From Coriobacteriia bacterium (lineage in GTDB: Bacteria > Actinomycetota > Coriobacteriia > Anaerosomatales > Anaerosomataceae), in contig JAUSOQ010000030.1 of the NCBI GenBank assembly GCA_030655755.1, forward strand, positions 1 through 46,057: a stretch of 46,057 nt of DNA, read 5' to 3'. This document shows, piece after piece, positions 1 to 46,057 of the stretch. The notes under the pieces are model-generated. The model did not search any database. It was not told the origin of the DNA and was given only the letters and a program-made list of their open reading frames with translations. Both the position numbers and the translations under genes were made by a program. Positions within the stretch are counted from its first letter, which is position 1. Each line of letters starts with the position of its first letter.

Positions 1-122
1 GCCGCCCCCGCAAGGTGTTTTCGCACCGTTTGCCGCGACCAACCTGTCATCCGGGCAATCTCCCGGATCGAGTGGTGCCGTTTCATCTGTCTGATCATTT
101 CGACGTCGACCATCCCGAGCAC
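1..122 (-). CDS. istA: IS21-family transposase IstA, N-terminal fragment
   Basis: About 40 codons of an open reading frame run off the left edge. The translation begins MLGMVDVEMIRQMKRHHS and continues with IREIARMTGWSRQTVRKHL, the N-terminal helix-turn-helix of IstA transposases. I chose the GTG at 120-122 because the minus strand carries AGGAGG six bases upstream; an in-frame ATG at 113 is the alternative. The DDE catalytic domain and the partner istB lie outside the window. IstA would bind the 14-base repeats beside it and catalyse cut-and-paste transposition. Confidence 0.8.
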   Translation of the reverse strand, partial: MLGMVDVEMIRQMKRHHSIREIARMTGWSRQTVRKHLAGA

Positions 123-191
123 TGCCTTCCTCCTGCCACCGTCGACAGCGTCCCGGTTCCGGGATCACCTCGACGGTACAGGCGTTGGTGG

Positions 192-239
192 GGTGGTCAA
201 CTTTTCGGTGATCGAAAGACCTCCAGGTGGTCAACTTTT
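192..239 (-). repeat. Two terminal direct repeats of the IS21-type end
   Basis: The 14-base sequence GGTGGTCAACTTTT occurs at 192-205 and again at 226-239, 34 bases apart and in the same orientation. Multiple terminal repeats of this size are a hallmark of IS21-family ends, where they bind the IstA transposase. The inner copy lies about 70 bases upstream of the istA start. Confidence 0.8.
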
Positions 240-744
240 AGAGTACCGAACACAAACGTGAACGTGCGGACAGGCCCGGAACCACCGAAACTTGACCAAG
301 TATCCTCTGTAGGTCGGCACGCATGGCAGGCAGGGCTACTCGCATTCTGTTCACAATCGAATCCGACCGCCTGCCTAGCCGAGAGTTCGAAGTCAATTCG
401 AGTGACAACCCATCGATGCGCTCGTTGAGGACATGGCTGAACCCGCCCAATTCCTTCACCGCTGAAATCGCAATGGACCCAGAAGTGGAGCTACTACCAG
501 CTGCCGCTACCGCCCTCAGAATCTCCTCAAGCGCCCCATGTAGGACTCGTCCCTCCAAGGCTTTGACATTGGGCATGCGCGGATAGCCGATACCACCACC
601 GACATCCGTGTAATCAGCCCGTAGTAGCGCCCATGCTCGAGGGCATCTCTCAACCGCAATTAGTGTCGAGATTGTCATACGCTCAGGCGGACATGGCCAC
701 GAACTTGGACTCACGACCCGATTCTGTAGCCCACCAGCGACCAC
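238..744 (-). pseudogene. PD-(D/E)XK nuclease-like gene truncated by IS21
   Basis: The frame opens with GTG five bases past the helicase stop and carries a RecB/Cas4-like N-terminal pattern: SPSSW, then a segment ending VERCPRAWALLRADY, and later a GRVLHGALEEIL helix. In PD-(D/E)XK nucleases such segments precede the catalytic core. The frame reaches the IS21 end near position 252 and stops inside it at 238, so the expected acidic and lysine catalytic motifs are missing here. The natural gene was probably longer and continued beyond the insertion. It is the last gene of the defence operon and would have supplied nuclease activity. The family call is moderate because the catalytic half cannot be seen; truncation by the IS is directly visible. 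Confidence 0.55.
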
Positions 745-748
745 CAGC

Positions 749-3700
749 CTACCGCCCTATCGCGCAACGTACAGCGGCAGAGGCATGAGGGAGATTGACA
801 CGCGTCTCATACTCGTCCACCGGTTCTACCACCGTGGGGCTTATTCCGTACTCACTTAGGTCTCTCAGGCCCTTGTCAGCAATGTAGCCCGGCGTCAGTG
901 CGCCCGAGACGCAAACGGCGAACTCACGACCATCGGAGCCCTTACACAGGATTGGGACTGCGACCTCTCCAATGTCCGGAATCTGACGTATCTCGTTCCG
1001 CGACAGGACGAAACCTTCCATCGCATAGCCCTCAAGGTCGGCGAATAGTAGGTCACATGCCTGCTCGATGCGCTTTGTATATCGGGCAGCAAGGTGACCC
1101 GTTAGGACGTAGTTAAGGAGCGAAGCACCGAGATGCCGGTCCAACGAATCATGCTCGAACTTGTTCTTGTAGCTCCGCAGGCATCTGTAGCACGAGCTAT
1201 CGCAGTCTTCGGGACAGTTCTCGAGAATCTCGAGGGCACGCACGAAGAGACGCTCGCCAAGTCCGCCAGCCATGCGAGCGAAGCCCGCCCCACCGGAGAG
1301 AGTGTCATAGAGGTAGAGTTCCGCTTCCTGACCTCGTTCGCCCAGTTCCGTGAGCGCGGGTCGGAACTCAGCCATGAGTTCTCCCGGCTCAATCTCTAGT
1401 AGGTCGCATGCTGCTTTCCTCAGCGCCTCGCATGCGGTGCGGAGCGCAACGCGGGTGGACTGAACCCCCGGAATCAGCCGAACAGGGTCATCGAACTTCA
1501 GTGAAACCAGAAGTACGTCACTGTAGAAGTCCGTTCCGAGCACCATCCCTATGGCTGTCGCTCCACCCGGACACAACGGTTCGTCATCTGGGAATGGCTT
1601 CCGATGGGAACCGCCTGTCTGCCCGTCTGGGAGTGCCGCAGGTTCAATCCGTCCACACTTCGTGCAGTAGTTGTAGCCCTTCTGCTCGGCGCCACGATTG
1701 GTGACTACGAGCTTCTGCTGGGCGTAGTGCACACGAATGCGGTCCGTGACCGATTTCCACTTGTCGGGCTCGGGCGACGCAACCGTGAGTTTTGCGCGAG
1801 TGGGATAGCCCAATGGTGGTGAATCGCTCCGGGCAGTCGATGGTGGTTCGTCCACGGGATGTGCGAAGCCAGGTGGTCGCATCCAGTTCTGCGCAGGTCC
1901 TAGCGAATGTTGACCGCAACCCGGGCAGTCGAGAGTCTCTCCCTTCTCGGCAGAGGCGAACGGTTTGGTCATCGCGTATCCGCAGCGTTCGCACTCGAGG
2001 TAGAGCTCTCGGTCGCGCCAAGCATTGAATCGTTCCCTGGTTACCGGAGAGTAGAGCGCCCCAGACCTCCACAGCTTCCCGTCGACCCAAACGCTCTTGG
2101 CTGGCGCGTACTGTGACAGAGCGGCACTCAGGCCCTGTTGGGGAGCGTACTCATACTGGTGCAAGAACTTGGTTGAGTTTGCTTGGTCAAAGACATAGAA
2201 GGTTGCCACATCAGTGGGAAACGCATAGCGAGGGAGTACCCCCTTGTATAGCAACCGGTCCAGCAGAAACTTGCTTGACAGCTGCGAGCCCTCGGACCCG
2301 CCCGCGCTGCTGTCGCTCGAAACGCCTCCGCCCGTCTCCGCGGCTCCGCCGGAACCGACCCCAAGACCGCCTCCTCCTGGGTCAGAGGCAACGTAGCCCA
2401 CCAATGCTTCGTCGATATAGCGCAGCGTTTCCTCAACCACGCCGCCCAGGAGTTCGGTACGGGCATCCCCAGCCAGCTCATCTGGCAGCCATGCATTCAG
2501 CTCTCTTCTGAGCGCATCGCTGTGTGTGCTCAACCATACCTCCAGTCCGGCGCGGCTGAGCGAGGAACTCGGCGCTAGGAACTCCTCCACCGAGCCCAGG
2601 ACTGAGAAGAGGTTCGGTCTTGTCACAACATCCTCAGGTTTGATGGTGTCTCGCACGTACCGCTGAAGGAGGTACGCAGTCATATGCCTACGAATGATGT
2701 GGCGATTGTCCAGAACCAGCGTCGGGTCTTCAACGCTGCCGCTTATCATTTCGGCTGGTTCTGAGAAGTAGTGTTCGTCGTGACTGTCCGCACTCCCAAA
2801 CGCTGTCACTGTCGCTACAGAGTCACCCCGCCGCCCTGCTCGCCCGGCGCGCTGTTGGTAGTTGGACCGGGCGGGCGGCATATTGCGCAGCGACACACCT
2901 GACAATGCGCCGATGTCGATTCCGACCTCCATGGTCGTCGTGCAGGACAATACGTCGACGGCGCGCTCGGTGGTGCCATCGTCGGCGGACAGCTGTATGT
3001 CCTGAAACAACAGTTCGTACCGTTCGGCAAGCGAGAAGACGTCAGTTGGAGCAGCTGAGTTCAATTGCGCCGTGTGCTCCTCTGCCCTCAGACATACCGG
3101 TGGTTCGTTCTCACGTAGTGCGCGAACGGTGGCACTTCTGTAGTAGGACTTCCTCGCAAGGAACACCGCGTCGGTCTCTGGGTCGATTTCCTCAACCTCT
3201 CGCTTGCCACACTTGGTGCAGACCGCGCCGTCACCGACTAGGCGTTGGACGTTCCTGCATGCGCCGCAGTATCCCCAGCCTGTGCCGAGGTCCAGTGAGA
3301 GCTGCCTGCCCGCTGCCCGGTAGGTACCATCGAGATTGCTGCAGAACTTCTGCAGAAGCTGCGGCAGCCATTCTCTCTTGAACACAGACTGAGCCTCGGG
3401 CGTGTTTAGAACACGCAAGATGCTTCTGAAGTCACCCTTCTTGTGCCCTCCTACCGGGTCCCGACCGGACCACCACTCTTGTGGCATCGCGGACAGCCAG
3501 TATCCCTGCTTGCGCCATGCACTCAGCCACGCCCTCATCAAAGCTGTGCGGGACTCCAGCCCCTCGGTGACGCCCGGGATGTCTGGAAGCGTGCCCGGCA
3601 ATCCAGCGTGCCGACGGTGCTCCTTGACTGAAGCCAAGGCGAGGGATTCGAGCCCGTACAGCGAATCAGCAAGTGCCTCGTGAATCGAACGAATCAGGTC

Positions 3701-6274
3701 GGGGGGTGCGCTCTGACTTCCAACCTCATCCCTGAGTTCTGCAAGCAGGTCTGAGTCGTCAAAAGCACCGGCTGCCGCACCGAGGTTCACGCGCCGCATA
3801 TCGTCGGAGAAACTGGCTCCCTCGGTCATCTCAGGGTCGAGAATGACGCCAAGTCTACTGCCTGCAATAAGAACTGCGAAGTACGCATCATCAAGGGACG
3901 GGTCTAGGCTGAGCGTGTGCTGCAGCATTCTGAACCCATACACCAGAAGCGGGCGCACGGCGTCTTTGGTTGCATACCGCTGGAGATTCGGGGCAAGCCT
4001 CGCAGCTGACTGTCTGGAGTCCGAGAATATGAGAACCTTGCGACCCCGAAGAGGCGCGGCGGGGGTGGGCTTGTGCGGTCCAGGGGCTTGGACCTCGATT
4101 TGTTTGGATAATAGCGCCTGGAATGGCTCGTCGCCTTTGGTCTGGTGGTCCTGAATTCGGCTGCTACCAAACTGCTGGTCATCGCAGACCGCGCATCGAG
4201 CGAATTCGGCGGGTGAGTGCTTGGCATCCCCGGCATCGGGGCTAGCCGAGGCGCTTCGCGGAAGGTAGACCCTCCTGTGACGGTCGCCGAGGTCCTCGGG
4301 GTCGATGCGCCCCGTCACCAGGTCGTAATCCTTCAGCTGAACATCACCAGATGCAAGTGGGTGTTCGAGCAGAAGGTCCACAGCCTCGAGCCCCCGCACA
4401 ACTCCTCCACTTGAGACGAAGTCCTGCCCAGATTCACTCCAAAGATACTCAGGGTCGTTAGGGTCGTCAGTGTATGCCTTAGCGTATGCGGTCCCGCACG
4501 CCCGGCAGGTATAGAGTTCGAGCACCCTCGCGCCGCATTCGCAGAACTCTCTTGGCTGGCTGTACAACTTGCCAGCCGGACCCCCGCGGAGACCCTCAGC
4601 CAAGGCATCACAGTCGGGGTCCATGCATACCCAGAGTCCCGGAAGGCCTCGATGAAACGAGTGGACACGACAAGGCAACAGACTAGCTGCACCGGGCTTC
4701 TCGCGAGCGAGCGAGGCTAGAGCCATAAGATTGGATACCGCTACCTCGGCAACCGCGTGGGGGACTTGCGGGAAGACGAGCCCCGGAAGACTCTCCACGG
4801 ACAACGCCGTCTTCATTGTCTCGTTCACGAGCAACCCAAGGGGGCGGAAGTCACGGAGGGCTCGCATCAGCGTCTCGGAGACACTTGTGCCAGGCTTCTC
4901 ACCGCGGTACTCCAAGAATGATGACAGCAGCGCCATGCGCGCCTCATCCGTGTCAGCTTGATAGAACTCGGCGATGTCAACTGTCGCAAGTGCTTCCGCG
5001 TCTTCGGGACCACCCACGGCAGCGGTACGGCGGAGCAGCTCGCCACTCAACACCGCGAAGGTCCCAGCGTCCAATCCTGTGAGCTGTGATGCGAACCTCT
5101 TGGCGTTGACCACGTCCTCGAAGCTAGCGCTGGTGCAAATCGCCTGAACCCGGTCCGCTCCAATCCCGAGGCGCATACGAAGTCGCCTGAGGAGTAGAGC
5201 TACTTCAGAACCGCCTGCGCCGCGATACAGATGCGCTTCATCCACAACAAGCAGCAGCTTCTCGTCTGGATGTTCTTTGAGCCAACGGGCCGTCTGGTCG
5301 AATATTGGCGCCTCAATTGGACGCATGAGCATGTACTCCAACATGGAGTAGTTGGTCACAAGAACATCCGGCGGTGATGCCAGTACCTCGTGTCGAGTGA
5401 GCAACTCAACGTCATCTGGCTGGGTCACCGCTCTTAGAAACTCACCCGTACGCCGGTCCTGCCACGAAGTGTTGTCGCGACCATACCAGGCACGGAGGTC
5501 CGGCTTCGCAGGCCATTTTCCCCGCCGGGAGAGCTCTTCGAACAACTTTGTCGCCTCAGCGGAAATCGCAGGGTCGTTCGACTTCATCAGTTCAAGTTGT
5601 TCGATATAGAACTTCTTGATGGAGCTCAGACGTTGCTGGTCTTTGTCCTTGTCTCGCACTCCCGCATATGGTGTCCTACTTGTATATCTGGCAAATCGTG
5701 CGGGTCTGCCGCCATGACGTCCAAAGAAGCCCGTGACACGCGAATCACCAAGCAGCAACCTCAAACGACCAACTTGGTCGTTCACCAATGCGTTCATCGG
5801 ATAGAGGAGAATCACCCGCGTCGCAGAGGATTTGAATGAGTCAGGACGCTTCGCTGCCTCGCTCGCAAGTTTGGCAACGAGAGGCAAGAGGAACGACTCC
5901 GTCTTGCCCGAGCCCGTACCCGTAGTGATGACCAGATTTCGTCCCTCAACATGCGCCAGCTTCAAGGCTTCCGCTTGATGCTGATACGGCGGGTTGTAGA
6001 AGACCTGGCTGGCGCTCTTTGGGGAAGCCAGTGCCTCTAGGAGTTCCAATGCGTCTTCGTCGAGTCCGAGTTCGCCGAACCGGGCACCGATAACGTACCT
6101 TGGGGTGCTCTCCACAAACGGTAGTTGATGGATGACGCCGGGAACGCCCAGGAGCTGCTTGCGCTGCTCGACGAGCTTTGCGTCGCGTATGTGGTAGGCA
6201 GCCTCTATGTACTCGGTCAGGCGCTGCTGCAGCGCGCCAACAGTCTGCCCGAGTGTCAGCACTTGCGATTCCAC
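749..6274 (-). CDS. druE-like: Giant DEAH-box helicase with DUF1998 domain (DruE-like)
   Basis: This is an 1841-residue superfamily 2 helicase. Motif I (TTGTGSGKTES) is at 117-127, the DEAH box at 345-348, a SDSRQSAARLAP segment near 751, motif V (CTTTMEVGIDIG) near 1111-1122 and motif VI (QQRAGRAGRRG) at 1140-1150. Several paired-cysteine clusters, near 550-593, 1003-1023 and in the C-terminal third, suggest zinc ribbons. The C-terminus has the DUF1998 signature CPEDCDSSCYRCLRSYKNKF. A Gly/Ser-rich stretch lies between the helicase core and the C-terminal region. Size and domain order match DruE of Druantia anti-phage systems; DrmA of DISARM is a shorter relative. The GTG start overlaps the preceding stop (TAGTG) and follows GGAGG, so it is translationally coupled. 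I infer ATP-driven movement on foreign DNA. Confidence 0.85.
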   Translation of the reverse strand: MESQVLTLGQTVGALQQRLTEYIEAAYHIRDAKLVEQRKQLLGVPGVIHQLPFVESTPRYVIGARFGELGLDEDALELLEALASPKSASQVFYNPPYQHQAEALKLAHVEGRNLVITTGTGSGKTESFLLPLVAKLASEAAKRPDSFKSSATRVILLYPMNALVNDQVGRLRLLLGDSRVTGFFGRHGGRPARFARYTSRTPYAGVRDKDKDQQRLSSIKKFYIEQLELMKSNDPAISAEATKLFEELSRRGKWPAKPDLRAWYGRDNTSWQDRRTGEFLRAVTQPDDVELLTRHEVLASPPDVLVTNYSMLEYMLMRPIEAPIFDQTARWLKEHPDEKLLLVVDEAHLYRGAGGSEVALLLRRLRMRLGIGADRVQAICTSASFEDVVNAKRFASQLTGLDAGTFAVLSGELLRRTAAVGGPEDAEALATVDIAEFYQADTDEARMALLSSFLEYRGEKPGTSVSETLMRALRDFRPLGLLVNETMKTALSVESLPGLVFPQVPHAVAEVAVSNLMALASLAREKPGAASLLPCRVHSFHRGLPGLWVCMDPDCDALAEGLRGGPAGKLYSQPREFCECGARVLELYTCRACGTAYAKAYTDDPNDPEYLWSESGQDFVSSGGVVRGLEAVDLLLEHPLASGDVQLKDYDLVTGRIDPEDLGDRHRRVYLPRSASASPDAGDAKHSPAEFARCAVCDDQQFGSSRIQDHQTKGDEPFQALLSKQIEVQAPGPHKPTPAAPLRGRKVLIFSDSRQSAARLAPNLQRYATKDAVRPLLVYGFRMLQHTLSLDPSLDDAYFAVLIAGSRLGVILDPEMTEGASFSDDMRRVNLGAAAGAFDDSDLLAELRDEVGSQSAPPDLIRSIHEALADSLYGLESLALASVKEHRRHAGLPGTLPDIPGVTEGLESRTALMRAWLSAWRKQGYWLSAMPQEWWSGRDPVGGHKKGDFRSILRVLNTPEAQSVFKREWLPQLLQKFCSNLDGTYRAAGRQLSLDLGTGWGYCGACRNVQRLVGDGAVCTKCGKREVEEIDPETDAVFLARKSYYRSATVRALRENEPPVCLRAEEHTAQLNSAAPTDVFSLAERYELLFQDIQLSADDGTTERAVDVLSCTTTMEVGIDIGALSGVSLRNMPPARSNYQQRAGRAGRRGDSVATVTAFGSADSHDEHYFSEPAEMISGSVEDPTLVLDNRHIIRRHMTAYLLQRYVRDTIKPEDVVTRPNLFSVLGSVEEFLAPSSSLSRAGLEVWLSTHSDALRRELNAWLPDELAGDARTELLGGVVEETLRYIDEALVGYVASDPGGGGLGVGSGGAAETGGGVSSDSSAGGSEGSQLSSKFLLDRLLYKGVLPRYAFPTDVATFYVFDQANSTKFLHQYEYAPQQGLSAALSQYAPAKSVWVDGKLWRSGALYSPVTRERFNAWRDRELYLECERCGYAMTKPFASAEKGETLDCPGCGQHSLGPAQNWMRPPGFAHPVDEPPSTARSDSPPLGYPTRAKLTVASPEPDKWKSVTDRIRVHYAQQKLVVTNRGAEQKGYNYCTKCGRIEPAALPDGQTGGSHRKPFPDDEPLCPGGATAIGMVLGTDFYSDVLLVSLKFDDPVRLIPGVQSTRVALRTACEALRKAACDLLEIEPGELMAEFRPALTELGERGQEAELYLYDTLSGGAGFARMAGGLGERLFVRALEILENCPEDCDSSCYRCLRSYKNKFEHDSLDRHLGASLLNYVLTGHLAARYTKRIEQACDLLFADLEGYAMEGFVLSRNEIRQIPDIGEVAVPILCKGSDGREFAVCVSGALTPGYIADKGLRDLSEYGISPTVVEPVDEYETRVNLPHASAAVRCAIGR

Positions 6275-7353
6275 TAAGCCTCCATACGTTCGCGGGCAAT
6301 GCCCTTGTCTACCTGCTGAAGCCAGAGCGCGTCCTCACAAAAGGAAGCCTCTTCAGTTGCATCGCACTGTGCGAACTCATAGCTGAGCAACGCCCCATGC
6401 ACGTCCACTGGGTCGCCCAGGTTATCCCATCGCCGCTGCACCCATTGCGGAACGGGCGAGAATAGGGACAGACACTGGGTATCTCTCCCCTCGATTGCCC
6501 TCACAGAGAATTGCTGCGGATACCCGCGCCCTTTGTCTATTGCCAGCTGAAGCCGCCAGGCCCGGTCGCACGCCCTCTCCGGACCTTCGCCCATCAAGTC
6601 AATCAGTTGTACTACCTCACCTGCCTCGACACGCGCATAGCCCCAGAGGTCGCTTCCGTACCGGCGTGAGCGCCTAACAAGGTATCGACCAGCGTCACGG
6701 ACCGACTCACGCCATCGTCCGGGATAGAAGTCAACTGGGCACCTTGAGTCCAGGAAGCGAACACCCGCGAGGTCCCGGGTATCCGGCGCTGCATCCAGCA
6801 ACAAATCATACTGCTCCACCAGGGCTTCAGGGCCTAGTTGCTGCGGACGCCATCCCCATGCATCCGCAGGAATCTCGATGAGGTCGTTGTCCCGAAGGCG
6901 CGAAGCTACGCCTTCACCCGAGAGCCGTCGAGTGTGGGCCTTGTGCACCACCTTGGTCTGAAGCTCCAGTGGCAGTGGCAGCTGGTCCAACTCGCCCAGC
7001 CCCAACAGGAGCACGTCTCCGCCATCTCGGCACACGAACGACGGCGGTCGCGCATACACATGAGTCACGCGGTCACCGGAGTCAGCCGAGCGCGTCTCAG
7101 CCTCAATCAGGTCGCCGTACGACAGCATTGCCTCCAGGGTGGTCTTCAGGCGGTCTCGGTCAACCGATACGCCCAGTCCGACAAGCGAACTCTGCACCTC
7201 ATCGAGCAGCGTGCGCCTCTTGCATGGGCACCGGAACCCGCCAGCCACGCGAATCAAGGCGGATAGTGCTTCGGTGGAGTCGAGCGAATAGCCGGGCAAA
7301 CAGAGTGCCTCTGCGGTTGACGCGCCCGCAGCGATTCTCGTCAATAGCTCCAC
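6274..7353 (-). CDS. Unrecognised defence-operon protein between helicase and 1002-aa protein
   Basis: I do not recognise this roughly 360-residue soluble protein. It has no signal peptide, membrane helix or obvious nuclease motif. The N-terminal 120 residues are helical with winged-helix-like character (LLDEVQSSLVGLGV followed by TLEAMLSYGDLIE), and the C-terminal half is rich in Trp and Arg (YPGRWRESVRDAGRYLVRR; YGSDLWGYARVE). Frames at TTG 7368 and GTG 7362 are also open, but GTG 7353 has GGGAG eight bases upstream, so it is preferred. The gene ends inside the helicase start (TAGTG overlap), so the two products are probably made in fixed ratio. Its position suggests a DruD-like accessory or adaptor role, which is inference only. 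Confidence 0.65.
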   Translation of the reverse strand: MELLTRIAAGASTAEALCLPGYSLDSTEALSALIRVAGGFRCPCKRRTLLDEVQSSLVGLGVSVDRDRLKTTLEAMLSYGDLIEAETRSADSGDRVTHVYARPPSFVCRDGGDVLLLGLGELDQLPLPLELQTKVVHKAHTRRLSGEGVASRLRDNDLIEIPADAWGWRPQQLGPEALVEQYDLLLDAAPDTRDLAGVRFLDSRCPVDFYPGRWRESVRDAGRYLVRRSRRYGSDLWGYARVEAGEVVQLIDLMGEGPERACDRAWRLQLAIDKGRGYPQQFSVRAIEGRDTQCLSLFSPVPQWVQRRWDNLGDPVDVHGALLSYEFAQCDATEEASFCEDALWLQQVDKGIARERMEA

Positions 7354-7355
7354 AA

Positions 7356-10300
7356 CTACCACTCCCAATCCGTGCGAGGCTGACCGTCGCCAAACCGTTC
7401 AGCTACAGCATCCGTCGCAAGAACCAACCACCGCGCAGCCCTGAGATGCATGGGCGACTCGAGCAGGTCAGTCAAGAGTGACTCAAGCCTATCGCCCGCC
7501 CAAGCACCAACTGTCTGTGGCGAGCTCGCGAATCGCAATGCGAACTCCATTCGCTCCATCAACTGCGCTTTTGGAATCGCCGTTGGGGAGAAGGCTAGCG
7601 CCTGGCTAATGAGGGACGTAAGCCGCTCACAACGCTCTCGCGGTACGCCTCTCGCCAACGTCCCGTCCACCTTCAGCACTCCCACAAGTGGACGGTCGTG
7701 TTGAGTCGTGGCAACCGCCTCCGTAAGAGCATCCCAGCTGCTAGCGGAGCGCTGTCTTTGGTAGTGCTGCTCCGCGTGCATCCAATTGGAGCCTACGATT
7801 ATCTCAACCAGTTTGTACTCAAACGATGCGAGCACACGCCACATCGGGTACTGGGCAGCCAACTGCCCGGGTATTCGCGCACTGTGCCAGCTAGCTGCGT
7901 GACCGAGAAGCCCCATCACATCCCGTGCGCTTCGGTTGTGGTAGCTGAGAGATGGTCTGCAGTTAAGGTCCTGCAGGTTGTGCGCCTGGAGCGGCACAAT
8001 TGCACTACACATGAAACCGTCAACCCGTGCCACATAGAGTCCGCCCTCGGGTTCGAGACATCGGGAGTTTTGCAGAGGAGCAGAATCAACGCCCACCGCC
8101 ACGTCCGGCTTGTCGAACGAATACCAAACGACCGCGGGCAGCTCAAGCCGACCTGTGTCATCGCGCAGTTCAAGACAGTAGTCCTTCGAGTCTCTGGACA
8201 GCACCCAGCGCAACGGCGTCTGTTCGCGCTCCATCCGGAATTCACGAGCGCCAAGCTCCCTGCCATCTACGGCAAGGAGGCACGAATCGGCTTCGTCGTA
8301 ACGGTTCTGTACTCCCGAGTTATCGATGAAGTGTCGCTCGACGTGCTCTCGCCAAGCAGCGGTATCGACGGGCAAGTGAACTGACGGCAGTGTTCGCTCA
8401 ATGAGCGCTGACGACACACCATCTCGAAACAACGCTGCTTTCACTCGCACCAGGTGCCCCTCAGGTCCGTCTAGGTCAAGACTGAACCGCCCATCCCAGA
8501 ACTCCTCGAGGCTTGGACTTCGAGGGCTGGGAGTGATGACAAGTGGCAGTGCGCGCTGTGATGTCCCAGTGGTGGGCTCACGCACAACAACCCGCAGCCG
8601 CCCGGCTTGCACGCTGGTCCCACAAGTTAGACTGAGTTCGAAATTGTGTTCACCCACCTCTATCGGCTCGAGATTGATGAAGGCAGGCCGACCAGACACT
8701 AGCGGCACTCTCAGCGGCTCGGTCCCAAAACGAGCGTTGCGAAGCTCCAGCACTCCGTCAGCGCAGTCCGCCGTGACAGCCACGAGTTTCGGCTGCAGAG
8801 TGACCCACTCGACATTCCCCTCACCGTCCCATTCTGCTGCAGGCATTCCCACGGGCCATACTCGGAGCGTTGTCGCCTGCGTCAGGGCTAGTCGCTCGCA
8901 AAGGGTGTCCAGTTCATCCGATTCGAGCGCATCTGGCCACAGGCGTGCCACCCGTGCACCCCCGAACTCCGCCGACTCATCGAGAAGGGGGAGTCCGACC
9001 AGGCTGCCCTCTTCACCCACAACAAGGTATTCGGCGCCACCGCGAATCGTTCGGCCCTTGACCAGACGAGCGTCGCCGTCGTCACGCAGCCTGAACAGCC
9101 ATGTGGAGGAGTCGCCAATGCTGAGCTTGGAGCCAAGAAGGGCTTCGGCGGCTGAACCTGAGTCCTCGAACTGCACGAGCGGGGTACTAGGTTCGGGCCA
9201 TCGTGCGAACTCTATGTCTGGCATTGCGAACATGAGAGCACCTGCCGCCCAAGGCTTCGTACGCCTACCTGACGGGATTCTGAATCGGGACTCCAAGAGC
9301 GTTCGGCGAACCTCATCCGGAAGCATAGGCGCTGCGGACGACATATCCGGAAGCCTCAGCCACCCTTGCCACGAGCCGTCGGACCCCAGTCGCAGTGTAA
9401 GAGTTGGCTCGAGTCCAAGCTGGGTGAGAAGCGCGGAGGAGTCCCTCGTGCCAGCGCCTTGACGCCCAACTTCACCATGCCCGAGTCCGTGCATCGCGAT
9501 AGTCCGCCGCGCACGGGCACGCGCCCGGTCGAGAAGGTCCTTGGCATGTCGGCGTCGCTCGAGGTCACCCACGATTCTCTGGAGCGTCGCATGTTCCAGC
9601 ACCTCGAACTCCAGAGACTCGCCCTGGAGGAGCAACGCCGATGCGATGAGACCGACGAGTTCCGTGTTCTTGATGAACTGCCTGAAGCGGGCACCCGCAT
9701 CGGAACTCACCGACTCAATTGCGGCACCCAGCAGTGCAGGATTTCGCAGTAGGGCCGAGGTGTAGCGGCTCTGAAGCCGACCTAGACTAATGACGAACTG
9801 GTTCTGCAAGTCCTGAGGAAGAACCGAATGGGTGATTGGCCAACAGATGATGCTGAACTGGTTCGCCCAAGCTCCGGACGGTTCGACCCCTCCGAACTCC
9901 CGAGTAAACCGTTTGAACTGCTGGCGAATCCAGTCGCGGCTGTCGTTGCCATCCCGCCACCTAGGAGTCCGCTTCTGGAAGATTGGCCAGTACTCCAAGC
10001 CAACGTAGTCATAGCCAATCTCGGTGGCATGAACTACCCAAGCCAGCCAATGCCGCCGCTGCGGCTGCCCGAATGAGAGAGATGACAGCAACGCTTGTTC
10101 GACATCATTTCGCTCAGACGGCGACAACCCATGCTCGAAGGCGAACACGCACTTGGACAGCCCTGTAGACTCCGACCGCTTCTTCGCAAGAGCGGTGAAG
10201 CGGCCCTCCAGTTCCCGTTGTATGTTGTCGAGTTCGCTTATCTTGTGCCCCCCTGGCCCCGGCAGATGGTTACCTATCAACCGACGAAACTGGCAACTGC

Positions 10301-10364
10301 CCCAGCAGCCCAGCGCAGACTGATTCGGGGTCGAAATCTCGATAGGATTCATCCCTCGCCGCAC
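7356..10364 (-). CDS. Large defence protein, YjiT/STY4851-like (DruH-like possible)
   Basis: This 1002-residue protein sits between the DruA-like and helicase genes. The N-terminal third has a conserved-looking block (YDYVGLEYWPIFQKRTPRW, then WANQFSIICWPITHSVLP) that resembles the large YjiT/STY4851-type proteins found beside DUF1998 helicases; that resemblance is from memory and moderate. The middle third looks like all-beta, Ig-like modules (about 510-740), and the C-terminus is helical. No catalytic motif is evident. The ATG at 10364 lies inside the preceding gene, a 95-base overlap; ATG 10352 is an alternative and no clear ribosome site decides. In this operon position it could replace DruB/DruC, acting as scaffold or target-binding subunit. 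Confidence 0.65.
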   Translation of the reverse strand: MRRGMNPIEISTPNQSALGCWGSCQFRRLIGNHLPGPGGHKISELDNIQRELEGRFTALAKKRSESTGLSKCVFAFEHGLSPSERNDVEQALLSSLSFGQPQRRHWLAWVVHATEIGYDYVGLEYWPIFQKRTPRWRDGNDSRDWIRQQFKRFTREFGGVEPSGAWANQFSIICWPITHSVLPQDLQNQFVISLGRLQSRYTSALLRNPALLGAAIESVSSDAGARFRQFIKNTELVGLIASALLLQGESLEFEVLEHATLQRIVGDLERRRHAKDLLDRARARARRTIAMHGLGHGEVGRQGAGTRDSSALLTQLGLEPTLTLRLGSDGSWQGWLRLPDMSSAAPMLPDEVRRTLLESRFRIPSGRRTKPWAAGALMFAMPDIEFARWPEPSTPLVQFEDSGSAAEALLGSKLSIGDSSTWLFRLRDDGDARLVKGRTIRGGAEYLVVGEEGSLVGLPLLDESAEFGGARVARLWPDALESDELDTLCERLALTQATTLRVWPVGMPAAEWDGEGNVEWVTLQPKLVAVTADCADGVLELRNARFGTEPLRVPLVSGRPAFINLEPIEVGEHNFELSLTCGTSVQAGRLRVVVREPTTGTSQRALPLVITPSPRSPSLEEFWDGRFSLDLDGPEGHLVRVKAALFRDGVSSALIERTLPSVHLPVDTAAWREHVERHFIDNSGVQNRYDEADSCLLAVDGRELGAREFRMEREQTPLRWVLSRDSKDYCLELRDDTGRLELPAVVWYSFDKPDVAVGVDSAPLQNSRCLEPEGGLYVARVDGFMCSAIVPLQAHNLQDLNCRPSLSYHNRSARDVMGLLGHAASWHSARIPGQLAAQYPMWRVLASFEYKLVEIIVGSNWMHAEQHYQRQRSASSWDALTEAVATTQHDRPLVGVLKVDGTLARGVPRERCERLTSLISQALAFSPTAIPKAQLMERMEFALRFASSPQTVGAWAGDRLESLLTDLLESPMHLRAARWLVLATDAVAERFGDGQPRTDWEW

Positions 10365-11457
10365 GCGGAATAACCCAGCGGTTCAAACAGCTCTTCGATA
10401 TCGCATCAGCGGACCAGTCATAGTGCTCTGCCAGGGTCGTCTGCCCAAGCAGAATGTCACGCCAGTTCTTGGCAAGTGGCGCCACATAGACCTCGCGGGA
10501 TACTCCATGATTGAGGAGTGCCCGCTCGTCCATTCCAATCTCGCGAAGCGCGGCCCTGGCGACTCGCAGACGCCAATTGGGCCCGTCGCCAAACCTATTC
10601 CCGCTCGCGTACGGGTGCTCGATTTCGGAGAGGTACTGGCGCATCAATCCAAACACCTCCGACGAGAACTGGAAGTGCCCATAGCCTTTCGTGGAGCCAA
10701 TCCTGTCGAACCTGGGACCGTCCGGCAGACGAAGTCGGTTATAGAGCGAAGACCGACCAAGGGCAGATGTCGTCGTCAACAGCACAAGAGGCGCCTTGCG
10801 ACTGACCTGCCGGATGACGGAAGTACGCTCTCCGTACTTGCGGTCATATGCAGTTCGAACCTCGTTCGACGCAGCCAGAGATGCGACCAGCTTCCCGCCT
10901 ATCAAGCCGGAATAGGGAGGCACAGCGCCCATCACATAGGCATCCATCACATGCACGAGGCGCTCTCGCCTGTCCTCAACATCCCAGCCGACCCATTTGT
11001 CTCGACTTGAGAGATTGAACACTGGGTCGCCGATGGCGAAGAGCCCGATTAGGGCCTCGTGTTCAGCATCCCACACCAAGTAGCGAAGACGACGACCGAA
11101 CCCTCGCGACACGGGCACCGACCAAAGCTTGGTCGCAAGCCGGAACAGCTCCGATTCGCGTGTGCCTGGCTTCACTTCTATGAGAATCGGCCGAATCTTC
11201 TCAGGCACAAGGTCACGACCAGAAGCTAGCGCTGAACGAAGGTCCCCGATGTGTGCTCGAATGAAGGTCGCTTCGGCGGCAATGCGCTCGGCTCTAGCGC
11301 CCGCATGCATTCCCCGAACAGCTTCCTTTGAGAGCGCGGATGCAAGAGTGTCAGAGACCTCAGGAGCGTTGGCATCCACCCCGATAGAAATCAGGTGAGC
11401 CGATATCGCCTCTCTGAGCTTCTCCCCCGCCTCATCCACCGCGTCAACGCCCCTCAT
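10270..11457 (-). CDS. druA-like: DruA-like DUF4338 protein
   Basis: The product is about 395 residues from ATG 11457, which has GGGAG eight bases upstream. Its core matches the DUF4338 family that defines DruA of Druantia systems: a central LRYLVWD segment, an IGLFAIGDPVFNL strand, SSRDKWVGWD, a VPPYSGLIGGKLVASLA block and, near the end, LVLLTTTSALGRSSLYNRL followed by GSTKGYGHFQF. An in-frame GTG at 11580 has an even stronger site (GGGGAGG, spacing six) and would add 41 residues that look non-conserved. This is the first gene of the defence operon. Its biochemical role in the family is not settled; it is needed in type I Druantia. The combination with a DUF1998 helicase four genes on is the main reason for the Druantia call. 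Confidence 0.75.
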   Translation of the reverse strand: MRGVDAVDEAGEKLREAISAHLISIGVDANAPEVSDTLASALSKEAVRGMHAGARAERIAAEATFIRAHIGDLRSALASGRDLVPEKIRPILIEVKPGTRESELFRLATKLWSVPVSRGFGRRLRYLVWDAEHEALIGLFAIGDPVFNLSSRDKWVGWDVEDRRERLVHVMDAYVMGAVPPYSGLIGGKLVASLAASNEVRTAYDRKYGERTSVIRQVSRKAPLVLLTTTSALGRSSLYNRLRLPDGPRFDRIGSTKGYGHFQFSSEVFGLMRQYLSEIEHPYASGNRFGDGPNWRLRVARAALREIGMDERALLNHGVSREVYVAPLAKNWRDILLGQTTLAEHYDWSADAISKSCLNRWVIPRAARDESYRDFDPESVCAGLLGQLPVSSVDR

Positions 11458-11648
11458 GTGATGAACTCCCGGACGACTCTTGCAGCATACAAGAACCCTG
11501 CGGCGTCCGGTGGACACAGCCGACAACCCTAGGTAACGAACCTGCCCGCGCAGTCCGGCGCCGTACACACTAGCTGACACGTAGGACCTCCCCATGTATC
11601 ACTACATAGGAAATGCTACGCCCTCGGTCTGACATGCCGCGATTCCGC

Positions 11649-12242
11649 TCACTCTGGAGTATCGGCATCCCGGGTATCTCGAGCCTCACGTGCCCCACCG
11701 TGGCCCACGTCGGGACAGTCGGCGAAGAGTGCCGCGACCTCCTCGGGCGAAGGGCGAACCGCGTCAAGAAACGCCTGAATTCCCTTCTGGGCGTCGCCAC
11801 GACCGCCATTCACTTTGAACTCGTACGCCTCTCGCTCCATGCGAACGCCCTCAACGATGAGTAGCCGAAGCTCCCGAATACTCTCGTCAGTCAGGTCCCT
11901 TCGCTCTAAAGCTGCAAGCGCACGCTCTTGAATGAGCCGCGCATGCCTTGCCCACCGCTCAGAGGCGTCGCTAATAGCCCGCTCGTGCGCCGCTCTCAAC
12001 AGGGAATCGCAGTGACCGTCATACGCCGTCACGCGGTCAACCCAGGAATGTTGAGACGACCAGCGTTTCCACTGAGACGGTATGGGGCTGGTGCCTCCTT
12101 GGTGTCTCTCAAGGCAAGCGTCCCTGTGGCTCTTGAAGGCAGCTTCAATCGAACGAGTGGACGGACTGAGGTCGCGATAGTGAGCAAAGGCATGAAACGC
12201 CTTCGCAGATTCATCGCCTTTCTGCTCCCAAGGCTCAATCAC
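11649..12242 (-). CDS. Phage-type HTH protein, terminase-small-subunit-like
   Basis: The protein is about 197 residues from GTG 12242, which follows GGGAG by seven bases. The N-terminus carries a pattern often seen in phage and integrative-element proteins: WEQKGDESAKAFHAFAHYRDL, then an SIEAAF helix and QWKRWSSQHSWVDRVTAYDG. In relatives this is a helix-turn-helix that binds DNA, sometimes annotated as terminase small subunit. The rest is a charged helical region ending in an acidic tail. It lies between the control cassette and the defence operon. No large terminase or capsid gene is seen, so a packaging role is unlikely here; DNA binding or element regulation is more plausible. Confidence 0.55.
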   Translation of the reverse strand: MIEPWEQKGDESAKAFHAFAHYRDLSPSTRSIEAAFKSHRDACLERHQGGTSPIPSQWKRWSSQHSWVDRVTAYDGHCDSLLRAAHERAISDASERWARHARLIQERALAALERRDLTDESIRELRLLIVEGVRMEREAYEFKVNGGRGDAQKGIQAFLDAVRPSPEEVAALFADCPDVGHGGAREARDTRDADTPE

Positions 12243-12358
12243 TTCGTCTCTCCCTCTCGCGCAGCCTGTCCGCAGGCTGGTCACAGGCTGTCTGCTGCTC
12301 CCTGGATGGTTGACTGAATGAATAGATGAATGAGTGAAGTTCCTTATGGAGATTCGCC

Positions 12359-12865
12359 CTAGTCTTTGAATAGCTCATCTGGATTCCTGAATCCCCCCAG
12401 CCGAGTGCCCACACTTGGCTCACTCTTGGGAATCACCGCAGCCTGACCGAGGGCTGCGGGTGTCTTTGCCCAGTGGTAGGTGCCACTTTCGTAGCGATTC
12501 TTCGATTCATGCGGGACGAAACCGATGCCTGGCGGCAAGGGAACCTCTCTTGGCGCATTCCATCGCGTCAGCGAACGATTCCAGACCGGGAAGTCAGGCA
12601 GGAAACCACACTGCACTCCTTCAGCCTCGTAGCCCCACACGAATCCTTCGTCCTCAAGCTGCCGAAGGTACTCTGCAACTTCGGCGTCTGTGATGTCCGC
12701 CTCCAATGGCACCGCTGCCTTGCGCACTGCTCGCGGATTGGCAACGAAGCAGCCGCTGTCTTCAGCGAGGTGATGCAACGCGATGTACACCGCCCGCTTC
12801 TCAAGAGGGCGAAGGTCCGAGTCGAAGGCAACGGCAGGGTCAATCATCCGCTTCGTCGGATTCAT
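12359..12865 (-). CDS. Winged-helix replication-type protein of integrative elements
   Basis: This 168-residue protein has an N-terminal winged-helix-like fold: FDSDLRPLEKRAVYIALHHL, a short VANPRAVRKAAVPL helix and DAEVAEYLRQLEDEGFVWGYE, followed by GFLPDFPVWNRSLTRWNAPREVPLP. That layout resembles phage and plasmid replisome-organiser-like proteins that act at an element's own origin. The family is recognised by pattern only. Its ATG overlaps the stop of the upstream excisionase-like gene (ATGA at 12862-12865), so the two are co-translated. Confidence 0.5.
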   Translation of the reverse strand: MNPTKRMIDPAVAFDSDLRPLEKRAVYIALHHLAEDSGCFVANPRAVRKAAVPLEADITDAEVAEYLRQLEDEGFVWGYEAEGVQCGFLPDFPVWNRSLTRWNAPREVPLPPGIGFVPHESKNRYESGTYHWAKTPAALGQAAVIPKSEPSVGTRLGGFRNPDELFKD

Positions 12866-13053
12866 CGCTCGCCCTCAAGCCAGCGTTCCAGGGATTGGCG
12901 ACCAACCAGCACCCGTCTACCTAAACGCACTGAGGGCAGCTCCTCCCGTCGTATCGCTCCGTACACGCTGTTCTCTGCAACCCCGAGGAACACAGCCACC
13001 TGACGAACCGTGAGCACGTCCGGCAGCTCCGCAAGTGACGTTGCCCTACTCAT
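12862..13053 (-). CDS. Excisionase-like helix-turn-helix protein
   Basis: The 63-residue product from ATG 13053 has the compact MerR/excisionase-type fold: DVLTVRQVAVFLGVAENSVYGAIRR, then LPSVRLGRRVLVGRQSLERWL. Such proteins bind attachment-site arms and steer a tyrosine recombinase toward excision, or act as small transcription factors. It overlaps the XRE gene by eight bases upstream and the winged-helix gene by four bases downstream, forming a three-gene coupled cassette opposite the integrase unit. An excisionase role fits the neighbouring integrase but is inferred. Confidence 0.7.
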   Translation of the reverse strand: MSRATSLAELPDVLTVRQVAVFLGVAENSVYGAIRREELPSVRLGRRVLVGRQSLERWLEGER

Positions 13054-13258
13054 CGCACAACACCTCCTCCAGCAGCTCGTCGGAATGGTCCGTCGGGACG
13101 CCAAGGGCATTGGCGAGTTTGCTCATCTGCGACGGATAAGGCTTCCCGATATACCCCTTTTCAATCTGACCGACAGTCGTCGGATGCATCTCGGCAAGTC
13201 GGCTAAGGGCAGCAAGGCTCAGACCCCTCGCACGTCGCAGCTTCTCAATCTTGCGCAT
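13046..13258 (-). CDS. XRE-family transcriptional regulator
   Basis: This is a 70-residue Cro/C1-type helix-turn-helix protein: IEKLRRARGLSLAALSRLAEM followed by HPTTVGQIEKGYIGKPYPSQ and a short C-terminal helix. The start at ATG 13258 is supported by GGAGG seven bases upstream; a longer open frame upstream shows no family similarity. It is transcribed away from the zinc-ribbon/integrase pair and shares a 98-base intergenic space with it. The likely role is immunity-type repressor of the island, autoregulating its own operon and perhaps the integrase unit. Confidence 0.8.
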   Translation of the reverse strand: MRKIEKLRRARGLSLAALSRLAEMHPTTVGQIEKGYIGKPYPSQMSKLANALGVPTDHSDELLEEVLCDE

Positions 13259-13356
13259 ATTTGCGCCTCCAAATCTCTCGCTGTTGCGGCATATGCCTTG
13301 GTCAGTGTAGGATGCATTAGGACATACGCAAAGCCTCTGAAAGGACACATGTTCGT
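13259..13356. promoter_or_regulatory. Divergent control region between XRE repressor and integrase unit
   Basis: This 98-base gap separates two divergently read units, so both promoters should lie here. It contains a short symmetric GGCATATGCC at 13291-13300 that could be an operator half or whole site for the XRE protein. No consensus promoter boxes are clear enough to place with confidence. Confidence 0.4.
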
Positions 13357-14187
13357 ATGACGGTCTATCCTCTCCAAGTCGAACCAACGAGAGTCCTGCC
13401 TGAACTTCCAGTGATGCTGCCCGGAACACTTGCGGTGGATGAGAGCGGTGCTATTCGCGGCGTCGCTCGCCTTACGGTCGTCGCTAAAGGAGATGGACTC
13501 GCCTCGGGTAGCCACACAACCCTGCTCCCACCGGAGCTGTATCTAAGGCAGCTCCTTGACTTCGACGTGGCGTCAGACGATGCCCTGCTCGACTTCATGG
13601 GGAACTTCGGTCTTCTGGGAAGCGGCTCTCTGGATGGCAAGTCGTCAGGCGCCTACGAAACCCCCGTCAGCACAATGCGCAGTGCGAGGGAACGTGCGGC
13701 GGTGCTGAGGGACACGAGTCGGACCCTCCTCGCCAATGAGGGAATGCTGGAACCTGACGAGCTGTTCGCTCTGTGGGAGTCACGCGGAGGAAATCCCCTC
13801 GCGAGCGTCATCTTCCAGAACGACCCTCTGGAGGTTGCGGTCAAGCTGGCGACTGGCGTCGTTACCAACGCCCTCGCCCCTTTCGGTCCGAGGGTGAGCA
13901 CGCCCGGAAGCAGCAAACACGAGGTCTTCGGCATTCCGTTGGAATCAGCCGTCTGCGCACAGATGTTCAACCATATTGCCGAGGGTGCGGCATACCGTCG
14001 CTGTGCATTGCCCTCATGCTCCCGCGCATTTGTCCGTCAGGTCGGTCGCGCCGTGAAGGGGCAATTCAAGCTTGAGGGTGTCGAGTACTGTTCGCCCCAG
14101 TGCGCCAGAGCAGCAGCAAGCAAGAGGTACCGGGACCGCAAGCGCGATGAACGGCTACGCACCGCGAGTGAGAGGGACTCCGAATGA
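13357..14187 (+). CDS. Zinc-ribbon (CGNR-like) protein coupled to the integrase
   Basis: The protein has 276 residues. The C-terminal 70 contain a four-cysteine zinc ribbon, RRCALPSCSRAF followed by VEYCSPQCARAAASKRYRDRKR, which is like the CGNR zinc fingers of actinobacterial regulators. The first 200 residues have no recognised domain but resemble the variable sensor part of such proteins. Its stop overlaps the integrase start (ATGA, 14184-14187), a linkage that implies a partner role in integration or control of excision. An ATG eight bases upstream opens only a three-codon frame. Confidence 0.6.
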   Translation: MTVYPLQVEPTRVLPELPVMLPGTLAVDESGAIRGVARLTVVAKGDGLASGSHTTLLPPELYLRQLLDFDVASDDALLDFMGNFGLLGSGSLDGKSSGAYETPVSTMRSARERAAVLRDTSRTLLANEGMLEPDELFALWESRGGNPLASVIFQNDPLEVAVKLATGVVTNALAPFGPRVSTPGSSKHEVFGIPLESAVCAQMFNHIAEGAAYRRCALPSCSRAFVRQVGRAVKGQFKLEGVEYCSPQCARAAASKRYRDRKRDERLRTASERDSE

Positions 14188-15401
14188 AAGGAACACTTCG
14201 CAGAAAGACGGCTGAGACCTGGCAGCTTCGAGTCTTCCGAGGCTACGACGAGCACGGCAAACAGCTCTGCGACTACCACACCATCCACGCCAAGACCAAA
14301 CGTGAGGCTGAAGCGGAGCAACGTCGCATCCTACATTCACTGGACACGGGCGGGTACGCCGAACCTTCTCGCCTCACGGTTGGCGACTATCTGGAATCGT
14401 GGCTTCGCGACTACGCAGCAAACAATGTCTCTCCGTACACTCTCGACCGGTACGAGAGCATTGTGCGGAAGCATCTGATTCCGGCACTCGGGTCGGTCAG
14501 AATGAACCAGCTCACTCCGGTCCGCATTGAACGCTACTACGCGACCGCTCTGGAATCTGGACGACTCACACGCACTCGGAAGAGACCAGAAGACGGCAGT
14601 AGGACTTCCCCGCCACGCGGTCTGGACCCGCAGACAGTGGTCAAGCACCATCGAGTACTTCGCACGGCACTGAAACGAGCTGTGAGGCTTGGTCTGCTCG
14701 TTGCCAACCCATGTGACCGCGTCGACCCTCCAAAGCTCCCTCGCACTGAGATGAAGGCGCTTGATGAGTTTGATACTGAGAGACTCCTTGCGGCGGCTCG
14801 TGCCTCGAACTGTCCCAGCCTGCATGTCGCCGTCTTACTGGCAGCGAACACAGGTATGCGGCGCGGGGAAGTGCTGGGGTTGAGATGGTCTGATTTGGAT
14901 TTTGATGCTGGAGTCCTTCACGTGCGGCGCACACTTCAGCGCTCCAAGAACTCGGTGGTCTTCGGTGAGCCGAAGTCCGCCTCAAGCCGCAGAATGCTCT
15001 CGTTAGACGAAGAGACTCTTTCGGAGCTGAAATCTCACAAAGTCAGGCAGAGTCGAACGCGACTCGCCCTGGGCACAGGATGGCAGGACAACGACCTAGT
15101 GTGTCCGGGTCGCTGTGGTGAGCCGTGGCACCCCAACATGCTCACTCGTGAGTTTCAGAGACTGAGAGACCGGAATGGATTGTCTCTGCGATTCCACGAC
15201 CTGCGCCACAGTCACGCCGCGCAGCTCATCAGAACGGGCGCGCCTGCGAAGGTCATTCAGGAGCGACTGGGGCACGCCTCGGCAGGATTCACGCTAACCA
15301 CCTATGGGCACTTATTGCCAGGGATACAAGATGAGGCGGTCGAGCGCCTAGCCATCGCCCGCGCCGATGCGCGTGAGAGACTCGCGGCACTCGCGAAGTA
15401 G
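14184..15401 (+). CDS. int: Tyrosine recombinase (phage/ICE integrase)
   Basis: This 405-residue integrase has an N-terminal arm-binding region (1-60), a SAM-like core-binding domain (about 65-185) and a catalytic domain with the full set of active residues: R226 in TGMRRGE, H338 and R341 in HDLRHSHA, H364 in RLGHAS and nucleophile Y374 in TYGHL. It is complete. Its ATG overlaps the zinc-ribbon gene stop. The gene lies about 1.1 kb from the 3' end of tRNA-Glu, the usual arrangement for an island inserted in a tRNA gene, so this enzyme probably mobilised the whole left part of the window. Confidence 0.92.
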   Translation: MKGTLRRKTAETWQLRVFRGYDEHGKQLCDYHTIHAKTKREAEAEQRRILHSLDTGGYAEPSRLTVGDYLESWLRDYAANNVSPYTLDRYESIVRKHLIPALGSVRMNQLTPVRIERYYATALESGRLTRTRKRPEDGSRTSPPRGLDPQTVVKHHRVLRTALKRAVRLGLLVANPCDRVDPPKLPRTEMKALDEFDTERLLAAARASNCPSLHVAVLLAANTGMRRGEVLGLRWSDLDFDAGVLHVRRTLQRSKNSVVFGEPKSASSRRMLSLDEETLSELKSHKVRQSRTRLALGTGWQDNDLVCPGRCGEPWHPNMLTREFQRLRDRNGLSLRFHDLRHSHAAQLIRTGAPAKVIQERLGHASAGFTLTTYGHLLPGIQDEAVERLAIARADARERLAALAK

Positions 15402-15408
15402 AACGCGA

Positions 15409-15795
15409 CTAACTCATATTGATGGCGTCGTGATTCACGTCGAACCAAACAACATAGAAGTACTGCGCCTGTCGATAGCCGTACAGTCGCCCCGGTTCCA
15501 TCCCGAGGACATCAAGCGAGAAGATGGTCTCGTCCTTTGATATGTAGCTCGGAAGAGCACAGGTAAGGCTCTTTCGAGCGATAGGATGGCAATCGTAGTC
15601 GCGCCGCTTCTTGAACTCGGACCACGTAACATTCTCGGCTTCAGCCAGCGTCTTCAGCAGGCAATCGCATGCGCTGCCCACAAACTCCCTCAGTCGGAAA
15701 CGGTTGGGGTCCGATTTCTGAAAGCGGAAGTGTACGGTCAAGTGGTCAGTGCCCAGAGGAGCGCTCTTGCTATGCTCCTTCTTCTTGGGACCCAA
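15409..15795 (-). CDS. Putative toxin partner of the Panacea antitoxin
   Basis: This 128-residue protein starts at TTG 15795, two bases after the antitoxin stop, in a clear two-gene unit. The N-terminus is lysine-rich (GPKKKEHSKS). The centre has a WSEFKKRRDYDCHPI segment, and the end reads GRLYGYRQAQYFYVVWFDVNHDA. A closing strand of that type, ending W-F-D-x-x-H, is seen in several small toxin-like proteins. There is no signal peptide or membrane helix. I cannot assign a toxic mechanism; the toxin call rests on genetic pairing with a DUF4065 gene. Confidence 0.5.
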   Translation of the reverse strand: MGPKKKEHSKSAPLGTDHLTVHFRFQKSDPNRFRLREFVGSACDCLLKTLAEAENVTWSEFKKRRDYDCHPIARKSLTCALPSYISKDETIFSLDVLGMEPGRLYGYRQAQYFYVVWFDVNHDAINMS

Positions 15796-15797
15796 AG

Positions 15798-16259
15798 CTA
15801 CTGCGCGTTCACGTAGAACTCGGTCATGAGCGCATGCTCAATGACGCGGTTCGAGGACTCGTCTGGCTGAAGACCCTGCCGTGTGACGAGCCACGGGTCC
15901 TCGGCGTGGGTCAAGTCTTCCAGCTCAACCGCCGAGAGATGCGAGTATGCTTCGAGCACGGAGTCGATGACCTGCGCTGACGCAGGCGGAATAGACCCAA
16001 TCAGAGCGCGGTCAACAACCTCATCCGTGGGAATTGCATGCCAGCCGCAATCCGAGAACCGCTTCCACAGCGGGTATACAGCAGGTCCATGCGCCCACGC
16101 TTGAATATCTTCTGCAAACAGCGGTTCGCCCAGAGAAACGAGATGCCACGCCTGAGCGTAGTAGACAAGCTTCTGGAGCTTGAGGTTCGTGATTGAGTCG
16201 CCCTTGCTCACGTCAACACTCGCGAGAATGTAATCTGCGACGGCTTGAACCGATACCAT
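15798..16259 (-). CDS. Panacea-domain (DUF4065, SocA-like) antitoxin
   Basis: The 153-residue protein has the Panacea/DUF4065 hallmark: VADYILAS near the start, then ITNLKLQKLVYYAQAWHL and an IQAWAHGPAVYPLWKRF block. This domain neutralises a range of unrelated toxins in two-gene systems and is also found in phage GepA-like proteins. ATG 16259 is preferred over TTG 16262 because GGGAG lies six bases upstream. Antitoxin-first order and the two-base gap to the partner fit a toxin-antitoxin operon that would stabilise the island next to its attachment site. Confidence 0.8.
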   Translation of the reverse strand: MVSVQAVADYILASVDVSKGDSITNLKLQKLVYYAQAWHLVSLGEPLFAEDIQAWAHGPAVYPLWKRFSDCGWHAIPTDEVVDRALIGSIPPASAQVIDSVLEAYSHLSAVELEDLTHAEDPWLVTRQGLQPDESSNRVIEHALMTEFYVNAQ

Positions 16260-16497
16260 CAACCGCTCCCTTCCTTAAGCCAGCCCACGCGACAATCGAG
16301 CAGATGAATAGACATAATGGCACGCGGCAATGACATCTACAGTCTACCCCAGAACTCCGTTCGCCGTTGCAGAATCCGCTGCCTCGCACCTTGCCACGCG
16401 GCACGTCCACCGCATGCTTGTGTGCCCCCAGTGTGCCTCTTGGGGCAATTCCGCTAGAAACAGAACAGCGAGGACCGGAGTCCCCGCTGGTCAAATA
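16260..16497. other. Island/tRNA junction, no gene; candidate attachment-site region
   Basis: These 238 bases lie between the antitoxin start and the 3' end of tRNA-Glu. No coding frame here is convincing. The promoter of the toxin-antitoxin unit should lie at its left side. If the island entered at the tRNA 3' end, the attachment-site core would be the tRNA 3' segment at about 16498-16530, and a matching repeat would mark the far end, which is outside this window. Confidence 0.4.
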
Positions 16498-16573
16498 TGG
16501 TGCCCCCAAGGGAATTCGAATCCCTGTTGCCGCCTTGAAAGGGCGGAGTCCTTGGCCTCTAGACGATGGGGGC
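16498..16573 (-). tRNA. tRNA-Glu (anticodon TTC)
   Basis: The minus strand folds as a normal tRNA: acceptor GCCCCCA pairs with TGGGGGC, followed by discriminator A and encoded CCA. The anticodon stem CCGCC/GGCGG encloses loop CTTTCAA, giving anticodon TTC for glutamate. The T arm contains GGGATTCGAATCCC. Its 3' end faces the island. Confidence 0.95.
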
Positions 16574-16584
16574 ATATTCACTTG

Positions 16585-16660
16585 TGGTGGGCCGTATAGG
16601 GATCGAACCTATGACCTTGGGATTAAAAGTCCCCTGCTCTACCAACTGAGCTAACGGCCC
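16585..16660 (-). tRNA. tRNA-Lys (anticodon TTT)
   Basis: Acceptor GGGCCGT pairs with ACGGCCC, followed by A and encoded CCA. The D arm contains AGCTCAGTTGGTAGAGC, the anticodon loop ACTTTTAA gives TTT for lysine, and the T loop is GGTTCGATCC. It lies 11 bases upstream of tRNA-Glu on the same strand, so the two are probably one transcript. Confidence 0.95.
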
Positions 16661-16811
16661 GTAGCTTGAGCGACTCACGTGCCAGACCGCCCGCGAGGGC
16701 GAAAAAGCGCAAGGCGTAGTGTAGCCGCTCTTCGCGTCAGGGGTCAATGCGAGACCCTTCTTCGCCCATCGGGTATGGTATAGGGGACCATCCGGCGACT
16801 CGAAGGGGACC

Positions 16812-18986
<2,175 letters not shown>

Positions 18987-18992
18987 CAACAA

Positions 18993-20201
18993 ATGCATTG
19001 TCTCGAGGACTACCGCAGCATCGTCGGTGACGACGTCATCGCCGGCATACACGCCAAGGCCCGAGGTCTTCTCGGCAGACGCGTTCTGCACATCAACTCG
19101 ACCTATCAGGGTGGTGGCGTGGCCGAGATGCTCTCCTCGCTCGTGCCCATCACGAACGACACCGGTGTGGATGCCGACTGGCGCATCTTGTTCGGCAACA
19201 CCGACTTCTTCCAGGTGACCAAGAAGTTCCACAACGCGCTGCAGGGTGGGCCGATCGACCTGACCCGGCGAAAGAAGGAGCACTACGAGCAAACGAATCA
19301 GGCGTTTGCGAGCTGGGCGCAGCTGGACCGTGACGTCGTCATCGTGCACGACCCGCAGCCGCTCCCACTCATCCGCTATTTCAAGAAGCGTCAGCCGTGG
19401 ATCTGGCGTTGCCATATCGACCTCAGCGCGCCCAACCCCGCGCTCTGGGACTACCTGAAGGGCTTCTTGCTGCGCTACGACATGATGCTCGTGTCGCACC
19501 CCGACTACCTGCACCCCGACCTACCGGTACCCCAGCGCATCGTGCATCCCGCGATCGACCCTCTCTCGGCGAAGAACATCGAGCTACGGCCTGCCGAGAT
19601 CGACCGGCTGCTCGCCAAGCAACGCATCCCAAGAGACAAGCCCCTCGTCACACAGATATCGCGCTTCGATCCGTGGAAGGACCCGCTCGGCGTCATCGAG
19701 GCGTTCAAACTCGTGCGTAAGGAGGTCGACTGCCGCCTTGTGTTGTGTGGCAGCATGGCGTCCGACGATCCTGAGGGTCTCGTCGTCTATGAGGAGGTCG
19801 CCAAGAAGGCACGCCGACTCGTTGAAAGCGGCGACATCATCCTCATCGCGCAGGACAGTCCCTCGGCATTCATCAACGCCCTGCAGCGTGCCTCGACGGT
19901 CATCGTGCAGAAATCGACGCGTGAGGGCTTCGGTCTGACCGTGGCCGAAGCGATGTGGAAAGGCACACCGGTCGTCGCATCGCGCGTAGGCGGCATCCCG
20001 CTGCAGATCACCGATGGCGAGACCGGTTTTCTCGTTGAGCCTCGGGGTATCGAGACGACCGCCGAACGGATCATCGCGCTGCTGCGTGATGACGGACTTC
20101 GCGCTAACATCGGAGAGCAGGCGCGCGAGGCCGTGCGGGGCAAGTTCCTCACCACGCGCCTTTTGGATGACTACCTGGACGTGCTCGCAACGGTCCTTTA
20201 G
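18993..20201 (+). CDS. treT: TreT-like trehalose glycosyltransferring synthase
   Basis: This is a 402-residue GT4 glycosyltransferase. It opens with HINSTYQGGGVAEML, then NTDFFQVTKKFHNALQG and VIVHDPQPLPLI, the signatures of TreT/trehalose phosphorylase-type enzymes. The C-terminal nucleotide-sugar fold has FDPWKDPLG and EGFGLTVAEAMWKGTPVV, with the conserved acidic sugar-nucleotide site. TreT links glucose from a nucleotide sugar to free glucose, reversibly. A GAGGTGA ribosome site precedes the ATG. Beside otsAB it gives the cell a second trehalose route or a recycling step. A trehalose phosphorylase of the same family is the main alternative. Confidence 0.85.
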   Translation: MHCLEDYRSIVGDDVIAGIHAKARGLLGRRVLHINSTYQGGGVAEMLSSLVPITNDTGVDADWRILFGNTDFFQVTKKFHNALQGGPIDLTRRKKEHYEQTNQAFASWAQLDRDVVIVHDPQPLPLIRYFKKRQPWIWRCHIDLSAPNPALWDYLKGFLLRYDMMLVSHPDYLHPDLPVPQRIVHPAIDPLSAKNIELRPAEIDRLLAKQRIPRDKPLVTQISRFDPWKDPLGVIEAFKLVRKEVDCRLVLCGSMASDDPEGLVVYEEVAKKARRLVESGDIILIAQDSPSAFINALQRASTVIVQKSTREGFGLTVAEAMWKGTPVVASRVGGIPLQITDGETGFLVEPRGIETTAERIIALLRDDGLRANIGEQAREAVRGKFLTTRLLDDYLDVLATVL

Positions 20202-20209
20202 GAGACTGC

Positions 20210-21241
20210 ATGAAGCTTCTCGGCGCCGACATCAAAGACTACGGGATCATGGTCGCCCTCATCGTTGCCGGCCTGGTCATAGGTTGGCTGCTCGAGAAGA
20301 TCGTTTCCGGACGCTTGCGCGCTGCTGCCAAGCGTCAGTCGTGGGGCGGCTGGAACGTGGTCGCTTGCGGCCTCGGCCACATGCCGATCTGGTGGCTCGG
20401 CATTGCAGGCGGCGGTATCGCGCTCGACGTGCTGAAGTGGAGCGGCCAGGTCGAGAGCTACCTCGGCAAGACGATCATCGTGCTTGCGGGCATCACCGTG
20501 ACCGTCGTCGCGATGCGGATCGCTACAGGCTTCGTGCGGATGTACGCGGAGGCGGCCGATGGCGCCGCAGCGTCCTCGACCATCTTCGTCAACCTCACGC
20601 GTATCGCCGTGGTGATGCTCGGTGCGCTGCTCATCTTGAACGCACTCAACATCTCGATCACGCCGATCCTCACCGCGCTGGGCGTTGGCGGTCTGGCCGT
20701 CGCCCTGGCGCTCCAGGACACGCTCGGCAACCTGTTCGCGGGCATCCAGATCGTCGAAGGCAAGCAGATCCGTCCCGGAGACTATATCGAGCTCGCCAGC
20801 GGGCAGGCAGGATATGTCGAGGACATCACCTGGCGCTACACCACCGTTCGCAAGCTCTCCAACAACCTCGTCGTCGTGCCGAACTCGACCCTGGCGACGA
20901 TGATCGTCACCAACTACCAATTGCCCGCGGAGGAGATGTCGGTACTCATCGATGTGGGCGTGGCCTACGGGACCGACCTCGAACTGGCCGAGCGTATCGC
21001 CAAAGAGGTCGCTGCCGAGACGGTCGCGGAGCTCTCGCCCAACATCGTCGGCTACGAACCGTTCGCGCGTTTCCACACGTTCGGCGACTCGGCCATCGAG
21101 ATGACCGTGGGCCTGCGTACCGGAGAGTTCACCGACCAGTGGGAACTGCGTCACCATTTCATCAAGCGACTCAAAAAGCGTTTCGACGAAGCGGGCATCG
21201 AGATCCCCTTCCCGCAGCGTGTCGTGCATCAGGTAGGCTAA
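20210..21241 (+). CDS. mscS: MscS-family mechanosensitive ion channel
   Basis: The 343-residue membrane protein has about four predicted transmembrane helices in its first 190 residues, including a glycine/alanine-rich pore helix (ALGVGGLAVALALQDTLGNLFAG) typical of MscS TM3. The MscS beta domain follows (IRPGDYIEL, GYVEDITWRYTTVR, VVPNSTLA) and then the alpha/beta cytoplasmic cage. It opens under membrane tension to release solutes after hypo-osmotic shock. ATG 20210 has AGGAG five bases upstream and lies eight bases after treT. Pairing with trehalose synthesis makes an osmotic adaptation unit. The stop overlaps the convergent pabB stop. Confidence 0.93.
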   Translation: MKLLGADIKDYGIMVALIVAGLVIGWLLEKIVSGRLRAAAKRQSWGGWNVVACGLGHMPIWWLGIAGGGIALDVLKWSGQVESYLGKTIIVLAGITVTVVAMRIATGFVRMYAEAADGAAASSTIFVNLTRIAVVMLGALLILNALNISITPILTALGVGGLAVALALQDTLGNLFAGIQIVEGKQIRPGDYIELASGQAGYVEDITWRYTTVRKLSNNLVVVPNSTLATMIVTNYQLPAEEMSVLIDVGVAYGTDLELAERIAKEVAAETVAELSPNIVGYEPFARFHTFGDSAIEMTVGLRTGEFTDQWELRHHFIKRLKKRFDEAGIEIPFPQRVVHQVG

Positions 21242-22410
21242 CTGCCAGCCTCACCGAGAACGGGCGACACCTTGAGCCGCGCTTCGGCCCACTCCTCTTG
21301 CGGGTCTGAGTCGATGGTGATCCCGCCGCCCGTGCCCCAAGCGGCACTGCCGTCGGAGGCGTACTCCAGCGTCCGGATGAGTACCGCCGAGTCGAGGCGA
21401 CCCGGTATCGCCACCGCAAGCGCACCGGTGTAGGCGCCGCGAAGGCTCACTTCCAGCGACTCGATGATGCGCATCGCGGCGATCTTGGGCGCACCGGTGA
21501 CCGACCCGCAGGGGAATGTCGCCGCCAGCAGATCGTGGATGCCGACATCCGTACGCAAGAGCGACCGCACCCGCGACACCATCTGATGGCAGTACGGCGT
21601 CTGGAACACCTCGAGGAGGGGCTCGACCCGCACGCTGCCCGGCACGCTCACGCGACCAAGATCGTTGCGCTCCATGTCTACGACCATCACGTGCTCGGCA
21701 CGCTCCTTCTCGCATGCGAGCAGCTCGTCCACAGCAGCGGCGTCTTGAGCAGCGTCTGCGTGACGCGGGCGCGTGCCCTTTATGGGCCACACCTCGGCCA
21801 CGCGCCCTTCCTCCAACGCGGTGACGCTCACGAACCGCTCCGGCGAGACCGATGCTACCTCCGTCCCACCGCCAAGCCAGAGTGCCGACATCGGACCTGC
21901 TGAGCGCGCATGCAGCCGTGCGAATGCGTCAACGGCGGCAAGACACGGCGTACCCGTTACGCGGTGGGTGAGATTCAGGACGTATACGTCTCCCTCGCGG
22001 ATGGAGTCCTGCACCGAGCGCACGCGCTCGCACCACTCACGTCCATCGAGATCACCCCGAGCATCGAGAAGCAGCGAGCCACCACCCGCTGACGGACGCA
22101 ACGGCTCCGGCAGTGGCAAGGCGCCGTGCCCGAACGGCACCCATGTGTCCCCTCGGCCCTGATACGCCGATCCGTATACGCGCACGTCGCTGGTACCGTC
22201 ATAGCGGATCAGCGCCGCCGCGAGCCGGAACTCTCCTGACTCGAACGCCTCTTCGAGCGACAGGGCTGCCTCGGCAAGTGAAACGCCCTCGACGCTGCGG
22301 ACCGGGTCCAACGCAAGAAGGGGCGTACCGCCGAACCACCCGGTCGCGTCTGTGGGCGCAAGAAGGACGGGTTGACGATCAGCACTCAGATCAGGCATCC
22401 AGGGCAGCAT
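21238..22410 (-). CDS. pabB: Aminodeoxychorismate synthase component I
   Basis: This 390-residue chorismate-binding enzyme converts chorismate plus ammonia to 4-amino-4-deoxychorismate in folate synthesis. The conserved C-terminal domain has SPERF, PIKGTRPR (209-216), ELLACEKERAEHVMVVDMERNDLGR, TFPCGSVTGAPKIAAM and GTGGGI. Lysine 211 in PIKGT is the residue that distinguishes PabB from anthranilate synthase TrpE, supporting the assignment. The N-terminal part is shorter than in E. coli PabB. The glutaminase subunit PabA is not in the window. It follows the pabC-like gene and completes a PABA pair. Confidence 0.88.
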   Translation of the reverse strand: MLPWMPDLSADRQPVLLAPTDATGWFGGTPLLALDPVRSVEGVSLAEAALSLEEAFESGEFRLAAALIRYDGTSDVRVYGSAYQGRGDTWVPFGHGALPLPEPLRPSAGGGSLLLDARGDLDGREWCERVRSVQDSIREGDVYVLNLTHRVTGTPCLAAVDAFARLHARSAGPMSALWLGGGTEVASVSPERFVSVTALEEGRVAEVWPIKGTRPRHADAAQDAAAVDELLACEKERAEHVMVVDMERNDLGRVSVPGSVRVEPLLEVFQTPYCHQMVSRVRSLLRTDVGIHDLLAATFPCGSVTGAPKIAAMRIIESLEVSLRGAYTGALAVAIPGRLDSAVLIRTLEYASDGSAAWGTGGGITIDSDPQEEWAEARLKVSPVLGEAGS

Positions 22411-22487
22411 ACGGCCTCTTCAATCGTAGTCGTACGCGCCGTGGGATGCCCCGACGGGGCTGACATGCGGCGGTTCAACTCAACATC

Positions 22488-23201
22488 CTAGCAGGTGGAG
22501 CACCCGCCGTCAGCGGCGAATACCCGCTCGAACTCGGCGGCAAGCATCTCGCTCACGGGGCCGCCGCGCCCACGAACAGCCACAGCGCCCGCGACTGCGG
22601 TCGTCAGGAAGACCTCATCCGCATCGTCGAGGTCGGGCGGCACAAGCTCCGCGCTCTTGGCGACAAGCCCGAGAGTGGGCGCGACGTCGAGGACGAAACC
22701 GCGAGAGACACCTGCCAGCGCGGGAGGACTGGGAGGCGTGAGCAGCGTCGCGCCCCGCACCACCCAGATCGTGGCCTGGCTCGTGTCCAGGATGAGACCG
22801 CCCTCCGAGACCATCACCGCGACGTGCGCACCGTGCGAGCGAGCGACACCGAGCGCAGCGTCCCAAAACGAGCGGTCCGCGGGTTTCGCCGCTCCCGGAG
22901 GCAGGTGAGGCGTGGCCGAGACGACCAGGGCGATGACGGGACCACCTTCCACGGCGATCGTCGACGGTGAAGCCGTGACATCCACCGAAACGTCACCGTC
23001 AACCGGCACGAGGAGTGTCATGCGACCGTACGACTCGTCCCACGTCCTGGCGGCACGCTCAGCCTCGCGACGTGCTGCTGCGAGTATTCCAGCATCGCAA
23101 CCGCCCGCTCGCAGACGAGCAAGATGCCGCTCGAGCAGAGGGACGCGCCCGTCCTGCACGCGAATGGTCTCGCGAAGCGCCTCGGCAAGCCTTGCCACCA
23201 C
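22488..23201 (-). CDS. pabC: Class IV aminotransferase-fold protein, aminodeoxychorismate lyase-like
   Basis: The 237-residue protein has the fold-type IV PLP enzyme layout and sits between purH and pabB, so aminodeoxychorismate lyase (4-aminobenzoate formation) is the likely role. Recognisable parts are LRETIRVQDGRVPLLERHLARL, a KPADRSFWDAAL segment holding the probable PLP lysine, and GGLILDTSQATIWVV, which replaces the more usual E-x-x-x-x-N pattern with D and T. The C-terminus ends in Cys-Ser-Thr-Cys. GTG 23201 lies eight bases after the purH stop. The changed motif leaves some doubt about activity or substrate. Confidence 0.72.
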   Translation of the reverse strand: MVARLAEALRETIRVQDGRVPLLERHLARLRAGGCDAGILAAARREAERAARTWDESYGRMTLLVPVDGDVSVDVTASPSTIAVEGGPVIALVVSATPHLPPGAAKPADRSFWDAALGVARSHGAHVAVMVSEGGLILDTSQATIWVVRGATLLTPPSPPALAGVSRGFVLDVAPTLGLVAKSAELVPPDLDDADEVFLTTAVAGAVAVRGRGGPVSEMLAAEFERVFAADGGCSTC

Positions 23202-23209
23202 CTCGACCC

Positions 23210-24796
23210 CTAATGCCGGAAGTGGCGGTGCCCCGTGAAGACCATCGCCACGCCCAGCTCATCGGCGCGCTTGATGACCTCATTATCGCGGATCGAGCCG
23301 CCAGGCTGGATGACAGCGGTGCAGCCGCCAGCCGCCACGACCTCGAGCGCGTCCGGGAACGGCATGAACGCGTCGGATGCGCACACACTGCCCTCGGCCT
23401 TCTCACCGGCCTTCTCGACCGCGATCTTCGCCGAGTCAACACGGCTCATCTGGCCGGCGCCGACGCCGATCGAAGCATACCCCTTCACCAGGAGTATGCA
23501 GTTCGACTTGACCGACTTGGCCGCCTTCCAGGCGAAGAGCAGCTGCTCCATCTCGTCTTTGGTGGGCTGTCGCTTCGTGGGCACGGTGAATGTCGAACGG
23601 TCCTCCGCCACCACGTCGAACTCCTGCACGAGCATGCCGCCCTCGACCTTACGCAACTCCAGACCGCGATCCTGTGGCCGACGGATGCCGCCGGTGCGCA
23701 GGATGCGGACGTTCTTCTGCTGCTTGAGCAGCTCGAGCGCCGCCACGTCATAGTCAGGCGCGATGATCACCTCGACGAACTGGCCACGCGCATTGATCTC
23801 TGTGACCACCTCGAGCGAGACAGGCTTGTTGAACGCCATGACGCTGCCGTACGCCGAGACCGGATCGGAGTCGTGCGCCGCTTTGTACGCCTGGAAGACA
23901 TCAGCGGCGATAGCCGTCCCACAGGGGTTGGTGTGCTTGACGATGACGCACGCCGGATCCTGGAACTCGCCCACCGCGCTCCACGCTGCATCCGTGTCGA
24001 GGATGTTGTTGTAGCTAAGCTCCTTGCCGTTCAGCTGCTCAGCCCGCGCGAGGGTGTGCTCGGCAGCGTCCATGTCACGATAGAACGCGGCCTGCTGGTG
24101 CGGGTTCTCGCCGTAGCGAAGATCCTGCATCTTGAACAGGCGCGCGCGGAACTCCTCGGGGAACTTCTGTGGACCCGAGAGGTACTTGAAGATCGCGGCG
24201 TCGTAGGCCGATGTCTTGCGGAATACCTCGACCGCCAGGGCCTTGCGCGTGTCGGGCGTGGTCGCACCGTCGTTGGCGCGCAGCTCCTCGATAATAGCGG
24301 CGTAGGCGCCGGGATCGGTGACGACCGCAACGGCGTCGAAGTTCTTCGCTGCCGAACGCAGCATGCTGGGTCCGCCGATATCGATGTTCTCGATGGCCTC
24401 CTCAAGCGTCACGCCTGGCTTGGCGACGGTCTGCTCGAACGCGTAGAGGTTCACGACCGCCATGTCGATGAGCTCGATGCCGTGCTCCTCGGCCTGGGCC
24501 ATGTGCTCCTCGACATCGCGCCGGGCGAGCAGCGCACCGTGGACCTTGGGGTGCAGCGTCTTGACGCGCCCGTCCATCATCTCGGGGAATCCGGTCAGAT
24601 CATCGATGGGCCGCACGGCGATACCCGCGTCCGCGAGCACCTTGGCCGTCCCACCGGTCGAGACGATCTCGACGCCGAACTCCTCGGCAAGTACCTTCAC
24701 GAAATCCACGACGCCCGTCTTGTCGGTGACCGATACGAGCGCGCGCTTGACCTTCACGAGATCCACGAGAAATGCCCCTTCCAAGATGTCTGACAC
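23210..24796 (-). CDS. purH: AICAR transformylase/IMP cyclohydrolase
   Basis: This bifunctional enzyme performs the last two steps of IMP synthesis. The N-terminal MGS-like cyclohydrolase domain has ALVSVTDKTG, STGGTAKVL and GRVKTLHPKVHG. The C-terminal transformylase has YGENPHQQAAFY, KHTNPCGTA and a terminal GHRHFRH. The 528-residue length is normal. The frame opens at GTG 24796, but GTG 24766 has GGAAGGGG upstream and better matches the usual start of the family, so the true protein may be 518 residues. It leads a purH-pabC-pabB unit that links purine and folate synthesis, sensible because its cosubstrate is 10-formyl-tetrahydrofolate. Confidence 0.96.
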   Translation of the reverse strand: MSDILEGAFLVDLVKVKRALVSVTDKTGVVDFVKVLAEEFGVEIVSTGGTAKVLADAGIAVRPIDDLTGFPEMMDGRVKTLHPKVHGALLARRDVEEHMAQAEEHGIELIDMAVVNLYAFEQTVAKPGVTLEEAIENIDIGGPSMLRSAAKNFDAVAVVTDPGAYAAIIEELRANDGATTPDTRKALAVEVFRKTSAYDAAIFKYLSGPQKFPEEFRARLFKMQDLRYGENPHQQAAFYRDMDAAEHTLARAEQLNGKELSYNNILDTDAAWSAVGEFQDPACVIVKHTNPCGTAIAADVFQAYKAAHDSDPVSAYGSVMAFNKPVSLEVVTEINARGQFVEVIIAPDYDVAALELLKQQKNVRILRTGGIRRPQDRGLELRKVEGGMLVQEFDVVAEDRSTFTVPTKRQPTKDEMEQLLFAWKAAKSVKSNCILLVKGYASIGVGAGQMSRVDSAKIAVEKAGEKAEGSVCASDAFMPFPDALEVVAAGGCTAVIQPGGSIRDNEVIKRADELGVAMVFTGHRHFRH

Positions 24797-24926
24797 GCGC
24801 TGGGGGCGCGCCTTCTCCCTACCTCCTATTGTGCCTCACTTTGCGCTCACGCGCAGCAGTAAAGCAACGACGACCCCGGAAGAATGTCAGGATCGTCGCA
24901 TGTCGCTCTGTTGCACTTGCAGGGTA

Positions 24927-25340
24927 TCAGGCCTCGATGACACTCTCTACCAAAGCTACGACCTCGCCCGAAGCGGTCAGGCCGCTTTGTACGGCGTCAT
25001 GCTGCTCGTCGTTGAGCACCTCTTCCGTCAACTCCACGTATCCCAGTTCGGTGATCCGGCGGAATAGATCCTCGGCTGCAGATCCCAGTTGTTCACAACA
25101 GAACGAGGCCGATGCCACAGCATCGTCGATCGTCTCGTATGGGAGCCCCTTGTGCGTCGCCAATGCTTGCGCAGCAACCGTCGTCGCCATCTTGACGTGG
25201 TGCTGCGCCCCGTCAAGATCACCGAAGCCGTATGCCTCGCGGGCAGCCGCGACCCTGAGCCACGCGACCCCGAGCAGAACATGCGCATCCGGCTGTCTTG
25301 GAGGACGTGAGAAAGGATACATCATGCTGTTGGCCCACAC
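24927..25340 (-). CDS. Small helical protein of unknown function
   Basis: This roughly 137-residue protein is not recognised. Most of it is helical: HVLLGVAWLRVAAAREAYGF, DGAQHHVKMATTVAAQALAT, DDAVASASFCCEQLGSAAEDLF. The arrangement of two long antiparallel helices resembles HEPN-type or other four-helix proteins, but the HEPN Rx4-6H motif is not evident. The start is uncertain: GTG 25340 has AGGGGG seven bases upstream, GTG 25349 is in frame and ATG 25322 is possible. It lies between purN and purH on their strand with gaps of 127 and 130 bases, so it may have its own promoter. Confidence 0.6.
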   Translation of the reverse strand: MWANSMMYPFSRPPRQPDAHVLLGVAWLRVAAAREAYGFGDLDGAQHHVKMATTVAAQALATHKGLPYETIDDAVASASFCCEQLGSAAEDLFRRITELGYVELTEEVLNDEQHDAVQSGLTASGEVVALVESVIEA

Positions 25341-25476
25341 ACTCGCCACCCCCTGATGGTCGGGTCGAACGGAACGGCCGGGCGACGCCCCCTCACGCCG
25401 TACCCAGCCACCGCGAGTGTGACAGGTGGACCTTACTAGAATCTTAACAGCTCACAAACAGGCCGATCCGCGTACC

Positions 25477-26145
25477 CTACAGCTCAGGCAAAACGCGCAC
25501 TTTCCGACCCTCAACGAACAGCCGACCCTCAACGAACAGCTGCACGACCATGGGCAGCAGCCGATGCTCCACCTCATGGATCTTGGCCTCAAGGGTCTCG
25601 ACCGTGTCTTCGTCATCCACGATGACAGGCTCCTGAGCGATTATGGGACCCTCATCGAACCTCTCATTTGCAAAGTGAACGGTGACACCGGTGACCTTCA
25701 CGCCATGATCGAACGCATCGTGGATCGCCGAGGCCCCGACGAACGCCGGCAGCAGCGCCGGATGCAGGTTGATGACACGCTGCGGATAGGCCTCCAGTAC
25801 CTCATTGCCCAGGAGCCGCATGTATCCGGCCATCACGACCAAGTCGACTTTGTGCGAATGCATCACGTCGATGATCGCGTGGTTGTACGCGGCGAACGTG
25901 GTGTATGCGGCGCGATCGATATATACAGCGTCAACACCCGCTCGACGTGCGCGCTCCAGCCCGAAGGCGTCGGGCTTATTGGAGATGGCGACGGCCACTT
26001 CGGCCTCCACCGAACCATCTGCGCAGCTGTCGATAAGCGCCTGCAGGTTCGTACCACTGCCCGAGATGAGAACGCCCACGCGCAGTGCCGTCTGGTCCTC
26101 GACCGGCTCGAACAGATCGTCGACAAGAGGCTCATGCTCGCTCAT
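25477..26145 (-). CDS. purN: Phosphoribosylglycinamide formyltransferase
   Basis: PurN transfers a formyl group from 10-formyl-tetrahydrofolate to GAR, the third step of purine synthesis. The 222-residue protein shows VGVLISGSGTNLQALID, VVMAGYMRLL, the catalytic INLHPALLPAF (N126, H128) and D164 in FDEGPII. Near the end an LFVEGR hexapeptide occurs twice (203-214), encoded by a tandem 18-base duplication. Its ATG overlaps the purM end by 14 bases, so the two are coupled. A 19-residue N-terminal extension (MSEHEPLVDD...) precedes the core and is not usual. Confidence 0.95.
   Translation of the reverse strand: MSEHEPLVDDLFEPVEDQTALRVGVLISGSGTNLQALIDSCADGSVEAEVAVAISNKPDAFGLERARRAGVDAVYIDRAAYTTFAAYNHAIIDVMHSHKVDLVVMAGYMRLLGNEVLEAYPQRVINLHPALLPAFVGASAIHDAFDHGVKVTGVTVHFANERFDEGPIIAQEPVIVDDEDTVETLEAKIHEVEHRLLPMVVQLFVEGRLFVEGRKVRVLPEL
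25504..25539. repeat. Tandem 18-base duplication in purN
   Basis: The sequence CCGACCCTCAACGAACAG occurs twice back to back at 25504-25521 and 25522-25539. It keeps the frame and duplicates six codons near the PurN C-terminus. Perfect identity suggests a recent slippage event. Confidence 0.95.
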
Positions 26146-27190
26146 AGATGACCTCCCCCTTACCAGCTACTATCTCGCCGATCTCGAAGACTCGCTCGCC
26201 CGACTCGCGTAACGTTGCCGCGACGGAAGGCGCATCGGCGGCGTCGACCACGATCGCAAAACCGATCCCCATGTTGAACGTGCGATACATCTCATCATCA
26301 GACAGCGCCGAGGCCTTCTGAAGCAGCCCGAACACCGCCGGGACCGGCCATGCACCGGGATGTACGCGCGCATCGACCGCCGGATGCAGGACGCGGTTGA
26401 GGTTCTCGGTTATGCCGCCGCCCGTGATGTGCGACATTCCTTTCACGCGCGCGCCACCGCGAATGAGCGCGAGGATACCCTTCGCGTAGATGCGCGTGGG
26501 CGTGAGAAGCACATCACCGAGCGTCTGCCCGCCGAGATCGATGCGCGGCAACGTAAGCTCGTCCTCGTGACCTTCAACGAGCACCTTGCGTACCAGGGAG
26601 TAGCCGTTGCTGTGGATGCCCGAGGATGCGAGGCCCAGCACCACATCACCCTCGGCGATCGTTGAACCATCGATGGCGGCTGCGCGGTCCACGACACCGA
26701 CGCAGAAACCCGACAGATCGTAGTCATCCGGGTCCATGACGCCGGGGTGCTCGGCCATCTCTCCACCGACGAGCGCACAGCCGGCTTGTTTGCAGCCCTC
26801 GGCGATCCCACCGACGATTCGCTCCATACGTGGCGCATCCAGCTTACCGACGGCGACGTAGTCGAGGAAGAACAGCGGTTCGGCACCGGTGACGAGGATG
26901 TCGTTGGCACACATCGCCACAAGGTCGATACCCACCGTGTCATGACGATCGAGCAGCTGGGCGAGTTTCAGTTTCGTGCCCACGCCATCCGTACCACTCA
27001 CGAGGACCGGCTCGGCCATTCCCGCAGTGTTCAGGGCGAACATCCCACCGAAGCCGCCGATGTCCCCGAGCACTTCGGGCCGGTACGTTGAACGCACGGC
27101 GTCACGAATGCGGTCGACCGCACGAGCGCCCTCGTCGATGTCGACGCCGACGTCGCGGTAACTGGTGGGCCTGTCTGGCGTATCGGTCAT
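26132..27190 (-). CDS. purM: Phosphoribosylformylglycinamidine cyclo-ligase (AIR synthetase)
   Basis: PurM closes FGAM to AIR using ATP. The sequence starts MTDTPDRPTSYRDVGVDID and shows FGGMFAL, VSGTDGVGTKLKLAQ, DLVAMCANDILVTGAEPLFFLDY, LVGGEMAEHPG and GLASSGIHSNGYSLVR, all standard PurM motifs, within the usual length (352 residues). I chose ATG 27190, preceded by GAGGGAGGGG, over an upstream in-frame start that adds 16 unconserved residues. It is coupled to purN by overlap. Confidence 0.96.
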   Translation of the reverse strand: MTDTPDRPTSYRDVGVDIDEGARAVDRIRDAVRSTYRPEVLGDIGGFGGMFALNTAGMAEPVLVSGTDGVGTKLKLAQLLDRHDTVGIDLVAMCANDILVTGAEPLFFLDYVAVGKLDAPRMERIVGGIAEGCKQAGCALVGGEMAEHPGVMDPDDYDLSGFCVGVVDRAAAIDGSTIAEGDVVLGLASSGIHSNGYSLVRKVLVEGHEDELTLPRIDLGGQTLGDVLLTPTRIYAKGILALIRGGARVKGMSHITGGGITENLNRVLHPAVDARVHPGAWPVPAVFGLLQKASALSDDEMYRTFNMGIGFAIVVDAADAPSVAATLRESGERVFEIGEIVAGKGEVIYERA

Positions 27191-27250
27191 ACCGTGCACC
27201 CCTCCCTCGACTGCCCTCATTATGGGGCATTCCCACAAAGACCGCCTGTG

Positions 27251-27697
27251 CTACGAGATGCGCGCGAGTAGAGTCGACAATGCGTAAGACGCCATCACTG
27301 CCACCGACCCGGCGGCCAGCCAGCCCGTGCCGTGCGTGACGCGACGGCCCACCGTCTTGCCGAGTAGTACCGGCACCAGATAGCCCACCGCGAAGCTCAC
27401 GAGCGCCCACGTACCGAGTGTGACCCACTCGGCCCACATCGGCTGCGACGCGTCGAGTAGGCGCGCGACGCCGTCGTAGACATCTCGGGCGCGACCAAGA
27501 ACCCAGAGTCCGTCACCGATGAGCCAGCCCACGACGAGCGTCGCCCAGGCGTATCGCTCACGTTCGCGGGGGGTTTTAGGCGCACCGAGAAGCACTGCAG
27601 CGAGACCGGCAGAGATGAGGCCGACGAGCGGATTAGGATGCAGACCACCGCGGATGCCACCCATGAGCGCGGTCGCGAGCGCGGTGAGCTCGGTCAC
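27251..27697 (-). CDS. Small membrane protein coupled to purF
   Basis: The 148-residue protein starts at GTG 27697, overlapping the purF stop (GTGA). It has about three to four hydrophobic segments: PLVGLISAGLAAVLLGA, WATLVVGWLIGDGLWVL, LGTWALVSFAVGYLVPVLLG and WLAAGSVAVMASYALSTLL. A GGIRGGLHPNPLVG segment precedes the first helix. I do not recognise the family. Translation coupling to purF and purM implies co-expression with purine synthesis, but a role there is unknown. Confidence 0.7.
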   Translation of the reverse strand: MTELTALATALMGGIRGGLHPNPLVGLISAGLAAVLLGAPKTPRERERYAWATLVVGWLIGDGLWVLGRARDVYDGVARLLDASQPMWAEWVTLGTWALVSFAVGYLVPVLLGKTVGRRVTHGTGWLAAGSVAVMASYALSTLLARIS

Positions 27698-29151
27698 CCG
27701 ACATGCTCCAAAGAGAGCTTGCCAGCTTTCACCGACTCGGGGATCTCCACAGGATACTCGCCGTTGAAGCACGCAAGACAGTAGTCGTCGTGCGGGGCTC
27801 CTGTGGCAGCCACCATGTCCTCCACCGACAGATAGGCGAGCGAATCTGCGCCGATGAACTCGCAGACCTCGTCGACCGACTTGGTCGCAGCGATGAGCTG
27901 CTCTTGGGTATCGGTATCGATACCGTAGAAACACGGCCACTTCACGGGCGGCGAAGTGATGCGCATGTGCACTTCGGTCGCGCCCGCCTCACGCAGCAGC
28001 GCCACCAGTTTGCGTGACGTGTTACCACGCACGATGGAGTCGTCGGTCACGATGAGGCGCTTTCCGGCGATGATGTGACGCAAAGGGTTGAGCTTGAGGC
28101 GGATGCCTTGCTGACGCAGCGACTGCGTCGGCGAGATGAACGTGCGACCGACATAGCGGTTCTTCACGAGGCCCTCGCCGAACGGGATGCCGGACTCGGC
28201 GGCGAAACCGACCGCAGCGGGCACGCCAGAGTCGGGAACGCCGATGACAAGATCGGCCTCCACCGGCGCGGAGCGCGCGATCGCAGCACCCATGCGACTG
28301 CGAGCTTCATACAGGCAGCAGTCGTACATCACACTATCCGGGCGAGCGAAGTAGATGAACTCGAACATACACAGCGAAGGCTTCTCGGCAGGCACTGCTT
28401 GCTCACACTCAAGCCCGTTCGGGCCGATCTTCACCATCTCACCCGCAGCAACGTCACGCACATACTCCGCTCCGATGATATCGAGTCCACACGTTTCTGA
28501 AGCGACGATCCAACCTTCGCCGAGGCGGCCGAGCACGAGGGGACGCACCCCATACGGATCGCGGAAGGCGTAGAGCGCATCCTCGGACATGAGCACCACC
28601 GCGTAGGCGCCGCGAATACGACTCATCGTCTCGCGAATGCCACCGCGCATCGAGTTCTCGCGCTGCGTGAAATGGTCGACAAGTGAGGCGATGACCTCGG
28701 AGTCGGTGGTGGAGCGGAACCGGAAACCGTTGCCTTTCATCGCGTCGCGCAGCTCGACCGTGTTCACAAGGTTGCCATTATGGGCAAGTGCGATCGTATT
28801 AGGCCCGATGGAGGAAACCATCGGCTGCGCGTTCTCCCAGCTGGAAGACGAACCCGTGGTCGAGTAGCGCGTGTGGCCGATGGCGACGTGACCGACGAGT
28901 GTGGTGAGGTCGCTCTCTTTGAAGACCTGCGGCACGAGGCCGAGGTCTTTACTGACCATCAGCGTGTGACCATCGGCTACGGCGATACCGGCCGATTCCT
29001 GACCCCGGTGCTGCAGCGCGTGTAGACCGAAGTAGGTCAGGCGAGCGACGTCCTCGCCTGGCGCATACACGCCGAACACCCCGCACGCCTCTTCCGGACG
29101 ATCGGGCGCATCGGACAAGATCCAGTCGTTGATAAGATCGGTCTCGCTCAT
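27694..29151 (-). CDS. purF: Amidophosphoribosyltransferase
   Basis: PurF commits PRPP to purine synthesis by forming phosphoribosylamine from glutamine. The 485-residue protein has a 22-residue propeptide before the catalytic Cys23 (EEACGVFGVYAPG), the glutaminase domain (HRGQESAGIAV, GHTRYSTTGSS), and a PRPP loop (LIVTDDSIVRGNT). The late cysteines (DDYCLACFNGEYPV) fit the Bacillus-type enzyme with an oxygen-sensitive 4Fe-4S cluster, fitting anaerobic life. The ATG at 29151 is preferred because the frame upstream is not conserved; its ribosome site is weak. The stop overlaps the next gene's GTG. Confidence 0.96.
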   Translation of the reverse strand: MSETDLINDWILSDAPDRPEEACGVFGVYAPGEDVARLTYFGLHALQHRGQESAGIAVADGHTLMVSKDLGLVPQVFKESDLTTLVGHVAIGHTRYSTTGSSSSWENAQPMVSSIGPNTIALAHNGNLVNTVELRDAMKGNGFRFRSTTDSEVIASLVDHFTQRENSMRGGIRETMSRIRGAYAVVLMSEDALYAFRDPYGVRPLVLGRLGEGWIVASETCGLDIIGAEYVRDVAAGEMVKIGPNGLECEQAVPAEKPSLCMFEFIYFARPDSVMYDCCLYEARSRMGAAIARSAPVEADLVIGVPDSGVPAAVGFAAESGIPFGEGLVKNRYVGRTFISPTQSLRQQGIRLKLNPLRHIIAGKRLIVTDDSIVRGNTSRKLVALLREAGATEVHMRITSPPVKWPCFYGIDTDTQEQLIAATKSVDEVCEFIGADSLAYLSVEDMVAATGAPHDDYCLACFNGEYPVEIPESVKAGKLSLEHVG

Positions 29152-29231
29152 AGGAGAAAGGAGCGTCCTTGGGTGTTCAGGGGCTAGGACGCGTGTAGGA
29201 TACCACGCATTCGGAGCATGCGGCAGACCAC

Positions 29232-29966
29232 TCACGGATGGCCGAGCATGACGCTCATGGTGGGCCGTACGACCCGCATCGAGTCCAGCTCGCTCAGCGT
29301 CACGAAGCGGAAGCCGCGCTCGATGGCGGCGTCGAGGAAAACCGGCAACATGTCCGCACTCTTGCTGCGGTCGAGCCGGCCGTCGTGAACGAGCACGATG
29401 TCGCCAGGCACGAGCGCGTCCGCAAGCACAAGCGGGTCCCTGTACGCACTGGCCTCCAGACACTGCGTCCAGCCAGCAATACGCTTGCCGCTGCCAACCA
29501 CACTCCACTCCTGCGTCAGCGGGAGTCGCCCGCGCGGAGGACGGTACCACGTGCAGTCCGCACCCGTCACGCAGCTGATGACGGCATCGCACGCACTGAT
29601 CTCGGCGACGAACGCGTCTCCATCGAGCAGCTCGACGTGGTCGTGCGTGTACGTGTGGTTGCCCACCTCGTGTCCGGCGGCAACGATGCGCTCCAACACG
29701 GCGGGGCACTTCTCGGCTTCCTCGCCGACCACGAAGAACGTCGCCACAACGTCGCGCACCTCAAGATCATCGAGCATCCTGGGTGTGTACTCGGGATGTG
29801 GCCCATCGTCGAACGTCAAAGCGATGACCGGTTGGCGGACCGGCACCGCCGTGAAGACGTAGTGGGTGCGTATCGTTCCCAGCGCGACCACCAGACCAAA
29901 GGCGGCCGACAGGACGAGAAGTCCCGTGACAGCGACGCAAGCAGCAACGCGACGAGTGATCTTCAT
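29232..29966 (-). CDS. Membrane-anchored polysaccharide deacetylase (NodB domain)
   Basis: The 244-residue protein has an N-terminal signal anchor (VAACVAVTGLLVLSAAFGLVVAL, about 7-29) and an extracytoplasmic CE4/NodB domain: VIALTFDDGPHPEYTP, HEVGNHTYTHDH (the metal-binding histidines) and WYRPPRG. Such enzymes remove acetyl groups from peptidoglycan or exopolysaccharide sugars. The ATG overlaps the stop of the HEAT-repeat gene (ATGA, 29963-29966). It is an odd member of a purine cluster; the PgaC-type polymerase about 15 kb away could supply a substrate, but that link is speculative. Confidence 0.88.
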   Translation of the reverse strand: MKITRRVAACVAVTGLLVLSAAFGLVVALGTIRTHYVFTAVPVRQPVIALTFDDGPHPEYTPRMLDDLEVRDVVATFFVVGEEAEKCPAVLERIVAAGHEVGNHTYTHDHVELLDGDAFVAEISACDAVISCVTGADCTWYRPPRGRLPLTQEWSVVGSGKRIAGWTQCLEASAYRDPLVLADALVPGDIVLVHDGRLDRSKSADMLPVFLDAAIERGFRFVTLSELDSMRVVRPTMSVMLGHP

Positions 29967-30394
29967 ATCATCCTCAGCCGTGCCACGAGTTCCATCGCAA
30001 GCGCACGCACGTGCACGTCGGCGTCGCCAAGCGCTTGCTCGGCAAGAGTGGTCGCACGAGGATCCGTGCATGCACCGAGCAGCAGCGTCGCACTGATCCG
30101 CAGCTCGGTCGCGCCCCTCGAGTATGCCTCTGCGAGCGCATCGAACGCACCCGCCTCGGCCAAAGGACGCGCGGCCCCGAGCGCGAGCATGTCGTCTTCC
30201 GAGGTGATGAGCTTCGCGAGCGTGATGATCGCCTTGTCGCGCACCTCCGGTGTGTCCGAGAGAAGCGCCTCTGTCAGCAAGCGCGTCGTCTGAGTGTCGT
30301 AGAGTTCGACGATGCGCACGACAGCGGCCTCGCGAACAGTGCGTTCAGGCGAGCGTAACTCGGCACGCAGACGCGACAGATCGTCCTCAGACAC
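29963..30394 (-). CDS. HEAT-repeat-like protein
   Basis: This 143-residue soluble protein is made of helical pairs typical of HEAT/PBS-lyase repeats: RTVREAAVVRIVELYD, PEVRDKAIITLAKLI, ATELRISATLLLGACTD and ADVHVRALAMELVARL. Such repeats usually mediate protein-protein contact. GTG 30394 has GGGAG just upstream. It is coupled to the deacetylase gene and lies 13 bases after the DUF4126 gene. No specific partner can be named. Confidence 0.72.
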   Translation of the reverse strand: MSEDDLSRLRAELRSPERTVREAAVVRIVELYDTQTTRLLTEALLSDTPEVRDKAIITLAKLITSEDDMLALGAARPLAEAGAFDALAEAYSRGATELRISATLLLGACTDPRATTLAEQALGDADVHVRALAMELVARLRMI

Positions 30395-30407
30395 CGCTCT
30401 CCCTTTC

Positions 30408-30950
30408 TCAGCCGCGCATAGTACGGCGGCGCCAGAAACGCCACATCAAAACCGCGAGCAACAACAACGCCAGGCCGACGAAGTAGGGCGCCGCGATGGC
30501 GATCACCGACATCATCACTGCCCCGACATCCTCGACAGCACTCACAATGGGCGCCCCTATGCCTACCGTGCTCACATTCACCGCAGGCCGCGCGGTCGCT
30601 TTCACCACGTGGACGCCGCCGGCAAGGACGATGCCTGCGATAACGAACAACCAGGGACTCACATTCGTCGCATTGCCCGACGCAGCCACGGCCACAAGCC
30701 CACCGGCGGCGGGACGCACGACCGTCTGGATAGCATCGTTCACGCTGTCCACGGCTGGGATCTTGTCGGCCAGTATCTCCACGATCAGCAGCACGATGAT
30801 GATACCGATGACCCACCACGAGCCCAGCAGATCGAATGGCTCTCGCAACTCCAGCCATCCGAAACGCTGCGCGAGCGCGACGGCGAGCAGCGGGATGTAG
30901 GCGTTCAGCCCCGCAGGTACAGACAGTCCGAGTGCGGTCAGAAGCTCCAT
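30408..30950 (-). CDS. DUF4126 family membrane protein
   Basis: The 180-residue protein starts MELLTALGLSVPAGLNAYIPLLAVAL and continues with hydrophobic segments WWVIGIIIVLLIVEILADKIPAVD, PWLFVIAGIVLAGGVHVVKATARP and YFVGLALLLLAVLMW, a pattern that matches DUF4126 membrane proteins. The function of the family is not known. It follows purL by 47 bases and precedes the HEAT gene, on the same strand. Confidence 0.82.
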   Translation of the reverse strand: MELLTALGLSVPAGLNAYIPLLAVALAQRFGWLELREPFDLLGSWWVIGIIIVLLIVEILADKIPAVDSVNDAIQTVVRPAAGGLVAVAASGNATNVSPWLFVIAGIVLAGGVHVVKATARPAVNVSTVGIGAPIVSAVEDVGAVMMSVIAIAAPYFVGLALLLLAVLMWRFWRRRTMRG

Positions 30951-30997
30951 GCCATCCCCGATCGAAGATCCAGGGGACTATCGTACCCTACAAGCCG

Positions 30998-33223
30998 CTA
31001 CTCCCCGTGCACCAGGCGTTCGAGCGTGGGCTCGTGCGCCTCGCGAAGCTCGGACACCGGCACATCCAGCACGTCATGGATCGAGAGCGAATCGCCGCCG
31101 ACCTGACCAAGAACCTCATAGGGCACCCGGAGACGATCGGCCATCGTCATGACCACCGTTGCATCCTCGACCGCAGTCGTCACGACGATGCGACCCTGCG
31201 ACTCCGAGAACAGCGAGACCGCTCGCCGCATACGGCTCTGGAAGACGATGTTCGCGCCTATATCACCCGCGATGCAGCACTCGGCCAACGTCACGCCAAG
31301 ACCACCCTCCGAGCAGTCATGTGCAGACTTGACGATGCCCATCTCGATACTGCAGATGACAGCCTCGCAAACTTGTTGCTCGCGCCACAGGTCGACCGTG
31401 GGTGGCATGCCACCCACGGAACCGTCGATCAGCTTGAGCAACTCGCTGCCACCGAGGTCGTGGCGCGTCTCGCCGAGCATGATGATGGCGTCGCCCTCGT
31501 CCTTGAAGCCAGCGGTGGTGTGCCGCGACACGTTCTGCAGCAACCCGACAAGACCGACTGTGGGCGTGGGATAGATAGGCTGGCCAAAGCTCTCGTTGTA
31601 AAAACTGACGTTGCCCGAGATGACCGGCACATCGAACGCCTTGCAGGCATCGGACAATCCGCGGACGGCCTGATAAAAAGTCCAGAAGACCTCGGGCTTC
31701 TCGGGATTGCCGAAGTTCAGGCAGTCGGTGATCGCTACAGGGCGACCGCCGGCGCACGCGACGTTGCGCGCGGCTTCAACGAAAGCGATCTGCGCGCCCA
31801 GATACGGTTCGAGATAGCAGTAGCGGCCGTTGCAGTCGGTGCTGACAGCGATTGCGCGGTTAGTGCCTTTGATGCGCAGCACGGCAGCGTCGCTGCCCGG
31901 CAGCACGACGGTGTTCAGCATGACCTGGTGGTCATACTGCTCCCAGATCCAGCGCCGCGAGCAGATGTTGGGGCTCGCCAACAACTTGAGCAGCATGTCA
32001 CCGAGTTCGTCGTCGGAAGGCAGCGTAACGGAACGTGTGTCGAACGACTGCACCTCATCAAGATAGGCCGGGCGTTCCATCGCGGGATCGTAGATGGGCG
32101 CGTCGTCGGCCAGGGTCGATGCAGGCATGTCGGCGACGATGGTCTCGCCCTCTCGCACCACGAAGTGCCCGGTGTCCGTTACCGTGCCGATCACCGTGGA
32201 GCGTAGCCCCCACTTGGTACAGACCGCCTGGGCCGCTTCGAGCTTCTCGGGCTCGAGGACGGCCAGCATGCGCTCCTGGCTCTCGGAGACCATGATCTCG
32301 AACGCCCTCATGTTCTCTTCGCGCTGTGGGACCTTGGTGACGTCGATGTCGAGCCCCACGCCACCACGGCTCGCCATCTCGCTCGCGCTCGACGTGAGTC
32401 CGGCCGCACCCAGATCGCCCAGCGCCACGAGGAGTTTGGCGTCGAGCAGCTCGAGGCACGCCTCGATGAGCAGCTTCTCCTCGAACGGATCGCCCACCTG
32501 GACACTCGGCCGCTTGTCCTCGGCCTTTTCATCGAACTCCTGGCTCGCCAGCGTCGAGGCGCCGCCGATGCCGTCTCGGCCGGTCGTCGAACCGATGAGC
32601 AGGATCAGGTTGCCCACGCCACTCGCCGTCGCGCGCGTCAGGTTCTCCTCGCGCATGAGGCCGACCGACATCGCATTGATGAGGCAGTTGCCCTCGTACG
32701 CCTCGTCGAAGTAGACCTCGCCGCCCACCGTGGGGACCCCGAGGCAGTTCCCGTAGCCGCCGATCCCGGCGACTGCGCCCTCGAACAGGTAGCGCTGCCG
32801 TGCCTTGTCGAGTGTGCCGAAGCGCAGCGAATCGAGTGAGGCGATGGGGCGTGCACCCATCGTGAAGATGTCGCGGATGATGCCGCCCACTCCGGTCGCC
32901 GCACCCTGATAGGGCTCGATGGCCGAGGGATGGTTGTGCGACTCCATCTTGAAAGCGACGGCCCACCCATCGCCCACACTGATGACGCCCGCGTTCTCGC
33001 CAGGACCCTGCAGCACGTGCTCGCCGGCGGTCGGGAACATCTTGAGTGCCTTGCGAGAATGCTTGTAGGAACAGTGCTCGCTCCACATCAGCGAGTACAT
33101 GTAGAGTTCGGTCACGCTCGGCCGTCTGCCAAGGATCTCGACGATCTTCTCGTACTCATCGAGCTTCAGGCCAAGCTCAACGGCCAGCTTGGGTGCGAGT
33201 TCCGCGTCAAGCATCTGGGGCAT
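30998..33223 (-). CDS. purL: FGAM synthase, PurL subunit
   Basis: This is the 741-residue small-type PurL, which works with PurS and PurQ to amidate FGAR to FGAM using ATP and glutamine-derived ammonia. Motifs include MYSLMWSEHCSYKHSRKAL near residue 50, MESHNHPSAIEPYQGAATGVGG, GDLGAAGLTSSASEMA, DCLNFGNPEKPEVFW and GVTLAECCI. ATG 33223 follows AGGAG with suitable spacing; upstream in-frame codons are not conserved. It lies five bases from the 147-residue membrane protein gene. Confidence 0.97.
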   Translation of the reverse strand: MPQMLDAELAPKLAVELGLKLDEYEKIVEILGRRPSVTELYMYSLMWSEHCSYKHSRKALKMFPTAGEHVLQGPGENAGVISVGDGWAVAFKMESHNHPSAIEPYQGAATGVGGIIRDIFTMGARPIASLDSLRFGTLDKARQRYLFEGAVAGIGGYGNCLGVPTVGGEVYFDEAYEGNCLINAMSVGLMREENLTRATASGVGNLILLIGSTTGRDGIGGASTLASQEFDEKAEDKRPSVQVGDPFEEKLLIEACLELLDAKLLVALGDLGAAGLTSSASEMASRGGVGLDIDVTKVPQREENMRAFEIMVSESQERMLAVLEPEKLEAAQAVCTKWGLRSTVIGTVTDTGHFVVREGETIVADMPASTLADDAPIYDPAMERPAYLDEVQSFDTRSVTLPSDDELGDMLLKLLASPNICSRRWIWEQYDHQVMLNTVVLPGSDAAVLRIKGTNRAIAVSTDCNGRYCYLEPYLGAQIAFVEAARNVACAGGRPVAITDCLNFGNPEKPEVFWTFYQAVRGLSDACKAFDVPVISGNVSFYNESFGQPIYPTPTVGLVGLLQNVSRHTTAGFKDEGDAIIMLGETRHDLGGSELLKLIDGSVGGMPPTVDLWREQQVCEAVICSIEMGIVKSAHDCSEGGLGVTLAECCIAGDIGANIVFQSRMRRAVSLFSESQGRIVVTTAVEDATVVMTMADRLRVPYEVLGQVGGDSLSIHDVLDVPVSELREAHEPTLERLVHGE

Positions 33224-33228
33224 AAGGA

Positions 33229-33672
33229 CTACTCCTTTGTGAACGTGTCGGACGTGGACTCGCCGGAGTTGGCCCAAGGCGCCTCCGGGGTGATGGTTGT
33301 TGCGTCTTCCATCTCAGCAGCCGCTTCGACCGACGGGCACGGTACCTCGCGGCGCGCAGGGAACACGACGCGCAGCAGATACGCCACTTCCGCGACGAGC
33401 GCGATGATGAAGCCGAAGCCGTACGCGGTGATGACTGCGTCAACGAGGGTCGTGTCCACGCCATCCATGAGCGAGAGGATGAACGCGGCCGCAAGGACCA
33501 CGACGTAGCCGATGCCGAGGACCACCCACAACCAACGTGTCCAGGGAGCGCGCCAACGCTCACGCGGGCGACCCAAAGCGTGGACGATCATGAAAAGTGC
33601 GCCCACCACCAGGACGAACGCCATGCCCTGCAGGAAAAGAGCGAGGGGACCGTTGAACGCTAGTACATCCAT
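33229..33672 (-). CDS. Small membrane protein between purQ and purL
   Basis: The 147-residue protein has three hydrophobic helices: FLQGMAFVLVVGALFMIVHAL, WLWVVLGIGYVVVLAAAFILSL and AYGFGFIIALVAEVAYLLRVVF. A charged region lies between the first two, and a hydrophilic acidic tail follows. It follows purQ by two bases with GGAGG before its ATG and precedes purL by five bases. No family recognised. Its strict placement inside the purSQL block is unusual and suggests co-regulation. Confidence 0.72.
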   Translation of the reverse strand: MDVLAFNGPLALFLQGMAFVLVVGALFMIVHALGRPRERWRAPWTRWLWVVLGIGYVVVLAAAFILSLMDGVDTTLVDAVITAYGFGFIIALVAEVAYLLRVVFPARREVPCPSVEAAAEMEDATTITPEAPWANSGESTSDTFTKE

Positions 33673-33674
33673 GG

Positions 33675-34364
33675 CTATACCTCCGCGAGACGCTTCACGA
33701 TGCTCGTGAAGAACGGCACACCTGCTGTTCCGCTACACAGCGGATCTACCATCCGCTCGGGGTGCGGCATGAGTCCGAATACGTTGCCGCGCTCGTTGCA
33801 GATACCGGCAATGCTATCCAGCGCACCATTCGGTGCAGAATCCGGCAGCACGCTGCCGTCAGCCTCGCAGTAGCGCAGGACGATCTGCCCGTTGCCTTTG
33901 AGGCGCTCGAGGGTGTCCGCATCGCAGATGTAGTTACCCTCATTGTGGTTCACGGGGATATCGAGGACGGTGCCCCCCGGCAGATCCAGCCACTGGCACG
34001 CACTCTCCTCGACCCGCAGCGGCTGCGCGTGGCAGATGAACTTGAGTCCGACGTTGCGCAGAAGCGCCCCGGGAAGCAGGTGCGCCTCGGCAAGGATCTG
34101 GAAGCCGTTGCAGATGCCCATGACCGGTCCGCCCGTCTCGGCGAAGCGGACGACCTCGGCCATGACCGGCGAGAAGCGCGCGACCGCACCGCAGCGGATG
34201 TAGTCGCCATAGCTGAAGCCACCCGGCAAGACGATCGCGTCGAACCCTGAGAGATCGGTGTCGCCGTGCCAGATGTATTCGGCCTCGTAGCCGAGGTAGC
34301 GTGCCGCGTGGATGACGTCCTGCTCGCAGTTGGAGCCGGGGAAGATGACGACGCCGAAGCGCAT
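33675..34364 (-). CDS. purQ: FGAM synthase glutaminase subunit
   Basis: PurQ supplies ammonia to PurL. The 229-residue protein shows the class I glutaminase triad: C85 in PVMGICNGFQIL and H201/E203 in MPHPERM. It starts MRFGVVIFPGSNCEQD, as expected. It follows purS by three bases, and the PurS-PurQ-PurL complex is complete in this block. Confidence 0.96.
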   Translation of the reverse strand: MRFGVVIFPGSNCEQDVIHAARYLGYEAEYIWHGDTDLSGFDAIVLPGGFSYGDYIRCGAVARFSPVMAEVVRFAETGGPVMGICNGFQILAEAHLLPGALLRNVGLKFICHAQPLRVEESACQWLDLPGGTVLDIPVNHNEGNYICDADTLERLKGNGQIVLRYCEADGSVLPDSAPNGALDSIAGICNERGNVFGLMPHPERMVDPLCSGTAGVPFFTSIVKRLAEV

Positions 34365-34367
34365 ACC

Positions 34368-34610
34368 CTACGCCTCCCCGACCGGCTCGATCCGATAGTC
34401 CTCGATGACCGGGTTGGCGAGCAGCTTGCCGCACATCTCGGCCACCCGCTCGACACCCGTACCATCGGCCACCTCGAGCTGTATGAACTTGCCTATCTTG
34501 ACCGAGGAGACCTCGGCGTATCCGAGGTTTTGTAGCGCGCGCTCGGCTGTGGCGCCGGGCGGGTCGAAGATGCCCTTCTTGTACGTCACATAAATGTCGA
34601 AACGCGCCAT
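34368..34610 (-). CDS. purS: FGAM synthase PurS subunit
   Basis: The 80-residue PurS bridges PurQ and PurL. The sequence has ARFDIYVTYKKGIFDPPGA, then ERALQNLGYAEVSSVKIGKFIQLEV and a closing MCGKLLANPVIEDYRIE, all typical. It lies 13 bases after the 98-residue membrane protein gene and three before purQ. Confidence 0.95.
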   Translation of the reverse strand: MARFDIYVTYKKGIFDPPGATAERALQNLGYAEVSSVKIGKFIQLEVADGTGVERVAEMCGKLLANPVIEDYRIEPVGEA

Positions 34611-34623
34611 GGATCTCTCCTTC

Positions 34624-34920
34624 TCAGTCGTTCAGGTCGACGCAGGCTGCTTCCTGCATCTCCTGCTTGCGCTTGCGTACGGCACTACGGATGTTGCGAC
34701 GGCCGAGCCATGACACGATCAAGCCGACCGCCCACGCGAATATCGAGATGTACGCGAACCACGGAAAGACCGCCTGACCGTCGGAGGCGATCTGCTCGGG
34801 ACCCGCGATCGAAGCGAAGCTCAGAAAGAATCCGAGGATGCCGAGCGCGGCGATCGTCATGCCCGCCCAGCTCAAGTAGACGTTACGCCGCACGTGTGGC
34901 GGCAGCTCCTTGACACTCAC
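34624..34920 (-). CDS. Small two-helix membrane protein
   Basis: The 98-residue protein has two predicted transmembrane helices, MTIAALGILGFFLSFASI and WFAYISIFAWAVGLIVSWLG, then a basic tail with QEMQEAACVDLND at the end. The GTG at 34920 overlaps the stop of the upstream gene (GTGA). No family recognised. Together with its upstream neighbour it forms a membrane pair between purC and purS. Confidence 0.68.
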   Translation of the reverse strand: MSVKELPPHVRRNVYLSWAGMTIAALGILGFFLSFASIAGPEQIASDGQAVFPWFAYISIFAWAVGLIVSWLGRRNIRSAVRKRKQEMQEAACVDLND

Positions 34921-35453
34921 GAAGCGTCCTTACCGCTGGCCGTCTTCCCGTTGGCCTTCTCGACCTTCTCGACTTTCTCGGACTTGTCGGATTCCTCCGT
35001 CTTGTCAGCCTTGGGCTTCTTGCCTTTTTGCCCTGCAGCGATCACCTCTTTGCGCAGTCTGCGGATGACGAAGATGTCGATGTTGATCGCCACGAGTACG
35101 CCGGCGAGCTCGATCGAGAGACCGACGGTGCGCAGCACCTGGCTTTCCTGCTTCTCACCCAGGAACGCGACGCCGAACGCCAGCAGCGCAACGACGATGG
35201 CGACCCACCAGACCTTGCGCCACTTCCTGATCTCAGGTGTGGTGGGCACCGGGATGAACTTCTTCTTCGCGGGGGTCTTCTTCGCAGCCTTCTTCTTGGC
35301 AGCCTTCTTCTCCTTGGCGCCTGAATCTTTCTTGTACATCGTAGCGTCCACGGTGCCCTTCTCACGCTTGGGCTTGAGCGAGCTCGCGCTCTTGCGCGTC
35401 TGGCCCTTCTGGTCCGTACGATAGCGATCGTTGCCCGCGCTGCGGCGTGCCAT
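34917..35453 (-). CDS. Lysine/alanine-rich two-helix membrane protein
   Basis: The 178-residue protein begins MARRSAGNDRYRTD, has a basic Lys/Ala-rich stretch (KEKKAAKKKAAKKTPAKKKF, about 48-67), two helices (WWVAIVVALLAFGVAFLG and LRTVGLSIELAGVLVAINIDIFVI) and a charged Lys/Glu-rich tail. I chose ATG 35453, one base after the purC stop with GGAAGG upstream. No family recognised. The basic stretch could bind nucleic acid or anionic lipid, which is speculation. Confidence 0.65.
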   Translation of the reverse strand: MARRSAGNDRYRTDQKGQTRKSASSLKPKREKGTVDATMYKKDSGAKEKKAAKKKAAKKTPAKKKFIPVPTTPEIRKWRKVWWVAIVVALLAFGVAFLGEKQESQVLRTVGLSIELAGVLVAINIDIFVIRRLRKEVIAAGQKGKKPKADKTEESDKSEKVEKVEKANGKTASGKDAS

Positions 35454-35454
35454 G

Positions 35455-36342
35455 CTAATCACCTTCCGGAATGAATGGCTCGCCGGTGATCATCTCGTAC
35501 GCCTCGATGTACTTCTCGGCGGTTATCGTGATGATGTCTTCGGGAAGCTCTGGGGCGGGGGGCGTCTTGTCCCAACCGCTGCGTTGCAGCCAGTCGCGGA
35601 CGAACTGCTTGTCGAAGCTGGGCTGGCCCTGTCCGGGCGTGTAGCTGTCCGCGGGCCAGAAGCGGGAGCTGTCAGGGGTGAGGACCTCGTCCACAAGCGT
35701 CACGACGCCATCGACGAGCCCGAACTCGAACTTGGTATCGGCGATGATGATGCCACACTTACTCGCGTGCTCGGCAGCACGCGAGTAGAGCTCGATGGAG
35801 GCATCACGCAAAGCGTTGGCATACTCTTCACCGATGATCTCGACCATGCGCTCGAAGCTGACGTTCTCGTCGTGACCGCCGATGGCGGCCTTCGTCGACG
35901 GCGTGAAGATCGGCCCGGGAAGTCTGGAGGACTCGACGAAGCCTTCGGGGAGCTTCTGCCCGCACACGGTGCCGCTGGCGCGATATTCGTTCCAGCCGCT
36001 GCCTGCCAGATACCCGCGCACGATGCACTCCACGGGGAAGACCTCGGCCTTCTTCACGAGCATGAAGCGGCCGGAGAAGCTCTCCGCATACGGCAAGAAC
36101 TCCTCGGGCAGGTCGTCCACATCCGCCGAGATGAGATGGTTCGCCACCACGTCTTTCAGCAGATCGAACCAGAACAGCGAGATCTTGGTGAGCACTTCTC
36201 CTTTGTATGGAACGGGATCCGGAAGGACCACATCGAACGCCGAGAGACGATCGGTCGCGACAAGAAGCATCCGATCGCCGAGGTCGAAGAGGTCGCGGAC
36301 CTTGCCTTGCGACGTGGGCTTGATCTCAAGCGGCTGCTGCAC
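35455..36342 (-). CDS. purC: SAICAR synthetase
   Basis: PurC joins aspartate to CAIR with ATP. The 295-residue protein shows KPTSQGKVRDLFDLGDRMLLVATDRLSAFD, PVECIVRGYLAGSGW, IFTPSTKA, CGIIIADTKFEFG and DEVLTPDSSRFW, all diagnostic. It starts at GTG 36342 with AGGAAGG seven bases upstream. The 109-base gap upstream of it should hold a promoter, making it the likely first gene of the purC-purS-purQ-purL run. Confidence 0.96.
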   Translation of the reverse strand: MQQPLEIKPTSQGKVRDLFDLGDRMLLVATDRLSAFDVVLPDPVPYKGEVLTKISLFWFDLLKDVVANHLISADVDDLPEEFLPYAESFSGRFMLVKKAEVFPVECIVRGYLAGSGWNEYRASGTVCGQKLPEGFVESSRLPGPIFTPSTKAAIGGHDENVSFERMVEIIGEEYANALRDASIELYSRAAEHASKCGIIIADTKFEFGLVDGVVTLVDEVLTPDSSRFWPADSYTPGQGQPSFDKQFVRDWLQRSGWDKTPPAPELPEDIITITAEKYIEAYEMITGEPFIPEGD

Positions 36343-36451
36343 GCGCGCACCTTCCTAGAGGAGTCGTGGCGAATGGCCGCCGAACGATACGCGGGGGTGT
36401 CCCTACTGTCCCGCGGCCATGCGTGCATTGTAGGCGATACAGCCCAGCAGG

Positions 36452-37342
36452 TTAAGGGCACACAGGACAGACGCCGCTCCATCCGCATAGATACTCGGAA
36501 AACACGTCCGGCAGCACTGCGACGAGATCCGCCGCGCGCATCGCCGGCGTGGCGACCATCGCGTGACCTGCATGCCGGTTCGCGCGGGACGCGCACATCG
36601 CGGCGTCCACCGTCGGAAAGCCCGCCGCCATGAAACCAGCCGCGAGGCCGGTGATCGTGTCACCGGTACCGCCGATCGCCTCCAATGCCGGCACATCGGG
36701 CGCATCGACAGTACCTACGATGTCCCCTAGCAGGGAGATATGGTCGGTCTTGCCCTTCACGAGCAGGACGCGCGCAGAGCCGTCACTCTGGGCAGCAAGG
36801 CGCACGAGTCCCGGAGGGTCGAATCCTTCGGTGCCGAAGAGGTAGTGAGACACGTACGCCGGATGCGTCGCCTCCGGATCGGCAAGGAACCCGACTTCGC
36901 CGACATCGGGCGTCATGAGCTCGAACCGGCCGGCCACACCTGCGGCCTTCGCCGCATACATACCGCCCGCGTCGGCGACCAAGAGTGCATCCGGAAACGT
37001 TTCACCGAGGTCGCAGACCGCCTGACGCATGAGCGCCATCACGGGCTGCATGTAGTGGAAGGCGACGACAGAGGGACAGACCTCTGCAGCCACATCCGCC
37101 AACCGGGCATACACCGCTCGAGTCCCGTCGCCACGGCCGATGTCGCCGGCGATCAACGCGTAGGGCGCGGGGGTCCCCAGGTAGTCTGAGACCGCGAGCG
37201 CGGCTCCCAGCATCGCCGAGGTGCCCTGCGACGCAGGGACGGGAGAACCGCCCACGTACAAGACGCCCGCATCGCTGTGTACCGGACCACTCAACACAGG
37301 ACCGCCGCTGACGGGGTATGTCGCCACGACGAGCAGGCTCAT
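36452..37342 (-). CDS. Ribokinase-fold protein, NAD(P)HX dehydratase/kinase-like
   Basis: This 296-residue protein has an ATP-binding ribokinase-like signature near the end, AIGGTGDTITGLAAGFMAAG (G224-D228), and an earlier LMTPDVGEVGFL, as in ADP-dependent NAD(P)HX dehydratases (YjeF C-terminal domain) and pfkB-type kinases. The C-terminus ends CGWSGVCPVCP, a cysteine cluster not normal in that family. The ATG overlaps the DUF3343 gene stop (ATGA). Linkage to yedE and a TusA-like gene suggests a role in a sulfur or selenium pathway rather than general NADHX repair. The substrate is unknown. Confidence 0.7.
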   Translation of the reverse strand: MSLLVVATYPVSGGPVLSGPVHSDAGVLYVGGSPVPASQGTSAMLGAALAVSDYLGTPAPYALIAGDIGRGDGTRAVYARLADVAAEVCPSVVAFHYMQPVMALMRQAVCDLGETFPDALLVADAGGMYAAKAAGVAGRFELMTPDVGEVGFLADPEATHPAYVSHYLFGTEGFDPPGLVRLAAQSDGSARVLLVKGKTDHISLLGDIVGTVDAPDVPALEAIGGTGDTITGLAAGFMAAGFPTVDAAMCASRANRHAGHAMVATPAMRAADLVAVLPDVFSEYLCGWSGVCPVCP

Positions 37343-37881
37343 CGGCTCTCACCGCCCAGCAACTCGCGCGCCTCGCAAAACGCCCGGTCCAGCATCAGAC
37401 CGCACAACGTGTAGCCGAGTTCCTTGGGGCGCGGCGCCTCCCATATCGTCTTTCCAACAAGTTCGATGTTGAGATATGGGATGTCGGGACAACCGCCGCC
37501 GGAGGTGTTGACGATCACACCGTTCTCGCGCCGGACGGTGATCTTCATGTTGCCCGAGCGGATCATCAGCCACTCGCCGAAGTCTTCCGTAGTCACGAGG
37601 TCGCAGACCTCTGCCGTGCCCTCGGCGTCGTCGACCCACTCGCGCACGACCACGCCCGCATCAGCAAGCACGCGCGCCGCGCCGACGTACTCGACCCGCG
37701 CTACACTGACGGCGAGGTCACACCCGGCACGCAGATGGTGCGGTGGTGCGACGAGCGCGACCTCGCACTCCTCGGCCATAAGGACCTTCTCGGCGCGTAT
37801 CGCCGAGGAGACTTCATCGAACAGGAAGATGCCGAGCGCGTCGCCCGGCACCTCCCGTTTCTTGCTTCGCTTGAACAGCAC
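37339..37881 (-). CDS. DUF3343-type selenium/sulfur-associated protein with extra C-terminal domain
   Basis: The first half of this 180-residue protein resembles DUF3343 (IFLFDEVSSAIRAEKVLMAE, then VALVAPPHHLRAGCDLAVSV), a small domain often found with YedF/TusA and selenium genes and thought to act as a carrier. The second half holds NTSGGGCPDIPYLNIELVGK and KELGYTLCGLMLDRAF, which I do not recognise but which carry well-placed cysteines. The GTG start overlaps the TusA-like stop by one base (TAGTG). The fusion suggests one polypeptide handles more than one step of chalcogen transfer. Confidence 0.65.
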   Translation of the reverse strand: MLFKRSKKREVPGDALGIFLFDEVSSAIRAEKVLMAEECEVALVAPPHHLRAGCDLAVSVARVEYVGAARVLADAGVVVREWVDDAEGTAEVCDLVTTEDFGEWLMIRSGNMKITVRRENGVIVNTSGGGCPDIPYLNIELVGKTIWEAPRPKELGYTLCGLMLDRAFCEARELLGGESR

Positions 37882-38087
37882 TATTTCGTGCCCTCGATCC
37901 TGTAGTCGTCACCGTCTTCGGTGACCGTGACCGCGTAACCCTCGTCTTGCAGCAGGTAGGTCACGTTCGTCTTTGCGGTGCCGTCGCTCGCGAGAACGAC
38001 GACCTTGCCGGGGTCGGACTCAAGCGCCTTCTTGGTCCGCATCAGCGGAACGGGGCAGACGAACCCGCGTACATCTACTTCGACCAT
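37881..38087 (-). CDS. tusA-like: TusA/YedF-like sulfur (or selenium) carrier
   Basis: The 68-residue protein begins MVEVDVRGFVCPVPLMRTKKAL, with the conserved Cys11 in a CPxP motif used by TusA-family proteins to carry persulfide or selenide. The rest (VVVLASDGTAKTNVTYLLQD) matches the fold. It lies 16 bases after yedE. Together with YedE it fits the YedE/YedF pair linked to selenium use by comparative genomics. Plain sulfur relay is the alternative. Confidence 0.85.
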   Translation of the reverse strand: MVEVDVRGFVCPVPLMRTKKALESDPGKVVVLASDGTAKTNVTYLLQDEGYAVTVTEDGDDYRIEGTK

Positions 38088-38103
38088 TTCGACTTCCCCT
38101 CCT

Positions 38104-39339
38104 CTATGCCTTCTGTGTCCGCAGGAACCCGATACCGAGTGTCACGACGGCCATGACGCCCATCGCTACCCAGGCGCCGGATGCGGGACCAGCGCCGGTG
38201 GACGCAAGCGTCAGGGCGTGCGACGCGACCGCGCCCACCATCATGCCGAGAACGGCGGCCACGGCGTCGAGGTCTCCCTCCGAGGCCATGACGACCTGAC
38301 GCAGCGGGCAGCCGCCCATGAACACCGCAGTGAGGCCGACGAGGATCATCGGCAAGAAGTTGCCGAGGAAGTTCGTATGCGCCGCCGGCTGACCATCGAA
38401 GCCGAGATTGAACTGGCCGAACACGATGTTCATGACCGCGACGCCGATGACAAGACCGGCAACGCCGACAAGTAGGTCATAGCGCTTGATGAGGATGGCG
38501 TCGCGGACACCGCCGACGCTGCAGAAGCGACTACGCTGAGCGGCAAGACCGATCGCCAGGCCACCCACGAGCGCCAGGTAGAGCGGGGCACGCGAGCCAC
38601 CGGGAATGCCGGCAGCGACCGAGACCGACTCCGCAGGGGAGACGACCTCGCCATCGGCGCCGACGATAGCGCCGTCGACCATGCTCGCACCCGGAGGGGC
38701 GATGACCTTGTCGGCGGTGAACACAGCGCCCTCGGCGGTCTTCTTGGCGCCCTTGGCCACTGTCGCGAATCCAGCCGGAGCCGCACCGTTGTAGAACGTG
38801 ACGAGTGCGAGAGCAAGCAAGACGACCGCGATGACCGGCATGACCAAGCCTGCAGGCTTGGTCAGCTTCTTGGCGCGGCCCACGATGTAGCCCCGCTTCA
38901 GGAACACGGTACCGACGGCGATTCCGACCACCAGACCGGCGATGCCGACCGCAGCATTGAGATCACCGCCGCCGAGACGCAGCCACGCACGGACCGGACA
39001 GCCCAGGAAGATAAGTGCCGATACCATGAAGATGAACCCGAGAACGAACCGATAGACGGCTCCGGAACTGCCGCGAGCCTTGAACTCGCGGAACGCGAAC
39101 GCGCCGACCGTCGCACCCAACATGATGCCGACGATCTCCGGTCGGACGTAGGCGAAGGCGTTCATCTTCATCGCCTCGCCACCGAAGAAGCTCGTGATAT
39201 CGCGAATGAAGCACGCGATGCATAGACCCATGTTGCCCGGGTTGCCTTGCTTGACCAGGAATGCCGCGAACACGCCGATCACCAGACCGGTGGCGCCAAG
39301 CATCCATGCTGAAGGTCCCAGGACACGCTTCTTTCCCAT
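38104..39339 (-). CDS. yedE: YedE/YeeE-family selenium or sulfur transporter
   Basis: The 411-residue protein has about nine to ten transmembrane helices and the repeated cysteine signatures of the YeeE/YedE family: NMGLCIACFIRD, FLGCPVRAWLRLGGGD, RSRFCSVGGVRDA and MGGCPLRQVVMASEGD. In bacteria with selenoproteins this family is a proposed selenium-compound transporter; YeeE relatives take up thiosulfate. ATG 39339 follows AAGGGGG. It leads a four-gene cassette (yedE, TusA-like, DUF3343, kinase-fold). The tRNA-Sec gene in this window supports the selenium reading, but substrate is not proven by sequence. Confidence 0.87.
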   Translation of the reverse strand: MGKKRVLGPSAWMLGATGLVIGVFAAFLVKQGNPGNMGLCIACFIRDITSFFGGEAMKMNAFAYVRPEIVGIMLGATVGAFAFREFKARGSSGAVYRFVLGFIFMVSALIFLGCPVRAWLRLGGGDLNAAVGIAGLVVGIAVGTVFLKRGYIVGRAKKLTKPAGLVMPVIAVVLLALALVTFYNGAAPAGFATVAKGAKKTAEGAVFTADKVIAPPGASMVDGAIVGADGEVVSPAESVSVAAGIPGGSRAPLYLALVGGLAIGLAAQRSRFCSVGGVRDAILIKRYDLLVGVAGLVIGVAVMNIVFGQFNLGFDGQPAAHTNFLGNFLPMILVGLTAVFMGGCPLRQVVMASEGDLDAVAAVLGMMVGAVASHALTLASTGAGPASGAWVAMGVMAVVTLGIGFLRTQKA

Positions 39340-39371
39340 CTGTCCCCCTTGTCGCTCGGGTTCGATAACTT

Positions 39372-39410
39372 CTCCTGATACTTTGCATCAGTATTTCCTG
39401 ATGTCAAGTA
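39372..39410 (-). promoter_or_regulatory. Candidate yedE promoter and operator
   Basis: On the minus strand TTGACA (39402-39407) could be a -35 box upstream of yedE. Overlapping it downstream is an inverted repeat, CTGAT at 39375-39379 and ATCAG at 39387-39391 with seven bases between, and a further CTGAT at 39398-39402. The -10 box is weak. The repeats could bind a regulator that responds to sulfur or selenium supply. Confidence 0.35.
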
Positions 39411-39432
39411 CCTTCGGAAAAGATCCCGACGC

Positions 39433-41058
39433 CTAAGGGAACGAGAGTGACGCGATGAAGCGCTGCTGGAAGACGGGATCGCCCGCGAGGTCCAGTGTCT
39501 CGACGTCTTCGGCGATCGCGGCTGCAGCCGTACGGGCCTCGCTGCCGAGAAGCGTCGCAACGGCGCCGGCGAGAGCGGTGTTCCCGACAAAGTGCAGGCG
39601 CCCGGCCCACTCGGGGGGGATCATCCCGATGCGCGCCAGCGCGCCTCCGCGAACGTGCAGACCGAAACCGCCCGCCACCACGACTTCGTAGACGTCGTCG
39701 GCTACAAGACCAGCCGCCTCAAGAAGCATGTCGATCGCGGTGCGAATGGCGCCCTTGGCGAGTTGCAGCTCGCGGACATCACGTTGGGTGAGCACGACTT
39801 CCGCCGCCTCATCCACCGTGAACACCCGTTGATCACTTCGCTCGATCACACGCGACACCCAGGGCTCCCGCACACCATCGTCGATGCGTCCACTCGCGTC
39901 GAGCGCTCCAACATCAAGCATCGCCGCGATGAGATCGAGCAGTCCGCTGCCACAGATACCGCGCGCCGACTCCCCATCGATAGTGTCTGTCAGCAGAGCG
40001 TCGCCGAAGACTCGCACCCGTTCGATGGCCCCGGGCTCCGCGCGCATCCCCATCTCGATGCTCGCGCCCTCAAGCGCCGGTCCTGCAGCTGCCGAGGCGG
40101 CAAGCATCCGCCCGCCGGTGGCGAGGACGATCTCTCCGTTCGTCCCAAGGTCCATAAAGAGCGTGGACGTCCTACGCTCGGCCAGATGCGTGACGAGCAA
40201 CCCTGCAACAGTATCTCCGCCGATGAACGCCGAGACGCCCGGCATGACGGTGACGGCAGCGTCGAACGCACGCAAGCCGAGGTCATGCGCGGTCGTGGCG
40301 ACCGGGGCGACAGGTGCACCGCCATATGGCGCAGCCGCTAACTGCGTCGTGTCCTCGGCAAGCAACAGGGCACGCATGGCCGTGTTGCCGACGATCGAGA
40401 ACTCGCGCACGTGCGCAGGCATCGCGCCCACTCGAGCGACAAGGGCGAGCGCAAGGCTCTCGATCTCTTCCACGACCGCTGCCTGTAAGTCGTGCGCCGC
40501 ACCATCGAGCGCAGCGGTCACGCGCGACATGACATCGGCGCCGAAGACGTGCTGTGGGTTGAGGGAAGAGGCATGTGCGATCTCATCACCGTTGCGCAGG
40601 TCGACGAGCGCGAGGGCAAGCGTGGTCGTCCCTATGTCGACCGCAACACCGAGCAGCGGGTCCCCGGGATCGTCCGACACGATGCCGCGCACTGTGGGAG
40701 GCTCGACCTCGGGACGCGGCACCGCAGCATCCTCGACGATGCGGATGCGGCCGAGCGGAGGAGCGGAGGAGACGCGTACGTCGCCGACTGCCCGCGCACG
40801 GCATGCAAGTCGCACACCCGCGGCGATGTCCTCGGCGGACAACAGCATGCGTTCGTCGTCGGTCAGCGGGCTCACGGCTCCGCTCACGACGACCCGACAG
40901 CGCCCGCAGCGACCGATGCCACCACACGGCGCGTCAACGCCGACGCCCGCTTCACGCGCGACGTCAAGCAGAAGCGAACCGGGAGGAACCATAGCGGTCA
41001 CGCCTCCCGGTTCGAATCGAACGCTGATGTGTCTTATCGCTCCAGCGACCGGTACCAC
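39433..41058 (-). CDS. 2Fe-2S ferredoxin/ASKHA protein, corrinoid-activator (RamA/RACo) type
   Basis: From GTG 41058 the protein has 541 residues. An N-terminal ferredoxin domain carries C45, C51, C54 and C86 (PCGGIGRCGRC, then LACRA), a 2Fe-2S pattern. The rest is the DUF4445/ASKHA ATPase fold: VAVDIGTTTLALALVD, SIVGNTAMRALLL, LFMDLGTNGEIVLATG, GICGSGLLDLIAAML and VVVAGGFGLHV. Such proteins reactivate Co(II)-corrinoid methyltransferases with ATP. No corrinoid protein or methyltransferase is in the window. A longer frame reaches 41199, but those 47 residues cover another small ORF and are not conserved. Confidence 0.82.
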   Translation of the reverse strand: MVPVAGAIRHISVRFEPGGVTAMVPPGSLLLDVAREAGVGVDAPCGGIGRCGRCRVVVSGAVSPLTDDERMLLSAEDIAAGVRLACRARAVGDVRVSSAPPLGRIRIVEDAAVPRPEVEPPTVRGIVSDDPGDPLLGVAVDIGTTTLALALVDLRNGDEIAHASSLNPQHVFGADVMSRVTAALDGAAHDLQAAVVEEIESLALALVARVGAMPAHVREFSIVGNTAMRALLLAEDTTQLAAAPYGGAPVAPVATTAHDLGLRAFDAAVTVMPGVSAFIGGDTVAGLLVTHLAERRTSTLFMDLGTNGEIVLATGGRMLAASAAAGPALEGASIEMGMRAEPGAIERVRVFGDALLTDTIDGESARGICGSGLLDLIAAMLDVGALDASGRIDDGVREPWVSRVIERSDQRVFTVDEAAEVVLTQRDVRELQLAKGAIRTAIDMLLEAAGLVADDVYEVVVAGGFGLHVRGGALARIGMIPPEWAGRLHFVGNTALAGAVATLLGSEARTAAAAIAEDVETLDLAGDPVFQQRFIASLSFP

Positions 41059-41228
41059 CCTCGTGACTCGACCATGAACATCGTACTCTGCAGATCGTCG
41101 AAGACGAAACGCACGGTATCGCCCGGTACGGTGTGTAAACGCACGTCGTCCGTACCCACGAGGATCGCCGAGACGAGCCCAGACTTGCCGACGTGGCATA
41201 GCACTGACCCGAAGAGCGGACCGCCCAC
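41034..41228 (-). CDS. Small protein overlapping the ASKHA gene start
   Basis: This 64-residue frame starts at GTG 41228 directly after the DUF1003 stop and ends inside the ASKHA start region, a 25-base overlap. The product (VLCHVGKSGLVSAILVGTDD, then VRLHTVPGDTVRFVFDD and STMFMVESRGW) reads like a small beta-rich protein. I do not recognise it; it loosely resembles small metal-cofactor accessory proteins such as CooT, but not enough to name. Tight packing between two same-strand genes favours a real gene. Confidence 0.5.
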   Translation of the reverse strand: MGGPLFGSVLCHVGKSGLVSAILVGTDDVRLHTVPGDTVRFVFDDLQSTMFMVESRGWYRSLER

Positions 41229-41642
41229 CTAAGCCGAGCGGTCCTCGAGCAGGGCGATGATCCGATCGAGCTTCTCGAGCTCGATGCGCGCGAGCGTGCG
41301 TTGCAGGTCCTCGATCTCAGCCTCGGACTTCACGTTCGTGTCGTAGTCCGCAGTGGCCTGGAAGCGATCGCGCTCGGCCGCACGGTTCTGGCTCATCATG
41401 ATGACCGGCGCGGCGTAAGCCGCCTGCACCGAGAACATGAGGTTCAGCAGGATGAACGGGTACGGGTCCCAGTGCTTGACGAACGCCAGGAAGTTCAACC
41501 CGATCCAGAAGACGACGAGCACGGTCTGGCCGATGATGAACGACCAGGAACCCATCGCCTTGGCGACAGCGTCGGCAACGCGCTGACCCGTCGTGAAGCT
41601 CTCTCGATGCCGCTGGTGCCAGGTCTTGTCGTGTCTCGCCAT
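41229..41642 (-). CDS. DUF1003 family membrane protein
   Basis: The 137-residue protein has two transmembrane helices (SFIIGQTVLVVFWIGLNFLAFV and YPFILLNLMFSVQAAYAAPVIMM) followed by MSQNRAAERDRFQA and a coiled-coil-like tail (EAEIEDLQRTLARIELEKLDRII), the standard DUF1003 layout. The family's function is not established. It precedes the small ORF and ASKHA genes without a gap. Confidence 0.9.
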   Translation of the reverse strand: MARHDKTWHQRHRESFTTGQRVADAVAKAMGSWSFIIGQTVLVVFWIGLNFLAFVKHWDPYPFILLNLMFSVQAAYAAPVIMMSQNRAAERDRFQATADYDTNVKSEAEIEDLQRTLARIELEKLDRIIALLEDRSA

Positions 41643-41706
41643 GTCACCCCCCCGTCTCGGCCATCATCTCGGACTATATGCCCGAGAACGGCACGGATGA
41701 GGCCAC

Positions 41707-42669
41707 CTACAAGACGACGTTGAACAGGTATCCGACCACGATGATACCCACCGCGTTGATGGCGATGAAGATGCCGATGAGCTTGGGCTTGATGACCTTT
41801 CGCAGGATGATCATCTCGGGCAGCGAGAGCGCGACGACCGCCATCATGAACGCGAGCACGGTGCCTATCGCCATACCCTTGTCGACGAGCACGCTCACGA
41901 TCGGGATGACACCAGCCGCATTGGAGTAGAGCGGCACGCCGAGAAGGACCGCGATCGGCACCGCGAACGGATTGCCGGGTCCGGCGTAGCGCACTAAGAA
42001 GTCCTCGGGCAGAAAACCGTGCATGAAGCCGCCGATGGCGATGCCCACTACCACGTACGGCCACACCTTGCCGACGATCTCGACGACGTAACCTTTGGCA
42101 TACGCAACCCGATCGCGCCACGTGAGCTCCTCGATGACGCCCTCACCGACCTTGATGGCGTACACATACTCTTCCACCAGATTCTCGAGGCCGAGCTTGC
42201 CGATGACGATCCCGCTGACGATGGCGACGGTGAGACCCGCCACGAGGTAGAGCGCGGCGATCTTCCATCCGAACATACCGAGCAGCAACACGAGCGCGAC
42301 CTCGTTGACCATCGGACTCGCCACGAGGAACGAGAACGTGACGCCGAGCGGGACGCCGCTCTCGACGAAGCCGATGAACAGCGGCACGGCACTGCACGAG
42401 CAGAACGGCGTCACGACACCAAAGGCGGCCGCCAGCACGTTGCCCGCATACAGACGCGTGTTCGACAGGTACTTGCGGGTCTTCTCGGGCGGGAAGTACG
42501 AACGGATGATCGCCACGACGAAGACGATGGTGGCGAGCATGAGCAAGATCTTCGGCACGTCGTAGAGGAAGAACGCGAGCGCTTCGCCGAACGCACTACC
42601 GTGCGCCAGGCCGAAGACACTGAAGGTGAGCCAGTTCGCGAGCGCCTCAAGGGGCGCGAAGATGTCCAT
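41707..42669 (-). CDS. arsP-like: Permease of the DUF318/ArsP type
   Basis: The 320-residue protein has eight or so transmembrane helices and the family signature TPFCSCSAVPLFIGF (C90, C92), then GVPLGVTFSFLVASPMVNEVALVLL and a second inverted copy with GVPLYSNAAGVIPIVSVLV. Members export trivalent organoarsenicals (ArsP) or other metals (the SO_0444 branch). It belongs to a run arsR, thioredoxin-like, permease on one strand, so a thiol-linked metalloid efflux role is likely. The exact substrate cannot be read from sequence. Confidence 0.87.
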   Translation of the reverse strand: MDIFAPLEALANWLTFSVFGLAHGSAFGEALAFFLYDVPKILLMLATIVFVVAIIRSYFPPEKTRKYLSNTRLYAGNVLAAAFGVVTPFCSCSAVPLFIGFVESGVPLGVTFSFLVASPMVNEVALVLLLGMFGWKIAALYLVAGLTVAIVSGIVIGKLGLENLVEEYVYAIKVGEGVIEELTWRDRVAYAKGYVVEIVGKVWPYVVVGIAIGGFMHGFLPEDFLVRYAGPGNPFAVPIAVLLGVPLYSNAAGVIPIVSVLVDKGMAIGTVLAFMMAVVALSLPEMIILRKVIKPKLIGIFIAINAVGIIVVGYLFNVVL

Positions 42670-42703
42670 GCTAGGGGGTGTCCTCTCGGCGGAAGGTCGT
42701 CAG

Positions 42704-42982
42704 CTAGCAGCAGCTGCCACAACCGCAGCCGCCGGAAGCGGCGGGCTTGGTGCTCGCGATGATGCGATCGAGTTCGTCGGCGGAAGGAATGCGGCCGGAC
42801 AGGCGAACCTGTTCATCGATCACCAGCGCGGGCGTCGTCATGACACCGAACGCCATGATCTGCTCGAAGTCGGTGACGTGCTCGATGTCGGCCTCCAGGC
42901 CGAGGCGCTGCACGGACTCGCGGGTCGCCTTCTCGAGCAGGTTGCACTTCGTACAGCCACTGCCAAGGATCTTGATACGCAT
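42704..42982 (-). CDS. Thioredoxin/glutaredoxin-like redox protein with Cys-rich tail
   Basis: From ATG 42982 the 92-residue protein matches the small MTH895-type thioredoxin family: MRIKILGSGCTKCNLL with C10 and C13, VTDFEQIMAFGVMTTPALVIDEQV and a GRIPSADEL helix. The tail GGCGCGSCC (84-92) adds four cysteines that could bind metal. It lies 34 bases upstream of the permease gene. A role as thiol donor or metal carrier for the permease is inferred. Confidence 0.85.
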   Translation of the reverse strand: MRIKILGSGCTKCNLLEKATRESVQRLGLEADIEHVTDFEQIMAFGVMTTPALVIDEQVRLSGRIPSADELDRIIASTKPAASGGCGCGSCC

Positions 42983-43020
42983 CAGTCGGTCCCCTTCATC
43001 GTCACCGTGATCGCAGCCGC

Positions 43021-43341
43021 TCACGCGCAACCTCGCTTCGTCGTGCACGCGCAGCTATCGATGCCCCGGGGTGCGACTTCCGCGACATCGGCCAGTGCCG
43101 AAATCACCTCGGCCAGTGCGTCGAACGCTGCGGGCTCCAGCGAGCAATGGAGCCACTGCCCGACCTTGCGCGTGCGTACGAGTCCCGCAGCACGCAGCTT
43201 CTTGACATGGTGGGAGACGAGCGCGTCAGAGGCGCCCAGTCCCTCGGCAAGCTCGCACACACAGAGCTCACCGCGCGTGAGCATCTCCACGATCTTGAGA
43301 CGGCGCTCGTCAGCGAGCGCTTTGAGTACGTTGATATCCAT
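43021..43341 (-). CDS. arsR: ArsR-family metalloregulator
   Basis: The 106-residue winged-helix repressor has ELCVCELAEGLGASDALVSHHVKKLRAAGLVRTRKVGQW, with C27 and C29 in the recognition-helix region as in the As(III)/Sb(III) site of ArsR, and a C-terminal DSCACTTKRGCA with three more cysteines. It begins MDINVLKALADERRLKIVEML. It heads the arsR-thioredoxin-permease unit and probably represses it until metal binds. No ribosome site is seen; the ATG lies right at the predicted transcription start, consistent with a leaderless message. Confidence 0.9.
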   Translation of the reverse strand: MDINVLKALADERRLKIVEMLTRGELCVCELAEGLGASDALVSHHVKKLRAAGLVRTRKVGQWLHCSLEPAAFDALAEVISALADVAEVAPRGIDSCACTTKRGCA

Positions 43342-43348
43342 GGTGAGC

Positions 43349-43390
43349 AGTCTAGTCCCGCCCGGGACTCGTTGTCAAACGTTTGTTTGA
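43349..43390 (-). promoter_or_regulatory. arsR promoter and operator, leaderless start
   Basis: The minus strand has -35 TTGACA (43373-43378) and -10 TAGACT (43349-43354) with an 18-base spacer. The ATG of arsR begins eight bases below the -10 box, so transcription should start at or next to the start codon. An inverted repeat TCAAAC (43375-43380) / GTTTGA (43385-43390) overlaps the -35 box and is the likely ArsR operator. Confidence 0.65.
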
Positions 43391-43440
43391 ACGCGCAGCT
43401 CAGGACATGCGTTCGACAGCAAGGAGTCCTCACACAGGAT

Positions 43441-43504
43441 GGAGTCAGTCGATGGTCCTCTACTTCGTCGTGTTCTGACAGACGAATTCGCGCCGACTGA
43501 CTCC
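43441..43504. repeat. Perfect 11-base inverted repeat around a 42-base spacer
   Basis: GGAGTCAGTCG at 43441-43451 is the exact reverse complement of CGACTGACTCC at 43494-43504. The unit lies in the gap between arsR and the downstream hypothetical genes. It could be a terminator-like stem with a long loop, a pair of protein sites or the ends of a tiny mobile element; no target duplication is visible. Confidence 0.6.
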
Positions 43505-43514
43505 CTCATCTACG

Positions 43515-43850
43515 TCAACTGAGACCGGCATCAGGCTCTGCGGCTCCTGCACCGGCAGCGTCCTCAGCCGTACTGGACACGCCGACGTTCTCGGTCGACT
43601 TAGATCCGCGATCAAGACTCTCGAGCACTTCATCGGCCGGGTGAGAGAGTTCTACACCGTAATCGTAGGGAAGGTCATCGATCGTGCCAGGCACGACGAC
43701 CTCACTTGCCGGGTCCTCCGCGTAATCACCGGGTGCGCAATCATCATCGTCGCAACTGACCTCGCGGCCAACATTGGGCGACAAGAAGACGCCGCCCTCC
43801 CGCACAAGTTCATCGTCCTCGAACCAGATGTCATTGTGTCGCGGAGTCAT
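43515..43850 (-). CDS. Acidic hypothetical protein
   Basis: This 111-residue protein is very acidic (FEDDELVREGGVFLSPN, CDDDDCAPGDYAEDP) with a low-complexity Ala/Glu/Ser tail and no membrane helix. No family recognised. Its ATG overlaps the stop of an upstream small frame (ATGA at 43847-43850). Moderate confidence that it is real; codon use is consistent with its neighbours. Confidence 0.5.
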   Translation of the reverse strand: MTPRHNDIWFEDDELVREGGVFLSPNVGREVSCDDDDCAPGDYAEDPASEVVVPGTIDDLPYDYGVELSHPADEVLESLDRGSKSTENVGVSSTAEDAAGAGAAEPDAGLS

Positions 43851-44035
43851 GACGCCTCCTCACGGTTCTCGGCCGTCATAGGGTTCATTCCCAAGAGGTG
43901 ATGCCCCGGGCACTCGCGCAACATAAAGCCCGCGAGCGCGGCGAGCGCCAGCATGATGCTTCCGGCACGCAAAGGGTCGCTTGCCAGCGGTATAGCGCGA
44001 AAGGAAGATGCTGGAGGAGAACTTCTGCGAATCAC
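43847..44035 (-). CDS. Small hydrophobic protein upstream of acidic gene
   Basis: A 62-residue frame with one hydrophobic helix (MLALAALAGFMLRECPG) ends in a four-base overlap with the next gene. The real start may be the internal ATG at 43954, which has GGAAG upstream and gives 35 residues. No family recognised. The evidence is the coupling and the membrane segment only. Confidence 0.35.
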   Translation of the reverse strand: MIRRSSPPASSFRAIPLASDPLRAGSIMLALAALAGFMLRECPGHHLLGMNPMTAENREEAS

Positions 44036-44227
44036 TACGGCGTGCTACTGCTCGATTTGAGCTGATTACGCAGACCGCATATGTATATATTGGACCGAAC
44101 CCAAGTGTAAGGTACGCACGAGATATGCCCTCGAGGTTCCTGTTCGCGATGTAAAGCCGATCTTTCCATCTTTCCCATCTTTCGGTACCATGCTAGCCAC
44201 GCGCGCATCAAACGGGGTGAGCTCTGG
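44036..44227. promoter_or_regulatory. Leader of the PgaC-type unit with ATCTTTC repeats
   Basis: This intergenic stretch precedes the exopolysaccharide genes and should contain their promoter. It holds three near-tandem copies of ATCTTTC in 44159-44183 (gatctttccatctttcccat and the following atctttcgg). An AT-rich patch (atatgtatatattgg, about 44080-44094) could be a promoter core. No riboswitch fold was recognised. Confidence 0.35.
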
Positions 44228-44614
44228 GTGAAAACACTGCGGCTCGTGATTCAGTACCTGCTCGCGATAGTGAGCTGGGTGATCTTTGCCCTGCTCTGGG
44301 CGTGGGTATTCTGGGAAGGTCCGGCCGTGGACGAGCTCCTCACGGTGGGCTACATCCTTCTGGTCAGCTTCGGCATCGTCGTGCTCATGGCGATATGGGT
44401 CAGATACAATGTGGGCATCTATCGACGCAAGGGCGCGCGGAAGACCGTGCCGGTCGCCACATATGACTATTCGACGGATCGTCTCGGTAAGACCGTAAGA
44501 CTCGACATCGACGTTCTTCGGAATGAGCGCATGATCTCGGTGACTATCGAGAACGGCGAGAAATGCTATGTGGCCATGCGCGCGGACGATCCTGCGACGG
44601 TGAGCGATGTATAA
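44228..44614 (+). CDS. Small membrane protein partner of the glycosyltransferase
   Basis: The 128-residue protein has two transmembrane helices (LLAIVSWVIFALLWAWVFW and YILLVSFGIVVLMAIWV) and a soluble tail. This shape and the position directly before a PgaC-type gene match PgaD/IcaD-like accessory subunits of poly-GlcNAc synthases, although sequence similarity is not clear. The GTG start follows GGGGTGAG. It overlaps the glycosyltransferase gene by eight bases. An accessory or c-di-GMP-binding role is inferred. Confidence 0.65.
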   Translation: MKTLRLVIQYLLAIVSWVIFALLWAWVFWEGPAVDELLTVGYILLVSFGIVVLMAIWVRYNVGIYRRKGARKTVPVATYDYSTDRLGKTVRLDIDVLRNERMISVTIENGEKCYVAMRADDPATVSDV

Positions 44615-45866
44615 TCTCGTCCTGACAATAGCCGAATCCGATATCTACAAAGTGACACTGATATTCTTCGCGCTCTATCCAATGTTCATGGCTCTGGTGT
44701 GGATATGGTCGTCCATCATCTACTTCTTCCGTCGTGAGCACAGGGGCGACATGAGCTTTTATGAGGTCGCGGACGAGGATCTTCCTGCGGTCTCCATCAT
44801 CGTACCGGCCTACCACGAAGAGCTGACCGTTGCGCGCACTCTCGGGGGGTTGCTCCAGATCGACTACCCAGATTTTGAGATTATCGTGGTCAACGATGCG
44901 TCGGACGACGATACCCTTGCCGAGGCGCAGAAGTTCATACATGACTCACACGTGCGGATCATCGATAAGCGTGTCAATGAGGGCAAGGCCATGGCCATCA
45001 ATGATGCCCTACCCCTCGCCAGTGGAGAGATCATCATGGTCGTCGATGGGGATGCCGTTCCCGATTCTGATGTTCTGCGCTGGGTCGTGCCACACTTCCT
45101 GCATAACCCACGCCTAGCGGCCGTGACCGGCAACCCGCGAGTCCGCAACCCCTACACGCTTCTTGCAAAGATCCAGACTATTGAGTTCTCTTCTATCATC
45201 TCGTTGTTGAAGCGTTCCCAGGTGGTTTGGGGCCGCGTCATGACCGTATCGGGGGTCATCGGTGTGTATCGCAAGAGCGCGCTTGAGGATGTGGGTCTCT
45301 GCGTGCATGACTGTGTGACCGAGGATATATCTACATCCTGGGAATTCCAGCGTCGCTACTACGACATTCGTTACGAACCCAGGGCGATGGTCCGCATGCA
45401 GGTCCCTCATACATTGCGCGCTTTGTGGTCGCAGCGCCTGCGTTGGGCGCGTGGTCTTGCTCAGACTCTTCGTCGTAATGCTGGTGTCTGGCGTCACTGG
45501 CGCAATCGTCGCATCTGGCCGGTCTACTTGGAGGCGTCGCTCTCGATCCTTTGGGCGTACTCGTTCATGATTCTGACGACCATGTGGTTGATCACATGGG
45601 TGATCGGCGCTCCACTGCTGGGTGCCACGCCTATTCCCGAGTGGTGGGGCATGCTTATCGGTACTATCTCGCTCACACAGTTGGCTGTGGGTGTCTTGAT
45701 GGATCGGAAGTACGATCCCGATGTCGCGCGTTACTACTTCTGGGCGGCGCTGTACCCCCTGGTCTACTGGTTCCAGATGTCGATCATCACGTGTATCGCC
45801 ACACCTGGAGGTCTTCTGCATCCAAAGGGTCCCGGTACGTGGCGTACACCGCGCAGCGCAGACTGA
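44607..45866 (+). CDS. pgaC-like: GT2 processive glycosyltransferase, PgaC/poly-GlcNAc synthase-like
   Basis: The 419-residue membrane enzyme has an N-terminal helix, a GT2 catalytic domain and at least three C-terminal helices. Motifs are VSIIVPAYHEELTVARTL, VVNDASDDDT, VDGDAVPD (about 147-154), a VTEDISTSW acceptor site near 237-245 and QRLRWARG near 276, the QxxRW signature of processive synthases. It probably polymerises N-acetylglucosamine and extrudes the chain. Hyaluronan- or cellulose-like products are less likely. The accessory gene upstream and the deacetylase in the purine cluster are possible partners. Confidence 0.88.
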   Translation: MYNLVLTIAESDIYKVTLIFFALYPMFMALVWIWSSIIYFFRREHRGDMSFYEVADEDLPAVSIIVPAYHEELTVARTLGGLLQIDYPDFEIIVVNDASDDDTLAEAQKFIHDSHVRIIDKRVNEGKAMAINDALPLASGEIIMVVDGDAVPDSDVLRWVVPHFLHNPRLAAVTGNPRVRNPYTLLAKIQTIEFSSIISLLKRSQVVWGRVMTVSGVIGVYRKSALEDVGLCVHDCVTEDISTSWEFQRRYYDIRYEPRAMVRMQVPHTLRALWSQRLRWARGLAQTLRRNAGVWRHWRNRRIWPVYLEASLSILWAYSFMILTTMWLITWVIGAPLLGATPIPEWWGMLIGTISLTQLAVGVLMDRKYDPDVARYYFWAALYPLVYWFQMSIITCIATPGGLLHPKGPGTWRTPRSAD

Positions 45867-45920
45867 GTACTTCTCCTCCTGGGTTGCCTTTCTTCGCGCA
45901 CACCAGCACAATCGCTCCCT

Positions 45921-46017
45921 GGAGGCGAATGGGTCCTGGTGGGCTCCGCGGTCTTCAAAACCGTTGTGGGGGGTGAAGAGCCTCCTGGGTGTGTTCGATT
46001 CGCACGCGCCTCCGCCA
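45921..46017 (+). tRNA. selC: Selenocysteine tRNA (anticodon TCA)
   Basis: The 97-base sequence has features unique to tRNA-Sec: a long acceptor branch (GGAGGCG with CGCCTCC, plus a mismatch at the eighth pair), an extended D arm, an anticodon arm GCGGT/ACCGT around loop CTTCAAA giving TCA (45955-45957), a long variable arm (GGGGGGTGAAGAGCCTCCT region) and a T arm GTGTGTTCGATTCGCAC, then GCCA. The length and the loop are as in E. coli SelC. It shows the organism decodes UGA as selenocysteine. selA and selB were not found in the window and are likely nearby. Confidence 0.93.
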
Positions 46018-46027
46018 TAGGCATACG

Positions 46028-46057
46028 AACGGGCGCTGCAGCCATGCGGCGCCCGTT
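46028..46057 (+). terminator. Terminator-like hairpin after selC
   Basis: AACGGGCGC at 46028-46036 pairs with GCGCCCGTT at 46049-46057, and the stem continues inward with a G-T wobble and three more pairs around a GCCA loop. It lies ten bases after the tRNA. Any U-tract would fall just outside the window, so a rho-independent terminator is likely but not fully visible. Confidence 0.7.

Follow-up and report, generated by a model that had tools for sequence, protein, structure and literature searches.

A type I-like Druantia variant that lacks DruB and DruC and ends in a truncated nuclease gene

The operon described here, encoded on the minus strand of a 46,057-nucleotide stretch of Coriobacteriia DNA (the window, meaning that whole stretch), is a type I-like variant of Druantia that is widespread and sparsely described. 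DruA, DruD and DruE are present, a single unrelated protein of about 950-1000 residues (here called mid) stands where DruB and DruC would be expected, and the operon closes with a RecB-like nuclease gene whose catalytic half a transposon has removed. On balance, the evidence leans toward an explanation in which mid would serve as sensor or scaffold, DruE as motor and the nuclease encoded in the slot after druE as cutter, the last of these having been lost in this copy.

Gene content of the operon

Five tightly packed ORFs extend on the minus strand from 11595 down to 238:

10270-11595, minus strand: DruA, short form, 441 aa (PF14236/DUF4338); PADLOC PDLC00002 3.5e-136, Pfam DruA 1.6e-82, 45% identity to E. 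coli DruA
7356-10364, minus strand: mid protein, an ORF of 1002 aa; homologues begin at about residue 44
6274-7368, minus strand: DruD, 364 aa; PADLOC PDLC00010 9.1e-83, profile comparison with E. coli/P. putida DruD 84%, 7e-6
749-6274, minus strand: DruE1, a YprA-like DEAH helicase, 1841 aa; PADLOC PDLC00013 E=0, 1854 bits
254-744, minus strand: N-terminal ~164 residues of a nuclease, within a terminal ORF of 168 aa (238-744); profile 3.6e-50, alignment A6

Neighboring frames overlap by 95 bases (DruA/mid), 13 bases (mid/DruD) and 1 base (DruD/DruE), and a 4-base gap separates druE from the last ORF. The five overlapping same-strand genes of a first-pass annotation are thus present, except that the last pair is separated rather than overlapping, and its DruA-like (DUF4338) first gene and DruE-like helicase are both borne out by the model matches listed above. 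The operon start that it placed at 11457 moves to 11595, where the longest DruA ORF begins. What it had left as an unknown of about 360 residues is DruD, so its statement that the two middle genes do not resemble DruB, DruC or DruD holds for mid and fails for the second gene, a plain DruD.

Druantia type I is reportedly the E. coli DruABCDE system of Doron et al. 2018. The references used for it were E. coli MB1, annotated druABCDE, and P. putida pKF715A; DruB and DruC of both, as well as E. coli DruD, match PADLOC models, which indicates that these models work. The order DruA ... DruD-DruE is common to the window and E. coli. DruE is 33% identical to its E. coli counterpart and has its best match in the type I model, with a PDLC00013 score far exceeding those of the type II-IV models, whereas DruD is only remotely homologous to E. 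coli DruD and is linked to it by profile alone. In place of E. coli DruB (548 aa) and DruC (627 aa), the window contains the one mid protein, and it adds the RecB-like nuclease slot after DruE. The DruB model PDLC00005, which recovers E. coli DruB at 3.4e-270, has no match anywhere in the genome, and the DruC model PDLC00006, which recovers E. coli DruC with E=0, has none among the operon proteins. Because these two defining features are absent, the operon is not counted as type I in the strict sense. PADLOC likewise gave no match among the operon proteins for DruH or for DruM, DruF, DruG and DruL of types II and IV.

Conservation over 82 sequences indicates that the helicase motifs of DruE1 are intact and that its C-terminal domain carries no conserved catalytic residues, in agreement with the inactivated Vsr domain of type I DruE (Bell et al., PMC12458937). 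Type III DruE, in contrast to that of the window, has C-terminal PLD nucleases (PMC12458937). DISARM, Dpd and ARMADA share the YprA-helicase family with the operon, which differs from them in having no methyltransferase, DrmB, Dpd base-modification or BrxHII-like gene.

Recurrence of the operon and the nuclease slot after druE

A search of 84,980 species genomes with an alignment of four DruEs returned at least 564 relatives, and the best 80 were kept, a sample biased to DruEs that resemble that of the window. Within these best 80 of at least 564, DruD is found in 74 loci, and mid in 72 of the 73 loci having at least 4 kb of upstream sequence. Judged by record titles, the hosts include Actinomycetota, Pseudomonadota, Acidobacteriota, Gemmatimonadota, Planctomycetota, Chloroflexota and Bacteroidota, among others. 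The full same-strand order of short DruA, mid, DruD, DruE and nuclease recurs in five other loci (L021, L022, L023, L030 and L032), and so is not confined to the window. Accordingly, the first-pass label of a new subtype is right in that the gene set is not the textbook one and the order recurs, and goes too far in that this is a variant of type I and not a new kind of system. The textbook DruB-DruC arrangement was seen in E. coli and P. putida. In DNA searches against E. coli, druE of P. putida matched 69 of 5426 genomes and druE of Nitrosococcus watsonii had no match.

DruA occurs in two forms: a short one (~400 aa), usually upstream in the same orientation, like that of the window, and a long one (~660 aa), which is paired with a HATPase gene and often lies downstream in convergent orientation. 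At about 35 loci, L017 and L018 among them, the long form with a GHKL/HATPase protein (MzaB-like) replaces short DruA. The PADLOC DruA and DruD models reach 916 and 334 bits on mid-type loci, which must therefore have been partly known before, although mid itself is without a model; defense-finding tools built around DruB and DruC could overlook or mislabel such loci. The literature searched, which included few subscription journals, contained no description of the variant or of the slot and no experiment on any mid-type system.

The slot directly after druE was scored in the 77 loci uncut by a contig edge, again among the best 80 of at least 564. It contains a RecB-like gene in 25, a NERD-helicase module (a fusion of a NERD-like nuclease with a P-loop helicase-like domain) in 16, DUF4365 with PDC-M02B in 7, all of them Streptomyces, and no recognized nuclease in the remaining 29, suggesting that the slot is optional or is filled from elsewhere. 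In the NERD-like N-termini D57, E99 and K101 are conserved in 8 of 8 aligned members, with a weak Pfam NERD match (0.018). Mapped on a DruE tree, the slot type switches 17 times, as opposed to a mean of 40 after shuffling, a comparison in which the duplicates L017=L097 and L018=L078 slightly favor clustering; slot content is thus mostly inherited and sometimes exchanged. The Streptomyces loci (L039 15707-17463 and six others) also show that the PADLOC candidate system PDC-M02A/B, a pair consisting of DUF4365 and an unknown protein, is linked to Druantia, since the pair lies directly after druE. A swappable slot behind a seemingly nuclease-dead DruE offers a testable source for the cutting activity, and we infer that the slot nuclease acts in trans as an effector.

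The ORF that occupies this slot in the window has a weak Pfam match to PDDEXK_1 (0.12), and its match to the RecB-like nuclease profile covers positions 12-161 of 409. Full-length relatives of 405 and 412 aa, homologous to the fragment, follow druE in two actinobacterial genomes and match PDDEXK_1 at 1e-20 to 1e-24, as well as DruK and Cas4 models. The likeness of intact relatives to PADLOC DruK (1e-10 to 1e-13) falls over the catalytic region but is weak and partial and is shared with Cas4 models, and the window copy breaks off ahead of the catalytic region. An alignment of 24 relatives and the window copy (A6) has a RecB/Cas4-like layout, consisting of a first Cys, GR-D, D-(F/Y)-K-T-G, Gln and a C-x2-C-x5-C cluster, and the family retains both the Cys cluster and the GR-D / D-(F/Y)-K-T-G / Q motifs. 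The window copy ends after about residue 164 of ~410, ahead of every catalytic motif. Thus, the terminal PD-(D/E)XK-like gene of the first-pass annotation is correct as to family, but what remains is the N-terminal part of the gene and not a working nuclease. A profile search for the missing half found no second fragment elsewhere in the assembly, and the terminal fragment had no match in plasmids.

The cause of the truncation is an insertion-element end that lies inside the gene:

1-254, boundary ambiguous by a base: insertion-element end at the contig edge, repeated near-identically at C16:3846-4099; HTH_28 1.3e-6

Window positions 1-254 agree with C16:4099-3846 at all but one base, whereupon the two differ sharply from base 255, the window contig and C16 break off at the same base, as at a repeat, and the last codons of the terminal ORF, with its stop at 238, fall inside the repeated segment. 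On the minus strand the element end starts TGTGTTCGG, and it carries two GTGGTCAACTTTT repeats. A transposase-like HTH ORF, of which 37 residues are present, starts at 113 and reads out of the contig, matching general HTH models only. The element is suspected to be IS21-like. In a separate case, an IS3 element interrupts the helicase gene of a mid-type Druantia on Sinorhizobium medicae pMl4 (L009), and the gene is rearranged, giving another transposon-inactivated copy.

How much the truncation matters depends on what the slot does. It could be that DruA, mid, DruD and DruE form a complete four-gene system to which the nuclease is a neighbor or accessory, so that its truncation would be irrelevant, as the Nitrosococcus watsonii pNWAT01 locus and 21 short-DruA loci without a recognized slot nuclease would suggest. 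However, in 25 loci from several phyla the RecB-like gene begins no more than a few bases from the druE stop or overlaps it, other PD-(D/E)XK-type modules occupy the position in 23, and the nuclease domain of DruE itself looks dead, which together leave this alternative rather unlikely though well worth keeping in view. A remnant already in decay, no longer functional since a transposon struck its 3′ gene, would likewise explain the element end inside the nuclease gene and a catalytic half found nowhere in the assembly; this too is unlikely, and slightly more so, given that none of the other four genes is shortened and the helicase motifs are intact, from which it follows that any decay is recent. 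Under the preferred explanation, that of a system relying on a slot nuclease, the window copy would be weakened or inactive because its catalytic half is gone, unless a host nuclease substitutes. A further-reaching proposal, that these loci form a separate Druantia subtype of many phyla with a convergent sensor unrelated to DruH, a nuclease-dead DruE and an interchangeable trans-acting slot (RecB-like, NERD-helicase or DUF4365), is offered tentatively, as plausible but somewhat short of probable.

Mobile-element setting

Upstream of the operon are several genes of mobile-element character, followed by a tRNA gene:

11649-12284, minus strand: terminase small subunit-like, mobile-element context; phrog_6299 6e-11
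12359-12865, minus strand: replication initiation-like, mobile-element context; phrog_1408 2.6e-8
13046-13429, minus strand: Cro/C1-type repressor-like HTH protein; Pfam HTH_3 9.6e-11
14184-15401, plus strand: tyrosine integrase; Pfam 5e-27, phrog_1 5.9e-77
16498-16573, minus strand: tRNA-Glu, probable integration site, 3′ end facing the integrase; ARAGORN

The integrase probably belongs to the element that carries the operon, and the genes at 11649-15401 look like those of a phage-satellite-like element at tRNA-Glu with Druantia as cargo; the far end of the element is outside the window. This setting bears on whether the operon is a defense system at all. YprA/MrfA relatives function in DNA repair (PMC12458937) and the operon adjoins phage-like genes and an integrase, as would be expected of a repair or maintenance module of the mobile element, but DruE groups with Druantia models and the patchy presence of the operon, with mid found in 1 of 69 genomes of the order to which the window belongs, fits defense cargo, making such a module very improbable. 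Anti-phage activity is predicted for this type I-like Druantia.

The 25-base 3′ end of the tRNA-Glu (16499-16523) has 11 more copies in the genome, one of them with one mismatch, against 0 for a backward control. The copies, which are dispersed attachment-like sites or cassettes, lie on contigs C12, C16, C22, C42, C53, C78, C79 and C80 (L117-L124). Non-tRNA copies have a stretch of ~45 bases upstream composed of iterated GTACCAACGAGTCCCAATAGTCAC-like units, often with ATAAAACCGCAGGTCAG downstream, and are found near housekeeping genes, several of them also near AbiEi/AbiEii or nucleotidyltransferase toxin-antitoxin genes. At L123 4400-7489, 3.1 kb between two tRNA-Glu-type repeats enclose an AbiEi-AbiEii pair, in the manner of a small cassette. 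A selenocysteine tRNA occupies positions 45921-46017, at the window's right end.

The mid protein and its possible role

The true start of mid is probably downstream of 10364, because its N-terminal ~40 residues run over the end of druA, are predicted with a pLDDT below 50 and lack a counterpart in most homologues. No PADLOC model matches the protein at E<=1, Pfam and NCBIfam give no meaningful match, and by sequence the PDB yielded a chance match only. Its description as YjiT-like in the first-pass annotation is unsupported: blastp gave nothing meaningful, and the profile of its 77-sequence family scores 0.9% probability against YjiT. K-12 YjiT is itself a DruH fragment (blastp 3e-20), and mid is neither, the family profile giving 0.2% against DruH. 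That mid is a fused and strongly diverged DruB-DruC, which would make the operon plain type I, is suggested by its position exactly between DruA and DruD, as for DruB/DruC in E. coli and P. putida, but is most improbable and disfavored at the sequence level, given profile probabilities of at most 0.5% for DruB, DruC or a fusion (DruB 0.3%, DruC 0.1%) and the absence from mid of both the CoiA-like N-terminal domain of E. coli DruB and the coiled-coil SMC-like matches of P. putida DruC.

An AlphaFold2 model built from 69 sequences (pLDDT 85.9, pTM 0.56) predicts helices at 39-316, an alpha/beta region at 320-495, beta-sandwiches from 497 to ~790, predicted as tandem Ig-like domains, and helices at 797-990. 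The sole fold matches are of residues 497-602 to Ig-like domains, at a modest Z of 8-9, and such folds are common. Viral structures yielded only weak beta-sandwich and tail-protein matches. The N-terminal domain, the most conserved part of mid, reaches pLDDT 90.6 when predicted alone and has no Foldseek match at E<=0.001 and nothing by VIA-align beyond Z 5.4, which does not imply a new fold.

The predicted helical-alpha/beta-Ig-like-helical layout resembles the published description of DruH of type III, in which helical ends surround alpha/beta domains with Ig-like elements (PMC13192584); the DruH structure, 9tud, is absent from the structure matches. In type III (DruH-DruE), a YprA-like DruE stands beside a protein of ~1000-1100 aa with Ig-like domains and helical ends, a pairing that the predicted fold of mid would parallel in the window, but mid has no sequence similarity to DruH and the window has DruA and DruD. 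DruH is the proposed infection sensor of type III, whose DruE loads on ssDNA (PMC13192584). By analogy, mid is proposed to be a functional counterpart of DruH, a sensor or scaffold.

On the favored reading, one mid protein replaces DruB and DruC in a system that rides on an integrated phage-satellite-like element. DruE would load on DNA wherever single strands are exposed and then travel along it, mid, with Ig-like domains between helical ends, would sense infection or provide a scaffold and so license DruE, as proposed for DruH, and DruA and DruD would be partners. Since the C-terminal nuclease domain of DruE looks dead, cutting would fall to a separate PD-(D/E)XK enzyme, the product of the gene that directly follows druE. 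The retrieved literature assigns no roles to DruA-D, and type I is to that extent poorly understood; a variant with DruA, DruD and DruE and without DruB and DruC tells core from exchangeable parts.

Two further loci concern relatives of these proteins. A 988-aa protein of Rhizobium ruizarguesonis pTA1_2 (L010 11986-17879) is clearly similar to the mid family (E 1e-25) and shares the N-terminal domain of mid. Its gene directly precedes that for a 975-aa SNF2-type helicase (DpdE/BrxHI/DrmD-like) and adjoins UvrD, DUF1998 and NERD genes, and proteins like mid may also work with other helicase systems. In E. coli K-12 (L016 4415-8856), the DruH fragment YjiT neighbors yjiV, a pseudogene with DruE similarity, and yjiT-yjiV is a decayed Druantia type III.
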